Shown here: positions 1 through 64,000 of the stretch, one piece after another | Numbering within the stretch: the first letter of the stretch is position 1 | Layout of the letters: every line of letters starts with the position of its first letter | Source of the DNA: Streptomyces celluloflavus | GTDB lineage: Bacteria; Actinomycetota; Actinomycetes; Streptomycetales; Streptomycetaceae | DNA length: 64,000 nt | NCBI GenBank assembly: GCA_000720995.1 | Contig: JOEL01000019.1 | Location: 1 to 64,000, forward strand | Direction: 5' to 3' | Made by a program: the position numbers and the translations under genes | Notes under the pieces: generated by a model | Told to the model about the DNA's origin: nothing | Seen by the model: the letters and a program-made list of their open reading frames with translations, nothing else | Databases searched by the model: none

Positions 1-1
1 G

Positions 2-169
2 TGCCATACCGCCGGTGTTGGGCGTGGTGGCGGTGGCGGCGTAGGAGGCGAAGAGGGTCCAGGCGGGGGCGTCGTAGTGGACGCAGAGGAGCAGGGCGGC
101 CGCGACGGCGTCGGGGCGGGGTGGGGCGTACGGGCGGGGGCGTGACGGGGCGGGCGGCGAGGAAGAGGA
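2..169 (-). pseudogene. MFS transporter-like fragment, running off the left edge
   Basis: The minus-strand frame from 169 down to 2 encodes about 56 residues ending in LLCVHYDAPAWTLFASYAA and TTPNTGGMA. This hydrophobic stretch, followed by a Pro/Gly-rich turn, resembles an internal piece of an MFS permease. The frame begins directly after a TGA at 170-172 and has no ATG, GTG or TTG before the recognisable part. A GTG in another frame at 171-173 could only join it by a frameshift in the C-rich run around 120-160. It is therefore read as the broken or truncated start of a gene continuing to the left. It lies head-to-head with the LysR gene, the usual arrangement for a LysR regulator and its target transporter. 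Family assignment is by eye only. Confidence 0.35.
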
Positions 170-277
170 TCACGGGTCCACGGTCGTGCCGGGCCGGATG
201 CCGCGTCCAACACCTGATCAACGCCTGTTCACGCGGATGGGTTGTGAATGGTGCGGGGTGGCTGGCAGCGTGGCGGG

Positions 278-1549
278 GTGTCGTATGACGTGGAACCGCG
301 CTTGCTCCGGGCGTTCGTCGCCACCGCCGAGGAACTGCACTTCACGCGGGCCGCGGCCCGGCTGTACGTAGCGCAGCAGGCGTTGAGCCGGGACATCCGG
401 CGGCTGGAGCGCGGGCTGGGGGTGAGCCTGTTCGCGCGTACCACGCGGCAGGTCGCGCTGACGGTGGAGGGGGAGCGGCTGCTGCCGTACGCGCGGCGGG
501 TGCTGACCGCACAGGACGAACTGGCCGCCGCGTTCCGGCCCGTGCCCGAGCGGCCGTTGCTGGTGGATGCCGGGGCGCCGGTCGGGACCGCGTACCGGGT
601 GCTGGCCACGGCTCGGGGGCGGGTGCCGGAGAGCTGTGAGCTGGTCGCCCGGTTCCACGGCGGGCTGACGGGGGCCGCGGGGGAGATGGCGGCCGGGCGG
701 CTCGATGTGTCGTTCGGGCGGTTCGCGGCGCTGCCGCCGGGCGTACGGGCCGGGCTGGAGCACCAGCCGGTGCGGCTGGAGCCGATGGCGGTGCTGCTGC
801 GGGAGGACCATCCGCTGGCCGCGAAGTCCGCCGTGCCGCTGGCCGGGCTGGCCGGCGAGACGCTGTACGCGGGCGCCGGGAATCCGGGGACCGCGGAGTG
901 GACCGATCTGGCGGCGCAGCTCTTCGCGGGGCAAGGGATCGCGATGGCCGAGCCGTTTCCGGAGATCGACGGGGCGCAGGAGTTCGTGCGGGTGGTGCGG
1001 AAACAGGGCTGGTCGGTGCTGGCGAGCGTGGAGTTCATCGAGGTGCCGGGGATGGTGCTGCGGCCGCTGGTGGACCCGGTGCCGCTGTCGCCCGTCTCGA
1101 TGGTGTGGCGGCGGGGACTGCGGCACCCGGGTCTCGACGCGCTGCGGGCGACCGCTCGTGAACTCGCCGAGGCGGGTGGGTGGTTGACCGCACCGGCGGG
1201 GGCGTGGCTGCCGCCGGAGGATGCTCGGGTGATGGGGGTGGATGTGGCGGGGGGGCGGGCGAACAGTCGGACAGGGCGGACGGCGGACAGAGCGGACGGG
1301 CAGGCGGAGGGGCGGACAGCCGGACAGCAGACAGGCGGACAGGCGGGCGGACGGCGGACAGGCGGACGGACAGGCGGGCGGGCGGTGGTGGATGGGGCGG
1401 AGGGTGCCCAAGCGTGCGGGGAGATGCCGAGGTGCGGGCCCCTCGGGGTCCTGGCGTCATGGACGGGGGTGGGCGGATGCGGTGTTGCCGTGGATGAGCG
1501 GGCCGGCGAGGAAAGGCCGGCTGATGAGCAATGCCGGGCTGATGAGTAA
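278..1549 (+). CDS. LysR-family transcriptional regulator with low-complexity C-terminal tail
   Basis: Residues 3-65 form a LysR winged helix-turn-helix (RLLRAFVATAEELHFTRAAARL, then LSRDIRRLERGLGVSLFARTTR with the conserved splice after ARTT). Residues about 85-300 are the substrate-binding effector domain. Homology-like sequence ends near base 1220. The remaining ~100 codons are Gly/Arg/Thr/Gln-rich, made of imperfect GGACAGGCGG-type repeats (about 1260-1385), so this LysR is ~100 residues longer than usual. The GTG at 278 is chosen because it is closest to the HTH; an ATG at 248 and a GTG at 290 are alternatives and none has a strong ribosome-binding site. It diverges from an MFS-like fragment, so it may regulate that transporter. 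Confidence 0.85.
   Translation: MSYDVEPRLLRAFVATAEELHFTRAAARLYVAQQALSRDIRRLERGLGVSLFARTTRQVALTVEGERLLPYARRVLTAQDELAAAFRPVPERPLLVDAGAPVGTAYRVLATARGRVPESCELVARFHGGLTGAAGEMAAGRLDVSFGRFAALPPGVRAGLEHQPVRLEPMAVLLREDHPLAAKSAVPLAGLAGETLYAGAGNPGTAEWTDLAAQLFAGQGIAMAEPFPEIDGAQEFVRVVRKQGWSVLASVEFIEVPGMVLRPLVDPVPLSPVSMVWRRGLRHPGLDALRATARELAEAGGWLTAPAGAWLPPEDARVMGVDVAGGRANSRTGRTADRADGQAEGRTAGQQTGGQAGGRRTGGRTGGRAVVDGAEGAQACGEMPRCGPLGVLASWTGVGGCGVAVDERAGEERPADEQCRADE
1255..1400 (+). repeat. GGACAGGCGG-type imperfect tandem repeat
   Basis: Short imperfect repeats of CGGACAGGCGG, CGGACGG and GGCGGGCGG fill this stretch inside the 3' end of the LysR reading frame. The strand is markedly purine/G biased. They translate to Gly/Arg/Thr/Gln low-complexity sequence with no domain character. 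Confidence 0.6.
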
Positions 1550-1822
1550 CGCCAGGCTGATGAGGAAGGTGGGGAAGGCAGTGAGGAAAGGGGTGTGGCG
1601 CAGGTTGCCGCCGGTGCGTGGATGTCGGCCGGTTCTCCGGCCGGAAGCGGCCGGAAGCGGGCGGCGGCCGGTACGGGAGCCGTGGGGAAATACTGGAGGT
1701 CCGGGACGGTCGGATGATGTCTGCCGGTCCGGCGGCTGGTCACCCCGGTGCGGCCCGGGCCGGGGCGGTGGGCGGGTGCCCGAGCCACCACACCACTCCG
1801 GGCGGAGCGGGGCGGAGAGAGC

Positions 1823-3109
1823 ATGAGCGAGCGGCAGACCGATGCGCGGGTCGTGGAACGGGCCGATGCGCGGACCGAGAAACAGGCCGAAGAACAGGTC
1901 GATGCGCGAGCCGAAGAACAGGCCGATATGCAGGCCGATGAGCGAGGCGGTGCGCGGGCCGGGGCGCAGGCCGTACCGGAGGCGCGTCCGCTGGACGGGT
2001 TCACCGTCGGGGTGACGGCGGCCCGGCGGGCGGCGGAGCTGGGGGCGCTGCTGGAGCGGCGCGGGGCGCGGGTGCGGTACGCGCCCGCGCTGCGTACCGT
2101 CCCGCTGCCGGACGACGCCGGGCTGCGCGCGGTGACCGGGGAGCTGATCGGGGACGCGCCGGACGTGGTCGTGGCCACCACCGCCGTCGGGTTCCGCGGC
2201 TGGGTCGAGGCCGCCGAGGGCTGGGGTCTGGGCGAGGCGCTGCTCGGCCGGCTGGCCGGGGCGGAACTGCTGGCGCGCGGTCCGAAGGTGCGCGGGGCGG
2301 TCCGGGCCGCCGGGCTGACCGAGCGGTGGTCACCGGCCTCCGAGTCGATGGCGGAGGTGCTCGACCGGCTGCTGGCGGAGGGGGTCGCCGGGCGCCGGGT
2401 GGCCGTACAGCTGCACGGGGAGCCGCTGCCGGAGTTCATCGGGGCGCTACGGGCCGGCGGTGCGCAGGTCGTCGCCGTACCCGTCTACCGCTGGCTGCCG
2501 CCCGTGGACATCGGTCCGGTGGACCGGCTGCTGGACGCGGTGACCGGCGGCGGTGTGGACGCGGTGACGTTCACCAGCGCCCCGGCCGCCGTGTCGCTGC
2601 TGCGGCGCGCCGAGGAGCGGGGCAGCCGGGAAGAGGTGCTGGCGGCGCTGCGGCGGGAGGTGCTGGTGGCCTGCGTGGGGCCGGTCACCGCGCGGCCGTT
2701 GCAGGCGCACGGCATCCCCGTCGTACAGCCGGAGCGCTTCCGGATCGGGCCGCTGGTGCAGCTGCTCTGCCGCGAACTGCCGGACCGGGCCCAGGAGTTG
2801 ACGGTCGCCGGGCGGCGGGTGGAGATCCGCGGGCACGCCGTCGTGGTGGCGGGGGAGCCGCGGCCGGTGCCGCCCGCCCCGATGGCGCTGCTGGGCGCGC
2901 TGGCCCGCCGCCCCGGACGGGTGGTCTCCCGCGCCGAGCTGCTGCGTGCCCTGCCGGGCACGGGCCGGGACGCGCACGCGGTGGAGACGGCGGTGGCCCG
3001 GCTGCGGGCGGCGCTGGGCGCGCCCGAGCTGATCCGGACCGTCGTCAAGCGGGGGTACCGGCTGGCGGCGGAGCCGTCAGCGGGGACGGACGGGGGCGGC
3101 GGGGTGTGA
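1823..3109 (+). CDS. Uroporphyrinogen-III synthase-like protein fused to a winged-helix DNA-binding domain
   Basis: The ATG at 1823 follows GGAGAGA. Residues 1-55 are a charged, Ala/Glu/Gln/Arg-rich lead of imperfect repeats (DARxEEQAD). Residues about 57-325 match the HemD fold: FTVGVTAARRAAELGALLERRG at the start, VVVATTAVGFRGWVEAAE, and AVTFTSAPAAVSLLRRAEE with VACVGPVTARPL in the second half. HemD closes hydroxymethylbilane to uroporphyrinogen III. Residues about 345-425 form an OmpR/PhoB-type winged helix (RPGRVVSRAELLRAL, then VETAVARLRAALG, then TVVKRGYRL). Such HemD-wHTH fusions are known in actinomycetes, often near nitrite/nitrate assimilation genes, and are thought to be regulators; no such genes are visible here. 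Whether synthase activity is retained cannot be told from sequence. Confidence 0.85.
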   Translation: MSERQTDARVVERADARTEKQAEEQVDARAEEQADMQADERGGARAGAQAVPEARPLDGFTVGVTAARRAAELGALLERRGARVRYAPALRTVPLPDDAGLRAVTGELIGDAPDVVVATTAVGFRGWVEAAEGWGLGEALLGRLAGAELLARGPKVRGAVRAAGLTERWSPASESMAEVLDRLLAEGVAGRRVAVQLHGEPLPEFIGALRAGGAQVVAVPVYRWLPPVDIGPVDRLLDAVTGGGVDAVTFTSAPAAVSLLRRAEERGSREEVLAALRREVLVACVGPVTARPLQAHGIPVVQPERFRIGPLVQLLCRELPDRAQELTVAGRRVEIRGHAVVVAGEPRPVPPAPMALLGALARRPGRVVSRAELLRALPGTGRDAHAVETAVARLRAALGAPELIRTVVKRGYRLAAEPSAGTDGGGGV

Positions 3110-3304
3110 GGGCGCCCCGCGCGCGGCCGGGTGGCGTACGGCCCGCGGTGACGGCGTCGCCGTACGGCGTGGCGCTCGGCGAGGCGAGGCGTACGGCGGC
3201 GCGCAGGGCTCCCGGCCCCGTACGCCGCATCCGCTCTCAGAGCCCGTCCTCCGTGCCCGCTCGCGCAGGGGCCGCGTACGGCCCGGCCCCGTGCGCCGCT
3301 TTCG

Positions 3305-4081
3305 TCAGGACGGGTTGTTGACGCGGATCTTGGACTGGCCGTGCTTGCGGGTCTCCCAGTCCTCCATGAAGCGGGCCTCCAGACCGTGCTTGCGGGCCAG
3401 CTTCACCAGGGTCTCGGTCCGGTAGTAGAAGTCCTCGCGCAGGACCTGGTGTTCGGCGCCCTCGGTGCGGTCGAAGGTGAAGTCGAAGAAGCCGCCGGGG
3501 GCCAGGATGCGGCCGACGTTGGCGAAGCACTCGTCGATGACGGTGATCGGCGAGTGCGAGAAGACGCTGTGCGCGTGGACGACGTCGAAGTGGGCCTCCG
3601 GGAGGAAGTCCAGCTTCAGGTTCTGGGTGATCGTCAAGTGCGGCAGTTTGGGCTGGAGTTCGTACGTCGTCAGGGTCTGCTTCGCCGATATCAGGATGTC
3701 CGGCGAGATGTCGATGCCGTAGTAGTTGCCGGCGTCGAGGTGGGCGATGAAGCGCCAGCCCGCCCGCAGGTTGCCGCAGCCGATGTCGAGCATCCGGTGG
3801 CTCGGCTTGAGGCCGTGCTCCGCAAGGTAGTTGAACTGCATCTCGCCCAGCGCCAGCCACCGTTCATGGGTCTGGCTGCCGACCGCCGCCTCCGGGTTGC
3901 GGTTGGTGTCGGAGGCCATCACCGCGCGGTAGTAGTCCACGTGGTTGGGGTGCTTGAGGCGCAGCCAGGTGTCCCGCGCGGTGCGCTTGACGTACGGGGT
4001 GATTCGGGCCGGGTTGCGCACCGCGTAACTGAGCTTGTGCGTCAGGCTGGCGCGGTTTTTGAGCATGGATGTGCGCGACAT
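3305..4081 (-). CDS. Class I SAM-dependent methyltransferase
   Basis: 258 residues. The Rossmann motif I is HRMLDIGCGNLRAGWRFI (about 95-112), the acidic motif II is YYGIDISPDIL, and post-motif residues are FDVVHAHSVFSHSP and NVGRILAPGGFFDFTF, typical of a small-molecule methyltransferase of the Methyltransf_11/25 type. The substrate is not evident. The N-terminal 45 residues are basic (MLKNRASLTHKLSYAVRNP), and an in-frame second ATG at 4066 is a possible alternative start. The gene diverges from the CGNR-domain gene at 4333 across a spacer carrying two palindromes, so the two are plausibly co-regulated. Confidence 0.85.
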   Translation of the reverse strand: MSRTSMLKNRASLTHKLSYAVRNPARITPYVKRTARDTWLRLKHPNHVDYYRAVMASDTNRNPEAAVGSQTHERWLALGEMQFNYLAEHGLKPSHRMLDIGCGNLRAGWRFIAHLDAGNYYGIDISPDILISAKQTLTTYELQPKLPHLTITQNLKLDFLPEAHFDVVHAHSVFSHSPITVIDECFANVGRILAPGGFFDFTFDRTEGAEHQVLREDFYYRTETLVKLARKHGLEARFMEDWETRKHGQSKIRVNNPS

Positions 4082-4171
4082 GGAGACCTACGTCCTGAGG
4101 AGCGGGAGGGGCGGAGGCGCGGCGGTGCGGCACGGCGGGTCCTGCGCGCGGGCCGACCGTCACCCAGCGGA

Positions 4172-4230
4172 CTATACAACAGAGGTATACGCGGAGTGTC
4201 TACACGAGAGGTGTACATGAGGTGTTTAGG
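4172..4230. promoter_or_regulatory. Candidate operator pair between divergent genes
   Basis: The AT-richer spacer holds two inverted repeats: TATAC...GTATA (around 4173-4190) and TACAC-gagag-GTGTA (around 4201-4215). AGAGGTATAC and AGAGGTGTAC also recur about 26 bp apart, with a third partial copy TGAGGTGTTT. Their position between two divergently transcribed genes, one of them a putative regulator, suggests repressor binding. The binding factor is unknown. Confidence 0.45.
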
Positions 4231-4332
4231 TGGGATGTGTGCACGGAGGGCCGGTCATCGGAGGGTTCCTTCCGCAGACCGTCCCGGGCACTCTGACCTC
4301 ATACGCGTTGTTCCCTAAGGAGTGACAGGCAC

Positions 4333-4935
4333 ATGGCGGCGCCACACGGCCTGCGGTTCGACTGCGGGCGGATCTGCCTGGACCTGGTGGCCACGACCAG
4401 CGACCCCCCGGCCGAACGGCTCACCGGTCCCGAGCATCTGACGGCCTGGCTGGTCGGAGCGGGGGTGGTGCCGCACGGCGCGCCGCTGGAGGGCGTCGAC
4501 GGCCACTGGGTCGCCCGCTTCCGGGCGCTGCGGGAACTGCTGCGCCGCGTCGTGCACGACGAGCTCCGGGGCCGGGCGGCCGATACGGACCTGGTGCTGC
4601 TCAACACCGCGGCCGCGGCCGCCCATCCGCCCGCCGTCCGGGCGGTCCGCGCCGAGGACGGCTCCCTGGCCCGTACGTTCCCCGGGCCGCCCGACTGTGC
4701 CGGGCTGCTGGCCGCGGTGGCGCGGGACGCGGTCGGGCTGCTGACCGACACGGCGGCACGCGGCCAGCTGCGCCAGTGCGCGGGCGCGAACTGCACGCTG
4801 GTCTATCTGGACACCTCCCGCGGGCGGCGCCGGCGCTGGTGCTCCAGTGAGGTGTGCGGCAATCGGGAGCGGGTGGCGCGGCACCGGCGGCGGACGACGG
4901 GACGGGAGGCGGCGGGGCGGGACGGCGATGGGTGA
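4333..4935 (+). CDS. CGNR zinc-finger (ABATE-domain) putative transcriptional regulator
   Basis: 200 residues, starting at an ATG preceded by AAGGAG (4317-4322). Residues 1-140 look like the ABATE stress-associated domain (FDCGRICLDLVATTSDPPAERL and RFRALRELLRRVV). Residues 148-190 are the CGNR zinc finger: LRQCAGANCTLVYLDTSRGR, then WCSSEVCGNRERVARHRRR, supplying four cysteines (C-x4-C and C-x4-C) and the CGNR box. The family is inferred to bind DNA. A basic Arg-rich tail follows. The divergent spacer upstream contains palindromes that could be its own operator; the divergent methyltransferase is the obvious candidate target. Confidence 0.88.
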   Translation: MAAPHGLRFDCGRICLDLVATTSDPPAERLTGPEHLTAWLVGAGVVPHGAPLEGVDGHWVARFRALRELLRRVVHDELRGRAADTDLVLLNTAAAAAHPPAVRAVRAEDGSLARTFPGPPDCAGLLAAVARDAVGLLTDTAARGQLRQCAGANCTLVYLDTSRGRRRRWCSSEVCGNRERVARHRRRTTGREAAGRDGDG

Positions 4936-5065
4936 GGGGTGAGGTGACGAGGGGGAGCCGCGGGTCTCATGTCCGGCGGCCCCGTGCCTACCGGTCTCGC
5001 CCCCATCGGCCCGCGTCCACCGCTCTCGTGCCCACAGGCCCCGCACCCCCTGGCTCCGCGCCCAT

Positions 5066-5082
5066 TCTTGATCGTTTCAAGA
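5066..5082 (+). promoter_or_regulatory. Inverted repeat upstream of the HelD-like gene
   Basis: TCTTGA-tcgtt-TCAAGA lies about 150 bp before the start of the HelD-like gene in a spacer of ~296 bp (4936-5231) otherwise without genes. It may be an operator or small hairpin. No rifamycin-associated element of the kind known upstream of Streptomyces helR was found by eye. Confidence 0.3.
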
Positions 5083-5231
5083 TCCGGACCCCGGGTGCGG
5101 CCGGTCGGCGGACCATCTCTGGGTCAACATCCGACCAACTGCGCCCATATTTGTCCGTTAAGGCGGATGCGCGAGGTTCCCGGTTCGCGTACGGTTGACG
5201 GCTGCCCTACGCACAGCAGAAGGGGGCCTGG

Positions 5232-7772
5232 GTGGCCGCGCAGAACGCCACGCACGCACCGGATCACGCTTCGGATTCCGTTCGCGACCGTGAGATCGAG
5301 TCCGAGCAGACGCATCTCGACCGCGTCTACCGGCGCCTTGAGGAGAAGATCCACGAGGCAGAGTTCCTGATGGACGACGCCGCCAAGCGCGGCCAGGTCG
5401 GCACGCCCGGCGCGCTCGCCGAGCGCGACGCCCAGGTCTTCCAGGCCGGCGTCCATCTCCACCGGCTGAATTCCGAGTACGAGGACTTTCTCTTCGGCCG
5501 GATCGACCTGCTCCTCGGCAAGGACGGCAAGAAGGGCCCGGACGGCGCGTACACCTCCGTCGAGCCCGCCGACGGCGCGATCGAGGACGGCCGCGCGGAG
5601 ATCGCCGAGACGCTGCACATCGGGCGGCTCGGCGTCCTCGACGCGGACTACTCGCCGCTGGTCATCGACTGGCGGGCACCGGCCGCCGCGCCCTTCTACC
5701 GCGCGACGCCGGTCTCCCCCGGCCGGGTCGTACGGCGCCGGGTCATCCGCTCCAAGGGCCGCAAGGTCCTCGGCGTCGAGGACGACCTGATGCGCCCGGA
5801 GGTCACCGCGACGCTGGACGGCGAGGAGCTGCCCGCGATCGGTGACGGCGCGCTGATGGCCGCGCTGGGCCGGGCCCGCAGCCACACCATGCGGGACATC
5901 GTCGCCTCCATCCAGGCCGAACAGGACCTGGTCATCCGCGCCCCCGCCGCGTCCGTGGCGGAGGTCGAGGGCGGGCCCGGTACGGGCAAGACCGCCGTCG
6001 CCCTGCACCGCGCCGCCTACCTGCTCTACCAGGACCGCCGCCGGTACGCGGGCGGCATCCTGATCGTCTCGCCGACGCCGCTGCTGGTCTCGTACACCGA
6101 AGGGGTGCTGCCGTCGCTCGGCGAGGAGGGCCAGGTCGCCATCCGGGCGCTCGGTTCGCTCGTCGACGGCGCGGAGGCGACCGCGTACGACCCCCCGGCG
6201 GTCTCCCGGATCAAGGGATCGAGCCGGATGCAGAAGCTGCTGCGCAAGGCGGCCCGCGGGTCGCTGGAGACGGCGGCGCCGGGCACGGGCGCGCGATCGT
6301 CGGAGGACGGCCGGCCGGGCGGCGCCGGGGCCCCGGCGGAGGAGGCCGCCCAGCTGTCCCTGGAGGACCTCTTCGCGGCGGCCGGGGACGACGCGCCGGC
6401 GGCCCCCGCCGCCGGTACGGAGGACGGCCGGGGCCGCCGCCGGGTCCGCTCCCCGCGCGCGGACCAGGAGCCCGCCGCGGCGCCCGCCCGGCTGCGGGTC
6501 GTCGCGTTCGGCGGCCGGATCGAGCTGGAAGCAGAGGAGCTGCGCGGCATCCGGCACGTCGCGCTGGGCGGGACCGCGCCGGTCAACCTGCTGCGCCCGC
6601 GCGCCCGCCGGCTGATCCTGGACGCCCTGTGGACCAAGTCGGGGGCCGCCCGGCGCTATACGGATCCCGAGCTGGCCGCCGAGGTCCGCCAGGGCTTCGA
6701 CGAGGACATCGGCACCGAGCCGGACTTCCAGGAGTTCCTGGACGCCTGGTGGCCGGAGCTGACCCCGCGCGGGGTGCTGGCCGCGATGGCCGACGAGCGC
6801 CGGCTCGGCCGCTGGGCGCGCCGGGTGCTCAACCCGCGCGAGGTGCGCCAACTCGCCCGTTCGCTGCGGCGGCTGGACGGCGCGGGCCAGGGGCCGCTGT
6901 CGGTGCACGATGTCGCGCTGCTGGACGAACTGGAGCTGATCCTCGGCGCCCCGATGCGGCCGGCCCGGCAGCGCGAGGCGGACCCGCTGGACCATCTGAC
7001 CGGTCTGGAGGAGCTGTCGACGTTCGCCGACCGCACGGCGGGGCGCGGCCGGCGCGAGCGGCTGGCGGAGGAGCGCACCGACTACGCCCACGTCATCGTC
7101 GACGAGGCGCAGGACCTGACGCCGATGCAGTGGCGGATGGTCGGCCGGCGTGGCCGGCACGCCACCTGGACCGTCGTCGGCGACCCGGCGCAGTCCTCGT
7201 GGTCCGACCCGGACGAGGCCGCGCTCGCGCGCGACGAGGCGCTGGGCACCCGCCCGCGCCGCCGCTTCACGCTCACCGTGAACTACCGCAACCCGGCGGA
7301 GATCGCGGAGCTGGCGGCCAGGGTGCTGGCGCTGGCGATGCCCGGTATGGAGTCGCCGCGGGCGGTCCGCGCCACGGGCCTGGAGCCGCGGTTCGCGGTC
7401 GTCGCCGACGCCGGCGGCCGGGCCGCCGCGGAGGCGGAACTGGCGCGGGCCACCGTCGAGGAGGCCGGCCGGCTGCTGGGCGAGGTGGACGGCACGGTCG
7501 GTGTCGTCGTCGCCATGAACCGCCGGGAGCAGGCCCGCGACTGGCTGGCCGGTCTCGGCGACCGGGTGGTCGCACTGGGCTCCCTGGAGGCCAAGGGGCT
7601 GGAGTACGACGCGACGCTGGTGGTCTCGCCGGCCGAGATCGCCGACGAGTCCCCGGCCGGGCTGCGGGTGCTCTACGTGGCGCTGACCCGGGCCACCCAG
7701 CAGCTGACCGTGCTCTCCGCCGGACGCGACGAGCCGGACGCGCAGGGGGTGCCCGACCTGCTGCGGGACTGA
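5232..7772 (+). CDS. HelD-type UvrD/Rep-like ATPase (RNA polymerase-associated)
   Basis: 846 residues from a GTG at 5232. Residues 15-95 form an N-terminal helical arm (VRDREIESEQTHLDRVYRRL), the HelD coiled coil that enters RNA polymerase. The 1A domain has Walker A GGPGTGKT at 247-254. Around 340-430 is a low-complexity acidic/Pro-Ala insertion. The Walker B-like box YAHVIVDEAQDLTPMQW lies near 617-633, and the UvrD C-terminal motifs FTLTVNYRNPAEIAELA, GLEYD and LRVLYVALTRATQQL follow. HelD proteins remove or recycle stalled RNA polymerase, and Streptomyces HelR also protects against rifampicin. Function here is by family. A strong hairpin follows the stop. Confidence 0.9.
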   Translation: MAAQNATHAPDHASDSVRDREIESEQTHLDRVYRRLEEKIHEAEFLMDDAAKRGQVGTPGALAERDAQVFQAGVHLHRLNSEYEDFLFGRIDLLLGKDGKKGPDGAYTSVEPADGAIEDGRAEIAETLHIGRLGVLDADYSPLVIDWRAPAAAPFYRATPVSPGRVVRRRVIRSKGRKVLGVEDDLMRPEVTATLDGEELPAIGDGALMAALGRARSHTMRDIVASIQAEQDLVIRAPAASVAEVEGGPGTGKTAVALHRAAYLLYQDRRRYAGGILIVSPTPLLVSYTEGVLPSLGEEGQVAIRALGSLVDGAEATAYDPPAVSRIKGSSRMQKLLRKAARGSLETAAPGTGARSSEDGRPGGAGAPAEEAAQLSLEDLFAAAGDDAPAAPAAGTEDGRGRRRVRSPRADQEPAAAPARLRVVAFGGRIELEAEELRGIRHVALGGTAPVNLLRPRARRLILDALWTKSGAARRYTDPELAAEVRQGFDEDIGTEPDFQEFLDAWWPELTPRGVLAAMADERRLGRWARRVLNPREVRQLARSLRRLDGAGQGPLSVHDVALLDELELILGAPMRPARQREADPLDHLTGLEELSTFADRTAGRGRRERLAEERTDYAHVIVDEAQDLTPMQWRMVGRRGRHATWTVVGDPAQSSWSDPDEAALARDEALGTRPRRRFTLTVNYRNPAEIAELAARVLALAMPGMESPRAVRATGLEPRFAVVADAGGRAAAEAELARATVEEAGRLLGEVDGTVGVVVAMNRREQARDWLAGLGDRVVALGSLEAKGLEYDATLVVSPAEIADESPAGLRVLYVALTRATQQLTVLSAGRDEPDAQGVPDLLRD

Positions 7773-7777
7773 CCGGG

Positions 7778-7815
7778 CGGACGGTGCGCGGCGGGCGCCG
7801 CGCACCGCCGTCCGG
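7778..7815 (+). terminator. Hairpin terminator after the HelD-like gene
   Basis: CGGACGG-TGCGCGGC pairs with GCCGCGCACCG-CCGTCCG around a GGC loop, starting 6 bases after the stop. It has a GC-rich stem without a long U-tract, as usual in Streptomyces. Confidence 0.7.
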
Positions 7816-7983
7816 GGGGCCGCGAACCGGTCCCGTGGGACGGGATTCGCTTCTGGAGATGGTTTGTTAGCCTTGGAGGCGGCACCGGCCCGATCCAAGC
7901 CCCCGGGCCCAACCATCGTCGCTACGAGCGACCACTTGCCGCGAGGCGAGCATGGCGGGTCGGTGCCGCTCAGCACGAGGCGC

Positions 7984-8011
7984 GGGCGTCCCTCCTCCGG
8001 GAGGGGCGCCC
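7984..8011. terminator. Second hairpin downstream, in the 7773-8228 spacer
   Basis: GGGCGTCCCTCC pairs imperfectly with GGGAGGGGCGCCC. The rest of the 456-bp spacer holds no gene that can be supported. At its right end a direct repeat GGCTGGTTACC/GGCTGGTAGG, 18 bp apart (8109-8136), lies in the probable promoter region of the malic enzyme. Confidence 0.45.
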
Positions 8012-8228
8012 GTCGCCGTTTCCGGAAGCGGTCCGCCGGGCCCGCCGGAGGGGGGTTCCGTACGAGAGGCCGACTCTCTTATGGTGGAAACGTCTTTCCG
8101 AATTCACTGGCTGGTTACCGTATACCGGCTGGTAGGTGGGACGATCGGATGATGCGCTCCGGATCCGGCGTGGCCGGATCACGGAGCGGCGCGCAGAGTG
8201 AAACAAGGGAAAGCAGAGGAAGTCGGCC

Positions 8229-9662
8229 ATGGCAACGGCGCCTAGCGTCTCGTATTCGATGACGGTGCGACTGGAAGTTCCCGCGAGCGGCACCGCCGTC
8301 AGCCAGCTCACCACGGCCGTGGAGTCCTCCGGCGGGTCGGTCACCGGCCTCGACGTGACCGCCTCCGGCCACGAAAAGCTCCGGATCGACGTCACCATCG
8401 CCGCGACATCCACCGCGCACGCCGACGAAATCGTCGGCAAGCTGCGCGAGATCGAGGGCGTCTCGCTCGGCAAGGTCTCCGACCGGACCTTCCTGATGCA
8501 CCTCGGCGGCAAGATCGAGATGGCGTCCAAGCACCCCATCCGCAACCGCGACGACCTGTCGATGCTCTACACCCCGGGTGTCGCACGGGTCTGCCAGGCC
8601 ATCGCCGACAACCCCGAGGACGCCCGCCGGCTGACGATCAAGCGCAACAGCGTCGCGGTCGTCACGGACGGCTCCGCAGTGCTCGGCCTGGGCAACATCG
8701 GCCCGATGGCCGCACTGCCCGTCATGGAGGGCAAGGCGGCCCTCTTCAAGCGCTTCGCCGGTATCGACGCCTGGCCGATCTGCCTGGACACCCAGGACAG
8801 CGACGCGATCGTGGAGATCGTCAAGGCCATCGCCCCCGGCTTCGCGGGCATCAACCTGGAGGACATCTCGGCGCCCCGCTGCTTCGAGATCGAGGCGCGG
8901 CTGCGCGAGGCCCTGGACATCCCGGTCTTCCACGACGACCAGCACGGCACCGCCATCGTGGTGCTCGCCGCGCTCACCAACGCGCTGCGCGTCGTCGGCA
9001 AGAAGGCGGCGGACGTACGGGTCGTCATGTCCGGTGCGGGCGCGGCCGGTACGGCCATCCTCAAGCTGCTGCTCGCGGCCGGCATCCAGCACGCCGTCGT
9101 CGCCGACATCCACGGTGTGGTGCACGCCGGCCGCGCGGACCTGGTCTCCGCCGACCCCGACTCGCCGCTGCGCTGGATCGCCGACAACACCAACCCCGAG
9201 GGCGTCACCGGCACCCTCAAGGAGGCCGTGGTCGGCGCGGACGTCTTCATCGGCGTCTCGGCGCCCGACGTCCTGGACGGCGACGACGTCGCGAAGATGG
9301 CCGACGGCGCGATCGTCTTCGCGCTGGCCAACCCCGACCCGGAGGTCGACCCGGCCGTCGCGCGGCAGACCGCCGCCGTCGTGGCCACCGGCCGCTCCGA
9401 CTTCCCCAACCAGATCAACAACGTCCTGGTGTTCCCCGGCGTCTTCCGCGGTCTCCTCGACGCGCAGTCCCGTACGGTGAACACCGAGATGATGCTGGCC
9501 GCGGCCGGCGCCCTGGCGGATGTCGTCCTGGAGGACGAGGTCAACCCGAACTACATCATCCCCAGCGTCTTCAACGACAAGGTTGCGGGCGCGGTGGCCG
9601 ATGCGGTACGGAACGCGGCGAAGGCCGGAGATCCGACTGTGACGGCCGCCACGGGGCTCTGA
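8229..9662 (+). CDS. Malic enzyme with N-terminal ACT domain (malate oxidoreductase, decarboxylating)
   Basis: 477 residues; the ATG follows AGAGGAAG. Residues 8-80 form an ACT-type ligand-binding domain. The malic enzyme core follows: SMLYTPGVARVC with the catalytic Tyr, EGKAALFKRFAGIDAWPI with the catalytic Lys region, metal-binding acidic residues in FAGINLEDISAPRCFEIE and in VFHDDQHGTA, and the dinucleotide fold RVVMSGAGAAGTAILKLL (about 264-282). It converts malate to pyruvate plus CO2 with NAD(P)+ reduction, at the link between the TCA cycle and pyruvate/NAD(P)H supply. The ACT domain suggests amino-acid or metabolite control. It stands alone between hairpins, and the HU gene follows. 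Confidence 0.93.
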   Translation: MATAPSVSYSMTVRLEVPASGTAVSQLTTAVESSGGSVTGLDVTASGHEKLRIDVTIAATSTAHADEIVGKLREIEGVSLGKVSDRTFLMHLGGKIEMASKHPIRNRDDLSMLYTPGVARVCQAIADNPEDARRLTIKRNSVAVVTDGSAVLGLGNIGPMAALPVMEGKAALFKRFAGIDAWPICLDTQDSDAIVEIVKAIAPGFAGINLEDISAPRCFEIEARLREALDIPVFHDDQHGTAIVVLAALTNALRVVGKKAADVRVVMSGAGAAGTAILKLLLAAGIQHAVVADIHGVVHAGRADLVSADPDSPLRWIADNTNPEGVTGTLKEAVVGADVFIGVSAPDVLDGDDVAKMADGAIVFALANPDPEVDPAVARQTAAVVATGRSDFPNQINNVLVFPGVFRGLLDAQSRTVNTEMMLAAAGALADVVLEDEVNPNYIIPSVFNDKVAGAVADAVRNAAKAGDPTVTAATGL

Positions 9663-9663
9663 C

Positions 9664-9687
9664 ACGGCGCGTCGTGTGACACGCCGT
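9664..9687 (+). terminator. Hairpin after malic enzyme
   Basis: ACGGCGCGTC-gtgt-GACACGCCGT, one mismatch, begins just after the stop at 9662. The following 9688-9995 is the HU leader/promoter region, with GC-rich foldable sequence but no gene. Confidence 0.55.
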
Positions 9688-9995
9688 CCGCGAGGCCCCC
9701 ATAGGGTGGCTGGCAGCGGACGACCGCCGCCCTCCGGGCCGGACCCGGAGCGGCGCGGTACGGAACGTCACCACTACGAGGCAGTGGCGCTTTTCGTGTG
9801 ACCCTCCAGGGTGCCGGATTGGCTTTACCGCCGCAGGTGGGGGCAGGATGCTCCCCCGAGGACTTTGTCCAGGGGGGACCCCCGGGGCACGAGGGAACTG
9901 ATGGACAGACCCGGGTCCGGGGACTGTCCGAGGACCCTGGCAGCATCGGCTTCGATGTCACGCCTCATTGGCAAGAAGAACACGGGAGTACAAAA

Positions 9996-10277
9996 ATGAA
10001 CCGCAGTGAGCTGGTGGCCGCTCTGGCCGATCGCGCCGAGGTGACTCGCAAGGACGCCGACGCCGTTCTGGCCGCTCTCGCCGAGGTGACGGGCGAGATC
10101 GTCGCCAAGGGCGACGAGAAGGTCACCATCCCTGGCTTCCTGACCTTCGAGCGCACCCACCGTGCCGCTCGTACCGCGCGCAACCCGCAGACCGGCGACC
10201 CGATCCAGATCCCGGCCGGCTACAGCGTGAAGGTCTCCGCGGGCTCCAAGCTCAAGGAAGCCGCCAAGGGGAAGTAA
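9996..10277 (+). CDS. hup: HU-family nucleoid protein
   Basis: 93 residues, the standard size of short HU. MNRSELVAALADRAEVTRKD begins the helical dimerisation body; the DNA-binding arm lies at about 46-75 with GFLTFERTHRAARTARNP and IPAGYSVKVSAGSKLK. It has no Lys/Ala-rich histone-like tail, so this is the HupA-type rather than the longer HupS-type Streptomyces paralogue. The ATG is preceded by CACGGGAG. It bends and compacts chromosomal DNA. It is a monocistronic unit closed by a very strong hairpin, consistent with high expression. Confidence 0.95.
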   Translation: MNRSELVAALADRAEVTRKDADAVLAALAEVTGEIVAKGDEKVTIPGFLTFERTHRAARTARNPQTGDPIQIPAGYSVKVSAGSKLKEAAKGK

Positions 10278-10294
10278 GACCCCTCAGTACGGCT

Positions 10295-10335
10295 GAGAAG
10301 GGCGGCCATCCCTCCCAGGGATGACCGCCCTTCTC
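10295..10335 (+). terminator. Strong hairpin terminator of hup
   Basis: GAGAAGGGCGG-C-CATCCCT closes on AGGGATG-A-CCGCCCTTCTC around CCC, 17 bases after the stop. Confidence 0.85.
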
Positions 10336-10412
10336 GCATGCCGTGCGCCGGTGTGCGGGCCGTATGGCCCGCTTTCCGCCGCCGTTTCCGGCCGCTCCCG
10401 GGGGCCGGTACG

Positions 10413-10449
10413 ACGAGGGCGGCCACCCGGTCCGGGTGGCCGCCCTCGT
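10413..10449 (-). terminator. Hairpin terminator of murA
   Basis: Perfect 17-bp arms (ACGAGGGCGGCCACCCG and its complement) with a GTC loop, 32 bases beyond the murA stop on the minus strand. It separates the convergent hup and murA genes. Confidence 0.8.
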
Positions 10450-10481
10450 GTGCGCGGGGGCGCGGCGCGGACGCCGGGCGC

Positions 10482-11831
10482 TCAGTCGCGCAGTGCGCCG
10501 TTCGGCAGCTCGACATGGGCGCCGAGGCTGATGAGCTTCTCCATGAAGTTCTCGTAGCCGCGGTTGATCAGGTCGATGCCGTGCACCTGGGAGGTGCCCT
10601 GCGCCGCCAGCGCCGCGATCAGGTACGAGAAGCCGCCGCGCAGGTCGGGGATGACCAGATCGGCGCCCTGGAGCTTGGTGGGCCCGGAGACGACCGCGGA
10701 GTGCAGGAAGTTGCGCTGCCCGAAGCGGCAGGCGGAGCCGCCCAGGCACTCGCGGTAGAGCTGGATGTGGGCGCCCATCTGGTTGAGCGCCGAGGTGAAG
10801 CCGAGCCGGGACTCGTAGACCGTCTCGTGCACGATCGACAGGCCCGACGCCTGGGTCAGCGCGACGACCAGCGGCTGCTGCCAGTCGGTCTGGAAACCGG
10901 GGTGGACGTCGGTCTCCAGCGCGATGGCGTCCAGCGAGCCGCCCGGGTGCCAGAAGCGGATGCCCTCGTCGTCGATCTCGAAGGCGCCACCGACCTTGCG
11001 GAAGGTGTTCAGGAAGGTCATCATCGACCGCTGCTGCGCGCCGCGGACGTAGATGTTGCCCTCGGTGGCCAGCGCCGCGGACGCCCAGGACGCGGCCTCC
11101 AGGCGGTCCGGCAGGGCGCGGTGGGTGTAGCCGTCGAGCCTGTCGACACCGGTGATCCGGATCGTCCGGTCGGTGTCCATGGAGATGATCGCGCCCATCT
11201 TCTGCAAGACGCAGATGAGGTCCTCGATCTCGGGCTCCACGGCGGCGTTCGACAGTTCGGTGACGCCCTCCGCCAGGACGGCGGTCAGCAGCACCTGCTC
11301 GGTCGAGCCGACCGACGGGTACGGCAGCCGGATCTTGGTGCCGCGCAGCCGCTGGGGGGCCTCCAGGTACTGCCCGTCGTCGCGCTTCTCGATCGTCGCG
11401 CCGAACTGGCGCAGCACGTCGAAGTGGAAGTCGACCGGCCGGCCGCCGATGTCGCAGCCGCCCAGACCGGGGATGAAGGCGTGGCCGAGGCGGTGCAGCA
11501 GCGGGCCGCAGAACAGGATCGGGATGCGCGAGGAGCCCGCGTGCGCGTCGATGTCCGCGACGTTGGCGCTCTCCACGTGCGACGGGTCGAGGATCAGCTC
11601 ACCCGGCTCGTCACCCGGGCGGACCGTCACGCCGTGCAGTTGCAGCAGCCCGCGCACGACGCGGACGTCGCGGATGTCGGGCACGTTGCGCAGCCGGCTC
11701 GGCCCGCTGCCGAGGAGGGCGGCGACCATCGCCTTCGGTACGAGGTTCTTCGCACCGCGAACCCGGATCTCGCCCTCCAGCGGGGTGCCACCGTGGACAA
11801 GCAGTACGTCGTCGTCAGTAGAGACGGTCAT
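10482..11831 (-). CDS. murA: UDP-N-acetylglucosamine 1-carboxyvinyltransferase
   Basis: 449 residues with inside-out alpha/beta repeats of the EPSP-synthase fold. K28-N29 in RGAKNLVPKAM matches the substrate-contacting Lys-Asn pair. The catalytic loop reads PGLGGCDIGGRPVDFH with the reactive cysteine at C126, so the enzyme has the Cys that fosfomycin alkylates. Further signatures are LPYPSVGSTEQVLLTAVLAEG and ETVYESRLGF. It transfers enolpyruvate from PEP to UDP-GlcNAc, the first committed step of peptidoglycan synthesis. It diverges from yqgE, the same arrangement (as recalled) as in S. coelicolor. A second MurA exists in many Streptomyces but is not in this window. Confidence 0.95.
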   Translation of the reverse strand: MTVSTDDDVLLVHGGTPLEGEIRVRGAKNLVPKAMVAALLGSGPSRLRNVPDIRDVRVVRGLLQLHGVTVRPGDEPGELILDPSHVESANVADIDAHAGSSRIPILFCGPLLHRLGHAFIPGLGGCDIGGRPVDFHFDVLRQFGATIEKRDDGQYLEAPQRLRGTKIRLPYPSVGSTEQVLLTAVLAEGVTELSNAAVEPEIEDLICVLQKMGAIISMDTDRTIRITGVDRLDGYTHRALPDRLEAASWASAALATEGNIYVRGAQQRSMMTFLNTFRKVGGAFEIDDEGIRFWHPGGSLDAIALETDVHPGFQTDWQQPLVVALTQASGLSIVHETVYESRLGFTSALNQMGAHIQLYRECLGGSACRFGQRNFLHSAVVSGPTKLQGADLVIPDLRGGFSYLIAALAAQGTSQVHGIDLINRGYENFMEKLISLGAHVELPNGALRD

Positions 11832-12150
11832 GGATCTCGCGTTCCTGGAGACGGTCTAGGGCCAATGAGAAATGGTAAGGGCGGCGGAGGGGGTGTCCTG
11901 CGGGCTGTGTGCGGTCCAGGCGTGTAATGGCTTTGTCACAACACGCTCGGCTACGGTCCGCCTTTGATCTGTAATCACCTTTTGGCCGTAAATCCACCTT
12001 TGTATCGCGAAGGGGCAATTTGCGGCGGTCGTGGCGCCGATCCGGTGCCCGTGCCGTGCGCCGGGGCTGCCGCCGTACGCCCTGCCCTGCTCTCGCACGG
12101 GTCCCGTCGTTGACTCCCCGCACCGGGCCGAAGTGCGGGATCATGTGGCC

Positions 12151-12825
12151 ATGCCCGAGGTGTCCTCGCTCACAGGCCGACTGCTCGTCGCGACACCCGC
12201 GCTCGCCGATCCGAACTTCGACCGCGCGGTGGTGCTGCTCCTCGATCACGACGAGGAGGGCTCCCTCGGCGTGGTCCTCAACCGCCCCACACCGGTCGGC
12301 GTCGGGGACATCCTCGCGTCGTGGGCCCCGCTGGCCGACGCGCCGGGCGTGGTCTTCCAGGGCGGTCCGGTGTCGCTCGACTCGGCGCTCGGGGTGGCGG
12401 TGGTGCCCGGCGGCCTGTACCGGGAGGGCGGCGGCCCGCCGGTGGGCAGCGGCGCCTGGCCCGGCGCGGCCGATGCGGAGGTGGCCGGCGAACCGGCCGC
12501 GGACACGGCGGAGGGCGGACGGTCCGGGGACGAGCCGCTGGGCTGGCGCCGGGTGCACGGCGCGATCGGCCTGGTCGATCTGGAGGCCCCGCCGGAACTG
12601 CTCGCGGCGGTCCTCGGCAGTCTGCGGATCTTCGCCGGGTACGCCGGGTGGGGGCCCGGCCAGCTGGAGGACGAACTGGTCGACGGCGCCTGGTACGTCG
12701 TCGACTGCGAGCCCGGTGACATCTCCTCACCCGATCCGGAGCGGCTGTGGCGCGCGGTGCTGCGGCGTCAGCGCAGCGAGCTGGCGATGGTCGCCACGTA
12801 TCCGGACGACCCGTCGCTGAACTGA
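12151..12825 (+). CDS. yqgE: YqgE/AlgH family protein (DUF179)
   Basis: 224 residues from the ATG at 12151; upstream in-frame sequence is not family-like. The DUF179 signature is clear: SLTGRLLVATPALADPNFDRA, VVLLLDHDEEGSLGVVLNRP, GVVFQGGPVSLDSALGV, and near the end FAGYAGWGPGQLEDELVDGAW. About 35 residues of Gly/Ala/Glu-rich insertion (about 92-128) make it longer than the usual ~185. Molecular function of the family is not established. The gene diverges from murA; the 319-bp spacer between them (11832-12150) holds the promoters and nothing else recognisable. Confidence 0.92.
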   Translation: MPEVSSLTGRLLVATPALADPNFDRAVVLLLDHDEEGSLGVVLNRPTPVGVGDILASWAPLADAPGVVFQGGPVSLDSALGVAVVPGGLYREGGGPPVGSGAWPGAADAEVAGEPAADTAEGGRSGDEPLGWRRVHGAIGLVDLEAPPELLAAVLGSLRIFAGYAGWGPGQLEDELVDGAWYVVDCEPGDISSPDPERLWRAVLRRQRSELAMVATYPDDPSLN

Positions 12826-12904
12826 GCCGAGCCGAGTTGAATCGAGCCGAGCCGAGCTGCACTGAACCGAGCTGAGCTGCGGGCTGAGCTGAGCTGAGCT
12901 GCGC
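12826..12904. repeat. GAGCY pentanucleotide microsatellite
   Basis: Directly after the yqgE stop, imperfect tandem copies of GAGCC/GAGCT/GAGTT, spaced as CCGAGC and TGAGC, run for about 80 bp. No hairpin or gene accounts for them. Confidence 0.7.
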
Positions 12905-13099
12905 CGGGGCCGGTTCGGGCCGGGGGTGACGACGGGCCGCGGGCCGTGTGGTGCCGGGCGGGCGGCCGGGTCCGCGGGGACGTTGTTACGGGCTCGTCAT
13001 GGGGGATTGTCAGACCCCGTCGCTAAGGTTCGAGATGGCAGGGGACGGTGCGCGGACGGACGCGAAGGCGGGGCCGCGCGAGACGAACGGGGGACGGCC

Positions 13100-13780
13100 A
13101 TGCACAGGCCGAGCGTGCCCGAGGACCTTGATCATCCGGAGCGGCTGTGGGCCCGCGCCGCGACGCTGGCCGTGGTGGCGGCCGCCGTGCCGGACATGGA
13201 CGAATTCGCCCGGACCGGCCAGGGGCTGGTGTGCTGGAACGGCGGCGGCAGCTACTGGTGGCGGCTGGAACTGTCCGGGGACGGCCGTGCGCTGCTCTGC
13301 GGGCAGGACGCGGACGGCAGTCACACGCACTGGGGCGGCAGGCGGCTCGACTTCCTGTCGGGCGGCCCCGACTGGCTGCCCCGGGAGCGGTTGCGGGAGG
13401 ACGCCGAGGGCGGACTCCTCGGCTTCGTGTACTGGTGGCAGGACGGGGTCTGGAGCCGCGCGCCGTATCCCGGGCAGCTGCCGGACGACGGTCTGGCGAC
13501 GGCCGTGAGCTGGGCCGCGGCCGGGGACACCGCGGTGGCGGAGATCGTCCAGGAACTCGTGGCGCGCCGGGAGACGGACGCCGATCCCCTGGCCGCGGTC
13601 CACGGCTTCCTCGCCGCCGCCGAGGCCCGCACGGTCGGTGCGGCGGAGATAGCGGAGCTGCTGGACGCGGTCTGCGACCGGGACTCCTGGTACGACGTGC
13701 GGCCGGCCGCGGCCCTCGCGTTCGCCACCGAGCTGGGCCTGACCACGGGCGACCGGGGCGGGCTGCGGGTGGCGTCGTAG
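13100..13780 (+). CDS. Conserved hypothetical protein, soluble, Trp-rich
   Basis: 226 residues from the ATG at 13100. The N-terminal half has several aromatics (VCWNGGGSYWWRLELSGDG, HTHWGGRRLDFLSG, GFVYWWQDGVWSRAPY), resembling a small beta-sheet SUKH/immunity-like or ligand-binding fold. The C-terminal half is helical and Ala-rich (AVHGFLAAAEARTVGAAEIA). No signal peptide or membrane segment. I do not recognise a named family. It is convergent with the LysR gene at 13820 and separated from yqgE by the pentanucleotide repeat. Confidence 0.7.
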   Translation: MHRPSVPEDLDHPERLWARAATLAVVAAAVPDMDEFARTGQGLVCWNGGGSYWWRLELSGDGRALLCGQDADGSHTHWGGRRLDFLSGGPDWLPRERLREDAEGGLLGFVYWWQDGVWSRAPYPGQLPDDGLATAVSWAAAGDTAVAEIVQELVARRETDADPLAAVHGFLAAAEARTVGAAEIAELLDAVCDRDSWYDVRPAAALAFATELGLTTGDRGGLRVAS

Positions 13781-13819
13781 GGCGAGGGGGACGGCGGCCG
13801 CGCGGGCGCGGGCGCGGGG

Positions 13820-15124
13820 TCAGCGCCCGGCGGGTCCCGTCCGTGCGGCGCGCGCCGTGCCCTCGGGGTGTGCGGCAGGTGCCGGGTGCGCTCGCCGCTC
13901 CGCCAGTGCGAAGAGGCGCTCCGCCAGCGGGTGGGCGTCGCGGGCGGGCAGCGCGAGGTGGACGGGTACCGGCGGCGCGTTCTTGAGGCGTACGTACCGG
14001 ATGCCGGGGTGGGTGTGCCGCCGGGCCACCGGCTCCGGTGCCACACCGACGCCGTGGCCGGCCGCGACCGCTTCCAGCCACTCGTCGAAGTTCCCCGCGG
14101 TGCAGGCGAGTCGGGGGCGCCGGCCGACGGGCCACAGGTCGGGTGTGGTGCTGCCGGTGACGGTGTTGACCACCAGCGGCAGATCCGCCAGCTCGGCCCA
14201 GTCCAGCACCCGGCGGTGGGCCACCGTGCGGACGGCCGCGGCCATGGCCGCGGTGCCGGACCGGGTATCGGCGTGCCCCGCCGCGCGGTCCCCGGCGTGC
14301 TCGCCGGCAGGGTCTCGCGGGTGGCCGTGCGGATGGTCGTCCGCGTGGCCGGCGGCGCGCAGCGGGGTGCGGGACAGGGCGGCGATCCGCGGTTCGTGGA
14401 GCAGGAGGGTGGTGCGCAGCCCGGCGCCCGGGGGGATGTCGCCGCGCAGTACCACGATGTCCGACTCCCCGGTCTCCAGCCCGGCGAGCGGGGAGTCCCG
14501 GCGTACCAGCCGGACGCCGGCGCCGGTCGCCGCCTCGAAGTCCGCGGTGAGCGGGGCGCAGGCGGCGGGCAGCAGCGAGGTGAAGCCGAGGCGCAGGACC
14601 GCGGGCCCGGCGGGGGAGCGGAGCGCGGCGGCCAGCCGGGGCAGCAGCGGGGCGAGGTCGTCGTAGAGCCGGCGGCCGGCGTCGGTGAGCTCGACGCGGC
14701 GGGTCGTACGGTCCAGCAGCCGGGTGCCGAGGGCGGTCTCCAGTGCGCGGACGGTCCGGGTCAGGGCGGGCTGGCCGGTCCGCAGCCGGTCGGCGGCGTG
14801 GGTGAAGCTGCGCTCGTCCGCGACGGCGAGGAAGCCGCGCAGATGCCGCAGTTCGACGCCGTCGAAGGCGGCGAAGCCGTCCGGACCGTCGGGGCTTCCG
14901 GGGCTTTCGGGGCCGTGGCCGGCCCCCGCCGTCGCCCCGGCCGCACTCGCCGCATCCGCCGCATCCGCCGTATGGCCGGTATCCGCCGGGCCGCTCGCCT
15001 TCGCCGTACGGCGCGTATCCGTTGTACGGCGGGTATCCGCCGCACAGCGGCCATCCGCCGTACCGCGCGTATCCGCCGTACGGAGCGTGTCCCCCGCGCG
15101 GCCCGGAGCCCTGTCGTCATTCAT
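13820..15124 (-). CDS. LysR-family transcriptional regulator with repetitive N-terminal extension
   Basis: 434 residues from the ATG at 15124. A normal LysR begins only near residue 83 (GVELRHLRGFLAVADERSFTHAA, then GQPALTRTVRALETALGTRLL); the effector-binding domain runs to about 425. The first ~80 residues are low complexity with repeats of ADTRRT/TADTR type, encoded by imperfect 12-18 bp repeats. No start codon lies immediately at the HTH, so the extension may be genuinely translated. It diverges from the MFS exporter at 15247, with 122 bp between starts, and probably controls it. Confidence 0.85.
   Translation of the reverse strand: MNDDRAPGRAGDTLRTADTRGTADGRCAADTRRTTDTRRTAKASGPADTGHTADAADAASAAGATAGAGHGPESPGSPDGPDGFAAFDGVELRHLRGFLAVADERSFTHAADRLRTGQPALTRTVRALETALGTRLLDRTTRRVELTDAGRRLYDDLAPLLPRLAAALRSPAGPAVLRLGFTSLLPAACAPLTADFEAATGAGVRLVRRDSPLAGLETGESDIVVLRGDIPPGAGLRTTLLLHEPRIAALSRTPLRAAGHADDHPHGHPRDPAGEHAGDRAAGHADTRSGTAAMAAAVRTVAHRRVLDWAELADLPLVVNTVTGSTTPDLWPVGRRPRLACTAGNFDEWLEAVAAGHGVGVAPEPVARRHTHPGIRYVRLKNAPPVPVHLALPARDAHPLAERLFALAERRAHPAPAAHPEGTARAARTGPAGR
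14935..15095. repeat. Imperfect CGCATCCGCCGTACGG repeats
   Basis: Repeated CGTATCCGCCGTACGG/CGCATCCGCCG units inside the 5' end of the LysR gene (minus strand). They encode the Thr/Ala/Asp/Arg-rich N-terminal extension. Confidence 0.65.
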
Positions 15125-15246
15125 GCCGCCCCAGCATAAGTGCGGCCCCGCGGGCATTTCCCCGGGCATCCGGAGACTGCCTACGTTTCCCGCATCGGTT
15201 CATCCCGGGGCGCCGGTGCCCCGGAAGATCAGGGGAGTTGAGCGCG

Positions 15247-16428
15247 GTGCGCAAGGTCTGGCTGCTGACGCTGGGGGCCTTCACCCTCGGCCTGGACGCC
15301 TATGTGATGGCCGGTCTGCTGCCGGTCCTGGCGGACGACATCGGTACCCGGGTGTCCCTGGCGGGGCAGCTGGTGACCGTCTTCACGCTGGCGTACGCGA
15401 TCTCCGCGCCGCTGGTCGCCGGGCTGCTGGCCGGAGTGCGGCCGCGGGTGCTGATCCTGGCCGCGCTGGCGGTCTTCACACTCGGCAACGGCGTGACGGC
15501 GCTCGCGCCCTCGCTGGGCGCGCTGCTCGCCGCCCGGGTGGTCGCGGGCGCCGGGGCCGGGGTCTACTCGGCGCTGTCCACGGCGGCCGCCGCCGCACTG
15601 GTCCCCGAGGCGCGGCGCGGCCGGGCGCTGGCGCTGGTGATGGGCGGGATGAGCGCGGGCACCGTACTGGGCGTGCCGATCGGGGTGCTGCTGGCCGAGC
15701 ACACCGGCTGGCGCACCACGATGTGGCTGGTCACGGGGCTCGGCGCGGTCGCCCTCGGCGGTCTCGCGGCGCTGCTGCCGCCGGTGCCCGCCGAGCCCGC
15801 GGTCCCGGTCCGGGCCCGGCTGGCGGCCATCGCGGACCGTGCGGTGGCACCCGTCGTCGCCGTGTCGTTCCTGGCCGCGGTCGCCAGCCTCGGCCTGTAC
15901 ACCTACCTCGCGCCGGTGCTGGCCGCCGCGGGCGGTGTCGGCGAGGTGGCCCCGTACCTGTGGGCGTGGGGCGTCGGCGGGGTGCTGGGCAGTGTGCTGG
16001 CCGGGCCGCTGGTGGACCGTACGGGCCGGGCCGGGCGGCTGGTCGGCGTGGTGCTGGTGGTGATCGTCGTGGCGCAGGCGCTGCTGCCGTCGCTGGCCTC
16101 CGTGGCGCTGCCCGGTGCGGTGGCCGCGCTGGTGGCGTGGGGTGCGGCGGGCTGGGCGCTCCAGGTGCCGCAGCAGCACCGGCTGCTGGCGCTGCGCGCG
16201 GACCGCGGCACGGTCGCGCTCGCGCTGAACAACTCGGCGCTCTATCTGGGCAGCGCGGTCGGTTCGGCGCTGGGCGGGCTGGCGCTGGCGGTGGGCGCGG
16301 CGCCGTACGTGCTGCCCTGGGCGGCGGCGGGGGTGGCGGCCGCCGGTCTCGCCCTGCACCTGGCGACGGGCCGGCGCTCCCGGGTCGCCGCGCGCGTGGG
16401 TACCCTTGGCAGTTATGAGCACTGTTGA
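15247..16428 (+). CDS. MFS transporter, DHA1 drug-efflux type
   Basis: 393 residues, about 12 hydrophobic segments. The GTG at 15247 is chosen because AGGGGA (15231-15236) sits 10 bases upstream; a TTG at 15238 would be too close. TM1 reads LLTLGAFTLGLDAYVMAGLL; motif A-like sequence follows TM2 (GLLAGVRPRVLILAAL), and MGGMSAGTVLGVPIGVLLAE with GWRTTMW matches the AraJ/CmlA-like efflux group. The substrate is unknown. The stop overlaps the start of the DUF3039 gene by 14 bases. The LysR gene reads divergently and is the likely regulator. Confidence 0.9.
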   Translation: MRKVWLLTLGAFTLGLDAYVMAGLLPVLADDIGTRVSLAGQLVTVFTLAYAISAPLVAGLLAGVRPRVLILAALAVFTLGNGVTALAPSLGALLAARVVAGAGAGVYSALSTAAAAALVPEARRGRALALVMGGMSAGTVLGVPIGVLLAEHTGWRTTMWLVTGLGAVALGGLAALLPPVPAEPAVPVRARLAAIADRAVAPVVAVSFLAAVASLGLYTYLAPVLAAAGGVGEVAPYLWAWGVGGVLGSVLAGPLVDRTGRAGRLVGVVLVVIVVAQALLPSLASVALPGAVAALVAWGAAGWALQVPQQHRLLALRADRGTVALALNNSALYLGSAVGSALGGLALAVGAAPYVLPWAAAGVAAAGLALHLATGRRSRVAARVGTLGSYEHC

Positions 16429-16708
16429 GCCCGAGCGCGGGGCAGGTACGGGAACCCTCGTAGAGCCGACACCGCAGGTGTCGCACGGCGACGGCGATCA
16501 CGAGCGCTTCGCCCACTATGTCCAGAAGGACAAGATCATGGCGAGTGCGCTCGACGGCACTCCTGTCGTCGCGCTGTGCGGCAAGGTCTGGGTTCCGGGG
16601 CGTGACCCGAAGAAGTACCCGGTCTGCCCGATGTGCAAGGAGATCTTCGAGTCCATGGGCGCCGGTGGCGACAAGGACAAGGGCGGCAAGGACGGCGGCA
16701 AGAAGTAG
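16415..16708 (+). CDS. DUF3039 family protein, zinc-ribbon-like
   Basis: 97 residues. The core FAHYVQKDKIMASALDGTPV, VALCGKVWVPGRDP and YPVCPMCKEIFESM is the DUF3039 signature. It contains one cysteine in ALCGK and a C-x2-C pair in VCPMCKE that could bind a metal. The tail is Gly/Lys/Asp-rich. Function is unknown; the family is restricted to actinobacteria. The start lies inside the end of the MFS gene. Confidence 0.85.
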   Translation: MSTVEPERGAGTGTLVEPTPQVSHGDGDHERFAHYVQKDKIMASALDGTPVVALCGKVWVPGRDPKKYPVCPMCKEIFESMGAGGDKDKGGKDGGKK

Positions 16709-16764
16709 CGGCTGCCGCAGGCGGTAGCGGCGGGCGTGCGTCCGCCGTGGGCAGAGGTACCGGC

Positions 16765-16797
16765 ACGGGCCCGGGTCCTTCATGGACCCGGGCCCGT
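16765..16797 (+). terminator. Hairpin terminator
   Basis: Perfect 14-bp arms ACGGGCCCGGGTCC/GGACCCGGGCCCGT with a TTCAT loop, 56 bases after the DUF3039 gene. Confidence 0.8.
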
Positions 16798-16958
16798 CGT
16801 CGTGCGCGGACGGCGGGGCGGCCGGGCGGCAGGGGAGCCGGGCGGGTGCGGGCGGGCGCGCCGGCGGGTGCCGCGCGGGGCGGCGTGGAGATCTTCGGCG
16901 GTGACGGGCTCTTGTCGTGGCGCGTAACCACCCTTAATCTCCAGGGAATTGTGCAATG

Positions 16959-16974
16959 CGAAACGCTCGTTGCG
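16959..16974. promoter_or_regulatory. Candidate LacI-type operator before the sugar ABC operon
   Basis: CGaAACG-CT-CGTTgCG is a near-perfect inverted repeat centred at 16966/16967, 32 bases before the binding-protein start. Size and AAACG/CGTT half-sites resemble LacI-family operators of Streptomyces sugar operons. It does not resemble the DasR site. A TGCAA...TTGCA pair flanks it. Confidence 0.45.
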
Positions 16975-17005
16975 TATGTTGCAACAAGACTCGGAGGGTT
17001 CTGCC

Positions 17006-18304
17006 ATGCGCCTCTCTGCCCGAATAGCCGCCGCCGCCACGGCACTTGTGCTGGCCGGCCCCGCGGTCACCGCCTGCGCCCCGGCCACCTCCGGCGCCGG
17101 CGCCACGGCGGACGCGAAGACCGGCACGCTGCGGGTCTGGCTCTTCCAGGAGGTCGACAACGCACCGAAGGAGAAGGTGGTCCAGCAGGCGGTGTCGGCC
17201 TTCACGGCGTCCCATAAGGGCGTCAAGGTCACCGTCGACTACATCCCCGTCGAAACCCGGGCACCGCGGATCAAAGCAGCTTTCAACGACCCGGCCAGCG
17301 CACCCGATGTGATCGAGTACGGCAACACCGACACCGCCGGATACGTCAAGGACGGCGGACTGGCCGACGTGAGCCGGGAGTTCACCGCCTGGCAGGATGC
17401 CAAGGACACCGACCCCGCGGCCAAGGAATCGGTGACCGTGGACGGGAAGATCTACGGCGCCCCGCTCTTCGTCGGCGTCCGCGCCCTCTACTACCGCACC
17501 GACGTCTTCCGGGACCTGGGCATCGCGGTCCCCACCACCCAGGCCGAGCTCGTCGCCGCCGCGAAGCGGATCCGCGCGGCCCGCCCCGAGCTGTACGGCC
17601 TCGCGGTCGGCGGCGCGTACACCTACGGCGCGCTGCCGTTCATCTGGGCGGCCGGCGGCGAACTCGCCGCGAAGAAGGACGGCACCTACACCGCCGCCAT
17701 CGACAGCGCCCGCGCCCGGCAGGGCATCGCCGCGTACACCGGCCTGTTCGGCGACGACAACTGCCCGGCCGCCAAGTGCGCGCGCATGGGCGGCAACGAC
17801 ACCGTCACCGCCTTCGCCTCCGGCAAGGCCGCGATGGCCATCGGCGGCGACTTCAACCACCAGGCCGTCGAGGCCGGAGCCGTACGGGGCAAGTACGCGG
17901 TGGTACCGCTGCCCGGCCTCGGCAAGGGCGAAATCGCGCCGGCCTTCGCGGGCGGCAACAACATCGGCGTCCTCAAGAGCACCACCCACCGCACCCTGGC
18001 GGTCGACCTGATGAAGGAGCTGGCGGGCAAGAAGACCCAGCGGGGGCTGTTCGACGCGATGGGCTTCCTGCCGACGTACGGCGACGTACGGGCCGAGGCC
18101 GCCGCGCGCAAGCCGTACGCCGCCCCGTTCGTCAAGACGCTGGAGGCCGGCGCCAAGTTCGTCCCGGCCACCCCCGGCTGGGGCACCATCGACGCCTCGC
18201 TGGTGCTGCCGACCATGTTCCAGGAGATCGTCAGCGGCCGTAAGGACGTCGGCGCGGCCGCCGGCGCCGCCGCGCGGAAGATGGACGAGGCATTCCGGAA
18301 GTGA
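17006..18304 (+). CDS. Sugar ABC transporter substrate-binding lipoprotein
   Basis: 432 residues from the ATG at 17006 (TCGGAGGG upstream). Residues 1-23 are a lipoprotein signal peptide with lipobox-like AVTAC; C24 would be the lipidated residue. The mature protein is a family-1 extracellular solute-binding protein: LRVWLFQEVDNAPKEK, FNDPASAPDVIEYGNTDTAG, KIYGAPLFVGVRALYYRTD and AAMAIGGDFN. It delivers oligosaccharide to the permeases encoded next. Co-location with the GH20 hexosaminidase suggests N-acetylglucosamine oligomers or another amino sugar; no ATPase is encoded here, so the shared MsiK-type ATPase is presumably used. The stop overlaps the next start. Confidence 0.93.
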   Translation: MRLSARIAAAATALVLAGPAVTACAPATSGAGATADAKTGTLRVWLFQEVDNAPKEKVVQQAVSAFTASHKGVKVTVDYIPVETRAPRIKAAFNDPASAPDVIEYGNTDTAGYVKDGGLADVSREFTAWQDAKDTDPAAKESVTVDGKIYGAPLFVGVRALYYRTDVFRDLGIAVPTTQAELVAAAKRIRAARPELYGLAVGGAYTYGALPFIWAAGGELAAKKDGTYTAAIDSARARQGIAAYTGLFGDDNCPAAKCARMGGNDTVTAFASGKAAMAIGGDFNHQAVEAGAVRGKYAVVPLPGLGKGEIAPAFAGGNNIGVLKSTTHRTLAVDLMKELAGKKTQRGLFDAMGFLPTYGDVRAEAAARKPYAAPFVKTLEAGAKFVPATPGWGTIDASLVLPTMFQEIVSGRKDVGAAAGAAARKMDEAFRK

Positions 18305-19221
18305 GTACCGCGCGCACCGGCAGCCGGCGCGCGGGCGGCTGGACACCCTGGCTCTATCTCGCCCCCGCGCTGATCGTCCTCGGCGGCCTGCTGGTCTACC
18401 CCCTCTACCAACTCGGCCTGATCTCGTTCCTCGAATACACCCAGGCCCAGGTCAGCGGCGGCGAGCCGACCAGCTTCCAGGGGCTCGCCAACTACGCCGC
18501 GCTCTTCGGCGACGGCCAGTTCTGGCAGGTACTGCTGGCGACCGTGCTGTTCGCCGCGGCCTGTGTGCTGGGCACCCTCGCGGTGGGCTGCGCGCTGGCC
18601 CTGCTCCTCACCCGGATCCGCGCACTGCCCCGGCTCGCCCTGATGCTCGCCGGGCTCGGCGCCTGGGCCACCCCCGCCGTCACCGGCTCCACGGTCTGGA
18701 TGTTCCTCTTCGACCCGGACCTCGGACCGGTGAACAAGGTGCTGGTCCGGCTCGGTCTGACCGGCTTCCAGGACTACTCCTGGACCTACGGGCGCTACAG
18801 CGCGTTCGCCCTCGTCCTGCTCGAAGTGGTCTGGTGCTCCTTCCCGTTCGTGATGGTGACCGTCTACGCCGGCATCCGGGCCGTCCCCGGCGAGGTGCTG
18901 GAGGCCGCCGAACTGGACGGCGCCTCGCAGTGGCGGGTCTGGCGCAGCGTGCTGGCCCCGATGCTGCGGCCGATCCTCGTCGTCGTCACCATCCAGTCGG
19001 TGATCTGGGACTTCAAGGTCTTCACCCAGATCTATGTGATGACGGGCGGCGGCGGTATCGCCGGCCAGAACCTCGTCCTGAACGTCTACGCGTACCAGAA
19101 GGCGTTCGCGTCCTCGCAGTACAGCCTCGGCTCGGCGATCGGCGTCGTGATGCTGCTGATCCTGCTCGCCGTGACGCTCGGCTATCTGCGGCTGCTGCGC
19201 CGCCAGGGGGAGGAACTGTGA
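18301..19221 (+). CDS. Sugar ABC transporter permease (MalF type)
   Basis: 306 residues from a GTG overlapping the binding-protein stop (GTGA). Six hydrophobic helices; the first is PWLYLAPALIVLGGLLVYPL. The cytoplasmic EAA loop reads EAAELDGASQWRVWRSVLAPML, the site that contacts the ATPase. It pairs with the following permease to form the membrane channel. Confidence 0.93.
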   Translation: MSTARTGSRRAGGWTPWLYLAPALIVLGGLLVYPLYQLGLISFLEYTQAQVSGGEPTSFQGLANYAALFGDGQFWQVLLATVLFAAACVLGTLAVGCALALLLTRIRALPRLALMLAGLGAWATPAVTGSTVWMFLFDPDLGPVNKVLVRLGLTGFQDYSWTYGRYSAFALVLLEVVWCSFPFVMVTVYAGIRAVPGEVLEAAELDGASQWRVWRSVLAPMLRPILVVVTIQSVIWDFKVFTQIYVMTGGGGIAGQNLVLNVYAYQKAFASSQYSLGSAIGVVMLLILLAVTLGYLRLLRRQGEEL

Positions 19222-20123
19222 GCGGTGTCCGAGCGACGGCGGACCGGGCGGGCACCCGGCGCGCCCCGGGGCGCTTCCTGCCGCGGCGGCCCTGGCGGCT
19301 CGCCGCGGAGGCCGGTGCGCTGCTGATCGCCGCCGCCGTCGCCTTCCCGCTCTACTGGATGGTGCTGTCCGCGTTCAAACCGGCCGGCGAGGTGCAGTCC
19401 ACCCGGCCGCTCCCCTGGACCCTCGACCCCTCGCTGGACGCCTTCCGGCGGGTCTTCCAGCAGCAGGACTTCGGCCGCTACTTCCTCAACAGCCTGTTCG
19501 TGGCCGGGGTCGTGGTCGTCGTCTCCGCGCTGATCGCGTTCCTCGCGGCCACCGCCGTGACCCGCTTCCGGTTCCGCTTCCGCACGACCCTGCTGGTGAT
19601 GTTCCTGGTCGCGCAGATGGTGCCGGTCGAGGCGCTCACCATCCCACTGTTCTTCCTGCTGCGGGACGTCGGCACGGCCGTGCCCGGCATCGGCCTGAAC
19701 ACACTGGGCGCACTGATCCTGCCGCACCTCGCCTTCTCGCTGCCGTTCGCCATCTGGATGCTGCGCGGTTTCGTCCGGGCCGTCCCGGCGGCGGTGGAGG
19801 AGGCCGCCGCCATCGACGGCGCGAGCCGCGCCCGCTTCCTGTGGCAGATCCTCTTCCCGCTCGTCTTCCCCGGACTTGTCGCGACCAGCGTCTTCTCCTT
19901 CATCTCGACCTGGAACGACTTCCTGTTCGCCAAGTCCTTCATCATCAGCGCCACCGAGAACTCCACCCTCCCCATGGCGCTGCTCGTCTTCTTCAAACCG
20001 GACGAGAACGACTGGGGCGGGATCATGGCAGCATCGACCGTGATGACCATCCCTGTGCTGGTCTTCTTCGTACTCGTACAGCGCCGCCTGGTCTCGGGCC
20101 TCGGCGGCGCGGTGAAGGACTGA
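19218..20123 (+). CDS. Sugar ABC transporter permease (MalG type)
   Basis: 301 residues from a GTG overlapping the previous stop (GTGA). The N-terminus is basic, and TM1 is AGALLIAAAVAFPLYWMVL. The EAA loop reads EEAAAIDGASRARFLWQILF, and FISTWNDFLFAKSFI is a MalG-class signature. It is the last transport gene, four bases from the hexosaminidase start. Confidence 0.93.
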   Translation: MSGVRATADRAGTRRAPGRFLPRRPWRLAAEAGALLIAAAVAFPLYWMVLSAFKPAGEVQSTRPLPWTLDPSLDAFRRVFQQQDFGRYFLNSLFVAGVVVVVSALIAFLAATAVTRFRFRFRTTLLVMFLVAQMVPVEALTIPLFFLLRDVGTAVPGIGLNTLGALILPHLAFSLPFAIWMLRGFVRAVPAAVEEAAAIDGASRARFLWQILFPLVFPGLVATSVFSFISTWNDFLFAKSFIISATENSTLPMALLVFFKPDENDWGGIMAASTVMTIPVLVFFVLVQRRLVSGLGGAVKD

Positions 20124-20127
20124 CGTC

Positions 20128-21780
20128 ATGACGCATCCGGACACCGACCTGATCCCCCTGCCGCGCCGGGCACAGCACGGCCCGCCCGCCGGCGGCGAGG
20201 GCACCACCCTGGACGAGCGCACCGAGATCGAGGCGCGGCCCGGCACCGAACGCGTCGCGCGGTGGCTGCGGGGGACCGTCGGCGCCGCCACCGGCCTGCC
20301 GCTGGCGCCGTTCCGCGACTCCGGCAACCGCATCGTGCTCCGGCTGGACCCGGAGACCGAACGGGAGCTCGGGCCCGAGGGCTACCGCCTCGTCACCGAC
20401 GGCCCGCTCACCGTCATCGAGGGCGGCGGCGAGGCGGGGCTGTTCTGGGGCGCCCAGACCCTCCGTCAGCTGCTCGGCCCGGACGCCTTCCGGCGGGCGC
20501 CGACCGTCCCGGACAAGCGGACCTGGCCCCTCCCGGCGCTGCGCATCGAGGACGCCCCCCGCTTCCGCTGGCGCGGCATGATGCTGGACGTCGCCCGGCA
20601 CTTCCTGCCCAAGGACGGCGTACTGCGCTACCTCGACCTGCTCGCCGCGCACAAACTCAACGTCCTGCATCTGCACCTCACCGACGACCAGGGCTGGCGC
20701 ATCGAGATCACCCGCTACCCGAAGCTGACCGAGGTCGGCGGCTGGCGCGAGCGCACCAAGCTCGGCCACCGCGCCTCCCCGCTGTGGGACGAGCGCCCGC
20801 ACGGCGGCTTCTACACCCAGGACGACATCCGCGAGATCGTCGCCTACGCCGCCGAGCGCCACATCACCGTCGTCCCCGAGATCGACATCCCCGGCCACTC
20901 CCAGGCCGCCATCGCGGCGTATCCGGAACTCGGCAACTCCGACGTCGTCGACACCGCCGCCCTGAAGGTCTGGGACACCTGGGGCGTCAACCCGAACGTC
21001 CTCGCACCCACCGAGAACACCCTGCGCTTCTACGAGAACGTCCTGGAGGAGGTGCTCGCCCTCTTCCCCGCGCCGTTCGTCCACATCGGCGGCGACGAGT
21101 GCCCCAAGGACCAGTGGCGCGCGTCGCCCACCGCCCAGGCCCGGATGGCCGAGCTGGGACTGGCCGGCGAGGACGAGCTCCAGAGCTGGTTCATCCGGCA
21201 CTTCGACCGCTGGCTGACCGCCCGCGGACGCCGCCTGATCGGCTGGGACGAGATCATCGAGGGCGGCCTGGCCGAGGGCGCCGCGGTGTCCTCCTGGCGC
21301 GGTTACGGCGGCGGGATAGCCGCCGCCCGCGCCGGCCACGACGTCGTCATGTGCCCGGAACAGCAGGTGTACCTGGACCACCGTCAGCACGCCTCCATGG
21401 ACGAACCGGTGCCGATCGGCTTCGTACGGACCCTGGAGGACGTCTACCGCTTCGAACCGGTGCCGGCGGAGCTGTCCGGCGAAGAGGCCGCGCGCATCAT
21501 GGGCACCCAGGCCAACGCGTGGTCCGAGGTCATGGACAGTCAGCAGCGCGTCGACTACCAGGTCTTTCCGCGCCTGACGGCGTTCGCCGAGGTCGCCTGG
21601 TCGCAGCTGCCGCCGTCGGACGCCCGCGACTACCAGGACTTCACCCGCCGGATGACCGCCCACTACGCCCGGCTCGACGCCCTCGGCGTGGGCTACCGCC
21701 CGCCGGCCGGCCCGCACCCCTGGCAGCGGCGGCCCGGCGTGCTCGGACGCCCGATTGACGGGGCGCCCCCAAACGTGTGA
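20128..21780 (+). CDS. Beta-N-acetylhexosaminidase, GH20
   Basis: 550 residues, no signal peptide evident, so probably intracellular. An N-terminal GH20b domain precedes the (beta/alpha)8 barrel from about 145. Signatures are PRFRWRGMMLDVARHFLPK, LHLHLTDDQGWRIEI, EIDIPGHSQAA and HIGGDECPK, where D323-E324 is the Asp-Glu pair of substrate-assisted catalysis. It removes terminal GlcNAc/GalNAc. Directly coupled to the ABC importer, it most likely hydrolyses imported chito-oligosaccharides or related amino sugars to monosaccharide. Confidence 0.95.
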   Translation: MTHPDTDLIPLPRRAQHGPPAGGEGTTLDERTEIEARPGTERVARWLRGTVGAATGLPLAPFRDSGNRIVLRLDPETERELGPEGYRLVTDGPLTVIEGGGEAGLFWGAQTLRQLLGPDAFRRAPTVPDKRTWPLPALRIEDAPRFRWRGMMLDVARHFLPKDGVLRYLDLLAAHKLNVLHLHLTDDQGWRIEITRYPKLTEVGGWRERTKLGHRASPLWDERPHGGFYTQDDIREIVAYAAERHITVVPEIDIPGHSQAAIAAYPELGNSDVVDTAALKVWDTWGVNPNVLAPTENTLRFYENVLEEVLALFPAPFVHIGGDECPKDQWRASPTAQARMAELGLAGEDELQSWFIRHFDRWLTARGRRLIGWDEIIEGGLAEGAAVSSWRGYGGGIAAARAGHDVVMCPEQQVYLDHRQHASMDEPVPIGFVRTLEDVYRFEPVPAELSGEEAARIMGTQANAWSEVMDSQQRVDYQVFPRLTAFAEVAWSQLPPSDARDYQDFTRRMTAHYARLDALGVGYRPPAGPHPWQRRPGVLGRPIDGAPPNV

Positions 21781-21808
21781 GCCCGTGGCGTACGGAAGGT
21801 GCTCGTGC

Positions 21809-21843
21809 GGCCGGTCCCCGGGACGGTGGTCCCCGGACCGGCC
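21809..21843 (+). terminator. Hairpin after the hexosaminidase gene
   Basis: GGCCGGTCC-CCGGGAC pairs with GTCCCCGGACCGGCC, 29 bases after the stop, ending the ABC-hexosaminidase operon. The rest of 21844-22066 holds no gene. Confidence 0.65.
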
Positions 21844-22066
21844 GTACGGCGTCCCGTGGCCGCCCCGGCGTCCCGCCCGGCGCACCGGCGGCACCCGCCG
21901 GAGCCGGACGAAACGGACCGGCCCGCGGCCGCGGGGCGGACCGCCGCATCCCGGACCCTCTCGCCGGGGAACCGGGAAGATGTGCCAGAGTTGCCACGTC
22001 CGGGCCGTGAGCACGTACCGTACGGCGGAGCGGAACAGCCGGGACACCGGGGAAGGGGCAGCTGGC

Positions 22067-22963
22067 TTGACCACGCACGCACCGCACGCGTCGCACACGG
22101 TGACGTTGCCGGCCTCGCTCGACGAGGCGGTGGCGGCGCTCACCGCGATGCCCGCCGCCGTACCCGTCGCGGGCGGCACCGATCTCATGGCGGCGGTGAA
22201 CGCCGGACTCCTCAGACCAGCGGCCCTGGTGGGCCTCGGCCGGATCAGCGAGATCCGCGGCTGGCAGTACCAGGACGGCCACGCCCTGCTCGGCGCCGGG
22301 CTCACCCTCGTCCGCATGGGACGCCCCGACTTCGCCGCGCTGATCCCCGGCCTGGCCGCCGCCGCCCGCGCGGCCGGCCCGCCGCAGATCCGCAACGCCG
22401 GGACGCTCGGCGGCAACATCGTGACCTGCGCCCCCACCGGCGACACCCTCCCCGTGCTCGCCGCCCTCGAAGCCACGGTGCTCATCGCCGGGCCCGCGGG
22501 CACCCGCCGCGAGATCCCGGTCAGCCACCTCCTGGCCGGCCGGGAGATGCTGCGGCCCGGCGAACTCGTCGGCTTCGTACGGGTGCCGCTGCTGCACGCC
22601 CCGCAGACCTTCCTCAAGGCCACCGGCCGCACCGGCCCCGGCCGCGCCATCGCCTCCGTCGCACTGGTCCTGGACCCGGCGCGGCGCGGGGTGCGCTGCG
22701 CGGTGGGCGCGGTCGCCGCGATGCCGCTGCGCCCGCTGGAGGCCGAGCAGTGGGTGGCCTCGCTCATCGACTGGGACGGCGAACGCGGCCTGGTCCCCGA
22801 GGCGCTGACGGCCTTCGGCGACTACGTCGCCGCCGCCTGTATCCCCGACCCGGCGCCGCCGCTGGACGGTGCGGAGCCGGCGGCCCTGCCGGCCACCGCA
22901 CTGCACCTGCGCCGTACGGTGGCGGTCCTGGCCCGCCGCGCACTTGGGAGGGCGCTTTCGTGA
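22067..22963 (+). CDS. FAD-binding subunit of a xanthine dehydrogenase-family molybdoenzyme
   Basis: 298 residues from a TTG at 22067 with GGAAGGGG upstream; the family-like sequence begins right after (SHTVTLPASLDEAVAALTA). The PCMH FAD motif is VPVAGGTDLMAAVNAGLLRP and the second flavin loop is IRNAGTLGGNIVTCAPTGD; a CO_deh_flav_C domain follows. It takes electrons from the 2Fe-2S subunit to FAD. The stop overlaps the next GTG. The three genes are coupled by 4-base overlaps, indicating one heterotrimeric enzyme, probably for purine (xanthine/hypoxanthine) oxidation. Confidence 0.9.
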   Translation: MTTHAPHASHTVTLPASLDEAVAALTAMPAAVPVAGGTDLMAAVNAGLLRPAALVGLGRISEIRGWQYQDGHALLGAGLTLVRMGRPDFAALIPGLAAAARAAGPPQIRNAGTLGGNIVTCAPTGDTLPVLAALEATVLIAGPAGTRREIPVSHLLAGREMLRPGELVGFVRVPLLHAPQTFLKATGRTGPGRAIASVALVLDPARRGVRCAVGAVAAMPLRPLEAEQWVASLIDWDGERGLVPEALTAFGDYVAAACIPDPAPPLDGAEPAALPATALHLRRTVAVLARRALGRALS

Positions 22964-25900
22964 GTGACGCAGACAACCGAACCGCGGACAACCGAGCCGG
23001 GGACCACCACGGCCCGGACCACCGGGATCCGCAGCAGCCGCACCCCGAACAGGGCTGGCAGCCGCTGCCGCAGGGCGGCGAGTACGAGTCGGACGCGACG
23101 GCCTTCGTCCAGCTCCCGGAGGGCTTCGCCAACAGCCTCTACGGGACGCCCGGTACGCCCGGCGGCTACGGCGCGCCCGGCGCCGAACCGCTCGCCGCGC
23201 CCGGCCACGGCTACACCCCGCCCGCCTCCTTCGCCCCGCACCCCACCGCGCCGCCGGCCGCCGGCGGCGCCACCGACCCGGCGGCGACCGCCCAGTGGAC
23301 GATGCCGTTCGCGGACCCGTCGGCCGGATACGCGCCCCCGGCCGCACCCGCTCAAGGCCCCGCCGCCGGCCAGGCGTCGGCCGGCCACCCCGGTACGCCC
23401 GGTGCGGCGCAGCCGTGGGGCGGCGACCCGGTGCAGTGGCCGGTCGCGGGCGGTGCGCAGGCGGCGGCCGGCGGTACGGGGTCGTGGTCGGTCCCGGCGG
23501 CGGGGGACGACGTCCAGGAGGAGTCCGGTGAGTACCTGGTCGGCGACGACCGGCTGACGGGACATCCGGGACACCAGGGCCTGCCGGGCGGGCACGGCCA
23601 CCAGCAACACCAGCAGGGACACCCGGGTACCGCCGCGCCGGGTACCGCCGCCGGTTACCCGGGCGACGGGTACCCGGGCACGTACGGCGGTGCCGGGGGC
23701 GTCCCCGGCGCGGGCGTCACGGGCGGGACCGGGCACTGGAACTTCGCCACCGGACCGGCCGCCACGGCGGACCCGAGCGGCGCGGGCGACAGCGGTACGG
23801 GCGGCGCCGACGGCGTACCCGGTCCGGCGGCGCACGACGCGCGGCAGCCGTCGCACGAGGTCCACCAGGCACCGCACGCTCCCCATGCCCCGCAGGCCCC
23901 CCACGACCCGCACACCGCGCACGAGCACCGTCCCGCGCACGAGGCGCACGGCACCCAGGGCGTTCCGGCGGACGATCCGTACGCGCACGGTGCCGGGCTG
24001 CCGGGCCACAACACCGGACCGGGCAGCGAACTGCCGGACGGCGGCGGCCCGTCGGGCGGCGGCTCCTACGGGACCGGTGGGAATGGCGGAACCGGCGGGG
24101 TGACCGTGCAGTGGTCGCTGCCGGCCGATGCCAAGGCCCAGTGGCCCCCCGCGGCCCCGACGCCGCGGCACGAGGAGACGCAGCCCCTGCGCGCGGTCGA
24201 GGTGACACAGCCGCTCCGGGTGGTCGCCCTGGATCCCGGTGCCACGGCCGGTCCCGGTGCCGTCGCGGATTCCGGCACCGCGGCCGGTCCGGCGGCCGGT
24301 GCCGGTACGGACGGCGGCGCGGACGCCGCGAGCGGCGCGCGTCCGGTCGCCGGTGCGGCCCACTGGTCGGTCCCGGTCGCCGGTACCGAACAGCCCGATA
24401 CGTCAGGGGAGTTCGCGCTCGGTGCGATCCCCGGCGCCGACTCCGGGACCGGCGCGGCGGGCGGCGCGGCGTACGCGGCGTACGACCCGTACGCGGCTTC
24501 CCGGGCGGCCGACGCGGGGCCGGTCACTGATGCGGGGCCGGGTGCCGACGTGGGACCGGGTGCCGACGGTGCGGCCGCCGAGGGCGCGGTGGTCGACGGC
24601 GCCGTCTCCCACGACGCGGTTTCCCACGGCGCCGTCTCCCACGACGCGGTTTCCCACGGCGCCGTCTCCCACGACACGGTTTCCCAAGACGCGGTCTCCC
24701 ATGACGCGGTCTCCCACGACGCCGTCTCCCATGACGCGGTTTCCCATGGCGCGGCTGCCGGGGCCGGACCGGCCGCGGGCACGGCTGCCGAGCCCGGCGC
24801 CGAACCCGCTGCCGGGCACCGGCCCGGCACCGCGGCCGGACCGGACGGCGCGCCCGCCGCGTCCCTGGGCGACGGCCCGGACACCGCCCCGTCCGCGGAA
24901 CTCGGCGAGCCCGCACGGCCCACCGGCCCCGCGGAGCCCGCCCACCGCCCCGCGGAGACGCCCGGCACCGCCGATACCGCCGACCCGGCTCACACCGCCG
25001 ACCCGGCGCACGCCGTCCACACCACCGACACCACCGGTCCGGCGCACGCCGTCCACACCACCGACGCCGCCGACACCACCGGTCCGGCGGACGCCGTCAA
25101 CGCCGTCAGCGCCACCGACGCCGGAGCCCCGGCCGATGCCCGGGTCCCCGGGCCCGCCGCCTCCGAGGCCGTCGACGGGTCCGCGGAACCCGCCGGGAGC
25201 CGGGCCGACGCCCCCGCCGACCCGGACCCCGGGCCCGAGGCCGCACCGGTCCTCGTGCCCGACCCCGACACCGATGCAGGTGCCGACGCCCACGACGAAC
25301 ACCCCCACGACGAACACCCCCACGCCTCCTACGCCCTGCGCGTGAACGGCACCGACCGGCCGGTCACCGACGCCTGGATCGGGGAGTCGCTCCTCTACGT
25401 CCTGCGCGAGCGGCTCGGCCTCGCCGGGGCCAAGGACGGCTGTTCCCAGGGCGAGTGCGGGGCCTGCTCCGTCCAGGTGGACGGGCGGCTCGTCGCGTCC
25501 TGCCTGGTGCCCGCGGTCACCACGGCGGGCAGTGAGGTCCGTACGGTCGAGGGGCTCGCGCAACACGGCGCGCCCTCCGACGTACAGCGCGCGCTCGCCG
25601 CGTCCGGCGCCGTGCAGTGCGGCTTCTGCGTACCGGGCATGGCGATGACCGTCCACGACCTGCTGGAGGGCAACCACGCCCCCAGCGAACTGGAGACCCG
25701 CAAGGCGCTCTGCGGCAACCTCTGCCGCTGCTCCGGCTACCGGGGCGTGCTGGACGCCGTCGACGAGGTCGTCAGAGCCCGCGCACAGGCCGCCGAGGCC
25801 GCGGCCGCCCTGGCGGAGGCACCGGCCGAAGGCGCCCGTATCCCGCACCAGGCGGGCCCGCCCGACGCCGTCGGCCGCGCCCCGCACGACCTGGCCGCGC

Positions 25901-26001
25901 CCGGCCAGGGTTCCTCCGGCCACCGGCCCCCCGACCCGGGTTCGCACGGGCCGCACCACCCGGGGCCGGGCGCCGATCCGCAGCCGGGAGGCCCCGCATG
26001 A
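22960..26001 (+). CDS. 2Fe-2S subunit of a xanthine dehydrogenase-family enzyme with ~790-residue disordered N-terminus
   Basis: 1013 residues from the GTG at 22960. Only about 795-965 is the expected ~160-residue subunit. The plant-type cluster ligands are C828, C833, C836 and C848 (CSQGECGAC then ASC); the helical-domain cluster ligands are C887/C890 (QCGFC) and C922/C924 (LCRC). Everything before ~795 is Ala/Gly/Pro/His/Asp/Thr low complexity with recurrent W-containing motifs (AQWTMPFA, GSWSVPAAG, VQWSLPADAKAQW, AHWSVPVAG). A tandem block of ten AVSHD/G pentapeptides lies at about 548-597. A second Pro/Gly/His-rich tail ends the protein. Codon usage is uniform and no stop interrupts, so it appears a genuine fused reading frame; an internal start before ~795 remains possible. 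Confidence 0.85.
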   Translation: MSDADNRTADNRAGDHHGPDHRDPQQPHPEQGWQPLPQGGEYESDATAFVQLPEGFANSLYGTPGTPGGYGAPGAEPLAAPGHGYTPPASFAPHPTAPPAAGGATDPAATAQWTMPFADPSAGYAPPAAPAQGPAAGQASAGHPGTPGAAQPWGGDPVQWPVAGGAQAAAGGTGSWSVPAAGDDVQEESGEYLVGDDRLTGHPGHQGLPGGHGHQQHQQGHPGTAAPGTAAGYPGDGYPGTYGGAGGVPGAGVTGGTGHWNFATGPAATADPSGAGDSGTGGADGVPGPAAHDARQPSHEVHQAPHAPHAPQAPHDPHTAHEHRPAHEAHGTQGVPADDPYAHGAGLPGHNTGPGSELPDGGGPSGGGSYGTGGNGGTGGVTVQWSLPADAKAQWPPAAPTPRHEETQPLRAVEVTQPLRVVALDPGATAGPGAVADSGTAAGPAAGAGTDGGADAASGARPVAGAAHWSVPVAGTEQPDTSGEFALGAIPGADSGTGAAGGAAYAAYDPYAASRAADAGPVTDAGPGADVGPGADGAAAEGAVVDGAVSHDAVSHGAVSHDAVSHGAVSHDTVSQDAVSHDAVSHDAVSHDAVSHGAAAGAGPAAGTAAEPGAEPAAGHRPGTAAGPDGAPAASLGDGPDTAPSAELGEPARPTGPAEPAHRPAETPGTADTADPAHTADPAHAVHTTDTTGPAHAVHTTDAADTTGPADAVNAVSATDAGAPADARVPGPAASEAVDGSAEPAGSRADAPADPDPGPEAAPVLVPDPDTDAGADAHDEHPHDEHPHASYALRVNGTDRPVTDAWIGESLLYVLRERLGLAGAKDGCSQGECGACSVQVDGRLVASCLVPAVTTAGSEVRTVEGLAQHGAPSDVQRALAASGAVQCGFCVPGMAMTVHDLLEGNHAPSELETRKALCGNLCRCSGYRGVLDAVDEVVRARAQAAEAAAALAEAPAEGARIPHQAGPPDAVGRAPHDLAAPGQGSSGHRPPDPGSHGPHHPGPGADPQPGGPA
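24601..24750 (+). repeat. Ten tandem 15-bp repeats encoding AVSHD/G
   Basis: Exactly 150 bp of 15-bp units of the type GCCGTCTCCCACGAC/GCGGTTTCCCACGGC, alternating at first and then drifting. One unit encodes TVSQD. In frame within the 2Fe-2S subunit gene. Confidence 0.9.
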
Positions 26002-28328
26002 GCGGTACGACCGACGGCGCCGACGCCGTCACCGCGACCCCCGCGGCGGGCGTCCGGATGCCCGACGAACCACCGCTGCACGGACTGGGCGTCTCGCTGC
26101 CGCCCGCCGACGCGCCGGCCAAGACCGAGGGCACCTTCCCGTACGCCGCCGACCTGTGGGCCGAGGGGCTGCTGTGGGCGGCGGTGCTGCGCTCGCCGCA
26201 CCCGCGCGCGCGGATCCTGTCCATCGACACCCGGCAGGCGGCCGAGATGCCGGGCGTCCGCGTCGTCCTCACGCACGAGGACGTCCCCGGCGACGCCGCC
26301 CACGGCCGCGGCACCCCCGACCGCCCGGTCTTCGCCAAGGACGAGGTCCGCCACCACGGCGAGCCGATCGCCGCGGTGGCCGCCGAGCACCCCGACACCG
26401 CCCGGCTCGCGGCCGCCGCCATCGCCGTCGAGTACGAGCTGCTCGACGCCGTCACCGACCCCCAACTCGCCTTCGAGGCCGAGCCGCTGCACCCGGACGG
26501 CAACCTCATCCGGCACATCCCGCTACGCTTCGGCGACGCCGAGGCGGTCGGCGAGGTCATGGTCGAGGGGCTCTACCGGATCGGCCGCCAGGACCCGGCC
26601 CCCATCGGCGCCGAGGCCGGGCTCGCGGTGCCGCGCCCCGACGGCGGGGTGGAGATCTACACCGCCTCCACCGACCCGCACGCCGACCGCGATCTGGCCG
26701 CCGCCTCCTTCGGTCTTGAACCGGACCGCGTCAAGATCGTGGTGACCGGTGTCCCCGGCGCCACCGGCGACCGCGAGGACCCCGGTATGCAGCTGGCCCT
26801 CGGCCTGCTGGCGATGCGTACGGGCTGCCCGGTCAAGCTGGCCGCCACCCGCGAGGAGTCCTTCCTCGCGCACGCGCACCGCCATCCCACGCTGCTGCGC
26901 TACCGCCACCACGCCGACGCCGAGGGCAAGCTCGTCAAGGTCGAGGCGCAGATCCTGATGGACGCCGGCGCCTACGCGGACACCTCCGCCGAGACGCTGG
27001 CCGCCGCCGTCTCGTTCGCCTGCGGCCCGTACGTCGTGCCGCACGCCGTCGTCGAGGGCTGGGCGGTACGCACCAACAACCCGCCGTCCGGCCATGTGCG
27101 CGGGGAGGGCGCCCTCCAGGTCTGTGCCGCGTACGAGGGCCAGATGGACCGGCTGGCCGCCCAGTTGGGCCTGGAGCCGGACGAGATCCGGCTGCGCAAC
27201 GTGATGGCCACCGGCGATCTGCTGCCCACCGGGCAGACCGTCACCTGCCCGGCGCCGGTCGCCGAACTCCTGCGCGCCGTCAAGGAGGCGCCGCTGCCCG
27301 AGCTGCCCAAGGACACCCCGGAGGCGGAGTGGCTGCTGCCGGGCGGCCCCGAGGGCGCGGGCGAACCGGGCGCGGTGCGCCGGGGCGTCGGCTACGCCCT
27401 GGGCATGGTGCACATGCTCGGCGCGGAGGGCGCCGACGAGGTGTCCACCGCCACCGTCAAGGTCAGCGGTTCGGTCGCCACCGTCCTGTGCGCCGCCGTC
27501 GAGACCGGGGCCGGATTCGCCACGCTGGCCCGGCAGATCGTGCAGGAGACGCTCGGTATCGACGAGGTGCACGTCGCGGGCGTGGACACCGACCAGCCGC
27601 CGGCCGGCCGGGCCTGCCACAGCCGGCACACCTGGGTCTCCGGCGGCGCCGTGGAGCGCGCGGCCAAGATGGTCCGTACGCAGCTGCTGCAGCCGCTGGC
27701 CCACAAGTTCGGGATGTCCACCGAGCTGCTGCAGATCACCGACGGCAAGATCACCTCCTATGACGGGGTGCTCAGCACGACCGTCGCGGAGGCGCTGGAC
27801 GGCAAGGAGCTGTGGGCCACCGCCCAGTCCCGGCCGCATCCCACCGAACCGCTGGACGAGAACGGGCAGGGCGACGCGTTCGTGGGGCTGGCCTTCTGCG
27901 CCATCCGCTGTGTCGCCGACGTCGACATCGAACTGGGCGCCGTCCGGGTCGTGGAGATGGCCGTCGCCCAGGACGTGGGCCGGGTGCTCAACCCGCGCCA
28001 GCTGCGGGCCCGTATCGAGGCCGGTGTCACCCAGGGGCTGGGCGCGGCCCTGATGGAGAACCTGCGCACCACCCGGGGCCAGGTCCGCCACCCCGACCTC
28101 ACCGGCTACGCGCTGCCCACCGCGCTGGACGCCCCGGACATCCGGATCGTCAAGCTCGTCGAGGAACGCGATGTGGTCGCCCCGTTCGGCGCCAAGCCCG
28201 TCAGCGCGGTCCCCGTCGTCACCTCGCCGGCCGCCGTGGCCGCCGCCGTCCGCGCCGCCACCGGCCGCCCCGTCGGCCGCCTCCCGATCCGCCCGCAGGC
28301 GGCGGTCGCACAGGTCGTACAGCGGTAA
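25998..28328 (+). CDS. Molybdopterin-binding catalytic subunit, xanthine dehydrogenase family
   Basis: 776 residues; the ATG overlaps the previous stop (ATGA). Residues 28-130 are the Ald_Xan_dh a/b hammerhead (EGTFPYAADLWAEGLLWAAV, RSPHPRARIL). The rest is the Mo-cofactor domain: GATGDREDPGMQLALGLLA, VKLAATREESFLAHAHRHP, GHVRGEGALQVCAAYEGQMD and EMAVAQDVGRVLNPRQLRARIEAG. It hydroxylates a purine or aldehyde-type substrate at the Mo centre. The loop usually reading GxxGGxF...E is altered (GVPGATGDRE), and the terminal catalytic Glu is not assignable by eye, so substrate is left open. No XdhC-like maturation factor is in the window. Confidence 0.9.
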   Translation: MSGTTDGADAVTATPAAGVRMPDEPPLHGLGVSLPPADAPAKTEGTFPYAADLWAEGLLWAAVLRSPHPRARILSIDTRQAAEMPGVRVVLTHEDVPGDAAHGRGTPDRPVFAKDEVRHHGEPIAAVAAEHPDTARLAAAAIAVEYELLDAVTDPQLAFEAEPLHPDGNLIRHIPLRFGDAEAVGEVMVEGLYRIGRQDPAPIGAEAGLAVPRPDGGVEIYTASTDPHADRDLAAASFGLEPDRVKIVVTGVPGATGDREDPGMQLALGLLAMRTGCPVKLAATREESFLAHAHRHPTLLRYRHHADAEGKLVKVEAQILMDAGAYADTSAETLAAAVSFACGPYVVPHAVVEGWAVRTNNPPSGHVRGEGALQVCAAYEGQMDRLAAQLGLEPDEIRLRNVMATGDLLPTGQTVTCPAPVAELLRAVKEAPLPELPKDTPEAEWLLPGGPEGAGEPGAVRRGVGYALGMVHMLGAEGADEVSTATVKVSGSVATVLCAAVETGAGFATLARQIVQETLGIDEVHVAGVDTDQPPAGRACHSRHTWVSGGAVERAAKMVRTQLLQPLAHKFGMSTELLQITDGKITSYDGVLSTTVAEALDGKELWATAQSRPHPTEPLDENGQGDAFVGLAFCAIRCVADVDIELGAVRVVEMAVAQDVGRVLNPRQLRARIEAGVTQGLGAALMENLRTTRGQVRHPDLTGYALPTALDAPDIRIVKLVEERDVVAPFGAKPVSAVPVVTSPAAVAAAVRAATGRPVGRLPIRPQAAVAQVVQR

Positions 28329-28372
28329 CCGGACCGCGGCGGGGGCACCCGCGTACGCGGACATGAAGGAGG

Positions 28373-28398
28373 GCGGCCCCCACGGAAGTGGGGGCCGC
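28373..28398 (+). terminator. Hairpin terminator of the molybdoenzyme operon
   Basis: GCGGCCCCCAC-ggaa-GTGGGGGCCGC, perfect 11-bp arms. It also lies just beyond the convergent DUF397 gene (stop at 28428) and may serve both. Confidence 0.85.
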
Positions 28399-28427
28399 AC
28401 ATGCCCTGGGATGCCGCTGTGCGGCCG

Positions 28428-28628
28428 TCAGGCAGCGTCGAAGCTGTTGCCTTTCACCTCTGCCACGAACGAGCACCAGGAGGCAGCAGGGAACGCCAGG
28501 GCCGGGCCGTGGGGGTCCTTGCTGTCACGGACGGGGACGACGCCGGGGACATTAGCGGCAACCTCGACGCAGTTACCGCCGTTGCTGCTGTAGGAGGACT
28601 TGAACCAGCGGGGGGAGTCGGTCGTCAC
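28428..28628 (-). CDS. DUF397 small protein
   Basis: 66 residues with the typical DUF397 pattern: RWFKSSYSSNGGNCVEVA, then VPVRDSKDPHGPALAFP and ASWCSFVAEVK. Family members form regulator/modulator pairs with the WhiJ-like XRE proteins of Streptomyces. Its ATG overlaps the stop of the upstream XRE gene by 4 bases, confirming co-expression. Confidence 0.92.
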   Translation of the reverse strand: MTTDSPRWFKSSYSSNGGNCVEVAANVPGVVPVRDSKDPHGPALAFPAASWCSFVAEVKGNSFDAA

Positions 28629-29461
28629 GAGATGCCCTTTCGTACCTCATTGATCATGGCCACCGATGCCGCCTGGGGCAGAGCTTCGGCCTGCAACTGA
28701 TGGTAGGCCGTCAGCAGGGGTAGTACGGCTGCCGTATCGCGTTCCAGGTGGCCCCGTAGCTGGGATTCCGCGTACGCGACCACAGACAGGTCCGACATCG
28801 TGAGTAGGTTCATCGGGAGGTTGAACGATCGCCGCGCTCCTATCCCAAAGGGTGACACCTGCAATACCCAGTTGGGGAGAGAGGCGACTTCGACCAAGCG
28901 GCGAAACTGAGTATCCATCACCTCGGTACCGCCGACCGCATGGCGAAGACAGCTCTCATCCATCACCACAAGCGCCATGGGCAAACGGGGGCGCACCAGC
29001 GCCGCTTGCCGCCTAGCGAGAAAAGAAACCCGCTCCTCCGCTTGTTCGGGCGTGATGGCACCACGCTGCACGTCACCATCCGCCACCGCCCGCGCGTACT
29101 CCGGTGTCTGCAACAGGCCCGGGATCAGCCCGATCTCAAACAGCCGGAGCTCTGCTGCCTTGCCCTCGTACTTGACGTACTCCGGGAAGCCTTCCAGCAG
29201 GTTGCCGTGTTTGATCTCGCGGTACTGACGCTCGAACGCATCCGCCGTACCCACAAGGCCGAGGGCGCGATCAACGCCACGCGATAGGCGGAGGGTTGGA
29301 GGTTTCCGACCATTTTCGACGGCTGAAATATGCACGCTGGAATATTCCGTGCGGCTGGCCAGATCCTCTTGGGTCCAGCCGCGCGCTTCCCGCAGGCTGC
29401 GTAAACGCGCCCCGTAGGCCGCCTCGGGAGATGCATCCGGGTTCAACTCGTTCTTGTTCAT
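28625..29461 (-). CDS. XRE-family regulator with DUF5753 domain (WhiJ-like)
   Basis: 278 residues from the ATG at 29461 (MNKNELNPDASPEAAYG). The HTH_31/XRE domain covers about 13-68: LRSLREARGWTQEDLASRTE with YSSVHISAVENGRK as recognition region. Residues 95-270 are DUF5753 (YEGKAAELRLFEIGLIPGLLQTPEYARA, RQAALVRPRLPMALVVMDES, LLTMSDLSVVAYAES). With the DUF397 partner it forms a whiJ/abaA-like pair, of which Streptomyces carries many copies that tune development and specialised metabolism. It sits immediately upstream of, and divergent from, the RiPP-like locus. Confidence 0.9.
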   Translation of the reverse strand: MNKNELNPDASPEAAYGARLRSLREARGWTQEDLASRTEYSSVHISAVENGRKPPTLRLSRGVDRALGLVGTADAFERQYREIKHGNLLEGFPEYVKYEGKAAELRLFEIGLIPGLLQTPEYARAVADGDVQRGAITPEQAEERVSFLARRQAALVRPRLPMALVVMDESCLRHAVGGTEVMDTQFRRLVEVASLPNWVLQVSPFGIGARRSFNLPMNLLTMSDLSVVAYAESQLRGHLERDTAAVLPLLTAYHQLQAEALPQAASVAMINEVRKGIS

Positions 29462-29573
29462 GGTCCGTTCGCCTACCTTCCATTCATCGCCAACATGTTG
29501 AACGCTTCCCAGGTATGGGCCATGCTGAACCTCCCCGGTAGTGGAAGCGCTACTGAGAGCCAAGGAGGCGAGC
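29462..29573. promoter_or_regulatory. Divergent promoter region of the XRE gene
   Basis: Spacer containing GCTTCC...GGAAGC and GTAG-tggaagcg-CTAC inverted repeats (around 29503-29550), plausible XRE operators. GAGAGCCAAGGAGG precedes the ATG at 29574. Confidence 0.35.
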
Positions 29574-30119
29574 ATGGGTGCTACCCCCGTCCAGGCCCAA
29601 TCCATTGAGGAGTTGGGCAAGCGCCTGCACGACGCACTCAAAGCCGCTGGCATCCTCGTTGACCCGTCCCTGATCGCCACCATCAGCACGCACAGTGGCG
29701 CCCTGGTGGACAAGATCGCCCCGCCGACGATCTGGGCAAGAAAACCAAGGGCGTCAACGACCGCAGCAGCAACGGCAGCAATGCCGACAGGGAGACGGAT
29801 GGGGCAGGGAAGCCGTGCTGCGACAAACGCTAAGGGCCCTGAGGCGGCCGTTCAGTCCCCAGGAGGGGGAAACCCGGCCGCCCCTGTGCTGACAAGCGAC
29901 TACCGGCCCGTTCGGCGCCCCATGGCGTGGCGCGACATGGCTCCGCTGGGGGATGGGGCGTACCGGTGTGAGGTACACGGGGTGACCGTGGTGTTCCATG
30001 CCCCCGGCCCGCCGGCCGGCACCCCGCCCCGGACGATCACGGCGCCGCTTGCCGGGTCGCTCAGAGGTCGCCACCGTCGACCCCAAGAACGTCCGCCATT
30101 TGAGAGCGTGTTGACCTCT
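29574..30119 (+). other. Unresolved coding-like stretch, possibly a frameshifted small gene
   Basis: An ATG at 29574 with a good AAGGAGG site opens a convincing helical start (MGATPVQAQSIEELGKRLHD, ALKAAGILVDPSLIATISTH). After about residue 48 the frame turns into Arg/Ala/Thr-rich sequence, whereas another frame continues protein-like (DDLGKKTKGVNDRSSNGS...) and stops at about 29833. A further protein-like piece, MAWRDMAPLGDGAYRCEVHG at about 29923, is followed by SEVATVDPKNVRHL in yet another frame. These look like one or two small genes carrying frameshifts or decay. The frame is open all the way into the 29-residue peptide, so a continuous long protein cannot be excluded. I recognise no family. 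Confidence 0.3.
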
Positions 30120-30142
30120 CAGGGGGCGGGAACCACCCCCTG
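30120..30142 (+). promoter_or_regulatory. Hairpin upstream of the RiPP-like peptide gene
   Basis: CAGGGGG-cgggaacca-CCCCCTG, perfect 7-bp arms, 38 bases before the peptide start. It could terminate the upstream stretch or structure the leader of the peptide mRNA. Confidence 0.45.
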
Positions 30143-30179
30143 TCAGGGTGGGTACCCGGCAACGACTAAGGAGAGATGG

Positions 30180-30269
30180 ATGTCCAAGCACAAAGGTGAG
30201 CCGGAAGACAAGCCGTGGACTCCGCCGAAGGAGCCTCCGAGCAAGGACGGGAGCCGACCGAGTAAGTAG
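30180..30269 (+). CDS. Putative RiPP (imiditide-like) precursor peptide, 29 residues
   Basis: The ATG at 30180 is preceded at ideal distance (6 nt) by AAGGAG (30168-30173), the strongest ribosome-binding site nearby. That separates it from the open frame running in from upstream. The peptide is Lys/Pro/Glu-rich with no hydrophobic core: MSKHKGEPEDKPW near the start and SKDGSRPSK at the end. It has two Asp residues, D10 and D23; D23 is followed by Gly, the context most prone to aspartimide formation. It ends 5 bases before the start of a PIMT-homologous methyltransferase. No Cys, and only two Ser and one Thr lie between the ends, so lanthionine chemistry is unlikely. Identification as a precursor is an inference from the pairing. 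Confidence 0.6.
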   Translation: MSKHKGEPEDKPWTPPKEPPSKDGSRPSK

Positions 30270-30274
30270 GCGGA

Positions 30275-31411
30275 ATGAACTACCGAGCAATCTCTCGCAA
30301 GGAGCTTGAAGTCATGGGGGCCTTCCGGTCCCCATGGCTTCGGCCAGCCTTCGACAGAGTTGACCGCGAAGCCTTCGTCCCTGACAGGTTCTGGGGTGAC
30401 GGCACAGACGACGCTGGACGGCACCTGGTCCTCGACAAGGCTGAGGACGAGGACAGTTGGCGTAGAGCTGTCTGGAACACCCATAGCTCGCTCATTACTC
30501 AGATGGATGACGGGATATCTCCGGAACACGGTCCCTTCAAGGGGGACTTCTCGTCCTCCATCTCTGCGCTCGACATTGCCTTCGAGAAACTGAATCAACT
30601 CGAAGTGGATTCAGACCACAAGGTTCTGCACATCGGCACAGCATCCGGCTACGACTCAGCGCTACTGTGTGAAGGCGTGGGCAGTGGAAGCCTGACCACG
30701 ATCGAGTTTGACCCCGTACTCGCTTCCTGGGGCGCTAAGAACCTCGAAGATGCCGGGTACTCGCCCACTGCCATCTGCGGGGATGGCCTGGAGGGGTGGG
30801 TGCCAACTGCCCCCTACGACCGCGTGATCTCGACGGCGGCGGTACGCAGCATCCCCCGTCAGTGGATCGAGCAATCGGCGGAGGGTGCGGTCATCCTGAC
30901 GCCCTTCAATACCCTGTACGGACGTGGCGGCCTCTTGAAGCTTCGAGTACAACAAGGCGTTGCGGCAGGCAGGTTCGTGGGGGGTGCCTGCTACATGTGG
31001 GTGCGCAGCCATCGCCCGAAGAATCAGATCAACCCTGCGGACGAGAAACGCAAGAACGCATCGCCTATCGACCCTGAAGAGGTTCTCGGGCAAGGTTGGG
31101 AAATCAACTTCACCATGGGCCTATACCTGCCGGATGTCTCATTTGCTCATCGTGGTGAGGGCGAGTCCAAGCAAGCACAGTTGTGGGATGAGGCTGGCAC
31201 ATCCGTGGCCATCGTCAACTACGACGAATGGTGGCGTGACGGCGCGGTGACGCTGTACGGCAGCCGGAATCTGTGGGCCGAGCTGGTTCGCGTATACAGC
31301 GCGTGGAGAAATGCCGGGCAGCCCCATTACACGCACTATGGGCTCACCTGTGACCGGAGTGGACAGCACCTGTGGCTCGATGAACCATCCAACGTCATCG
31401 GGGGTCCATGA
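30275..31411 (+). CDS. RiPP-associated protein-L-isoaspartate O-methyltransferase homologue
   Basis: 378 residues, longer than housekeeping PIMT (~210-220). Residues 5-225 are PIMT-like: AFRSPWLRPAFDRVDREAFV, motif I KVLHIGTASGYDSALL (116-131), acidic TTIEFDPVLASWGAKNL, and DGLEGWVPTAPYDRVISTAA. A C-terminal extension ends with AWRNAGQPHYTHYGL; W344-x3-G348-x-P350 matches the W-x3-G-x-P motif known for PIMT homologues of RiPP clusters (graspetide, lanthipeptide, lasso and imiditide). Those enzymes methylate an Asp side chain, and the ester then closes to an aspartimide. Its start lies 5 bases after the 29-residue peptide, so they are translationally coupled. No ATP-grasp, LanM/LanB-like or lasso cyclase genes adjoin, which favours the two-gene imiditide class. 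A strong terminator follows. Confidence 0.85.
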   Translation: MNYRAISRKELEVMGAFRSPWLRPAFDRVDREAFVPDRFWGDGTDDAGRHLVLDKAEDEDSWRRAVWNTHSSLITQMDDGISPEHGPFKGDFSSSISALDIAFEKLNQLEVDSDHKVLHIGTASGYDSALLCEGVGSGSLTTIEFDPVLASWGAKNLEDAGYSPTAICGDGLEGWVPTAPYDRVISTAAVRSIPRQWIEQSAEGAVILTPFNTLYGRGGLLKLRVQQGVAAGRFVGGACYMWVRSHRPKNQINPADEKRKNASPIDPEEVLGQGWEINFTMGLYLPDVSFAHRGEGESKQAQLWDEAGTSVAIVNYDEWWRDGAVTLYGSRNLWAELVRVYSAWRNAGQPHYTHYGLTCDRSGQHLWLDEPSNVIGGP

Positions 31412-31464
31412 TCCGGTAGTCTCCTGTGCAACCTGGCAGATGGAGATGTCAGGTAACGGCAATC

Positions 31465-31497
31465 AAGGACCCATCAGCGTGGGGCTGACGGGTCCTT
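31465..31497 (+). terminator. Rho-independent-like terminator of the RiPP-like locus
   Basis: AAGGACCC-a-TCAGC closes on GGCTGA-c-GGGTCCTT and is followed by TTG. A textbook stem with a short T run, 54 bases after the methyltransferase gene. Confidence 0.85.
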
Positions 31498-31521
31498 TTG
31501 CATCCAGGCAGATAGAAGAAT

Positions 31522-31548
31522 AGCCGGGCCCCTAACGGGGGCCCGGCT
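31522..31548. terminator. Second hairpin, probably for the minus-strand small ORF
   Basis: AGCCGGGCCCC-taac-GGGGGCCCGGCT, with one extra G. It lies 9 bases beyond the stop of the small minus-strand ORF (31557-31718) and so may be its terminator. Confidence 0.65.
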
Positions 31549-31556
31549 CAGCTGTC

Positions 31557-31718
31557 TTATGAATTAGTTCTTAGGGGCCGTGGTGGAGCCTGTGAGGACA
31601 CGTACCGCTTGTCCGCATCGGTGTTGACGCGGGTGGCCATCGGTTGGGCCTTGCGGCTGGTGGCAGTGCTGGTCCGGAACGGGCTCTTACGCGGCTTGGT
31701 AGCAGTGGTGGCGGTCAT
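31557..31718 (-). CDS. Small basic Thr-rich ORF, 53 residues
   Basis: An ATG at 31718, with AAGGGG 4 bases upstream, opens a 53-codon frame: MTATTATKPRKSPFRTSTAT, then SRKAQPMATRVNTDADKRYV. It is rich in Thr, Lys, Arg and Ser and has no hydrophobic segment. A hairpin lies right after its stop, supporting a real transcript end. I recognise no family. It may be a small accessory protein of the neighbouring element. Confidence 0.35.
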   Translation of the reverse strand: MTATTATKPRKSPFRTSTATSRKAQPMATRVNTDADKRYVSSQAPPRPLRTNS

Positions 31719-31855
31719 GACGCCCCTTGGGGGTTGGGGTGCCAGGACAGTCTTTCTATGTCCATTGTCAGGCGTTCAAGCGACTGACCTGGCACCTTCT
31801 CAACGGTGCGTCATACCGCCGCTAGGCGGCCGTTTCTTCTGGTCACAGCATGTAC

Positions 31856-31899
31856 AGAGGCCGTGGCGGGAATCGAACCCGCGTAACTCGCTTTGCAGG
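31856..31899. repeat. Left attachment-site repeat: displaced 3' half of tRNA-Cys
   Basis: 44 bp identical to 43056-43099, which is the 3' half (anticodon loop to 3' end) of the intact tRNA-Cys gene. Here the 5' half of the tRNA is missing: sequence diverges at 31900 in the anticodon loop region. This is the expected signature of integration by a tRNA-targeting recombinase. Confidence 0.92.
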
Positions 31900-32012
31900 T
31901 TTGTCTGTGCTGGTCAGGGCCTGATCCGGAAGTGTTCGCCGGCGTTCATCCCGTACGGAAACTGTGCCCACCGTGGCGGGATGAACCGGCCCGGACGTCT
32001 GCGGATGACGAC

Positions 32013-32035
32013 GAACGAGACGGAAACTGAGACGG
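32013..32035. repeat. Paired GAGACGG repeats near the left attachment site
   Basis: GAACGAGACGG-AAACTGAGACGG: two tandem 11-12 bp units about 115 bp inside the left end. Nearly the same pair occurs just inside the right end (42970-42992) and a related pair lies at 32221-32242. Candidate integrase arm-type sites. The remaining sequence from 31719 to 32431 has no gene I can support. Confidence 0.55.
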
Positions 32036-32220
32036 CCGTCGCCGCACGTCGGCTGGGTGCCAGGTGTCACTCAGCCCTTGAGCCTTCATGCTGCGCTGAA
32101 GATCAGCATCGCCAACACGCTTTCCAAATGTTCGTCTGGGGGTCCAGGGGAGATCAGGAAAGTTCTGACCTGCGGCGGAGCCGGTGATCGGCGGGACTCT
32201 GAACGGTCCCGGACGTAGGC

Positions 32221-32242
32221 GAATGAGACCAGAACTGAGACC
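32221..32242. repeat. Related paired repeat
   Basis: GAATGAGACCA-GAACTGAGACC, the same 11-bp periodicity as the pairs at 32013 and 42970. Confidence 0.45.
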
Positions 32243-32431
32243 ACGGAGCTGAGCCTTCTTGCCAGGTCATTGGACCGATTCTGCAGTTGGTCACGGGTCT
32301 GCGGTGACCAGATCGGCGGTCCTCGGCTCGCACAGGTCTTCTCACTGACAGTAAGGCATTTGTGGATCTCTCCAGGGCATAGGGACATGTGATGGGGCTG
32401 AGCCCCCACGATGCTCTGGAGGGGGAAGTAC

Positions 32432-33481
32432 GTGTCGAAAGCCGAGCTTGGGGCGCTCATCTTCGCTGCTTGGACCATGTCGCTATGGGGCCTGACCATG
32501 ACGGCAACGTCGCAGCGCCGAGGTAACAGGACGCTCTTGGAACGGATCTGCTGGGCACGCGGGCGGGCACATGCAAGACGGCGCCGCGCTCACCTGGTAC
32601 GCCAGGTCCGCGACAGCTCCTTGGCGACTCGTCCGGACCGTCCGACGCTGGACTACTTGCAACGCGAAGACGTCCTGTATCAGGTGTCACGGAGGGCGCT
32701 CGCCCTCAAGATGATCGTCCCCATCGCAACGTCCGTCTCAGCGGGTGGCGCCCTTGCAACAACCATCCAACGCACAAGCTGGCACGTCTGGCGCGACGCC
32801 GTCGCCATGGGGGCCATGGTGACGCCCATATTGATCACTATCGTGATCGCCTCGCTTGTCACAAACCAAGGCATGCAACGGTGGACAACCGAGGCCGTGA
32901 CGGTCACGGTGCGTAGGGCCTATGAGGCACTCCTCCAGCCTCTGGAGGTAACGGGGAAGGAGCCTCCGACGACATCGCCCTTCAACTCCCCACACGTTGC
33001 CGCAGCCCGAGCGTTGGAAGACTTCGCCATCGCACTGGAGAGATATGCCGTGCAACGTGCGCTTCCTGACGGCCGCAACCCCATGCCCCAGGTCGTGGCC
33101 CGGTTCGCCGCAGTGGCCGCCCTCGTACGTGAGCTGCGGGATGGGGTTGAACTTGACCGCATCGATGGGGCGAAGCGTGCTCTGCTCGAAGTACAGCGGA
33201 TCCTGAAGGTCCTCGCCAGCGGCCAGCTGCAAGATCTCGCGCCCGGAGATGTGTCCGCCGACGGGCTGTTGCACAGCCACCGGGAGCGCAGGGCGTGGCG
33301 GCAGCAAGTCCTGCGAGGGGCTGCGTTCACTCTCTGTCTCGCTGGCATCGTCTTTGCCCTGGCTTCGTCTGCCTTGGGCGTCGCCTTGGCCACGGCCGCT
33401 GCTGCTGGGCTAGTGGCCACTTGGGACAAGATCCTTCGTCTGTCCACCAGCTCGGACGCGAATAGGTCCGCGAGCAGCTGA
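32432..33481 (+). CDS. Hypothetical membrane protein of the island
   Basis: 349 residues from a GTG at 32432 with GGAGGGGGAAG just upstream; an ATG at 32411 would place that site inside the gene. Predicted hydrophobic segments: about 5-22 (LGALIFAAWTMSLWGLTM), a central pair near 95-145 (LKMIVPIATSVSAGGALATT, then AMVTPILITIVIASLV), and a C-terminal pair (AAFTLCLAGIVFALASSALG, VALATAAAAGLVATW). Between them is a soluble helical region (ARALEDFAIALERYAVQRAL). No known domain is recognised. It has no partner in an operon; two hairpins follow its stop. Confidence 0.75.
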   Translation: MSKAELGALIFAAWTMSLWGLTMTATSQRRGNRTLLERICWARGRAHARRRRAHLVRQVRDSSLATRPDRPTLDYLQREDVLYQVSRRALALKMIVPIATSVSAGGALATTIQRTSWHVWRDAVAMGAMVTPILITIVIASLVTNQGMQRWTTEAVTVTVRRAYEALLQPLEVTGKEPPTTSPFNSPHVAAARALEDFAIALERYAVQRALPDGRNPMPQVVARFAAVAALVRELRDGVELDRIDGAKRALLEVQRILKVLASGQLQDLAPGDVSADGLLHSHRERRAWRQQVLRGAAFTLCLAGIVFALASSALGVALATAAAAGLVATWDKILRLSTSSDANRSASS

Positions 33482-33482
33482 C

Positions 33483-33548
33483 CCACAACTTCGGGAACTA
33501 CCAGTTGTGGATCGAGAAGGGTTCGCCCTTGCTGCAGAGGGCGAGCCC
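33483..33548 (+). terminator. Two consecutive hairpins between the membrane protein gene and valS
   Basis: CCACAACT...AGTTGTGG (33483-33510) and GGGTTCGCCCT...AGGGCGAGCCC (33519-33548). They may end the upstream transcript or form the 5' leader of valS, whose start is 182 bases further on. No T-box consensus is visible. An open frame (33505-33729) covers the spacer but has no convincing start. Confidence 0.5.
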
Positions 33549-33730
33549 CGCCGGCCCTGTGGCCTGGCAGGTTGCGATTCCGCTGGAGCGGAGGGATAGG
33601 CTAGGCCGTGGTCGCACGAGCGAGTTCTTGGTCACACTTGAAATTGCCTCGTGCGGCCACTTTTGTGTCCTAACCCTGGTGCGGCTGCGCCGCAATAGTC
33701 AGGCGAAGCACGCGGCGCCACGGCCCTAGA

Positions 33731-36370
33731 ATGGCCGTCGTGACCGACAACACTCAGCGCCCCGACAGCGGGCCGAACAGCGCCCCCGAACTGCCGACTC
33801 AGTACGCGCCGGCCGAGGTAGAGGGGCCGCTGTACGAGCGCTGGGTAGAGCGCGGTTACTTCGAGGCCGACGCGAAGAGCGACAAGCCCCCGTACACCAT
33901 CGTCATCCCGCCGCCGAACGTCACCGGCTCCCTCCACCTGGGCCACGCCTTCGAGCACACGCTGATCGACGCCCTCGTCCGCCGCAAGCGGATGCAGGGC
34001 TTCGAGGCGCTGTGGCAGCCGGGCATGGACCACGCCGGCATCGCGACCCAGAACGTCGTCGAGCGGGAGCTCGCCAAGGAAGGCAAGTCCCGCCACGACC
34101 TGGGCCGTGAGGCGTTCGTGGAGCGGGTCTGGCAGTGGAAGGCCGAGTCCGGCGGCCAGATCGCCGGCCAGATGCGGCGCCTGGGCAACGGCGTCGCGTG
34201 GAGCCGCGACCGCTTCACCATGGACGAGGGCCTGTCCCGTGCCGTCCAGACGGTCTTCAAGAAGATGTTCGACGACGGTCTGATCTACCGCGCCGAGCGC
34301 ATCATCAACTGGTGCCCGCGCTGTCTGACGGCCATCTCGGATATCGAGGTCGACTACCAGGACGACGACGGCGAGCTCGTCTCCATGACGTACGGCGAGG
34401 GCGAGGACACCATCGTCGTCGCCACTACCCGTGCCGAGACGATGCTGGGTGACACCGCGGTCGCCGTCCACCCCGATGACGAGCGGTACGCGCACCTCAT
34501 CGGCAAGCAGATCAAGCTGCCGCTGACCGACCGTACGATCCCTGTCGTCGCCGACACGCACGTGGACCCGGAGTTCGGCACCGGCGCCGTCAAGGTGACC
34601 CCGGCGCACGACCCGAACGACTTCGCCATCGGCCAGCGCCACAACCTCGAATCCATCGAGGTCCTCGACGAGCGCGGCATCATCACCGTCCACGGTCCCT
34701 TCCTCGGACTGGACCGGTTCGAGGCCCGCTCCGCGATCGTCGCCGCGCTGCGCGCCGACGGCCGGATCGTCGCCGAGAAGCGCCCCTACGTCCACTCGGT
34801 CGGGCACTGCTCGCGCTGCAAGACGACGCTGGAACCCCGGCTGTCGATGCAGTGGTGGGTCAAGGTCGAGACCCTGGCCAAGGCCGCCGGCGACGCCGTG
34901 CGCGACGGCCGGGTCGACATCCACCCGGCCGACATGTCGCAGCGGTACTTCGACTGGGTCGACAACCTCAATGACTGGTGCATCTCGCGCCAGCTGTGGT
35001 GGGGCCACCGCATCCCGGTCTGGCACGGCCCGGATGGCGAGCTGGTCTGTGTCGGCCCCGACGAGGAGCCGCCGACGGGTGAGGGCTGGACGCAGGACAC
35101 TGACGTCCTCGACACCTGGTTCTCGTCCGGCCTGTGGCCGTTCTCCACGCTGGGCTGGCCCGAGCAGACCCCTGACCTGGAGAAGTTCTATCCGAACTCC
35201 GTCCTGGTCACCGGCTACGACCTGATGTTCTTCTGGGTCGCCCGGATGATGATGTTCGGTCTGTATGCGATGGACGGCCAGCAGCCGTTCCACACGATCG
35301 CGTTCCACGGCATGGTCCGCGACGAGTTCGGCAAGAAGATGTCGAAGTCGTTCGGGAACACGGTCAACCCGCTGGACTGGATGGACAAGTACGGCTCCGA
35401 CGCGCTGCGCTTCACCCTGGCGCGTGGTGCCAACCCGGGCGTTGACGTCCCGATCGGTGAGGACTGGGTCCAGGCGTCCCGCAACTTCGCCAACAAGATC
35501 TGGAACGCCACCCGGTTCGCGCTGATGAACGGCGCCACCGTCGAGGGCGACCTGCCGCCCGTCGAGCAGCTGTCGGCAACCGACCGATGGATCCTGTCGC
35601 GGCTCAACAAGACCGTGGCCGAGGCCGACGCGCTTTACGACGACTACCAGTTCGCCAAGCTCGCCGATGCCCTCTACCACTTCGCGTGGGACGAGGTCTT
35701 CGACTGGTACGTCGAGCTGTCCAAGACGACGTTCTTCGAGGGCGGCGAGCAGGCCAAGGTCTCGGCACGTGTCCTGGGCGAGGTCCTCGACGTCACCCTG
35801 CGCCTCCTCCACCCGATCGTCCCGTTCGTCACCGACACCCTGTGGACCACGCTCACCGGGCGCGAGTCCGTCGTGATCGCGGACTGGCCGAAGGACTCGG
35901 GCTTCCGCGACGACGTCGCCGAGCAGGAGATCGAGCTGGTCCAGCGGGTCGTCACCGAGGTCCGGCGCTTCCGCTCCGACCAGGGCCTGCAGCCGGGCCA
36001 GAAGGTTCCCGCCCGCCTGAACCTGGACGGCACCGCACTGGCCCCGCACGAGGCCGCCATCCGCCAGCTGCTCCGTCTGCAGCCGGAAGGCGAAGGCTTC
36101 AGCGCCACTGCATCGCTGCCGGTGGCCGGCGCGGAAGTGGCGCTCGACCTGTCGGGCACGATCGACGTCGCCGCGGAGCGCAAGCGCCTCGCCAAGGACC
36201 TTGCCGCGGCCGAGAAGGAGAAGGCGCAGGCCGAGGGCAAGCTCGGCAACGAGGCGTTCCTGGCGAAGGCCCCGGACAACGTGGTCGACAAGATCCGGAC
36301 CCGCCTCGCGAAGGCCGAGGAGGACATCGTCCGGCTGCAGAACCAGATCAGCAGCCTGCCGACCGGGTAG
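33731..36370 (+). CDS. valS: Valyl-tRNA synthetase, accessory copy
   Basis: 879 residues, full length for a bacterial ValRS. The class I signatures are intact: [16 protein letters not shown] (HIGH-like HLGH, about 58-73) and [20 protein letters not shown] (KMSKS). The editing CP1 domain is present ([20 protein letters not shown] and [14 protein letters not shown]), with the [17 protein letters not shown] signature, an anticodon-binding region ([16 protein letters not shown]) and the C-terminal coiled coil ([20 protein letters not shown]). It charges tRNA-Val in the cytosol. It lies inside the tRNA-Cys island, away from the folC-type neighbourhood of the housekeeping valS in Streptomyces, so it is probably a second copy. 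Possible roles are self-resistance to a ValRS inhibitor or supply of valyl-tRNA to a pathway. Confidence 0.93.
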
Positions 36371-36378
36371 GAGCGAGG

Positions 36379-36424
36379 CCCATGAAGGAAGCCCCGGACG
36401 TTCGTCCGGGGCTTCCTTCATGGG
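36379..36424. terminator. Bidirectional terminator, 22-bp perfect inverted repeat
   Basis: Arms of 22 bp (ending ...CCCCGGACG on one side) around a TT centre, lying between the convergent valS and glycosyltransferase genes and ending both transcripts. Confidence 0.9.
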
Positions 36425-36433
36425 GGCCTCTCG

Positions 36434-37357
36434 TTACGGGATTCCCAGGCCCTCGTAGGGGCTCGACAGGGAAAACTCCCGCTGGCGGGCGACCGCCAGG
36501 GCCTGTTCGAGATCGAACTCGGCCATCCGGATCAGATCGACGAGCCGAGACGGCTTCGAGGCGAGCACGTCGCGTGTGATGTCTTCGGCGGAGTCGTCGC
36601 GGTTGAAGCGGTCTCGGAACAGGTCGAGGTTCTTCTCGACCACCAGCAGGGTCATGTCGAACTCGGAGACCTCCACGTTGGAGACCCGCCGCGTACGTGA
36701 GTGGACCCGGTACTCGTGCAGCGGACCAGCGATGCACACAACGCTGTTGTGGTCGCCGCTGCGGAAACGCCCGGCGAGGAGGTTCACGGCGAACGCCCAG
36801 TCCCCCCACTTCCGCACATGCGGGTCGTAGAGGCCACCGCGGATCGCATCGTCGCGGCGGTAGACGATCGAGGTGGGCACGTGGTGCTTGCGCAGGATCA
36901 GCTCCTCGCGGCACGGGTAGGAGGAGATGGTGAGCCCGTCGAAGTCGCCGATCATCCGCGACATGGTGTGGACGAAGGCCACGTGCTGGTGCGTCTTCAG
37001 GAACCTGACGGCGCTGTCCGGGTAGCTCCCGGACTTCAGCAGCTCCGGGGCCGTGGCGAGCCGGTCGTCGGCGTCGAGCTGCATCACGTACTTGAAGCTC
37101 GCGGCATCGATGCCGGCGTTCCTGGCGGCGTGGTGCCCGCTGTGCTCCTGGCGGAGGACGCGGACCTCGGCGTGCTCGGCGCACTGTGCGAGAGCGCGCA
37201 GCGTGTGCTGCTCGTCGGAACCGTCATCCACGACCACGATTTCGTACGGGAATGCATGGGGCTGCTGGATGAGGGACTCCACGGCCTCGACGAGGTAGTC
37301 CCCGGAGTTGAAGCAGGGGATGACGAAGCTGATTCCCTCGGGTGTGCTCGACTTCAT
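36434..37357 (-). CDS. Family 2 glycosyltransferase
   Basis: 307 residues from the ATG at 37357 (AGGGAGAG upstream). The GT-A fold begins SFVIPCFNSGDYLVEAVESL, with the nucleotide-binding YEIVVVDDGSDE, and the metal-binding motif is in YVMQLDADDRL; KWGDWAFAVNLLAGRF fits the acceptor-side region of GT2. The C-terminal ~70 residues are helical. It would transfer a sugar from a nucleotide donor to an unknown acceptor. Last gene of a minus-strand operon with a methyltransferase (stop 19 bases upstream of this start) and an oxidoreductase, which suggests a small glyco-conjugate or sugar-tailoring pathway carried by the island. Confidence 0.9.
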   Translation of the reverse strand: MKSSTPEGISFVIPCFNSGDYLVEAVESLIQQPHAFPYEIVVVDDGSDEQHTLRALAQCAEHAEVRVLRQEHSGHHAARNAGIDAASFKYVMQLDADDRLATAPELLKSGSYPDSAVRFLKTHQHVAFVHTMSRMIGDFDGLTISSYPCREELILRKHHVPTSIVYRRDDAIRGGLYDPHVRKWGDWAFAVNLLAGRFRSGDHNSVVCIAGPLHEYRVHSRTRRVSNVEVSEFDMTLLVVEKNLDLFRDRFNRDDSAEDITRDVLASKPSRLVDLIRMAEFDLEQALAVARQREFSLSSPYEGLGIP

Positions 37358-37376
37358 GGTCTCTCCCTGTCCCTGA

Positions 37377-38051
37377 TCAGGCTGCCCGGTTGGCTGCGAT
37401 GACGGTGGCCCGGATCGCTTCGAAGCAGTTGAGCCCGGTTCTGCTGTCCTGTTCCGCGTGCTGAGACCAGAGCAGCGTGAGGTCCCAGCCCTTGTAGATC
37501 CGCTCGATCCCACGCCGGAAGGATTCCGGGGTGTAGCCGGCCTCCCCTTCAATGCGCAGCAGTTGGCCGTCCGCAGACCTGCGGGTGATTCCCGTGAAGA
37601 CTTCGAGGTAGTGGTAGTTCTCCCCGCGAGCGTGTGCGACCGCGCTCGTCAGAAGGGCCTCGACGTTGAGCCTCGTGAGGTAATGCAGGACGTCCTTGGC
37701 GACGATGACTCCAAAGTCCTGGTCGATGATGAAGTCTTCGGCGAGGCACTGTCGGGGTTCGATCCGGCGGGCCCAAGTGCCGGCGTCGCCGATGCGTCGT
37801 AGTAGCGGGTCGCTGGGTATCTGGTCGACGGCTACCACGTGGAATCCTGCGCGAGCTAAAGCGATGGTGTAGGCCCCCGCGCCGTATCCCAGATCCAGTG
37901 CGGTACGCGGGGTCGCGTCGCCGATGGAGCCCAGGAGGTTGTTGAACCGTTCTGAGGCGGCGGCCTGGAGGTTCTCCGCAGTATTCCGGCCGCGCCGGAT
38001 CACATCCGCGTAGAAGGCATGCACGGATGCCATCGAGACTGGCTGTTTCAT
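37377..38051 (-). CDS. Class I SAM-dependent methyltransferase
   Basis: 224 residues from the ATG at 38051 with GAGGAGTC upstream. Motif I is RTALDLGYGAGAYTIALARA (about 48-67), motif II is FHVVAVDQIP, and a further acidic/hydrophobic motif is FGVIVAKDVLHYLTR. The C-terminus contains FEAIRATVIAANRAA. It is the middle gene of the island operon, 43 bases after the oxidoreductase. Substrate unknown; the SAM site looks complete. Confidence 0.85.
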   Translation of the reverse strand: MKQPVSMASVHAFYADVIRRGRNTAENLQAAASERFNNLLGSIGDATPRTALDLGYGAGAYTIALARAGFHVVAVDQIPSDPLLRRIGDAGTWARRIEPRQCLAEDFIIDQDFGVIVAKDVLHYLTRLNVEALLTSAVAHARGENYHYLEVFTGITRRSADGQLLRIEGEAGYTPESFRRGIERIYKGWDLTLLWSQHAEQDSRTGLNCFEAIRATVIAANRAA

Positions 38052-38094
38052 GGGTGACTCCTCTTTGGTCTGGGAGGTTGAGGATGGTCGGCGA

Positions 38095-39456
38095 CTAGAA
38101 AGGCACCGTGGCCAGGTGCCCAGGAGTGAGCACGGATGAGGCGAGCGCTTCGGTGACCTGCATGGGCCGCAGGTGGCTTGCCAGGGAGCTGCGGTTCTCG
38201 GAGCCGCGCAGCCAGTGCTCCATGAGCTGGCGGTTGCTGTCGCTGTGGAACAGCCCGTCGAACGACTCCTCCGACACGTACTGCTCGTCGGGCAGAAGCG
38301 CGGCGTTGGCGCGTGTGGTCACGCGGGCGAACGCGTCTATCCCGTCCGCGCTGACACCGCGGGGGATGTCGTAGCAGTGGACGTGGGTGGAGAACAGCGT
38401 CGACAGCTGGGCCTCCAGGTCGACACTCGACGTGCGGCCGTTGACGTTGTAGACGCCCTCCGGGAGCTCGCCCCAGTTGCGAATGGAGGGGGTGGTCTGC
38501 TCAAAGGACAAGGTCCCGAGTGAGATCGTCCTCCCCGTCGCAGCGTCTACGAGGCGGAATGCGGAGGTCACGTCGGTCTCGCCGAAGCGGAAGCTCGCAT
38601 CCGAGTCCGCCGACCATCGCGCGCCGTCGTCCTGGAACCTGCCAGCGATCGGCTGGGAGACACGCTGGTGCTGGTCGATAGGAAAGGCGCCGAAGGCGCT
38701 GACCTCCAGCCTCAGTTGGCGCTCGGGGAAGACTTCCGCGTTGAGCGACAGGATCTGGGTCGCGAGGTCCACGTAGTGGTACGCGCCGTGCATCATCATC
38801 CCGTAGCCGTACTTGTACGGGTGATCGTCGCGGCTCTCGAACTCCCGCTGGAGGTTCCACACACCGCCGGCGGCCCGGAGATGGAAGGAGGTCAGAGGCG
38901 CTTCCCACCTCTCCATCCGGTCTCTGAGTGACGCAATGACCCGCTGGTTGTAGATCTGGTGGTACCGGCTCAGCGTCATCACCGAGTGTTGTGCGGAAGA
39001 GTCGGCGGCGACACCGATCAGTTCCTCCCTGGTCTTCGTGATGTACGACGGCTTGAACCGGCTGTCGACGACGGGCGCTAAGACAGGCTTCTCGACCAGC
39101 GAGTCGATGTGGTTCTCCACGCAGAATCGGAGGTATGCCTCGTGAGCCCGTACCTCCGTGGCGATATATACTTTCGTAGGTGCGCCGGGTACTCGCAGGC
39201 GCTGGATAGCGGCGGCGATGAGTTCTCGCGGCGTCTCCCGAACTCGGTCGCCAGAATTCGGCAGGTAGACGACTCCTCTGGGCTTTATGCCCGCCGCCTG
39301 TATGCGCCTGTCGATCTCCGATCGCTGCGACTCCAGGTCGATAATCGAATAGGAGTCGATGTGGCCGGACTTGATGGCATCGCGAATGCACGGCAGGTAC
39401 TTGTTGGCGACGATTTCATCGAAACCGACCACGATGAGGTGATGGGTGGATGTCAC
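38095..39456 (-). CDS. Gfo/Idh/MocA-family oxidoreductase
   Basis: 453 residues from the GTG at 39456, chosen because GGAAAGG lies 7 bases upstream; a longer frame reaches an ATG at 39522 without such a site. Residues 5-130 are an NAD(P)-binding Rossmann domain (HHLIVVGFDEIVANKYLPCI) with the family motif SLVEKPVLAP (Glu-Lys-Pro) near 128-137. The remainder is the alpha/beta substrate domain (HGAYHYVDLATQILSLNAEV contains the His-x3-Asp expected of the active site). Family members oxidise, reduce or epimerise sugar substrates. First gene of the operon, downstream of a palindrome at 39526. With the GT2 and methyltransferase it suggests synthesis and attachment of a modified sugar. Confidence 0.82.
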   Translation of the reverse strand: MTSTHHLIVVGFDEIVANKYLPCIRDAIKSGHIDSYSIIDLESQRSEIDRRIQAAGIKPRGVVYLPNSGDRVRETPRELIAAAIQRLRVPGAPTKVYIATEVRAHEAYLRFCVENHIDSLVEKPVLAPVVDSRFKPSYITKTREELIGVAADSSAQHSVMTLSRYHQIYNQRVIASLRDRMERWEAPLTSFHLRAAGGVWNLQREFESRDDHPYKYGYGMMMHGAYHYVDLATQILSLNAEVFPERQLRLEVSAFGAFPIDQHQRVSQPIAGRFQDDGARWSADSDASFRFGETDVTSAFRLVDAATGRTISLGTLSFEQTTPSIRNWGELPEGVYNVNGRTSSVDLEAQLSTLFSTHVHCYDIPRGVSADGIDAFARVTTRANAALLPDEQYVSEESFDGLFHSDSNRQLMEHWLRGSENRSSLASHLRPMQVTEALASSVLTPGHLATVPF

Positions 39457-39488
39457 GGCAATGCCTTTCCGGTGAGTTTGGAGTGCAT

Positions 39489-39590
39489 GGATTTTGGGCT
39501 GATTTTGGGCGCACGTCACCACTGACCCTTATGGCGATAAGGGCGATGCGTGGATTCTCTCTACGCCGTTAGCCCATGAATTTTGGCTCG
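39489..39590 (-). promoter_or_regulatory. Operator-like repeats upstream of the oxidoreductase operon
   Basis: CCCTTAT-ggcg-ATAAGGG (39526-39543) is a perfect inverted repeat. Two tandem GATTTTGGGCK units lie at 39490-39511, and a third related box, CATGAATTTTGGCTC, near 39575. The AT-rich palindrome stands out in this GC-rich DNA and lies 70-90 bases from the operon start. The rest of the 493-bp spacer (39457-39949) contains no supportable gene. Confidence 0.5.
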
Positions 39591-39949
39591 AAACGGCCGA
39601 GTCGGCTGTCGGGGCAGTCGTACCTGATCTCCCGCTTCAGGGGCATAACTTGGCTGAGTATCAGGGAGGCGGCGGGGGTGAGGTGCGGTGGAGCGTCTCA
39701 CTGGTGAGCGTCCTACCCGCTACCGCAGGCTGCCGTGCTGCTTCTTCCTGTTCCTCCTTTCTGCCTCACGGGGACCGCCCCTCTGTGCGCTGGGTACCTC
39801 GACACGACGAACGCGGTTGCACCGCAACCGAATTGAGGCTGAAGACCGGCTGGTGATGTTCAGTCAAACGCAGGTCGCAGCTCGCGGGGAGAGTCCAGGA
39901 TGGAGTCCCGCGTAGTCCTGCGGAGTCCAGGAGGGACGGAGGTGGCGAG

Positions 39950-41218
39950 GTGCCCAAGAACCCGGCGCTCGCGGAGCTGATCCGCCAGACGGTTGAGGCA
40001 CGAGGCTGGGGTCCGAGCGATCTCGCCCGAGCCGTCGGCGTCGCTGAATCCGGCGATCCGGATCGTGTGCAACGGGCAAACGCACGCCGGTGGATGACGG
40101 GCGAGCGCGAACCCAAGTACTGGTGGCCCTACATCGCCCGGGTCCTGAGCCTGGACCCGGCCGCCATCCCGCCGCCGACGGCCAGTCAGGTGATTTCGCA
40201 CGCGGCCGCATTCGCACCCAGCCTGGAGGTGGCTTCCCCGCTCACTGTCTTCGCCAGCCTCTCGACGCCGGAGATCCCCGCGCAGATACGGCCGGGCGAT
40301 ATCCAAGAAGTCCAGCAGGCGGCGTTGACCCTCACGACATGGCACAACCTCCACGGCGGTGGTGGACTCGTCCGGCAGACCGGAACCGCCCAACTGTCCT
40401 GGGCAGCCAAGCTGCTTGATGCGCCATGCCCCGAGGTCTTACGTCAACCGCTGTTCGCCTCGGTGGCGCACCTCGGGATGGTCGCGGGCGTCGCCTGCTT
40501 CGACGCGTTCGCCCACAACGACGCCCGCCGCGCATTCACCTTCGCGGCAGCCTGCGCGGAGGAAGCCGACGAATGGCACCTGCGCGGGAAGATCTACAGC
40601 TGGCGGGCCCGGCACGCCGTGTGGATGGAGGACCCCGACACGGCACTGATTCACACCGAGGTCGGAACCATCCGCTCTGACCGGCTCACCCCCACCGAGC
40701 GGGCCATGCTCTACATCGCCCGCGCACGCGCCCATGCCAAGGCCGGCGACGTCCAGGCCACCCTTACCGCCGTGGGCGAGGCCGACAATGCGTACAGCCA
40801 CACCCACCCGGCCGACGACCCTCCATGGATGTCTTACTACGACTACGCCCAGCACCAAGGCGACACCGGGCACGCCCTGTTCGACCTCGCCATGACCACC
40901 CGCAATCGGGGCCACGTCCAGGCTGCCGCTGAACGGCTGGCCGCGGCGTGCTCCCACCACACCGACACGTACATCCGCTCACGCGTCTTCTCCCGTACGA
41001 AACTGGCCACCCTGGCCATGGCGACTGGCGACCCTGCCGAAGCCGTCCGGATCGGAGCGATCGCCTTAGAGGAGGCCGCCCGGGTCCGCTCTGGCCGAGC
41101 CGAAGCGGGGCTGGTAGAACTCGCCCGTACTGCCGCTCAAGAGCGAGGCACGGTGGCCGAGGCCAGCGAACTACGCGAACGCATCACCCGCACCATCAGC
41201 AAGGGGACGACTACGTGA
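39950..41218 (+). CDS. HTH-type regulator with tetratricopeptide-like C-terminal region
   Basis: 422 residues from a GTG at 39950 after GGACGGAGG. The N-terminal HTH is LAELIRQTVEARGWGPSDLARAVG, with the recognition helix followed by RWMTGEREPKYWWPYIARVL. From about 85 on it is helical repeats (RRAFTFAAACAEEADEWHLR, AMLYIARARAHAKAGDVQATL), like TPR domains of Streptomyces signalling regulators. The stop overlaps the start of the APH-family gene, so both form an operon. Ligand and targets unknown. Confidence 0.85.
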   Translation: MPKNPALAELIRQTVEARGWGPSDLARAVGVAESGDPDRVQRANARRWMTGEREPKYWWPYIARVLSLDPAAIPPPTASQVISHAAAFAPSLEVASPLTVFASLSTPEIPAQIRPGDIQEVQQAALTLTTWHNLHGGGGLVRQTGTAQLSWAAKLLDAPCPEVLRQPLFASVAHLGMVAGVACFDAFAHNDARRAFTFAAACAEEADEWHLRGKIYSWRARHAVWMEDPDTALIHTEVGTIRSDRLTPTERAMLYIARARAHAKAGDVQATLTAVGEADNAYSHTHPADDPPWMSYYDYAQHQGDTGHALFDLAMTTRNRGHVQAAAERLAAACSHHTDTYIRSRVFSRTKLATLAMATGDPAEAVRIGAIALEEAARVRSGRAEAGLVELARTAAQERGTVAEASELRERITRTISKGTTT

Positions 41219-42156
41219 CGGTCAGCAGCAGTGACGCGGCAGCACAGGCGACTTGGCCGCTCCTCGTAGATGCATGCCGCAACGCCGGACTGGACCCCGC
41301 GGGTGCCGAGCCGGTCAGGATCGCCGACAACGCCATCTGGTCCATACCCGGCAACCTCATCGTCCGTATCACGCGCCCAGGCCGCCGAGCCGCCGCACAC
41401 CGTGAGCTCCTCACCGCCCAATGGCTTGCCGAGCACGGCATCCCTGCGGTCCGCCCCGCTCTCCCGTCTGCGGTGGACTTGCCCGAGGATCGCGCGGCCA
41501 CGTTCTGGGAACAACTCCCCGACCACACTGTTGGCCGTCACGAAGACGTTGCCCGCCTCCTGTGCCTGCTCCACCAACTGCCCGCCCCTGAGCATCTTCT
41601 GGCCTTGACTGATCCGGCGGCCAAAGCACGCATTCGCCTCGAGGCCGTTCACCACGCTGGTGTCACCAGTGACGACGACATGGCCTGGCTCGTCGCCTAC
41701 GCCGACGAACTGGCCGCTGCCTGGGGGTCTCTGCCCCAAGGGCTTGCCCCTGCTCCGCTCCATGGAGATGCCTGGGCTGGCAACGTTGCCCGCACTCACG
41801 ACGGGCATGCCTACCTCCTCGACCTCGATTCCGCCGCCGTCGGCCCGCCCGAATGGGACCTCACGTCCACGGCTGTGAAGGTCACCACCACTGCCACCAT
41901 CCCGGCGTCCGAGTACGAGCGATACGTGAACGCCTATGGCGGATACGACGTCACCATGTACGAGGGCTTCGAGGTCATGCGCGGAATCCGCGAACTCCGC
42001 ATGACCACCTACGCCATCCAGACAGCCATCGACCATCCCCATACCGCCGACGAGGCACGTCACCGGGTCGCCTGCCTGCGCGGACTCAAGGGCCCTCGTC
42101 CGTGGATCTGGACCGCTGTCCCTCACCCGCCGGGCAGTCCTGGGCCCATCGTCTGA
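41215..42156 (+). CDS. APH-family phosphotransferase
   Basis: 313 residues from a GTG overlapping the previous stop. Kinase fold of aminoglycoside/choline phosphotransferases: VRIADNAIWSIPGNLIVRIT at the nucleotide lobe, catalytic loop PAPLHGDAWAGNVA (His-Gly-Asp...Asn), and metal-binding YLLDLDSAAVGPPEWDLTST. It would phosphorylate a small hydroxyl-bearing metabolite or antibiotic. Coupled to the HTH-TPR regulator. Being a close aminoglycoside-resistance enzyme is not implied; family members have many substrates. Confidence 0.88.
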   Translation: MTVSSSDAAAQATWPLLVDACRNAGLDPAGAEPVRIADNAIWSIPGNLIVRITRPGRRAAAHRELLTAQWLAEHGIPAVRPALPSAVDLPEDRAATFWEQLPDHTVGRHEDVARLLCLLHQLPAPEHLLALTDPAAKARIRLEAVHHAGVTSDDDMAWLVAYADELAAAWGSLPQGLAPAPLHGDAWAGNVARTHDGHAYLLDLDSAAVGPPEWDLTSTAVKVTTTATIPASEYERYVNAYGGYDVTMYEGFEVMRGIRELRMTTYAIQTAIDHPHTADEARHRVACLRGLKGPRPWIWTAVPHPPGSPGPIV

Positions 42157-42183
42157 AGCGAAGACGTGGCCCCCTGGAGCGTG

Positions 42184-42275
42184 GGGCTGAGGTTGGTGTG
42201 CTGTACCTGGACGATCTGCATGATGGCAGGCTGACGGTTGGCTTGGACCTTCCCCGAGACGTGGTGAGCCTCTGA
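42184..42275 (+). pseudogene. Gene remnant
   Basis: The frame reads GVLYLDDLHDGRLTVGLDLP then RDVVSL and a stop. It looks like the C-terminal end of an actinobacterial small protein but has no start, and it abuts the transposase fragment. Probable debris. Confidence 0.3.
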
Positions 42276-42309
42276 CGGGCATTGCTCAGGGCGAACTCGA
42301 ACTCTCCAG

Positions 42310-42699
42310 TCAACCGCGATGCTGGAGCGGTTCTGGGCCAGCGGCCACAGTGCCGACTGGGCCGCCGTCGACCTGGTCCCCACCGACACGGCGGGCTCCT
42401 GTCAGTTGCTGATCCGCCGCAACCGCACCACCGGCGAGCTGGCCTACTACCGCTGCTTCAGTCCGCGGCCGGTGCCGCTGTCCGTCCTGGTCCGCGTCGC
42501 CGGCACCCGCTGGAGGATCGAGGAAACCTTCCAGGCCGGCAAGGGCCTCGCCGGACTCGACGAGCACCAGGTCCGCCGCTTCACCCCCTGGCTGCGCTGG
42601 GTGACCCTCGCGATGCTTGCGCACGCCTTCCTCGCCGTCATCCGCGCCAACGAGCACCGCGACCACCCCGCCCCCGACGGACTCATCGCCCTTAGTTGA
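42310..42699 (+). pseudogene. Truncated IS701-like DDE transposase (C-terminal third)
   Basis: From about 42319 the frame encodes QLLIRRNRTTGELAYYRCFS, then RWRIEETFQAGKGLAGLDEH and QVRRFTPWLRWVTLAMLAHA, the C-terminal block of actinobacterial IS701/DDE_5 transposases, including the catalytic Glu region. The N-terminal two thirds with the Asp residues is absent and no terminal inverted repeat is seen, so this is an inactive remnant at the island's right side. Confidence 0.75.
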
Positions 42700-42902
42700 A
42701 GCGCACGGAGCTGGCGGAGAAGCTCAAGCGCCAGGGTGACCCCACTACCTTCAAGGCCAAGATTCAGACCATCGCCACCAACAACAACACCTGCACCGAT
42801 GGGACCAAGGGCCGCCTCAAGGCCGCTCACCTGGCTGTTGCCTCCGCGTGGAACGCTAACCGTCGCGTCAACCGCATCCCCCTTCCGAACATCTTCGAGT
42901 AG
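42696..42902 (+). other. Small ORF or gene remnant, 68 codons
   Basis: A TTG-opened frame runs ELAEKLKRQGDPTTFKAKIQ, then NTCTDGTKGRLKAAHLAVAS and ends NRIPLPNIFE. It is protein-like but starts at the transposase stop and lacks a convincing ribosome-binding site. It may be the tail of a gene cut by the insertion sequence. Family unknown. Confidence 0.3.
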
Positions 42903-42969
42903 CCCCAGCTGGCATGGTGCTTCTCCCTTACCGGTGCGGGACACCATGCATTCCTCGCTCGTGTCCGTC

Positions 42970-42992
42970 AACTGAGACGGGAACTGAGACGG
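42970..42992. repeat. Paired ACTGAGACGG repeats near the right attachment site
   Basis: AACTGAGACGG-GAACTGAGACGG, two tandem units 64 bp inside the right repeat; counterpart of 32013-32035. Candidate arm-type recombinase sites. Confidence 0.55.
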
Positions 42993-42997
42993 AAGAC

Positions 42998-43035
42998 CAT
43001 ATGGGCGGCACCCCATGCGGGGTGCCGCCCATATG
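42998..43035. terminator. Terminator downstream of tRNA-Cys
   Basis: Perfect 17-bp arms (CATATGGGCGGCACCCC and complement) with an ATGC loop. It lies 23 bases beyond the 3' end of the minus-strand tRNA gene. Confidence 0.85.
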
Positions 43036-43055
43036 TTGTGCCTGGTCAGGAACGT

Positions 43056-43099
43056 AGAGGCCGTGGCGGGAATCGAACCCGCGTAACTCGCTTTGCAGG
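43056..43099. repeat. Right attachment-site repeat within tRNA-Cys
   Basis: Identical to 31856-31899; covers the tRNA from its anticodon loop to the 3' end plus two flanking bases. Confidence 0.92.
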
Positions 43100-43129
43100 C
43101 GAGTCCCTGAACCACTCGGGCACACGGCC
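43058..43129 (-). tRNA. tRNA-Cys (GCA)
   Basis: 72 nt on the minus strand. The acceptor stem GGCCGTG pairs with CACGGCC, and the discriminator is U as expected for tRNA-Cys. The anticodon arm CTCGC-CTGCAAA-GCGAG carries anticodon GCA; the T arm is GCGGG-TTCGATT-CCCGC. CCA is not encoded. The D-arm is in GTGCCCGAGTGGTTCAGGGA. It serves as the integration site of the 11.2-kb island. Confidence 0.93.
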
Positions 43130-43371
43130 GGGATGAGGTGCTGTGCCGACTGTAGGGCGCGGGGCGGGGGGTAGGGCAAGAGGGCGGGACGGGCCGCCAC
43201 GGGACCGCAATACGGCGTTCATGAACGGCAGGGCAGCCAACCGGCACGACCGCATCCATCCGTTCGCGGGCCGGATGCCGGTGCCGGTGCGGCAGGTGTA
43301 GGACCGACGACCGAGGTGATCCCGGTCTCCCGGCAGGGGCGCGGCAGCGCCATGGCTTCTACGCTGGCGCG

Positions 43372-44877
43372 ATGAGCGCAGATCAGCCGTGCGACAGCGA
43401 TGTCGCCGCCGCCACCGACCGCCCCCCGATACCCGGGCCGCCGGTGCCCGCACCCGGCGGGATGCCCGCGGCGGGTGACGAAGGCGGGGTGCTCGGGCCC
43501 GCCTACCGCGCGTTGACGTTCGGCATCATCTCCGTCGTCTCGCTCGTCGCCTTCGAGGCGAGTGCGGTGAACACCGCGATGCCGGTCGCCGCCCGCGCCC
43601 TGGACGGTATCGGGCTGTACGCCTTCGCGTTCTCCGCGTTCTTCACGGCGAGTCTGTTCGCGATGGCGCTCTCGGGGGAGTGGAGCGACCGGCGCGGCCC
43701 GCTCGCGCCGCTGTTCACCGGTGTCGCCGCGTTCGGTACGGGGCTGCTGATCGCGGGCGGCGCGCAGAGCATGGGGATGTTCGTCGCGGGCCGCGGGGTG
43801 CAGGGGCTCGGCGGCGGGCTGGTGATCGTCTCGCTGTACGTCGTCGTCGGCCGCGCCTATCCGGAGCGGCTGCGGCCGGCGGTCATGGCGTCGTTCTCGG
43901 CGGCCTGGGTGGTGCCGGTGATCGTCGGCCCGCTGGTCGCCGGGACGGTCACCGAGCACGCCGGCTGGCGCTGGGTCTTCCTGTCCATCCCGGTGCTGAT
44001 ACTGCTGCCGCTCGGGGTGATGCTGCCCGCGCTGCGCAAGCTGCCGCGCGCCGAGCCGGGTCCGCTCGGCGGGGCGCGGCACATCCTGGGCAGCCGGCGC
44101 ACCCGGCTCGCGCTGGCCGCCGCGGTGGGCGCGGGTCTGGTGCAGTACGCGGGCCAGCACCTGTCCTGGGCCGCGCTGCTGCCGGCCGCCGCCGGGCTGG
44201 CGCTGCTGGTGCCGGCCGTGCTGCGGCTGCTGCCCCGGGGGACGTTCCGGGCGGCCCGCGGGCTGCCGGCCGTGGTGCTGATGCGGGGGCTGGCCGCCGG
44301 GGCGCTGGTCGCGGCCGAGAGCTTCATCCCGCTGCTGCTGGTCACCCAGCGCGGGCTGACCGCCACGCTCGCCGGCCTCTCGCTCACCGGCGGCGGGCTG
44401 ACCTGGGCGCTCGGCTCATTCGTACAGAGCCGCCCACGCATGGATCCGCACCGGGAGCGGCTGATGGGCCTGGGCATGGCCTTCCTGGCGGTGGCCATCG
44501 CGATGGTGCCGCTGGCGCTGCTCGACGGGGTGCCGGTGTGGATCGTCGCGGTGGCCTGGACGGTCGGCGGCTTCGGGATGGGACTCAACATCTCCAGCGG
44601 CAGTGTGCTGCTGCTGAAGCTGTCCCGGCCGGCCGAGGTGGGCAGCAACTCCGGGTCGCTGCAGATGTCCGACGCGCTGGGCAATGTCACCTTCGTCGGG
44701 GTCAGCGGGGTGCTGTTCGTGGCCTTCGGCGGCGGCTCGATCGCGGCCGGCGGCCAGCCGGCGGCCACCGCGGGGCCGGGCCAGGCCGCGGCCTTCGTGG
44801 CCGTCTTCGCCGCGATGGCCGTGGTGGCGGTGGCGGGGGCGTGCGTCAGCGTGCGCCTGAAGCAGAAGGGGGCGTGA
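43372..44877 (+). CDS. MFS transporter, multidrug-efflux type (14 TM)
   Basis: 501 residues with about 14 hydrophobic segments after a Pro-rich N-terminus of ~45 residues. TM1 is ALTFGIISVVSLVAFEASAV with VNTAMPVAARAL, typical of EmrB/QacA relatives; motif A is GEWSDRRGPLAPLF, and antiporter motif C-like sequence is FSAAWVVPVIVGPLVAGTVT. Substrate unknown. It is separated from the next gene by a large palindromic terminator. Confidence 0.9.
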   Translation: MSADQPCDSDVAAATDRPPIPGPPVPAPGGMPAAGDEGGVLGPAYRALTFGIISVVSLVAFEASAVNTAMPVAARALDGIGLYAFAFSAFFTASLFAMALSGEWSDRRGPLAPLFTGVAAFGTGLLIAGGAQSMGMFVAGRGVQGLGGGLVIVSLYVVVGRAYPERLRPAVMASFSAAWVVPVIVGPLVAGTVTEHAGWRWVFLSIPVLILLPLGVMLPALRKLPRAEPGPLGGARHILGSRRTRLALAAAVGAGLVQYAGQHLSWAALLPAAAGLALLVPAVLRLLPRGTFRAARGLPAVVLMRGLAAGALVAAESFIPLLLVTQRGLTATLAGLSLTGGGLTWALGSFVQSRPRMDPHRERLMGLGMAFLAVAIAMVPLALLDGVPVWIVAVAWTVGGFGMGLNISSGSVLLLKLSRPAEVGSNSGSLQMSDALGNVTFVGVSGVLFVAFGGGSIAAGGQPAATAGPGQAAAFVAVFAAMAVVAVAGACVSVRLKQKGA

Positions 44878-44983
44878 GGCGGTCGCGGCCGCTCGCTTCC
44901 GCGGTGGCCGCAGCGCGCGATCACGGTAGGGACAGGGGGCGCCGGGACGCCGCCGCGGGCGCCGCGACGTGATGCGTGACGCA

Positions 44984-45015
44984 CTTCCGGGCGACTGTGC
45001 ACAGTCGCCCGGAAG
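44984..45015. terminator. 32-bp perfect palindrome, likely terminator
   Basis: CTTCCGGGCGACTGTG followed at once by its exact complement. Folding would leave a small central loop. It lies 107 bases after the MFS gene. Confidence 0.75.
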
Positions 45016-45077
45016 CGGGCGAGCCGCACCGGTAGGCTGACGCGGTTGCCGATCGCCGAGCCAGCCCGACGGAGACC

Positions 45078-46874
45078 GTGACTACCACCACCAGCGCCAC
45101 CAACAACCACCACCTGTCCCCGGCCTTTCCGGGCCGGGCCCCTTGGGGCACCGCGAACAAGCTGCGTGCCTGGCAGCAGGCGGCCATGGACCGGTACATC
45201 CAGACCCAGCCAAAGGACTTCCTCGCCGTCGCGACACCAGGCGCCGGCAAAACCACTTTCGCGCTCACCCTCGCCTCATGGCTGCTGCACCATCACGTCG
45301 TGCAGCAGGTGACGGTCGTCGCGCCCACCGAGCATCTGAAGAAGCAGTGGTCCGAGGCCGCCGCCCGGGTGGGGATCAAACTCGACCCCGAGTACAGCGC
45401 GGGCCCCCTGGGCCGCGAGTACCACGGCGTCGCGATCACCTACGCGGGCGTCGGCGTACGCCCGATGCTGCACCGCAACCGGATCGAACAGCGCAAGACG
45501 CTGGTCATCCTCGACGAGATCCACCACGCCGGTGACTCCAAGTCCTGGGGCGAGGCGTGCCTGGAGGCGTTCGAACCGGCCACCCGCCGGCTCGCGCTGA
45601 CCGGCACCCCGTTCCGGTCCGACACCAACCCGATCCCCTTCGTGACGTACGAGGAGGGCAACGACGGGATCCGGCGCTCTTCCGCCGACTACACCTACGG
45701 CTACGGGAACGCGCTCGCCGACGGCGTCGTCCGCCCGGTCATCTTCCTCTCCTACAGCGGCAACATGCGCTGGCGGACGAAGGCCGGTGACGAGATCGCG
45801 GCGCGGCTCGGCGAGCCGATGACCAAGGACGCCGTCTCGCAGGCGTGGCGCACCGCGCTGGACCCGCGCGGCGACTGGATGCCCAATGTGCTGCGCGCCG
45901 CCGACCAGCGGCTGACGGAGGTCCGCAAGGGCATCCCGGACGCCGGGGCGCTGGTGATCGCCTCCGACCAGGAGCAGGCCCGCGCCTACGCCAAGCTGAT
46001 CCGGGAGATCACCGGGCGGGGCGCCACCCTCGTCCTGTCCGACGACTCCGGGGCCTCGCAGCGGATCGACGATTTCGCGGCCTCCGACGACCGCTGGATG
46101 GTCGCGGTCCGGATGGTGTCCGAGGGCGTCGACGTGCCGCGGCTGGCGGTCGGCGTGTACGCCACGACGATCTCCACGCCGCTGTTCTTCGCGCAGGCGG
46201 TGGGCCGTTTCGTACGGTCCCGCAAGCGCGGTGAGACGGCCTCCGTCTTCGTGCCGACCGTGCCGATGCTCCTGACGTTCGCGAACGAGATGGAGGTCGA
46301 GCGCGACCACGTCCTGGACAAGCCGAAGAAGGACGGCGAGGAGGACCCGTTCGCGGAGTCCGAGAAGGAGCTCGCGGAGGCCGAGAAGCAGCAGGACGAG
46401 GACACCGGCGAGCAGGAGCAGTTCTCCTTCGAGGCGCTGGAGTCGGAGGCGGTCTTCGACCGGGTGCTCTACGACGGCGCCGAGTTCGGCATGCAGGCGC
46501 ACGCGGGCAGCGCGGAGGAGCAGGACTACCTCGGCATCCCCGGGCTGCTGGAGCCCGACCAGGTGCAGATGCTGCTCCAGAAGCGGCAGGCCCGGCAGAT
46601 CGCGCACAGCCGGAAGAAGCCGGACGCGGAGGCCGACCTGCTGGAGCTGCCGGCCGAACGCCGCCCGGTGGTCACGCACAAGGAGATGCTGGAGCTGCGC
46701 AAGCAGCTGAACACCCTGGTCGGCGCGTACGTCCACCAGTCCGGCAAACCGCACGGCGTGCTCCACACCGAGCTGCGGCGGGTGTGCGGCGGGCCGCCGA
46801 GCGCGGAGGCCACCGCCGGACAGCTGCGCGAGCGGATCAAGAAGGTGCAGGAGTGGGCCACGCGCATGCGGTGA
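45078..46874 (+). CDS. DEAD/DEAH-box helicase-like ATPase (superfamily 2)
   Basis: 598 residues from a GTG at 45078. Motif Q-like LRAWQQAAMD precedes Walker A AVATPGAGKTTFAL (about 50-63), motif II is VILDEIHHAG (143-152), motif III is LALTGTPFRSD, and in the C-terminal domain RMVSEGVDVPRLAVGVYATT and FFAQAVGRFVRSRKRG supply motifs V-VI with the arginine finger. An acidic Glu-rich linker (about 425-450) and a C-terminal helical domain follow. Relatives are RadD/type III restriction-like helicases of actinomycetes. It probably acts on DNA; the role is not known. Confidence 0.9.
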   Translation: MTTTTSATNNHHLSPAFPGRAPWGTANKLRAWQQAAMDRYIQTQPKDFLAVATPGAGKTTFALTLASWLLHHHVVQQVTVVAPTEHLKKQWSEAAARVGIKLDPEYSAGPLGREYHGVAITYAGVGVRPMLHRNRIEQRKTLVILDEIHHAGDSKSWGEACLEAFEPATRRLALTGTPFRSDTNPIPFVTYEEGNDGIRRSSADYTYGYGNALADGVVRPVIFLSYSGNMRWRTKAGDEIAARLGEPMTKDAVSQAWRTALDPRGDWMPNVLRAADQRLTEVRKGIPDAGALVIASDQEQARAYAKLIREITGRGATLVLSDDSGASQRIDDFAASDDRWMVAVRMVSEGVDVPRLAVGVYATTISTPLFFAQAVGRFVRSRKRGETASVFVPTVPMLLTFANEMEVERDHVLDKPKKDGEEDPFAESEKELAEAEKQQDEDTGEQEQFSFEALESEAVFDRVLYDGAEFGMQAHAGSAEEQDYLGIPGLLEPDQVQMLLQKRQARQIAHSRKKPDAEADLLELPAERRPVVTHKEMLELRKQLNTLVGAYVHQSGKPHGVLHTELRRVCGGPPSAEATAGQLRERIKKVQEWATRMR

Positions 46875-46948
46875 GCGCGGCGGCCTGAGCGCCGTACCGG
46901 CACCGTGCCCGGCGAACGGCGGGGCCGGGGACGGCGGATGACGTCAGT

Positions 46949-46983
46949 GCGGGGCGGCACTCCTGGACGGGGTGCCGCCCCGC
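46949..46983 (+). terminator. Terminator of the helicase gene
   Basis: GCGGGGCGGCAC-tcctggacgg-GTGCCGCCCCGC followed by TCTTTCT. The remaining spacer to 47307 shows no gene. Confidence 0.85.
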
Positions 46984-47307
46984 TCTTTCTCCCCGCGCCT
47001 CTTCCAAGACCCGCCCCACGGCGCCCCGGACAGGTCACGACTCGATTACGGTATGGCTCTCGCCGAAAGGCCGCCGGCCGCCGGGAGGGTGCGCCAGAGC
47101 GGATATACCGGACGGGAGAGACCGGATTCTGGACGTGCCCTTCCGCTGACCGGACTGGCTCGCTACTGTCCCGTCACGAACACGCCCCGTGGCAGCGCCG
47201 CCGCGGAGCGCAGCCGGTGCCATGCGGCCGGCGGCCTCTTGCGCGCTGCTCCGGGACGGGCGGCGTGTCGCGTCCGAGCGCCGCCACTCACACGAGGAGG
47301 GGGCGTC

Positions 47308-47949
47308 GTGACCGCGGAGACCTCCCAGACGCTCGACCGGGGACTGCGCGTCCTCAAACTGCTCGCCGACACCGACCACGGGCTGACCGTCACCGAGCTG
47401 TCCCACAAGCTCGGCGTCAACCGCACCGTGGTCTACCGCCTGCTCGCGACCCTGGAGCAGCACGCTCTGGTGCGCCGGGACATCGGCGGCCGGGCCCGGG
47501 TCGGCCTCGGCGTGCTGCGCCTGGGCCGCCAGGTGCATCCGCTGGTGAGAGAGGCCGCGCTGCCCGCGCTGCGCTCGCTCGCCGAGGACATCGGGGCCAC
47601 CGCGCATCTCACCCTCGTCGACGGCGCCGAAGCGCTCGCCGTCGCCGTGGTGGAGCCGACCTGGACGGATTACCACGTCGCCTACCGGGCCGGATTCCGG
47701 CATCCGCTGGACCGGGGGGCCGCCGGGCGGGCGATCCTCAAGGCCCGCCAGGGCAGGACCCAGGACGCCGGACTCGCCCTGACCCACGGGGAGTTGGAGG
47801 CCGGCGCCAGCGGGGCGGCGGCGCCGCTGCTCGGGGTGAGCGGCATAGAGGGCAGCGTCGGCGTGGTGATGCTCTCGGACAGCGTCTCCGACCGGGTCGG
47901 CCCGCGGGTGGTCGATGCCGCCCGGGAAGTGGCCGAAGCGCTGCGGTGA
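47308..47949 (+). CDS. hpdR: IclR-family transcriptional regulator, HpdR-like
   Basis: 213 residues from a GTG with ACGAGGAGGGG upstream. The winged HTH is SQTLDRGLRVLKLLADTDHG, TVTELSHKLGVNRTVVYRLL. The effector-binding region (LPALRSLAEDIGATAHLTLV) is shorter than the usual ~250 total. From recalled S. coelicolor work, the IclR-type HpdR represses the tyrosine-degradation gene hppD, located a few genes away; here hppD lies 5.3 kb to the right. The symbol rests on family and neighbourhood, not on a direct comparison. Confidence 0.75.
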   Translation: MTAETSQTLDRGLRVLKLLADTDHGLTVTELSHKLGVNRTVVYRLLATLEQHALVRRDIGGRARVGLGVLRLGRQVHPLVREAALPALRSLAEDIGATAHLTLVDGAEALAVAVVEPTWTDYHVAYRAGFRHPLDRGAAGRAILKARQGRTQDAGLALTHGELEAGASGAAAPLLGVSGIEGSVGVVMLSDSVSDRVGPRVVDAAREVAEALR

Positions 47950-47983
47950 GACCGCCGGGGCGGGGGTCCTTTAGGGTGGCGGG

Positions 47984-48763
47984 GTGTCCTCACGTGCCCG
48001 CATCCTGGTGGTCTGCGCCGCCCCCGTCGTCGCCCTGCTCGTCACGGCGGCGTTCGCACCGCTGCCGTTCTCGGTCGCGTATCCGGGGATGACGGCGAAC
48101 GTCCTCGGTGACGACAAGGGCAAGCCGGTGATCACCATCACCGGCGCCGACACCCGCGAGACCAGCGGCCAGCTGCGGATGACCTCGATCGTCGCCACCG
48201 GCCCCCAGGCGTCCATCCACCTGCCGGATGTCGTCACGGGCTGGTTCCGCACGGACGAGGCCGTGATGCCGCGCGACGCGGTCTATCCCGTGGGCGAGAG
48301 CACCGAGCAGATCGCCGAGCACAACGCGGACCAGATGAAGAAGTCGCAGTCCACCGCCACCAGCGCCGCGCTCGGCCACCTCGACAAGTCCGCCAAGGAC
48401 GTCAAGGTCAAGCTGAGCCTGGCGGACGTGGGCGGCCCCAGCGCCGGTCTGATGTTCGCCCTCGGCATCGTCGACAAACTGGACGGCGACGGTGCGGGGC
48501 ACGATCTGACCGGCGGCAAGAACGTCGCCGGTACCGGCACGATCACCGCCGACGGCAAGGTCGGCGCGGTCGGCGGCGTCCCCCTCAAGACCCAGGCCGC
48601 GCACCGCGACGGCGCCACGGTCTTCCTGGTCCCGGTCAAGGAGTGCGCGGAGGCCCGCGCCGAGCTGCCCGACGGCATGCGGCTGATCCCCGTCACCACC
48701 CTCGGCGGTGCGGTGGACGCCCTCAAGGCGCTCCGCACCGGCGGCGACGTGCCCAGCTGCTGA
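47984..48763 (+). CDS. S16 (Lon-type) membrane-anchored serine protease, YlbL-like
   Basis: 259 residues from a GTG at 47984. An N-terminal membrane anchor (ILVVCAAPVVALLVTAAFAP) precedes an extracytoplasmic part. The protease domain has the Ser-Lys dyad: GGPSAGLMFALGIVDKL with S153, and GAVGGVPLKTQAAHRDG with K202. The PDZ domain of longer YlbL proteins is absent, so this is a short form. Target unknown. Confidence 0.85.
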   Translation: MSSRARILVVCAAPVVALLVTAAFAPLPFSVAYPGMTANVLGDDKGKPVITITGADTRETSGQLRMTSIVATGPQASIHLPDVVTGWFRTDEAVMPRDAVYPVGESTEQIAEHNADQMKKSQSTATSAALGHLDKSAKDVKVKLSLADVGGPSAGLMFALGIVDKLDGDGAGHDLTGGKNVAGTGTITADGKVGAVGGVPLKTQAAHRDGATVFLVPVKECAEARAELPDGMRLIPVTTLGGAVDALKALRTGGDVPSC

Positions 48764-48802
48764 TCCGTACGCCGCCGCGCCCGGGGGTCGTACGGCGGGC
48801 CG

Positions 48803-49816
48803 CTACCCCGCGGTGATGAACCCCTTCCCGATCAGCCAGTCCCTGGCGACCTCGTGCGGGTCCCGGCCCGCCACGTCCACCTCGCGGTTGAGCTTCTGCG
48901 CGACCTCGTTGTCGAGGGCCGCGGTGACGGGGGCGAGGACGCCGGCGATCTCCGGGTACTTCCGCATCGTCGCGGAGTGCATCTCGGGCGCGGCGTTGTA
49001 GTTGGGGAAGAAGTGCCGGTCGTCGGCGAGGACGGTCAGGCCCATCGCCTTGATGCGGCCGTCGGTGGTGAAGACCTCGCCGAAGGTGCACGCCGTGCCC
49101 TGGGACGCCTCGGTGTAGACGACGCCGCCGGTCATCTTGCGGATGGCGGCGGGCGGGATGTCCATGCCGTACGCCTTCGCCATGCCCGGCAGGCCGTCGT
49201 TGCGGGTGGCGAACTCGTTCTCCACGCACAGGGTGACCGCGCCGGGGTCGCGTTTGAGGAGTGCGGCGACGTCCGAGAGGTTCCGGACGCCGTACTTCTT
49301 CTCGTTGGCGGCGTTCAGCGCCAGTGCGTAGGTGTTGTTCAGGGCGGCGGGGGGCAGCCAGTCGAGGCCGTTGGCCCGGTCGGCGTCGCGGACCGCCGCC
49401 CACTGCCGGTACGGGTCGGCGATCGGGTGCTCGTTGCCGAGGAAGGTGATCCAGGCGGTGCCGGTGTACTCGTACATCCCGTCCGCGGTACCGGACTTGA
49501 CGGCCTCGCGGGCGCCGATCGTGCCCTGGATGTTGGTCTTGTCGATGACGGTGGCGCCGGCCGCCTTGAACACCAGGCCCATGATCTGGCCGAGGATGAT
49601 GTTCTCGGTGAACTCCTTGGACGTGACGGTGAGTTCGGCGCCCTTGAGGGGCAGCCCCCGGCCGACCGTACCGGGCTTGACGGTATCGCTCATCGGGCTG
49701 CCGCTGACCAGGCCGCAGCCGGCGGGCCCGGCGGCGAGCAGGGCGCCGGCCAGTGCCGCGGCGGCCGCGCGGCGACGGGTGCGACGGGTGCGCCGGTGGG
49801 GTACGCGGTGCGCCAT
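48803..49816 (-). CDS. Osmoprotectant ABC transporter substrate-binding lipoprotein
   Basis: 337 residues from the ATG at 49816. Basic N-terminus, hydrophobic core, then AGPAGCGL as lipobox (Cys near residue 34). The OpuAC-type domain follows: LTVTSKEFTENIILGQIMGL, MYEYTGTAWITFL, and ALALNAANEKKYGVRNLSD. It binds glycine betaine/choline-like quaternary amines. Last gene of a four-gene minus-strand operon in which every junction overlaps or nearly so. Confidence 0.92.
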   Translation of the reverse strand: MAHRVPHRRTRRTRRRAAAAALAGALLAAGPAGCGLVSGSPMSDTVKPGTVGRGLPLKGAELTVTSKEFTENIILGQIMGLVFKAAGATVIDKTNIQGTIGAREAVKSGTADGMYEYTGTAWITFLGNEHPIADPYRQWAAVRDADRANGLDWLPPAALNNTYALALNAANEKKYGVRNLSDVAALLKRDPGAVTLCVENEFATRNDGLPGMAKAYGMDIPPAAIRKMTGGVVYTEASQGTACTFGEVFTTDGRIKAMGLTVLADDRHFFPNYNAAPEMHSATMRKYPEIAGVLAPVTAALDNEVAQKLNREVDVAGRDPHEVARDWLIGKGFITAG

Positions 49817-50709
49817 CAGACCGTCCCCTCCAGGCCGCGCGGCCGCAGCAGCAGCTCGGCGAGCGAGGCCAGCCAGTCCACCAGCAGGGCGAGCACCACG
49901 GTCAGTACGGATCCCAGGATCAGTACCGGCATCCGCTGGGTGATGATGCCCGCCGAGATCAGGTCGCCCAGGCCCCCGCCGCCGCCGAAGGTGGCCAGCG
50001 TCGCGGTGCCGACGTTCAGCACGAGCGCGGTGCGCACCCCGGCCAGGATGAGCGGTACGGCCAGCGGCAGTTCCACCTTGCGCAGCACGCCCAGCGGGGA
50101 CATGCCGATACCGCGGGCGGCCTCGGTCAGCGTCGGGTCGATACCGCGCAGCCCGGCGATGGTGTTGGCCAGGACGGGCAGCACGGCGTAGGCGACCATG
50201 CCGATGACGGCGGCCCTGGCGCCGATGCCGAGCCAGATGACCAGCAGGACCAGCAGACCCAGGGCGGGGACCGCCTGGCCGAGGTTGGCGAGGGCCACCG
50301 CGACCGGCGCCGCGCGGCGCAGCGCGGAGCGGGTCAGGGCGATGCCCAGCGGGATCGCGATGACCAGCACGAAGAAGGTGGAGACCACGGTGAGTTCGAC
50401 GTGCTGGCGCAGCGCCAGCCACACCTTGCCGTGGTCCACCGCCTGGTGGGCGATGGAGTCCAGGCGGGCGCCGCGGAACCACAGCCAGGTGGCGAGCAGC
50501 GCGGCGGCCAGGAAGGCCGGCCGCAGGGCCGCCTGCCGCGGGCCGATCCGGCGCGCCGTCGCGGCGGGCGGCGGCGCGGGTTCGGCCGTGGCGGCCGCCA
50601 GTGCCGGATCCGCGGCCGTCACCTCGTCGCGGAAGGCCACACCGTGCACCTCGTGCTCGCCCGGCGGCCGCTCGTCCTTACGGGGCCTGCTGGTATCGCG
50701 CGGGCTCAT
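49816..50709 (-). CDS. Osmoprotectant ABC transporter permease 2
   Basis: 297 residues from the ATG at 50709. A hydrophilic N-terminus of ~60 residues precedes an OpuCB/OpuCD-type permease: HVELTVVSTFFVLVIAIPLG, VPALGLLVLLVIWLGIGARA, and the EAA loop EAARGIGMSPLGVLRKVELP. The start overlaps the ATPase stop by 4 bases and the stop shares one base with the binding-protein start. Confidence 0.92.
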   Translation of the reverse strand: MSPRDTSRPRKDERPPGEHEVHGVAFRDEVTAADPALAAATAEPAPPPAATARRIGPRQAALRPAFLAAALLATWLWFRGARLDSIAHQAVDHGKVWLALRQHVELTVVSTFFVLVIAIPLGIALTRSALRRAAPVAVALANLGQAVPALGLLVLLVIWLGIGARAAVIGMVAYAVLPVLANTIAGLRGIDPTLTEAARGIGMSPLGVLRKVELPLAVPLILAGVRTALVLNVGTATLATFGGGGGLGDLISAGIITQRMPVLILGSVLTVVLALLVDWLASLAELLLRPRGLEGTV

Positions 50710-51986
50710 GCGGTGACCCCCGCGGGGCCGTCCGTACCGTTCGGGCCCGCCGCGTATCCGCCCTCCTGCTCCTGCCGGGTCAGCAGGGCGCGCTGCTCCT
50801 GGAGCTGGTGCTGGTGCTCGACGGCCTCCAGCCGGTCCGCCTCCAGCAGTTCGTGGACGTTGTTCATCAGCGTCTCCATGTCGACCACGCCGGTGTACTC
50901 GCCGCGCCGCCCGGTGACCGCGACCCGGCCCGCGTTGTCGGTGAGCACCGCCTCCAGGGCGTCGCGCAGCGTCGCGTCCCGGGTGACCGTGTCGTGCACC
51001 AGCGTGCCGGCCCGCGCCAGCGATCCCTTGGCCCGCGAGAGATCGCCGCGGCGCAGCCATTTGTACGGGCGGCGGTGCCGGTCGAGCAGCAGCACCTCGT
51101 TGGTGGTGCCGGAGCGCAGCAGGTCGAAGATGGACTGGAGCGGGTCGTCGACCCCGGCGGTGGGGAAGTCGACGACGCCGACGTCCCGGACCCGGGTGAG
51201 ATTGAGCCGCTTGAGCGCGGCGCCGGCGCCCACGAAGCCGGAGACGAAGTCGTCCGCCGGGTTGGTGAGGATGGCTTCGGGGGTGTCGAACTGGGCGATG
51301 TGCGAGCGCTCGCGGAGCACCGCGATGCGGTCGCCGAGCTTGATGGCCTCGTCGAAGTCGTGGGTGACGAAGACGATGGTCTTGTGCAGCTCGTGCTGGA
51401 GCCGGATCAGCTCGTCCTGGAGGTGGTCACGGGTGATCGGGTCGACGGCCCCGAACGGCTCGTCCATCAGCAGGACGGGCGGGTCGGCGGCCAGGGCGCG
51501 GGCGACGCCGACGCGCTGCTGCTGGCCGCCGGAGAGCTGGCGCGGATAGCGGCCGTGGAACTCGCCCGGTTCCAGGCCGACCAGGTCGAGCATCTCCGCG
51601 ACCCGGTCGCGGATCCTGGGCCGGGACCAGCCGGCCATTTTCGGTACCAGCGCGATGTTCTGGGCGACGGTCATGTGCGGGAAGAGGCCGGAGGACTGGA
51701 TGGCGTAGCCGACCTTGCGGCGCAGCCGGACCGGGTCGATGCCGGTGACGTCCTCGTCGCCGATGCGTATGCGGCCGGCGGTGGGCTCGATCAGCCGGTT
51801 GATCATCTTGAGGGTGGTGGATTTCCCGCAGCCGGAGGGCCCCACGAAGACCACCAGCTCACCGGCCTTGATCTCCATGCTGACGTTCTCCACCGCGGGG
51901 CCGGGGCTGCCCGCGTAGCGTTTCGTCAGATTCTCCAGCCGGATGCCGGCGCCGGTGGCTGCGGTCGTTCCGGACGGTTCAGGCAC
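50706..51986 (-). CDS. Osmoprotectant ABC transporter ATPase with CBS domains
   Basis: 426 residues. Walker A VGPSGCGKSTTLK, Q-loop AIQSSGLFPHMT, signature LSGGQQQRVGVARALAADP, Walker B VLLMDEPFGAVDP, and H-loop VFVTHDFDEA. About residues 285-395 hold tandem CBS-like domains (ATLRDALEAVLTDNAGRVAV), the ionic-strength sensing module of OpuA/ProV relatives. Drives uptake of compatible solutes. Confidence 0.94.
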   Translation of the reverse strand: MPEPSGTTAATGAGIRLENLTKRYAGSPGPAVENVSMEIKAGELVVFVGPSGCGKSTTLKMINRLIEPTAGRIRIGDEDVTGIDPVRLRRKVGYAIQSSGLFPHMTVAQNIALVPKMAGWSRPRIRDRVAEMLDLVGLEPGEFHGRYPRQLSGGQQQRVGVARALAADPPVLLMDEPFGAVDPITRDHLQDELIRLQHELHKTIVFVTHDFDEAIKLGDRIAVLRERSHIAQFDTPEAILTNPADDFVSGFVGAGAALKRLNLTRVRDVGVVDFPTAGVDDPLQSIFDLLRSGTTNEVLLLDRHRRPYKWLRRGDLSRAKGSLARAGTLVHDTVTRDATLRDALEAVLTDNAGRVAVTGRRGEYTGVVDMETLMNNVHELLEADRLEAVEHQHQLQEQRALLTRQEQEGGYAAGPNGTDGPAGVTA

Positions 51987-52626
51987 GGATCCCCCTGGAG
52001 ATGGTCAGGCGTCCGATCAGGACATAGGCGGCGTCGAAGAGCAGGGCGAGGACGACGATCCCGAGGGTGCCGGAGAGTACCTGGTTGAGGGCGTTGGCGC
52101 TGCCGAGCGAGGCGATACCGCGGAAGATCTCGTTGCCGAGGCCGGGGCCCGAGGCGTAGGCGGCGATGGCCGCGATACCCATCAGCATCTGGGTGGCGAC
52201 CCGGATGCCGGTGAGGATCGGCGGCCAGGCCAGCGGCAGTTCGACCTTCAGCAGCCGGGCGGTGCGCGACATCCCGATGCCCTTGGCCGCGTCCACCAGC
52301 GTGGGGTCGACACCGCGCAGTCCGACGATGGCGTTGCGGACGATCGGCAGCAGCCCGTACAGGGTCAGGGCGATGACCGTGGGAGCGACGCCGAGGCCGA
52401 CGACCGGGATCAGCAGGCCGATCATGGCCAGCGAGGGCATCGTCAGGATCGTGGCGGTCGTGGCGGTGGCGAGGTTGCCCGCCCATTCGCTGCGGTACGT
52501 GAGCACGCCGAGCGCGACGCCCAGCACGGTGGCGACCACCATGCACTGGAAGACCGCGCTGGCGTGCTGGTACGCATCCGTCAGCAGCTGGGTGTGCCGG
52601 TTGCCGACGTACTCCCAGAAGCTCAC
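51979..52626 (-). CDS. Osmoprotectant ABC transporter permease 1
   Basis: 215 residues, five or six hydrophobic segments. SFWEYVGNRHTQLLTDAYQH begins the protein; the EAA-type loop DAAKGIGMSRTARLLKVELP and TGIRVATQMLMGIAAIAAY follow. Overlaps the ATPase start by 8 bases. First transport gene of the operon and only 16 bases after the Lrp gene, so the regulator may be cotranscribed. Confidence 0.92.
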   Translation of the reverse strand: MSFWEYVGNRHTQLLTDAYQHASAVFQCMVVATVLGVALGVLTYRSEWAGNLATATTATILTMPSLAMIGLLIPVVGLGVAPTVIALTLYGLLPIVRNAIVGLRGVDPTLVDAAKGIGMSRTARLLKVELPLAWPPILTGIRVATQMLMGIAAIAAYASGPGLGNEIFRGIASLGSANALNQVLSGTLGIVVLALLFDAAYVLIGRLTISRGIRA

Positions 52627-52642
52627 TCGGCGCTCTCCTCGG

Positions 52643-53110
52643 TCAGTCCCCCGATGCCTGTTTCACCAGCGGGATGATGCGCAGTGGAACCGGGTTTTCC
52701 ATGACAATCGCGGTCGAAGCCCGCACGATGCCATCAAAACCCACGACCCGATCGATCACCCGTTGCAGATCGGCGTTGGACCTGGCGACGAGCCTGCAGA
52801 GCATGTCCCCATGTCCGGTCGTTGTATGCAGTTCAAGCACCTCCGGAACGGTCGCCAAATGGGCGCGTACGTCACCTCCTTGCCCTTGTTTGATCTCAAG
52901 TGTCGCGAATGCGGTCACGGGATAGCCGAGCGCCGCCGGGTCCACCTCCGGCCCGAACCCCCGGATCACTCCATTCGACTGAAGCCGGTCGAGTCTGGCC
53001 TGCACCGTCCCGCGCGCCACCCCGAGCCGCCGGGACGCCTCCAGCACGCCGATCCGCGGCTCGCGCGCCAGCAGCTCGATCAGCGCCCCGTCCAAATGAT
53101 CGATCGCCAT
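52643..53110 (-). CDS. hpdA: Lrp/AsnC-family regulator, HpdA-like
   Basis: 155 residues. The N-terminal HTH is LIELLAREPRIGVLEASRRL, GVARGTVQARLDRL; the C-terminal RAM ligand domain is VTAFATLEIKQGQGGDVRAH and HTTTGHGDMLCRLVARSNAD. It diverges from hppD. From recalled S. coelicolor work, the Lrp-type HpdA activates hppD in response to tyrosine or 4-hydroxyphenylpyruvate and represses itself. Two palindromes in the spacer are candidate binding sites. Confidence 0.88.
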   Translation of the reverse strand: MAIDHLDGALIELLAREPRIGVLEASRRLGVARGTVQARLDRLQSNGVIRGFGPEVDPAALGYPVTAFATLEIKQGQGGDVRAHLATVPEVLELHTTTGHGDMLCRLVARSNADLQRVIDRVVGFDGIVRASTAIVMENPVPLRIIPLVKQASGD

Positions 53111-53170
53111 CGTCGGTTCCTCCGATTCCGATGGTCATCATGTACAGATAGCCCGGCAAAACTCCCCACC

Positions 53171-54394
<1,224 letters not shown>

Positions 54395-54402
54395 TCCGCC
54401 CC

Positions 54403-54429
54403 GGGGCGGGCCGGCACCCGGCCCGCCCC
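54403..54429 (+). terminator. Hairpin terminator of hppD
   Basis: GGGGCGGGCCGG-cac-CCGGCCCGCCCC, perfect 12-bp arms, 8 bases after the stop. Confidence 0.85.
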
Positions 54430-54484
54430 GTGACCTTTGGCCGGTGATCTTCCCCGGGGCGCCCGCGGATGCGAGGCTGGCCGT

Positions 54485-55849
54485 ATGGACCTCATCGCAC
54501 ACCTGCGCGCCGGACTCCCCGCGGAAGCGATCCTCACCGACCCCGACGTCACCGGCTCCTACGCCCACGACATGGCGAGCTTCTGCGCGGCCGGCACCCC
54601 CGCCGCCGTCGTCCTGCCGCGCACCGTCGAGCAGGTCCAGCACGTCATGCGCACCGCCACCACCCTGCGCGTCCCGGTCGTCCCGCAGGGTGCGCGGACC
54701 GGCCTGTCGGGCGCCGCCAACGCCTCCGACGGCTGCATCGTGCTCTCGCTGGTCAAGATGGACCGCATCCTGGAGATCAGCCCCGTCGACCGGATAGCCG
54801 TCGTCGAACCCGGCGTCGTCAACGCCGTCCTCTCCCGCGCCGTGGCCGAACACGGCCTCTACTACCCGCCGGACCCCTCCAGCTGGGAGCAGTGCTCGAT
54901 CGGCGGCAACATCGGCACCGCCTCCGGCGGACTGTGCTGCGTCAAGTACGGCGTCACCGCCGAGTACGTCCTCGGCCTCGACATCGTCCTCGCCGACGGC
55001 CGCCTCCTGACGACCGGCCGGCGCACCGCCAAGGGCGTCGCCGGCTACGACCTCACCCGGCTCTTCGTCGGCTCCGAGGGCAGCCTGGGCATCGTCGTCC
55101 GCGCCGTCCTCGCCCTCAAGCCGGAGCCGCCGCAACAGCTCGCGCTGGCCGCCGAGTTCCCCTCCACCGCGGCCGCCTGCGAGGCGGTCTGCGAGATCAT
55201 GGCCCGCGGCCACGCCCCCTCGCTGCTCGAACTCATGGACCGTACGAGCGTCCGCGCCGTCAACGCGCTGGCCCGGATGGGCCTCCCGGACAGCACCGAG
55301 GCCCTGCTGCTCGCCGCCTTCGACACCCCCGACCCGGCCGCCGACCTCGCCGCCGTCGGCGCGCTGTGCACCGCGGCCGGCGCCACCGAGGTCGTCCCCG
55401 CCGACACCCCCGCCGAGTCCGACCTGCTGCTCCAGGCCCGCCGGCTGACCCTGACCGCCCTGGAAGGGCTCAAATCGGCCACGATGATCGACGATGTGTG
55501 TGTCCCGCGCAGCCGCCTCGCCGAGATGCTCGACGGCACCGCCGCCATCGCCGCGAAATACGACCTCACCATCGGCGTCTGCGCGCACGCCGGCGACGGC
55601 AACACCCACCCCACCGTCTGCTTCGACGCCGACGACCCCGACGAATCCCGCCGCGCCCGCGAATCCTTCGACGAGATCATGGCCCTCGGCCTGAGCCTGG
55701 GCGGCACGATCACCGGCGAACACGGCGTCGGCGTCCTGAAGAAGGAATGGCTGGCCCGCGAACTGGGGCCGGTGGGCCTGGAGTTGCAGCGCGGCATCAA
55801 GGACGTCTTCGACCCGCTGGGCATCCTGAACCCGGGCAAGCTCTTCTGA
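54485..55849 (+). CDS. FAD-linked oxidase, GlcD/D-lactate dehydrogenase-like
   Basis: 454 residues. The PCMH FAD domain is VVPQGARTGLSGAANASDGC and EQCSIGGNIGTASGGLCCVKYG, with GYDLTRLFVGSEGSLGIVV; the FAD-oxidase C domain ends in GVCAHAGDGNTHPTVCFD, GGTITGEHGVGVLKKEWLAR and FDPLGILNPGKLF. Oxidises a 2-hydroxy acid such as glycolate or D-lactate. No Fe-S partner subunits adjoin. Starts 90 bases after hppD, beyond a terminator. Confidence 0.92.
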   Translation: MDLIAHLRAGLPAEAILTDPDVTGSYAHDMASFCAAGTPAAVVLPRTVEQVQHVMRTATTLRVPVVPQGARTGLSGAANASDGCIVLSLVKMDRILEISPVDRIAVVEPGVVNAVLSRAVAEHGLYYPPDPSSWEQCSIGGNIGTASGGLCCVKYGVTAEYVLGLDIVLADGRLLTTGRRTAKGVAGYDLTRLFVGSEGSLGIVVRAVLALKPEPPQQLALAAEFPSTAAACEAVCEIMARGHAPSLLELMDRTSVRAVNALARMGLPDSTEALLLAAFDTPDPAADLAAVGALCTAAGATEVVPADTPAESDLLLQARRLTLTALEGLKSATMIDDVCVPRSRLAEMLDGTAAIAAKYDLTIGVCAHAGDGNTHPTVCFDADDPDESRRARESFDEIMALGLSLGGTITGEHGVGVLKKEWLARELGPVGLELQRGIKDVFDPLGILNPGKLF

Positions 55850-56378
55850 ACCCGGACGAGCTGGTGTGAACGGCGACGGGGCGGGCTCGTACGGGTGCGG
55901 GTGCGGCCGATTCCGGGTGCCGGGGTCCCGGGGGCGGCGGTGCGGGCCCCACGACCGGTGGCCGTCCGCCGAGCGGCGCACCGTCCAGGCCGCCCCGATC
56001 GCCCTCTCGTCGGACGCGACACCGGGACCGTCCGAGATCTGCCCCCCCACTTTGGCCTCCGATCTCCGATCTCCGGCCTTCGCCCGGAACCGACCGAGCT
56101 GACCGGCACCATCACGTTCCTGCCCCGGGCCCGCGATGGCCCACCCGGCCTCGTACGGGGCCGGGGCGGAGCGCCACCGGTCCGGCGGAGGCGGCGGAGC
56201 GCCGTCCGCGTACCGGGCCGTGTACCGGACCCCGGTACGCGCCGGGCCCGGCCGGCCGCCGCGTGGCCCGGGAGGCGGCGAACCGCCGGATGCGGCCACG
56301 GTCCCCGGGGCAGAGTATGGACGAGGACCCGCCGGGCCCCACCGGGCCGCCCATGCCCACGCAGGGAGCGATGAGCCG
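55850..56378. other. Gene-free spacer of 529 bp
   Basis: No reading frame with protein-like composition. Notable only for a small direct repeat CTCCGATCTCCGATCTCCGG around 56057-56077 and general GC-rich sequence. Confidence 0.6.
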
Positions 56379-57815
56379 ATGGCAGCGAGCGAAACGACCG
56401 AAGCCGAGTACGACGTCGTGGTCCTGGGGGCCGGGCCGCCCGGTGAGAACCTCGCCGACCGCGTCCACGCCGGCGGGCTCAGCGCGGTGATCGTGGAGAG
56501 CGAACTCGTCGGCGGCGAATGCTCCTACTGGGCCTGTATGCCCAGCAAGGCCCTGCTGCGCCCGGTCACCGCCCGCTCCGAGGCGCGCCGCGTCGCCGGC
56601 CTCAAGGACGCGGTGACCGGCCCCCTGGACGCCCCCGCCGTCCTCGCCCACCGCGACGACTTCGCCTCCCACTGGAAGGACGACGGCCAGGTGCGGTGGC
56701 TGGAGTCGGTCGGTGTCGACCTGGTGCGCGGTGTGGGCCGGCTGGACGGCCCGCGCCGGGTGGTGGTCGACGGCGGGCGGGTGCTCACCGCACGGCACGC
56801 GGTCGCGGTGTGCACCGGCAGCCGCGCGGTGATCCCCGGCATTCCGGGGCTCGCCGAGGCCAAGCCCTGGACCAGCCGCGAGGCCACCAGCGCACAGGCC
56901 GTACCGGGCCGTCTGGTGGTGGTCGGCGGCGGTGTGGTGGGCGTCGAGATGGCCACCGCCTGGCGGGCCCTGGGCGCCTCCGTCACGCTGCTGGTGCGCG
57001 GTGAGGGGCTGCTGCCCCGGATGGAACCGTTCGCCGGCCTCCTGGTCGCCGAATCGCTCGCCGAGGCCGGGGTGCTCCTCCGTACCGGCACCGAGGTGCG
57101 CGAGGTGCGCCGGGAGGCACCGGGCGGCCCGGTGACCGTCATCCTGGACTCCGGGGAGGAGATCGTCGCCGACGAGATCCTGATCGCCACCGGCCGTGCC
57201 CCGCGCACCGACGACCTCGGCCTGGAGACCATCGGCCTGGAACCGGGCTCCTGGCTGGACGTGGACGACAGCTGCCGGGTCCGGTCGGTGGCGGGCGACT
57301 GGCTCTACGGCGTCGGCGACGTCAACCACCGCGCGCTCCTGACCCACCAGGGCAAGTACCAGGCCAGGATCGCCGGCGCCGCCATCACCGCCCGCGCGCG
57401 GCAGGTGCCGGTCCTGGAGTCCGACCGGTGGGGCGCGCACGCCGCGACCGCGGACATTGAGGCCGTCCCGCAGGTCGTCTTCAGCGACCCCGAGGCCGCC
57501 TCGGTCGGCCGCACCGCCGCCGAGGCGGAACGCGCCGGCCACCGCATCCGGGTGATCGACCACGATCTGGGCGCGGTGGCCGGCTCCGCGCTGTACGCCG
57601 ACGGCTACCGCGGCCGGGCCCGGATGGTCGTCGACCTGGACCGCGAGGTACTGCTCGGCGCCACCTTCGTCGGCCTCGGCGTCGGCGAACTCCTGCACTC
57701 CGCGACGGTCGCGGTGGCCGGCGAGGTCCCCATCGAACGCCTCTGGCACGCGGTGCCCTCCTACCCGACCATCAGCGAGGTGTGGCTGCGGCTGCTGGAG
57801 GCGTACCGCGGCTGA
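56379..57815 (+). CDS. Pyridine nucleotide-disulfide oxidoreductase family flavoprotein
   Basis: 478 residues from the ATG at 56379 (GGGAG upstream). FAD fold YDVVVLGAGPPGENLADRV, redox pair in VGGECSYWACMPSKALL (C-x4-C), NAD(P) fold RLVVVGGGVVGVEMATAWRA, second FAD motif WLYGVGDVN, and the dimerisation domain from about 345. In lipoamide dehydrogenases the C-terminal active site reads HPTLSE; here the block is HAVPSYPTISE, with Tyr where the catalytic His is expected, so it is unlikely to be a true E3 enzyme. Closest in type to the MerA-like/NAD(P)/FAD oxidoreductases of actinomycetes. Substrate unknown. Confidence 0.9.
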   Translation: MAASETTEAEYDVVVLGAGPPGENLADRVHAGGLSAVIVESELVGGECSYWACMPSKALLRPVTARSEARRVAGLKDAVTGPLDAPAVLAHRDDFASHWKDDGQVRWLESVGVDLVRGVGRLDGPRRVVVDGGRVLTARHAVAVCTGSRAVIPGIPGLAEAKPWTSREATSAQAVPGRLVVVGGGVVGVEMATAWRALGASVTLLVRGEGLLPRMEPFAGLLVAESLAEAGVLLRTGTEVREVRREAPGGPVTVILDSGEEIVADEILIATGRAPRTDDLGLETIGLEPGSWLDVDDSCRVRSVAGDWLYGVGDVNHRALLTHQGKYQARIAGAAITARARQVPVLESDRWGAHAATADIEAVPQVVFSDPEAASVGRTAAEAERAGHRIRVIDHDLGAVAGSALYADGYRGRARMVVDLDREVLLGATFVGLGVGELLHSATVAVAGEVPIERLWHAVPSYPTISEVWLRLLEAYRG

Positions 57816-57830
57816 GCGCGGCCGGGCCGC

Positions 57831-57855
57831 GCCGGGCGGGCTCAGCCCGCCCGGC
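57831..57855. terminator. Bidirectional hairpin terminator
   Basis: GCCGGGCGGGC-tca-GCCCGCCCGGC, perfect 11-bp arms, between the flavoprotein gene and the convergent TPR gene. Confidence 0.85.
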
Positions 57856-57916
57856 CCGCCCCGCCTGCCGGCCGGTCACCCCGCCCGTACGGCCGACCCG
57901 GGCCGCCCGTGCGGGC

Positions 57917-58378
57917 TCAGCCGCGTCCGCCGGTGTCGGCGCCCAGCGCCGCGGCGATCCGCAGGTGCGGGGCGGCCTCGGCGGGGCGGCCCTGGCGCTC
58001 CAGGGTGCGGCCCAGCATCAGCCGGGCGTACTCCTCGACCGGATCGTGCTCCAGGACGGTGCGCAACTCGGTCTCGGCGCGCCGCAGTTGGGCCGAGTGG
58101 TAGTAGGCGCGGGCGAGCAGCAGCCGGGGGGCGACCGGCCGCGGGTCCGCGTCGACCAGACCCCGGAGGATCCGGGCCGCGGCGGTGAAGTCCTTGGCCT
58201 CGAAGAACAGCCGGGCGCGTGCCCAGCGCTCGGCGGCCGTGCCGTGCTCGTGGTAGCCGGGGGCGGAAGTGGGAGTGGGACGGGACGTGGGGGCGAGAGC
58301 GGAGTCGGAGCCGTATTCGTACCCGTGGTCGTCGGCGGTGGCGGTCGGGTCCAGGTGTGCGCGGTACGTCTCGGTCAT
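57917..58378 (-). CDS. Tetratricopeptide-repeat protein
   Basis: 153 residues. After a disordered N-terminus (~45 residues), about three TPR units: ERWARARLFFEAKDFTAAAR, PRLLLARAYYHSAQLRRAET and YARLMLGRTLERQGRPAEAA. A scaffold for protein contacts; partner unknown. Conserved in actinomycetes as a small TPR protein. Confidence 0.85.
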   Translation of the reverse strand: MTETYRAHLDPTATADDHGYEYGSDSALAPTSRPTPTSAPGYHEHGTAAERWARARLFFEAKDFTAAARILRGLVDADPRPVAPRLLLARAYYHSAQLRRAETELRTVLEHDPVEEYARLMLGRTLERQGRPAEAAPHLRIAAALGADTGGRG

Positions 58379-58457
58379 GACGGGGACAACACGGGAATTC
58401 GGTTGAATATTTCACAAGTGTGCGGGGTGACTCACCGGCGGTGGCGGCCGCCATGGC

Positions 58458-58934
58458 TCAGGCCCCGGGCTCGGGCCACTCGTCCCCGGGCCAGAGGTCG
58501 GTCGGCCACAGGTCGTCGCGGTTGGTCAGGGCGAGCAGCTCGCTCAGCTCCTTGTCGATCCCCAGGTGCTGCTGCTCGGACCCGGGCGGCACCACCCGCA
58601 GGGTGCGCTCCAGCCACGCCGAGACCGCCGCGGCCGGCGCCTCCAGCAGCGCGTCACCGTCCGGCGACGACAGCGCCACACAGACCAGGCTGCGGCCGTC
58701 CAGCTTCGTCGGCCAGACCCGCACATCCCCGTGGCCGCACGCCCGGAACACGCCCTCGACGAGCAGTTCACGGGCGAACGTCCAGTGGACGGGGGCGTCC
58801 GAGCCGATGTGGAAGGTGACATGGACGGCGTACGGGTCGTCCGCCCGGTACGTCAGCCGGGCCGGCACCGCGATGGTGCGCTCCGGCGACAGGACCAGGC
58901 CCAGTTCCAACTCTCGTTCCACCACGGTGTACAT
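58458..58934 (-). CDS. ssgG: SsgA-like protein (SALP), probably SsgG
   Basis: 158 residues from the ATG at 58934. SALP signatures: LVLSPERTIAVPARLTYRAD, DPYAVHVTFHIGSDAPVHWT, ARELLVEGVFRACGHGDVRV, LDGRSLVCVALSSPDGDALL, EAPAAAVSAWLERTLRVVPP. SALPs are unique to sporulating actinomycetes and control septum placement, spore wall and separation. The symbol is proposed because, as recalled, ssgG (SCO2924) lies near hppD and the GlcD-like gene in S. coelicolor; other paralogues cannot be strictly excluded. SsgG is linked to correct placement of sporulation septa. Confidence 0.88.
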   Translation of the reverse strand: MYTVVERELELGLVLSPERTIAVPARLTYRADDPYAVHVTFHIGSDAPVHWTFARELLVEGVFRACGHGDVRVWPTKLDGRSLVCVALSSPDGDALLEAPAAAVSAWLERTLRVVPPGSEQQHLGIDKELSELLALTNRDDLWPTDLWPGDEWPEPGA

Positions 58935-59173
58935 GCAATCCGCCTCTCTGCGCTCCCTGAACGCGTGCCCGTCAATGGGCCCACATACAGAGAGAGGCGG
59001 CAGACGCCGGATCATTACGCGACTTCGCACAACTTTTTTCACCGGTCTCTTCCAGGTGGTCGCGGCCGGGCGCCGGCGCGGACGCGACGCGGCGTCTGAT
59101 AGATGTGGACGCCGCGTTGCGGCAGACTGCACCCCACACCCACCAGGCCGAGTACAGATACGGGACTTCGGAC

Positions 59174-60817
59174 ATGAGCGCCCCTACCTCAGGATCCGCC
59201 GGCAGCCCCACGCCAGGCTTCTATCCGGACCCGTCCATCCCCGGCTATATCCGGTACTGGAACGGTGCCGCATGGGTGCCGGGCACCAGCCGGCCCGCTC
59301 CGGCCGAGGGGGAGGCGATGCCCGCGCCGCCGCCCGGCGTCACCTCCGCGTCCCCGGCGCCCGCCCCGGTCACGCCCGCGGTCGAGGAGACCGGCCCGGT
59401 CTTCCTCGACGAGGCGGCGCCCGGCGGCGCCGCGGTGCCCGTCGTACGCCGGAGCGGTGAGACGGAGACCCGACCCGCGGCATGGGACGAGCCGGGCCGC
59501 CCGCACGGCACCGGTCCGCAGGCGGCCGCCTCCTGGCAGGCCGACGCGTCCCGGCAGAGCGGCTTCGGCGGCGAGCCGGACCGCCGGATCTCGTGGGGAC
59601 CGCCCGAGGCGCCGGCCGCGCGGGGCGGGGTGCCGCCGCAGCGCGAGGAGTCCGGTGGCGGTGCTCCGGCGCCCGCCGAGTCCGCGGGCGGCGAACCGCC
59701 CGCCGCCGCGCCGCCCGCCACCCCCGCCCCGCAGGACCCCGACGTCCCGCGCGACGGGACCGTCACCATCCGTGCCGTCAACCCGGCCGCGCACACCGGC
59801 CGTCCCGCCTCCGGCGACCAGGGCACCACCGCGTTCCGTACCCCGCACCAGGAGGCCGCCGGGCCCGCCAAGGGCGGCGGGACGATGGCGTTCCGCACGG
59901 CGCCGCCCGGCGGTCCGGACCGGCCCGGTGCGCAGCCGGGCCCGCAGACCGGCCGGCAGCCGGGGCAGCCGTCCGGCCCGCCCGGCGCCGCCCCGCAGCC
60001 GCTGCCCTCCGTCGGGACCCCGCAACAGGGCCGCCCGCCCCAGTCCGCCCAGCCCCGGCAGCAGCCGTCCCCCGGGCACCCGGCTCAGCAGGCCCCGCTG
60101 CGGCAGCAGGTCCCGCCGCAGATCCCGGCACCGCAGCCGTCCGCCCAGCAGCCGGCCGCGCCGCTCCCGCCGGCCCGGCCGCACCCGGGCCGGCAGGTCC
60201 CCGGCCAGGTACCGGCCCAGGTTCCGCACGGCGGGCCCGCGGCGCCCGCCGGACAGGACGCGGGCGCCGACGGCGTCATCCCCTGGAAGCCCCCGACCGC
60301 CGATGTCTTCTTCGCGGCGGCACAGGCCGCGCAGGGCCACCCGGCCGGGCTCGGCCGCAGGTTCGCGGCCCGGCTGATCGACTCGGTGGTGCTGGGCGCG
60401 GCCGCCGCCGCGGTCGCCGTCCCGATGTGGGGCACCGCCGCGGACCATATCGACGCCAAGGTCCAGGCGGCCAAGCAGTCCGGCCGCCAGGTGACCGTCT
60501 ACCTGCTCGACGGGACCACCGCACCGGTCCTCGCCGCGGTACTGGCCGTCCTGCTGATCGGCGGTGGGCTCTACGAGGCGCTGCCGACCGCCAAGTGGGG
60601 CCGCACCCTCGGCAAGAAGCTGTGCCGGGTCCGGGTGCTGGACATCGAGAGCCACGACACCCCGCCCCTCGCCGCGGCGGTCAAGCGCTGGCTGGTGTAC
60701 GGCGTGCTCGGCATCCTGGTCATCGGGGTCGTGAACGCCCTCTGGTGCCTGTTCGACCGCCCGTGGCGGCAGTGCTGGCACGACAAGGCCGCGCGGACGT
60801 TCGTCGCCGCCGGCTGA
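59174..60817 (+). CDS. RDD-family membrane protein with DUF2510 and long Pro/Gln-rich linker
   Basis: 547 residues from the ATG at 59174. Residues 12-37 are a DUF2510 motif (PGFYPDPSIPGYIRYWNGAA, then W). About 40-375 is disordered, Pro/Ala/Gly/Gln-rich, including Q-P-rich tracts. The RDD domain (about 390-547) begins GRRFAARLIDSVVLGAAAAA with the Arg-Asp signature, then three membrane helices (LAAVLAVLLIGGGLYEAL and WLVYGVLGILVIGVVNALWC) and ends CLFDRPWRQCWHDKAARTFV. Function of RDD proteins is poorly known. Its neighbour encodes a second RDD protein. Confidence 0.9.
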   Translation: MSAPTSGSAGSPTPGFYPDPSIPGYIRYWNGAAWVPGTSRPAPAEGEAMPAPPPGVTSASPAPAPVTPAVEETGPVFLDEAAPGGAAVPVVRRSGETETRPAAWDEPGRPHGTGPQAAASWQADASRQSGFGGEPDRRISWGPPEAPAARGGVPPQREESGGGAPAPAESAGGEPPAAAPPATPAPQDPDVPRDGTVTIRAVNPAAHTGRPASGDQGTTAFRTPHQEAAGPAKGGGTMAFRTAPPGGPDRPGAQPGPQTGRQPGQPSGPPGAAPQPLPSVGTPQQGRPPQSAQPRQQPSPGHPAQQAPLRQQVPPQIPAPQPSAQQPAAPLPPARPHPGRQVPGQVPAQVPHGGPAAPAGQDAGADGVIPWKPPTADVFFAAAQAAQGHPAGLGRRFAARLIDSVVLGAAAAAVAVPMWGTAADHIDAKVQAAKQSGRQVTVYLLDGTTAPVLAAVLAVLLIGGGLYEALPTAKWGRTLGKKLCRVRVLDIESHDTPPLAAAVKRWLVYGVLGILVIGVVNALWCLFDRPWRQCWHDKAARTFVAAG

Positions 60818-60844
60818 CCCGGTCGCATCGCCGGGGCCGGGCCT

Positions 60845-60869
60845 CCCCGCGGCGCGCTCCGCCGCGGGG
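60845..60869 (+). terminator. Hairpin after first RDD gene
   Basis: CCCCGCGGC-gcgctcc-GCCGCGGGG, 28 bases after the stop. Confidence 0.65.
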
Positions 60870-60942
60870 CCGTCCGGGGCCCGCGTCCCCCGAACGGCCT
60901 TCGCCGGATGCGGCGGACCGCCGTACGGGGTCGACTCGGGCC

Positions 60943-61725
60943 ATGAGTACCGACCAGCCCGGTGCCGGCTCCGGTGAACCGCCGGCGGACGAACCGTTCC
61001 CGAAGAGGCCGCAGGAACCGCCGCCGGGCGGCCCTCCCGCCGGCGGCTCTCCGTACGGCGGCGGCACGGGCGCCGAGGGCGGCGGCGCCCCGCCCCCTGG
61101 TGGTGCGCCTCCGCCCGGTGGTGCTCCGCCCCCGCCCCCGCCCCCGCCCCCGCCCGGCGGTGCGCCGCCCCCACCTCCGCCGCCCCCCGGTGGTGCCCCG
61201 CCGCACTACGGGGGAGGCCCGTACGGCGGTACTCCGTACGGCGGGCAGTACGGTGCGGCCGATCCGCTCGCCGGGATGCCGCCGCTGGCGAACCGCGGCC
61301 GGCGGCTGGTGGCGCGGATCATCGACTTCATCATCGTCGCCGTACCGGTCGCCGTGATCATGAACGTCCTGGTGGGCTGGGTGGATTACACCAGCACCAG
61401 CAGCGACCAGAACGGCAAGCAGGCGACGGTCTCGGGCGTCACCCTGCTCGTGTACTTCCTCTACGAGGGCCTGATGCTGACCACGCGCGGCCAGACCGTC
61501 GGCAAGATGGCGATGAAGATCCGGGTCGCGATGCTGGCGAACGGGGCGGTGCCGGCCGGTCCGCCCGGCTGGATCCGGGCCGCCGTCTATTCGGTCCCGG
61601 AGATCGTGCCGTGCTGCGGCTTCGTCTTCTGGCTCATCAATGTCCTGTGGTGCACCTGGGACAAGCCCTACCAGCAGTGCCTGCACGACAAGGCGGCCAA
61701 GACCGTGGTGGTCTCCGCGGTCTGA
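60943..61725 (+). CDS. RDD-family membrane protein with polyproline N-terminus
   Basis: 260 residues from the ATG at 60943. Residues 1-110 are Pro/Gly-rich with two runs of eight to ten consecutive Pro (GGAPPPPPPP blocks, bases 61126-61200). RDD domain from about 116: NRGRRLVARIIDFIIVAVPV, LVYFLYEGLMLTTRGQTVGK, and VPCCGFVFWLINVLWCTWDK, ending QQCLHDKAAKTVVV. The polyproline tracts would be expected to need EF-P for translation. Paralogue of the preceding RDD gene. Confidence 0.92.
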   Translation: MSTDQPGAGSGEPPADEPFPKRPQEPPPGGPPAGGSPYGGGTGAEGGGAPPPGGAPPPGGAPPPPPPPPPPGGAPPPPPPPPGGAPPHYGGGPYGGTPYGGQYGAADPLAGMPPLANRGRRLVARIIDFIIVAVPVAVIMNVLVGWVDYTSTSSDQNGKQATVSGVTLLVYFLYEGLMLTTRGQTVGKMAMKIRVAMLANGAVPAGPPGWIRAAVYSVPEIVPCCGFVFWLINVLWCTWDKPYQQCLHDKAAKTVVVSAV

Positions 61726-61734
61726 CCCGCGGCA

Positions 61735-61753
61735 CGGGGCCGGACCGGCCCCG
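61735..61753. terminator. Bidirectional palindromic terminator
   Basis: CGGGGCCGG-a-CCGGCCCCG between the convergent RDD and small membrane protein genes. Confidence 0.65.
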
Positions 61754-61759
61754 CACCGA

Positions 61760-62086
61760 CTAGCGCGCGTGCGGGCCGACGCGGGCCTCGGTGGCGCCGG
61801 CCGGCTGTGCGACGCGGGCGGACGGGATGCGGCCGGCGGGCGACGGGCGGGGCGGCAACGCGGCCGGTGCGGCGGGGGAGTCGGCGTGGGCGGCCCGGCG
61901 GCGGGCGCGCGACCTCAGCGGCATCGGCACCGTCAGGGCGACGAGCACCCCGATGCCGAGCCCGGCGAGCGCGATGACCGCGACCCCGATGCCGGTCTCC
62001 GTCCGGGAGAGCAGCAGCATCACGAGGGTGGAGAGAAAGACGGTGGCCGAACCGTAGACGAGCTGGGCGGGGGTCGGACGAGGCAT
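61760..62086 (-). CDS. Small membrane protein, two helices
   Basis: 108 residues. Two hydrophobic segments, YGSATVFLSTLVMLLL and VAVIALAGLGIGVLVAL, are followed by a basic RSRARRRAAH stop-transfer and a Pro/Ala-rich cytoplasmic tail. No family recognised, but the pattern (PAQLVYGSATVFLSTLVMLL) is typical of conserved Streptomyces proteins near RDD genes. The 397-bp spacer to its right (62087-62483) holds promoters only. Confidence 0.7.
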   Translation of the reverse strand: MPRPTPAQLVYGSATVFLSTLVMLLLSRTETGIGVAVIALAGLGIGVLVALTVPMPLRSRARRRAAHADSPAAPAALPPRPSPAGRIPSARVAQPAGATEARVGPHAR

Positions 62087-62483
62087 GGCGTAATCCGTCC
62101 TCGGAACGTCGGCAGGGGGGCGGTCGACAGGAACGCACGTGCGGTGAGCCTAGGGACGTTACTTCCCGGGCGGAACGGCGAGTAAGCGTGACCTAATCCA
62201 CGGTTCCGGCGCACGGGGGGCGCACGGAGCCGCCCGGTCGCCGCGAAACATTCTGCGCGGACCGGTGGAACCCCTGCTGGGGACGGGGGCGCATGACCGG
62301 CGGGCATATCCCCCCGGAGTTGCCGGGCGGCCGTCGCGCGCCGCGCGGCCGTGCCCGGCCGGTGTGACGCGCGGGCCGGACAACGTACTTCGATGACGTG
62401 CCCAAGTCAAGATCTGTCTTTTCTCCCATGCTTCCGGTCGAATTTCCCGGACACAGACCGTTCGAAGGGGAGGAAAGCATCAA

Positions 62484-64000
62484 GTGAGACATCAGAGAAG
62501 GGTGTTCAGACCGGCCGCCCTGGTCACGGCCATCGCCGCGATCGGGGCGGCCGCGCTGTCGTCCGCGGCGGTCCCGGCCACCGCCGCCGCTCCGACGCCG
62601 TCCGAGCGGCGCCAGGACCCGGCCCCCGAGCGGACGGTCGACCACGACCTCAAGGGCCCGTTCAGCGACCAGCAGGCGGCGCAGCGCAAGGAAGCGCTCG
62701 AACAGGTCCTGTCCGGTGAGGCCAAGGCGACCGAGCGGAACGGCTCCAAGGTCGTCAAGCTGACCAAGGGCAAGTACAAGGGCAAGTACGTCGAGCTGGC
62801 GCGGGAGAAGACCGACAAGATCTTCACGATCCTGGTGGACTTCGGCGACAAGGTCGACAACACCACGATGTACGACCCGGACGGCGACGGCCCGCTGCCC
62901 CCGGTCAAGATGTACGGCGGCGACCCCGGCCCCGCGCACAACCAGATAGCCGAGCCCGACCCCAAGTCGGACAACAGCACCGCCTGGCAGAAGGACTTCA
63001 GCCAGAAGCACTTCCAGGACCTCTACTTCTCGCACGACAAGAACAAGGAATCGCTGGCCAAGTACTACGAGAAGCAGTCCTCGGGCCGTTACTCCGTCGA
63101 CGGACAGGTCAGCGACTGGGTGCGGGTCCCCTGGAACGAGGCCCGCTACGGCTCCAACTACTGCGGCGACACCAACTGCCCCAACGTCTGGGACCTGGTC
63201 CGCGACGGCGTCAACCAGTGGGTCACGGACCAGAAGGCCAAGGGCCGCACCGCCGCCCAGATCAAGGCGGACCTGTCCCAGTACGACCAGTGGGACCGCA
63301 ACGACTACGACAACGACGGCAATTTCAACGAGCCCGACGGCTACATCGACCACTTCCAGATCGTGCACGCCGGCGAGGACGAGTCCGCGGGCGGCGGCAA
63401 GCAGGGCACCAACGCCGTCTGGGCGCACCGCTGGTACGCGTACGGCACCGACGCCGGGAAGACCGGCCCCGCGGACAACAAGGCGGGCGGCACGCAGATC
63501 GGCGACACCGGTATCTGGGTCGGCGACTACACCATGCAGCCGGAGAACGGCGGACTCGGCGTCTACGCCCACGAGTACGGCCACGACCTGGGCCTGCCGG
63601 ACGAGTACGACACCTCGGGCACCGGCGAATCCTCGGTGGACTTCTGGTCGCTGATGTCGGCCGGCTCCTGGCTGGGCCGCGGCAAGAACGCCATCGGCGA
63701 CCTGCCCGGCGACATGAGCGCCTGGGACAAGCTGCAACTGGGCTGGCTCAACTACGACAAGGCGAAGGCCGCGACGAAGTCCACCCACAAGCTGGGCGTC
63801 GCGGAGTACAACACCAAGGACAAGCAGGCGGTGGTCGTCGAACTGCCGTCGAAGTCCGTCAAGACCGATATCGTCCCGCCCGCCGAAGGCTCCAAGCAGT
63901 GGTGGAGCGGTATGGGCGACAACCTGAAGAACACGCTCTCCCGGCCGGTGGACCTGACCGGCACGTCCAAGGCGGCGCTGACCCTCAAGGGCTGGTGGGA
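62484..64000 (+). CDS. Secreted M6 metalloprotease, immune inhibitor A type (partial, cut by window end)
   Basis: At least 505 residues from a GTG at 62484 with GGGGAGGAAAG upstream. A signal peptide (residues 1-33, RPAALVTAIAAIGAAALSSA, cleavage near ATAAA) is followed by a propeptide-like segment (SDQQAAQRKEALEQVLSGEA). The peptidase M6 domain starts near 100 (IFTILVDFGDKVDN). The zinc site is YAHEYGHDLGLPDEYD with HExxH at residues 363-367. The family usually reaches 750-800 residues with C-terminal beta domains, so roughly the last third lies outside. Extracellular protein degradation. Confidence 0.94.
   Translation, partial: MRHQRRVFRPAALVTAIAAIGAAALSSAAVPATAAAPTPSERRQDPAPERTVDHDLKGPFSDQQAAQRKEALEQVLSGEAKATERNGSKVVKLTKGKYKGKYVELAREKTDKIFTILVDFGDKVDNTTMYDPDGDGPLPPVKMYGGDPGPAHNQIAEPDPKSDNSTAWQKDFSQKHFQDLYFSHDKNKESLAKYYEKQSSGRYSVDGQVSDWVRVPWNEARYGSNYCGDTNCPNVWDLVRDGVNQWVTDQKAKGRTAAQIKADLSQYDQWDRNDYDNDGNFNEPDGYIDHFQIVHAGEDESAGGGKQGTNAVWAHRWYAYGTDAGKTGPADNKAGGTQIGDTGIWVGDYTMQPENGGLGVYAHEYGHDLGLPDEYDTSGTGESSVDFWSLMSAGSWLGRGKNAIGDLPGDMSAWDKLQLGWLNYDKAKAATKSTHKLGVAEYNTKDKQAVVVELPSKSVKTDIVPPAEGSKQWWSGMGDNLKNTLSRPVDLTGTSKAALTLKGWW

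Follow-up and report, generated by a model that had tools for sequence, protein, structure and literature searches.

A two-gene cassette and its surroundings

The window analysed here (the whole 64,000-nucleotide stretch of Streptomyces celluloflavus contig JOEL01000019.1) contains a two-gene cassette in which a gene for a 29-residue peptide is followed by a gene for a PIMT homologue. The cassette and its divergent neighbours comprise the following features.

28428..28628, minus strand: DUF397 small protein adjoining the XRE regulator (domain search)
28625..29461, minus strand: XRE-family regulator with DUF5753, divergent from the cassette (domain search)
30165..30179, plus strand: ribosome-binding site of the peptide gene, ACTAAGGAGAGATGG before the ATG (sequence; DNA similarity to locus L019 starts just upstream, at 30156)
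30180..30269, plus strand: precursor peptide gene, 29 codons (29 aa), MSKHKGEPEDKPWTPPKEPPSKDGSRPSK; the proposed modified residue is D23 of D23-G24 (ORF, alignment and profiles)
30275..31411, plus strand: PAMT (PIMT homologue), 378 aa, with a PIMT-fold domain to about residue 248 and then a C-terminal domain with W344-x3-G348-x-P350

The gap between the stop codon of the peptide gene and the start of the methyltransferase gene is 5 bases. This spacing had been described in a sequence-only reading of the locus, together with the coordinates and lengths of the genes, the strong ribosome-binding site and the W-x3-G-x-P tail, and all were reproduced from the sequence. When the window is compared with its nearest relative (L019, whose enzyme is 80% identical), only the two genes and the ribosome-binding site align, across 30156-31398 and with 82% DNA identity.

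The sequence-only reading had also raised the alternative that the peptide frame is merely the C-terminus of a longer protein reading from 29574. Although the frame does stay open from 29541 onwards, that reading was rejected: the short ORF stands alone, because G+C in 29760-30179 hardly differs among the three codon positions (0.70/0.69/0.70) and because the frame in L019 is closed one codon before the start. (Note that a small ORF at 29574-29834, MGATPVQAQSIEELGKRLHDALKAAGI..., lies between the regulator and the cassette. By eye it seems to be continued in a different frame starting near 29720, and none of the fetched loci holds a relative of its first 50 residues.)

Among the neighbouring ORFs scanned, a set that mostly leaves aside the opposite strand of the xanthine-dehydrogenase and valS genes, there was no ATP-grasp, LanB/C or lasso enzyme, in agreement with the earlier claim that no macrocyclase is present. 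The XRE/DUF397 pair is a possible regulator of the cassette. In the genome of the window, the distance to a DUF5753 domain is at most 2 kb for 3 of the 15 PAMT-family matches, at most 3 kb for 6 and at most 4 kb for 8, where uniform placement would give 0.37, 0.50 and 0.63, respectively (38 of the 40 DUF5753 matches in the genome were used, two fragments being left out). A DUF5753 relative was found by sequence clustering within about 6 kb in six of the 17 window-clade bacterial loci (the window and L019-L034), and Pfam confirms the domain in four of these six; with an assumed background of 4%, the corresponding P is about 3e-5. An XRE gene of another type is present in L031-L033 (Pfam on L031 only), and no XRE regulator was found among the one to three neighbours tested by Pfam in each of L019, L021, L023, L024, L025, L026, L028 and L034. 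A link between DUF397/DUF5753 and PIMT-bearing graspetides is already in print, as described in PMC13097080.

Downstream, positions 33731-36370 hold a second valyl-tRNA synthetase gene, which may be a resistance or accessory copy; another copy in the same genome (G000:C8) is 86% identical over the first 400 residues, and close copies in two relatives sit in other surroundings. About 20 kb around the closest copy in two relatives were compared for a shared insertion site beside this gene; only the synthetase gene aligned and therefore no empty site was found.

Conservation of the peptide and its methyltransferase

In a scan of named genomes 17 loci were found, all in Streptomyces, 16 of them with full-length relatives of the enzyme (44-80% identical). 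Upstream of these 16, the peptide has an intact homologue in 14, is frame-shifted in L024 and is absent in L021; no such peptide was seen at L035, where the enzyme is partial (39% identical). The sequence-only reading would have been undermined had no conserved upstream peptide turned up in other genomes, and one did. Further, an independent profile was built from 17 peptides of a distant enzyme clade, with the window clade excluded, and run on the 64 kb window, in all six frames, and on the loci of the 16 relatives. It matched the window peptide at 30180 with E = 2.5e-12, found no second site below E = 1 in any frame of the window, and matched 15 of the 16 relatives just upstream of the methyltransferase (14 strongly, and the frame-shifted L024 weakly, at 9e-4), with no match upstream of the L021 enzyme. 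Among 392 genomes of the genus, nine (including that of the window) carry the enzyme at E <= 1e-80, in 11 places, and all 10 places other than the window have a homologous peptide upstream, in one case (L015) beside a frame-broken enzyme. (Two of the loci, L011 and L017, are identical sequences from opposite ends of one genome.) On the evidence of this conservation, the peptide is a real gene.

The window peptide contains seven Lys/Arg residues, five Asp/Glu residues, one His and no Cys. Its earlier description as highly charged and free of Cys is thus borne out as to the number of charged residues and the lack of Cys, but the net charge is only about +2 (and 0 for the L019 peptide). Across 17 aligned peptides D23 is kept in 16 and G24 in all 17, which favours the earlier proposal of D23-G24 as the modified site. 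D-G is also present in all 30 of the best peptide places found in the genus, although those places were picked by a profile that itself contains D-G. No Asp besides D23 is near-invariant: D10, the second candidate, is missing from the IKPW group (6 of the 17 peptides). The motifs KHxG and KPWTPP are conserved. K17 and K22 occur in the window peptide only, with Pro at both positions in L019, and the Asp is preceded by Lys in the window and by Pro in 14 of the other 16 peptides aligned. Between the window and L019, six of the ten changed peptide codons are synonymous. Three loci depart from the general pattern: L028 (about 5870-5995) has a peptide in which Gly replaces the conserved Asp, L021 (upstream of 6001) has a 57%-identical enzyme with no detectable peptide, and L053 (about 1500-1580) has a peptide with no enzyme.

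The W-x3-G-x-P motif is strict in 18 of the 24 enzymes compared; W344 is found in 19 (with Tyr in the other five), G348 in 22 and P350 in all 24. The predicted structure of the enzyme aligns over residues 3-373, and thus over both domains, with 1dl5 (VIA-align), the two-domain PIMT of T. maritima that is placed in the PAMT clade by PMC10787088. The best NCBIfam match is TIGR04188 (ATP-grasp-system methyltransferase) with 256.9 bits, under the curated cut-off of 380. Four repair-PIMT models score far below their equivalog cut-offs (81.4 against 188, 79.8 against 282, 78.4 against 159 and 51.6 against 359 bits), and on these scores identity as a canonical repair PIMT was rejected. The genome of the window has 15 PAMT-family matches, at least one further of which lies beside a similar peptide (L003, ...DGHPGQPWTPTDEPTPDGGQPDGGGDHRK); therefore the strain may make several Asp-modified peptides.

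With a genus-wide peptide profile of 17 rows, 54 of the 392 genomes were matched at E <= 0.01 and 40 of these at E <= 1e-5; nine of the matched genomes had supplied rows to the profile. In a phylum-wide draw the profile matched 2 of 396 genomes, both from the genus of the window (one of 236 genera). Judged from these searches, the peptide family is widely conserved in Streptomyces. A PAMT homologue adjoins 29 of the best 30 peptide places, counting that of the window, and 20 of the 21 among the best 30 whose cassette gave no profile row; four of the 29 neighbours (L047, L050, L054 and L068) are interrupted or partial. Nineteen of the 29 enzymes are only 31-36% identical to that of the window, and still their peptides have KPWTPP...DG in common. 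The 17 of these 19 that were placed in a tree form one clade, apart from that of the window. Peptide and enzyme distances are correlated across 32 cassettes (Mantel r = 0.33, with 0 of 5000 permutations as high), as they are within the other clade alone (r = 0.63, 0 of 5000) and, weakly, within the window clade alone (r = 0.27, 38 of 5000). Pooled over ten sister pairs, pN/pS comes to 0.19 in the peptide core as against 0.33 in the enzymes, and the core has no amino-acid change in six of the ten. In two pairs (window/L019 and L032/L052) the core changes faster than the enzyme; for window/L019, pN is 0.124 for the core and 0.105 for the enzyme. Since the core is common to cassettes whose enzymes are only about a third identical, the product of the peptide probably has a conserved partner.

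Relatives in phages

PAMT homologues that are 33-34% identical were found in 8 of 50,697 phage records, representing five phages. The four phages examined are all Streptomyces phages of Austintatiousvirus, and each has a small gene 8 bases upstream of the PAMT gene, giving the following imiditide-like pairs.

L036: 5789-7125
L037: 5786-7125
L038: 7723-9125
L039: 5720-7125

The encoded peptide is rich in Gly and Ser in all four phages, with SGKHGGG at its start and SSDGSGP(A/S)K at its end, and the PAMT is annotated as a methyltransferase or O-methyltransferase. The pair sits between an endolysin gene and a regulator gene; the regulator is of the XRE/DUF5753 type in Bioscum, a relative of the same in Austintatious, and of other HTH types in the other two phages. 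Two of the four have an annotated integrase in the vicinity.

Fifteen contigs with PAMT relatives were found in IMG/VR, some of which are the same phages; two of the 15 (L073 and L075) were tested for phage genes, both with a positive result, and the others are taken as viral from their listing. In L079, the one protein tested for phage genes gave no match. Judged by eye and without a statistic, an imiditide-like peptide lies upstream in nine contigs (L070-L075 and L077-L079). The pair in L073 is flanked by integrase, endolysin and tail genes. In L075, two candidate precursors lie in tandem upstream of 8001, one with the core PWTPPQEPPSPDG; a DNA polymerase and a transcriptional regulator, both of phage type, are nearby. 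No relative of the window-clade enzyme was confirmed in IMG/VR. The peptide itself, compared by tblastn with phage and plasmid collections, matched nothing, a result that says little since the low-complexity filter was in force. Phages are absent from the main texts of two imiditide papers (PMC10787088 and PMC13001092), and literature searches on phage-borne imiditides returned no paper on the subject, as judged by title or start of abstract, which is not proof of absence from print.

Proposed chemistry and relation to known systems

We consider it about 85% probable that the two genes form an imiditide (type I pamtide) cassette whose enzyme methylates D23, leading to an aspartimide. The gene pair, its conservation, the conserved Asp-Gly and the enzyme family are established at the level of sequence, and the two-domain fold at that of a structural model. 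The chemical steps and the recognition are inferred, as is whatever concerns export, trimming or biological role. The PIMT-like methyltransferase would recognise the 29-residue peptide in its linear form, probably by way of the charged ends of the peptide and the C-terminal domain of the enzyme. The enzyme would then methylate the side chain of D23 with SAM, and the ester would close on the amide of Gly24 to give an aspartimide, which could hydrolyse to isoAsp or Asp. The published descriptions in PMC10787088 and PMC13001092 offer precedents: PAMTs methylate Asp, with the ester passing through aspartimide to isoAsp or Asp; NmaA/NmaM and SpaA/SpaM perform Asp chemistry on linear peptides; type I pamtides need no cyclase; and recognition depends on charged peptide residues and the C-terminal region of the enzyme. 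Counted against the cassette reading are the L021 enzyme with no peptide, the L053 peptide with no enzyme and the change of Asp to Gly in L028, as well as the weak correlation within the window clade, the faster core in two of the ten pairs, the Lys before the Asp in the window and the TIGR04188 score below its cut-off.

Three other explanations were weighed. That the peptide is a translated control element (a leader or attenuator) of the methyltransferase, with another protein as the true substrate, would accord with the tight spacing of the two ORFs, the orphan L021 enzyme and the L028 peptide that has no Asp; we nevertheless regard it as very unlikely, as it is the amino acids that are conserved (six of ten changed codons synonymous relative to L019, pooled pN/pS 0.19) and the near-invariant D-G agrees with known target chemistry. 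It is likewise very unlikely that the methyltransferase acts in the secondary tailoring of a macrocyclic RiPP (a graspetide or lanthipeptide) with its cyclase gene located elsewhere. The best NCBIfam model points in that direction, as does the description in PMC10787088 of characterised PAMTs that often require cyclised peptides, but the neighbouring ORFs scanned include no ATP-grasp, LanB/C or lasso enzyme, Cys is absent from the peptide, and the unit common to the window and L019 is just the two genes. Finally, an ordinary protein-repair PIMT preceded by a chance ORF or unrelated leader peptide is also very unlikely given the scores far below all four repair-PIMT cut-offs, the 15 PAMT-family matches in one genome, the C-terminal domain of the enzyme and the strong conservation of the peptide.

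The cassette reading is also supported by comparison with the class as described. Imiditides (type I pamtides) were published in 2023, with 1,414 counted, and the cassette fits that class; it is therefore a member of an already known kind. In particular, it is a precursor-PAMT unit with no primary cyclase in the ORFs scanned (not every ORF), the PAMT has a C-terminal domain with WXXXGXP, and the precursor is short and rich in Pro, Gly, Asp and Lys, with a conserved Asp near Pro/Gly. The imiditide-like assignment made from the sequence alone thus holds, given the two-gene layout, the conserved Cys-free peptide, the PAMT-type enzyme and the near-invariant Asp-Gly. The accompanying suggestion of an undescribed subclass fares less well, type I pamtides being already a large set with several conservation patterns, as described in PMC10787088. 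What is beyond the class description is the peptide core common to divergent enzymes and the phage-borne relatives.

These features matter because the function of imiditides is still unassigned, according to PMC13001092. A core common to divergent enzymes, in precursors of down to 29 residues, provides a compact set of testable substrates, and its conservation under divergent modifying enzymes suggests that the product has a conserved partner. With cassettes of this architecture in phages, function could be approached genetically in S. venezuelae lysogens. A speculative picture, which we think rather unlikely, treats the KPWTPP...PDG peptides as a single conserved product confined to Streptomyces: two enzyme clades only about a third identical would modify it, the two-gene cassettes would be shuffled between genomes and often kept beside XRE/DUF397 regulators, and integrase-bearing phages would carry a related form. 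The Asp-modified peptide would then serve as a dedicated signal or as a competition factor, recognised by a conserved receptor, and in lysogens the phages would use the same device as a cargo gene.

Among known systems, the cysimiditides (type II pamtides, FcaA/FcaM) resemble the cassette in being two-gene PAMT systems with a conserved Asp; unlike theirs, the window peptide has no CxxCxGxG-D-CxxCxGxG zinc ribbon and no Cys. Graspimiditides (group 13 graspetides, with ATP-grasp and PIMT) have in common with it the enzyme family, TIGR04188 being the best model although below cut-off, and the DUF397/DUF5753 neighbours reported for them in PMC13097080, but no ATP-grasp ligase adjoins the window cassette among the ORFs scanned, which were not every ORF. 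The closest likeness is to NmaA/NmaM of Nonomuraea maritima and SpaA/SpaM of Streptomyces sparsogenes, which, as described in PMC10787088 and PMC13001092, likewise consist of two genes with a linear, Cys-free precursor rich in Gly, Pro, Asp and Lys. The same descriptions give imiditides a PAMT with an extra C-terminal domain and WXXXGXP, one conserved Asp and frequent occurrence in Streptomyces. Compared by published description, the window precursor is shorter than those of type I pamtides (29 aa as opposed to about 45); its Asp precedes Gly, whereas that of NmaA reportedly precedes His (a comparison of descriptions, not of sequences); and, unlike NmaA and SpaA as described, it belongs to a peptide family with conserved KHxG and KPWTPP motifs.
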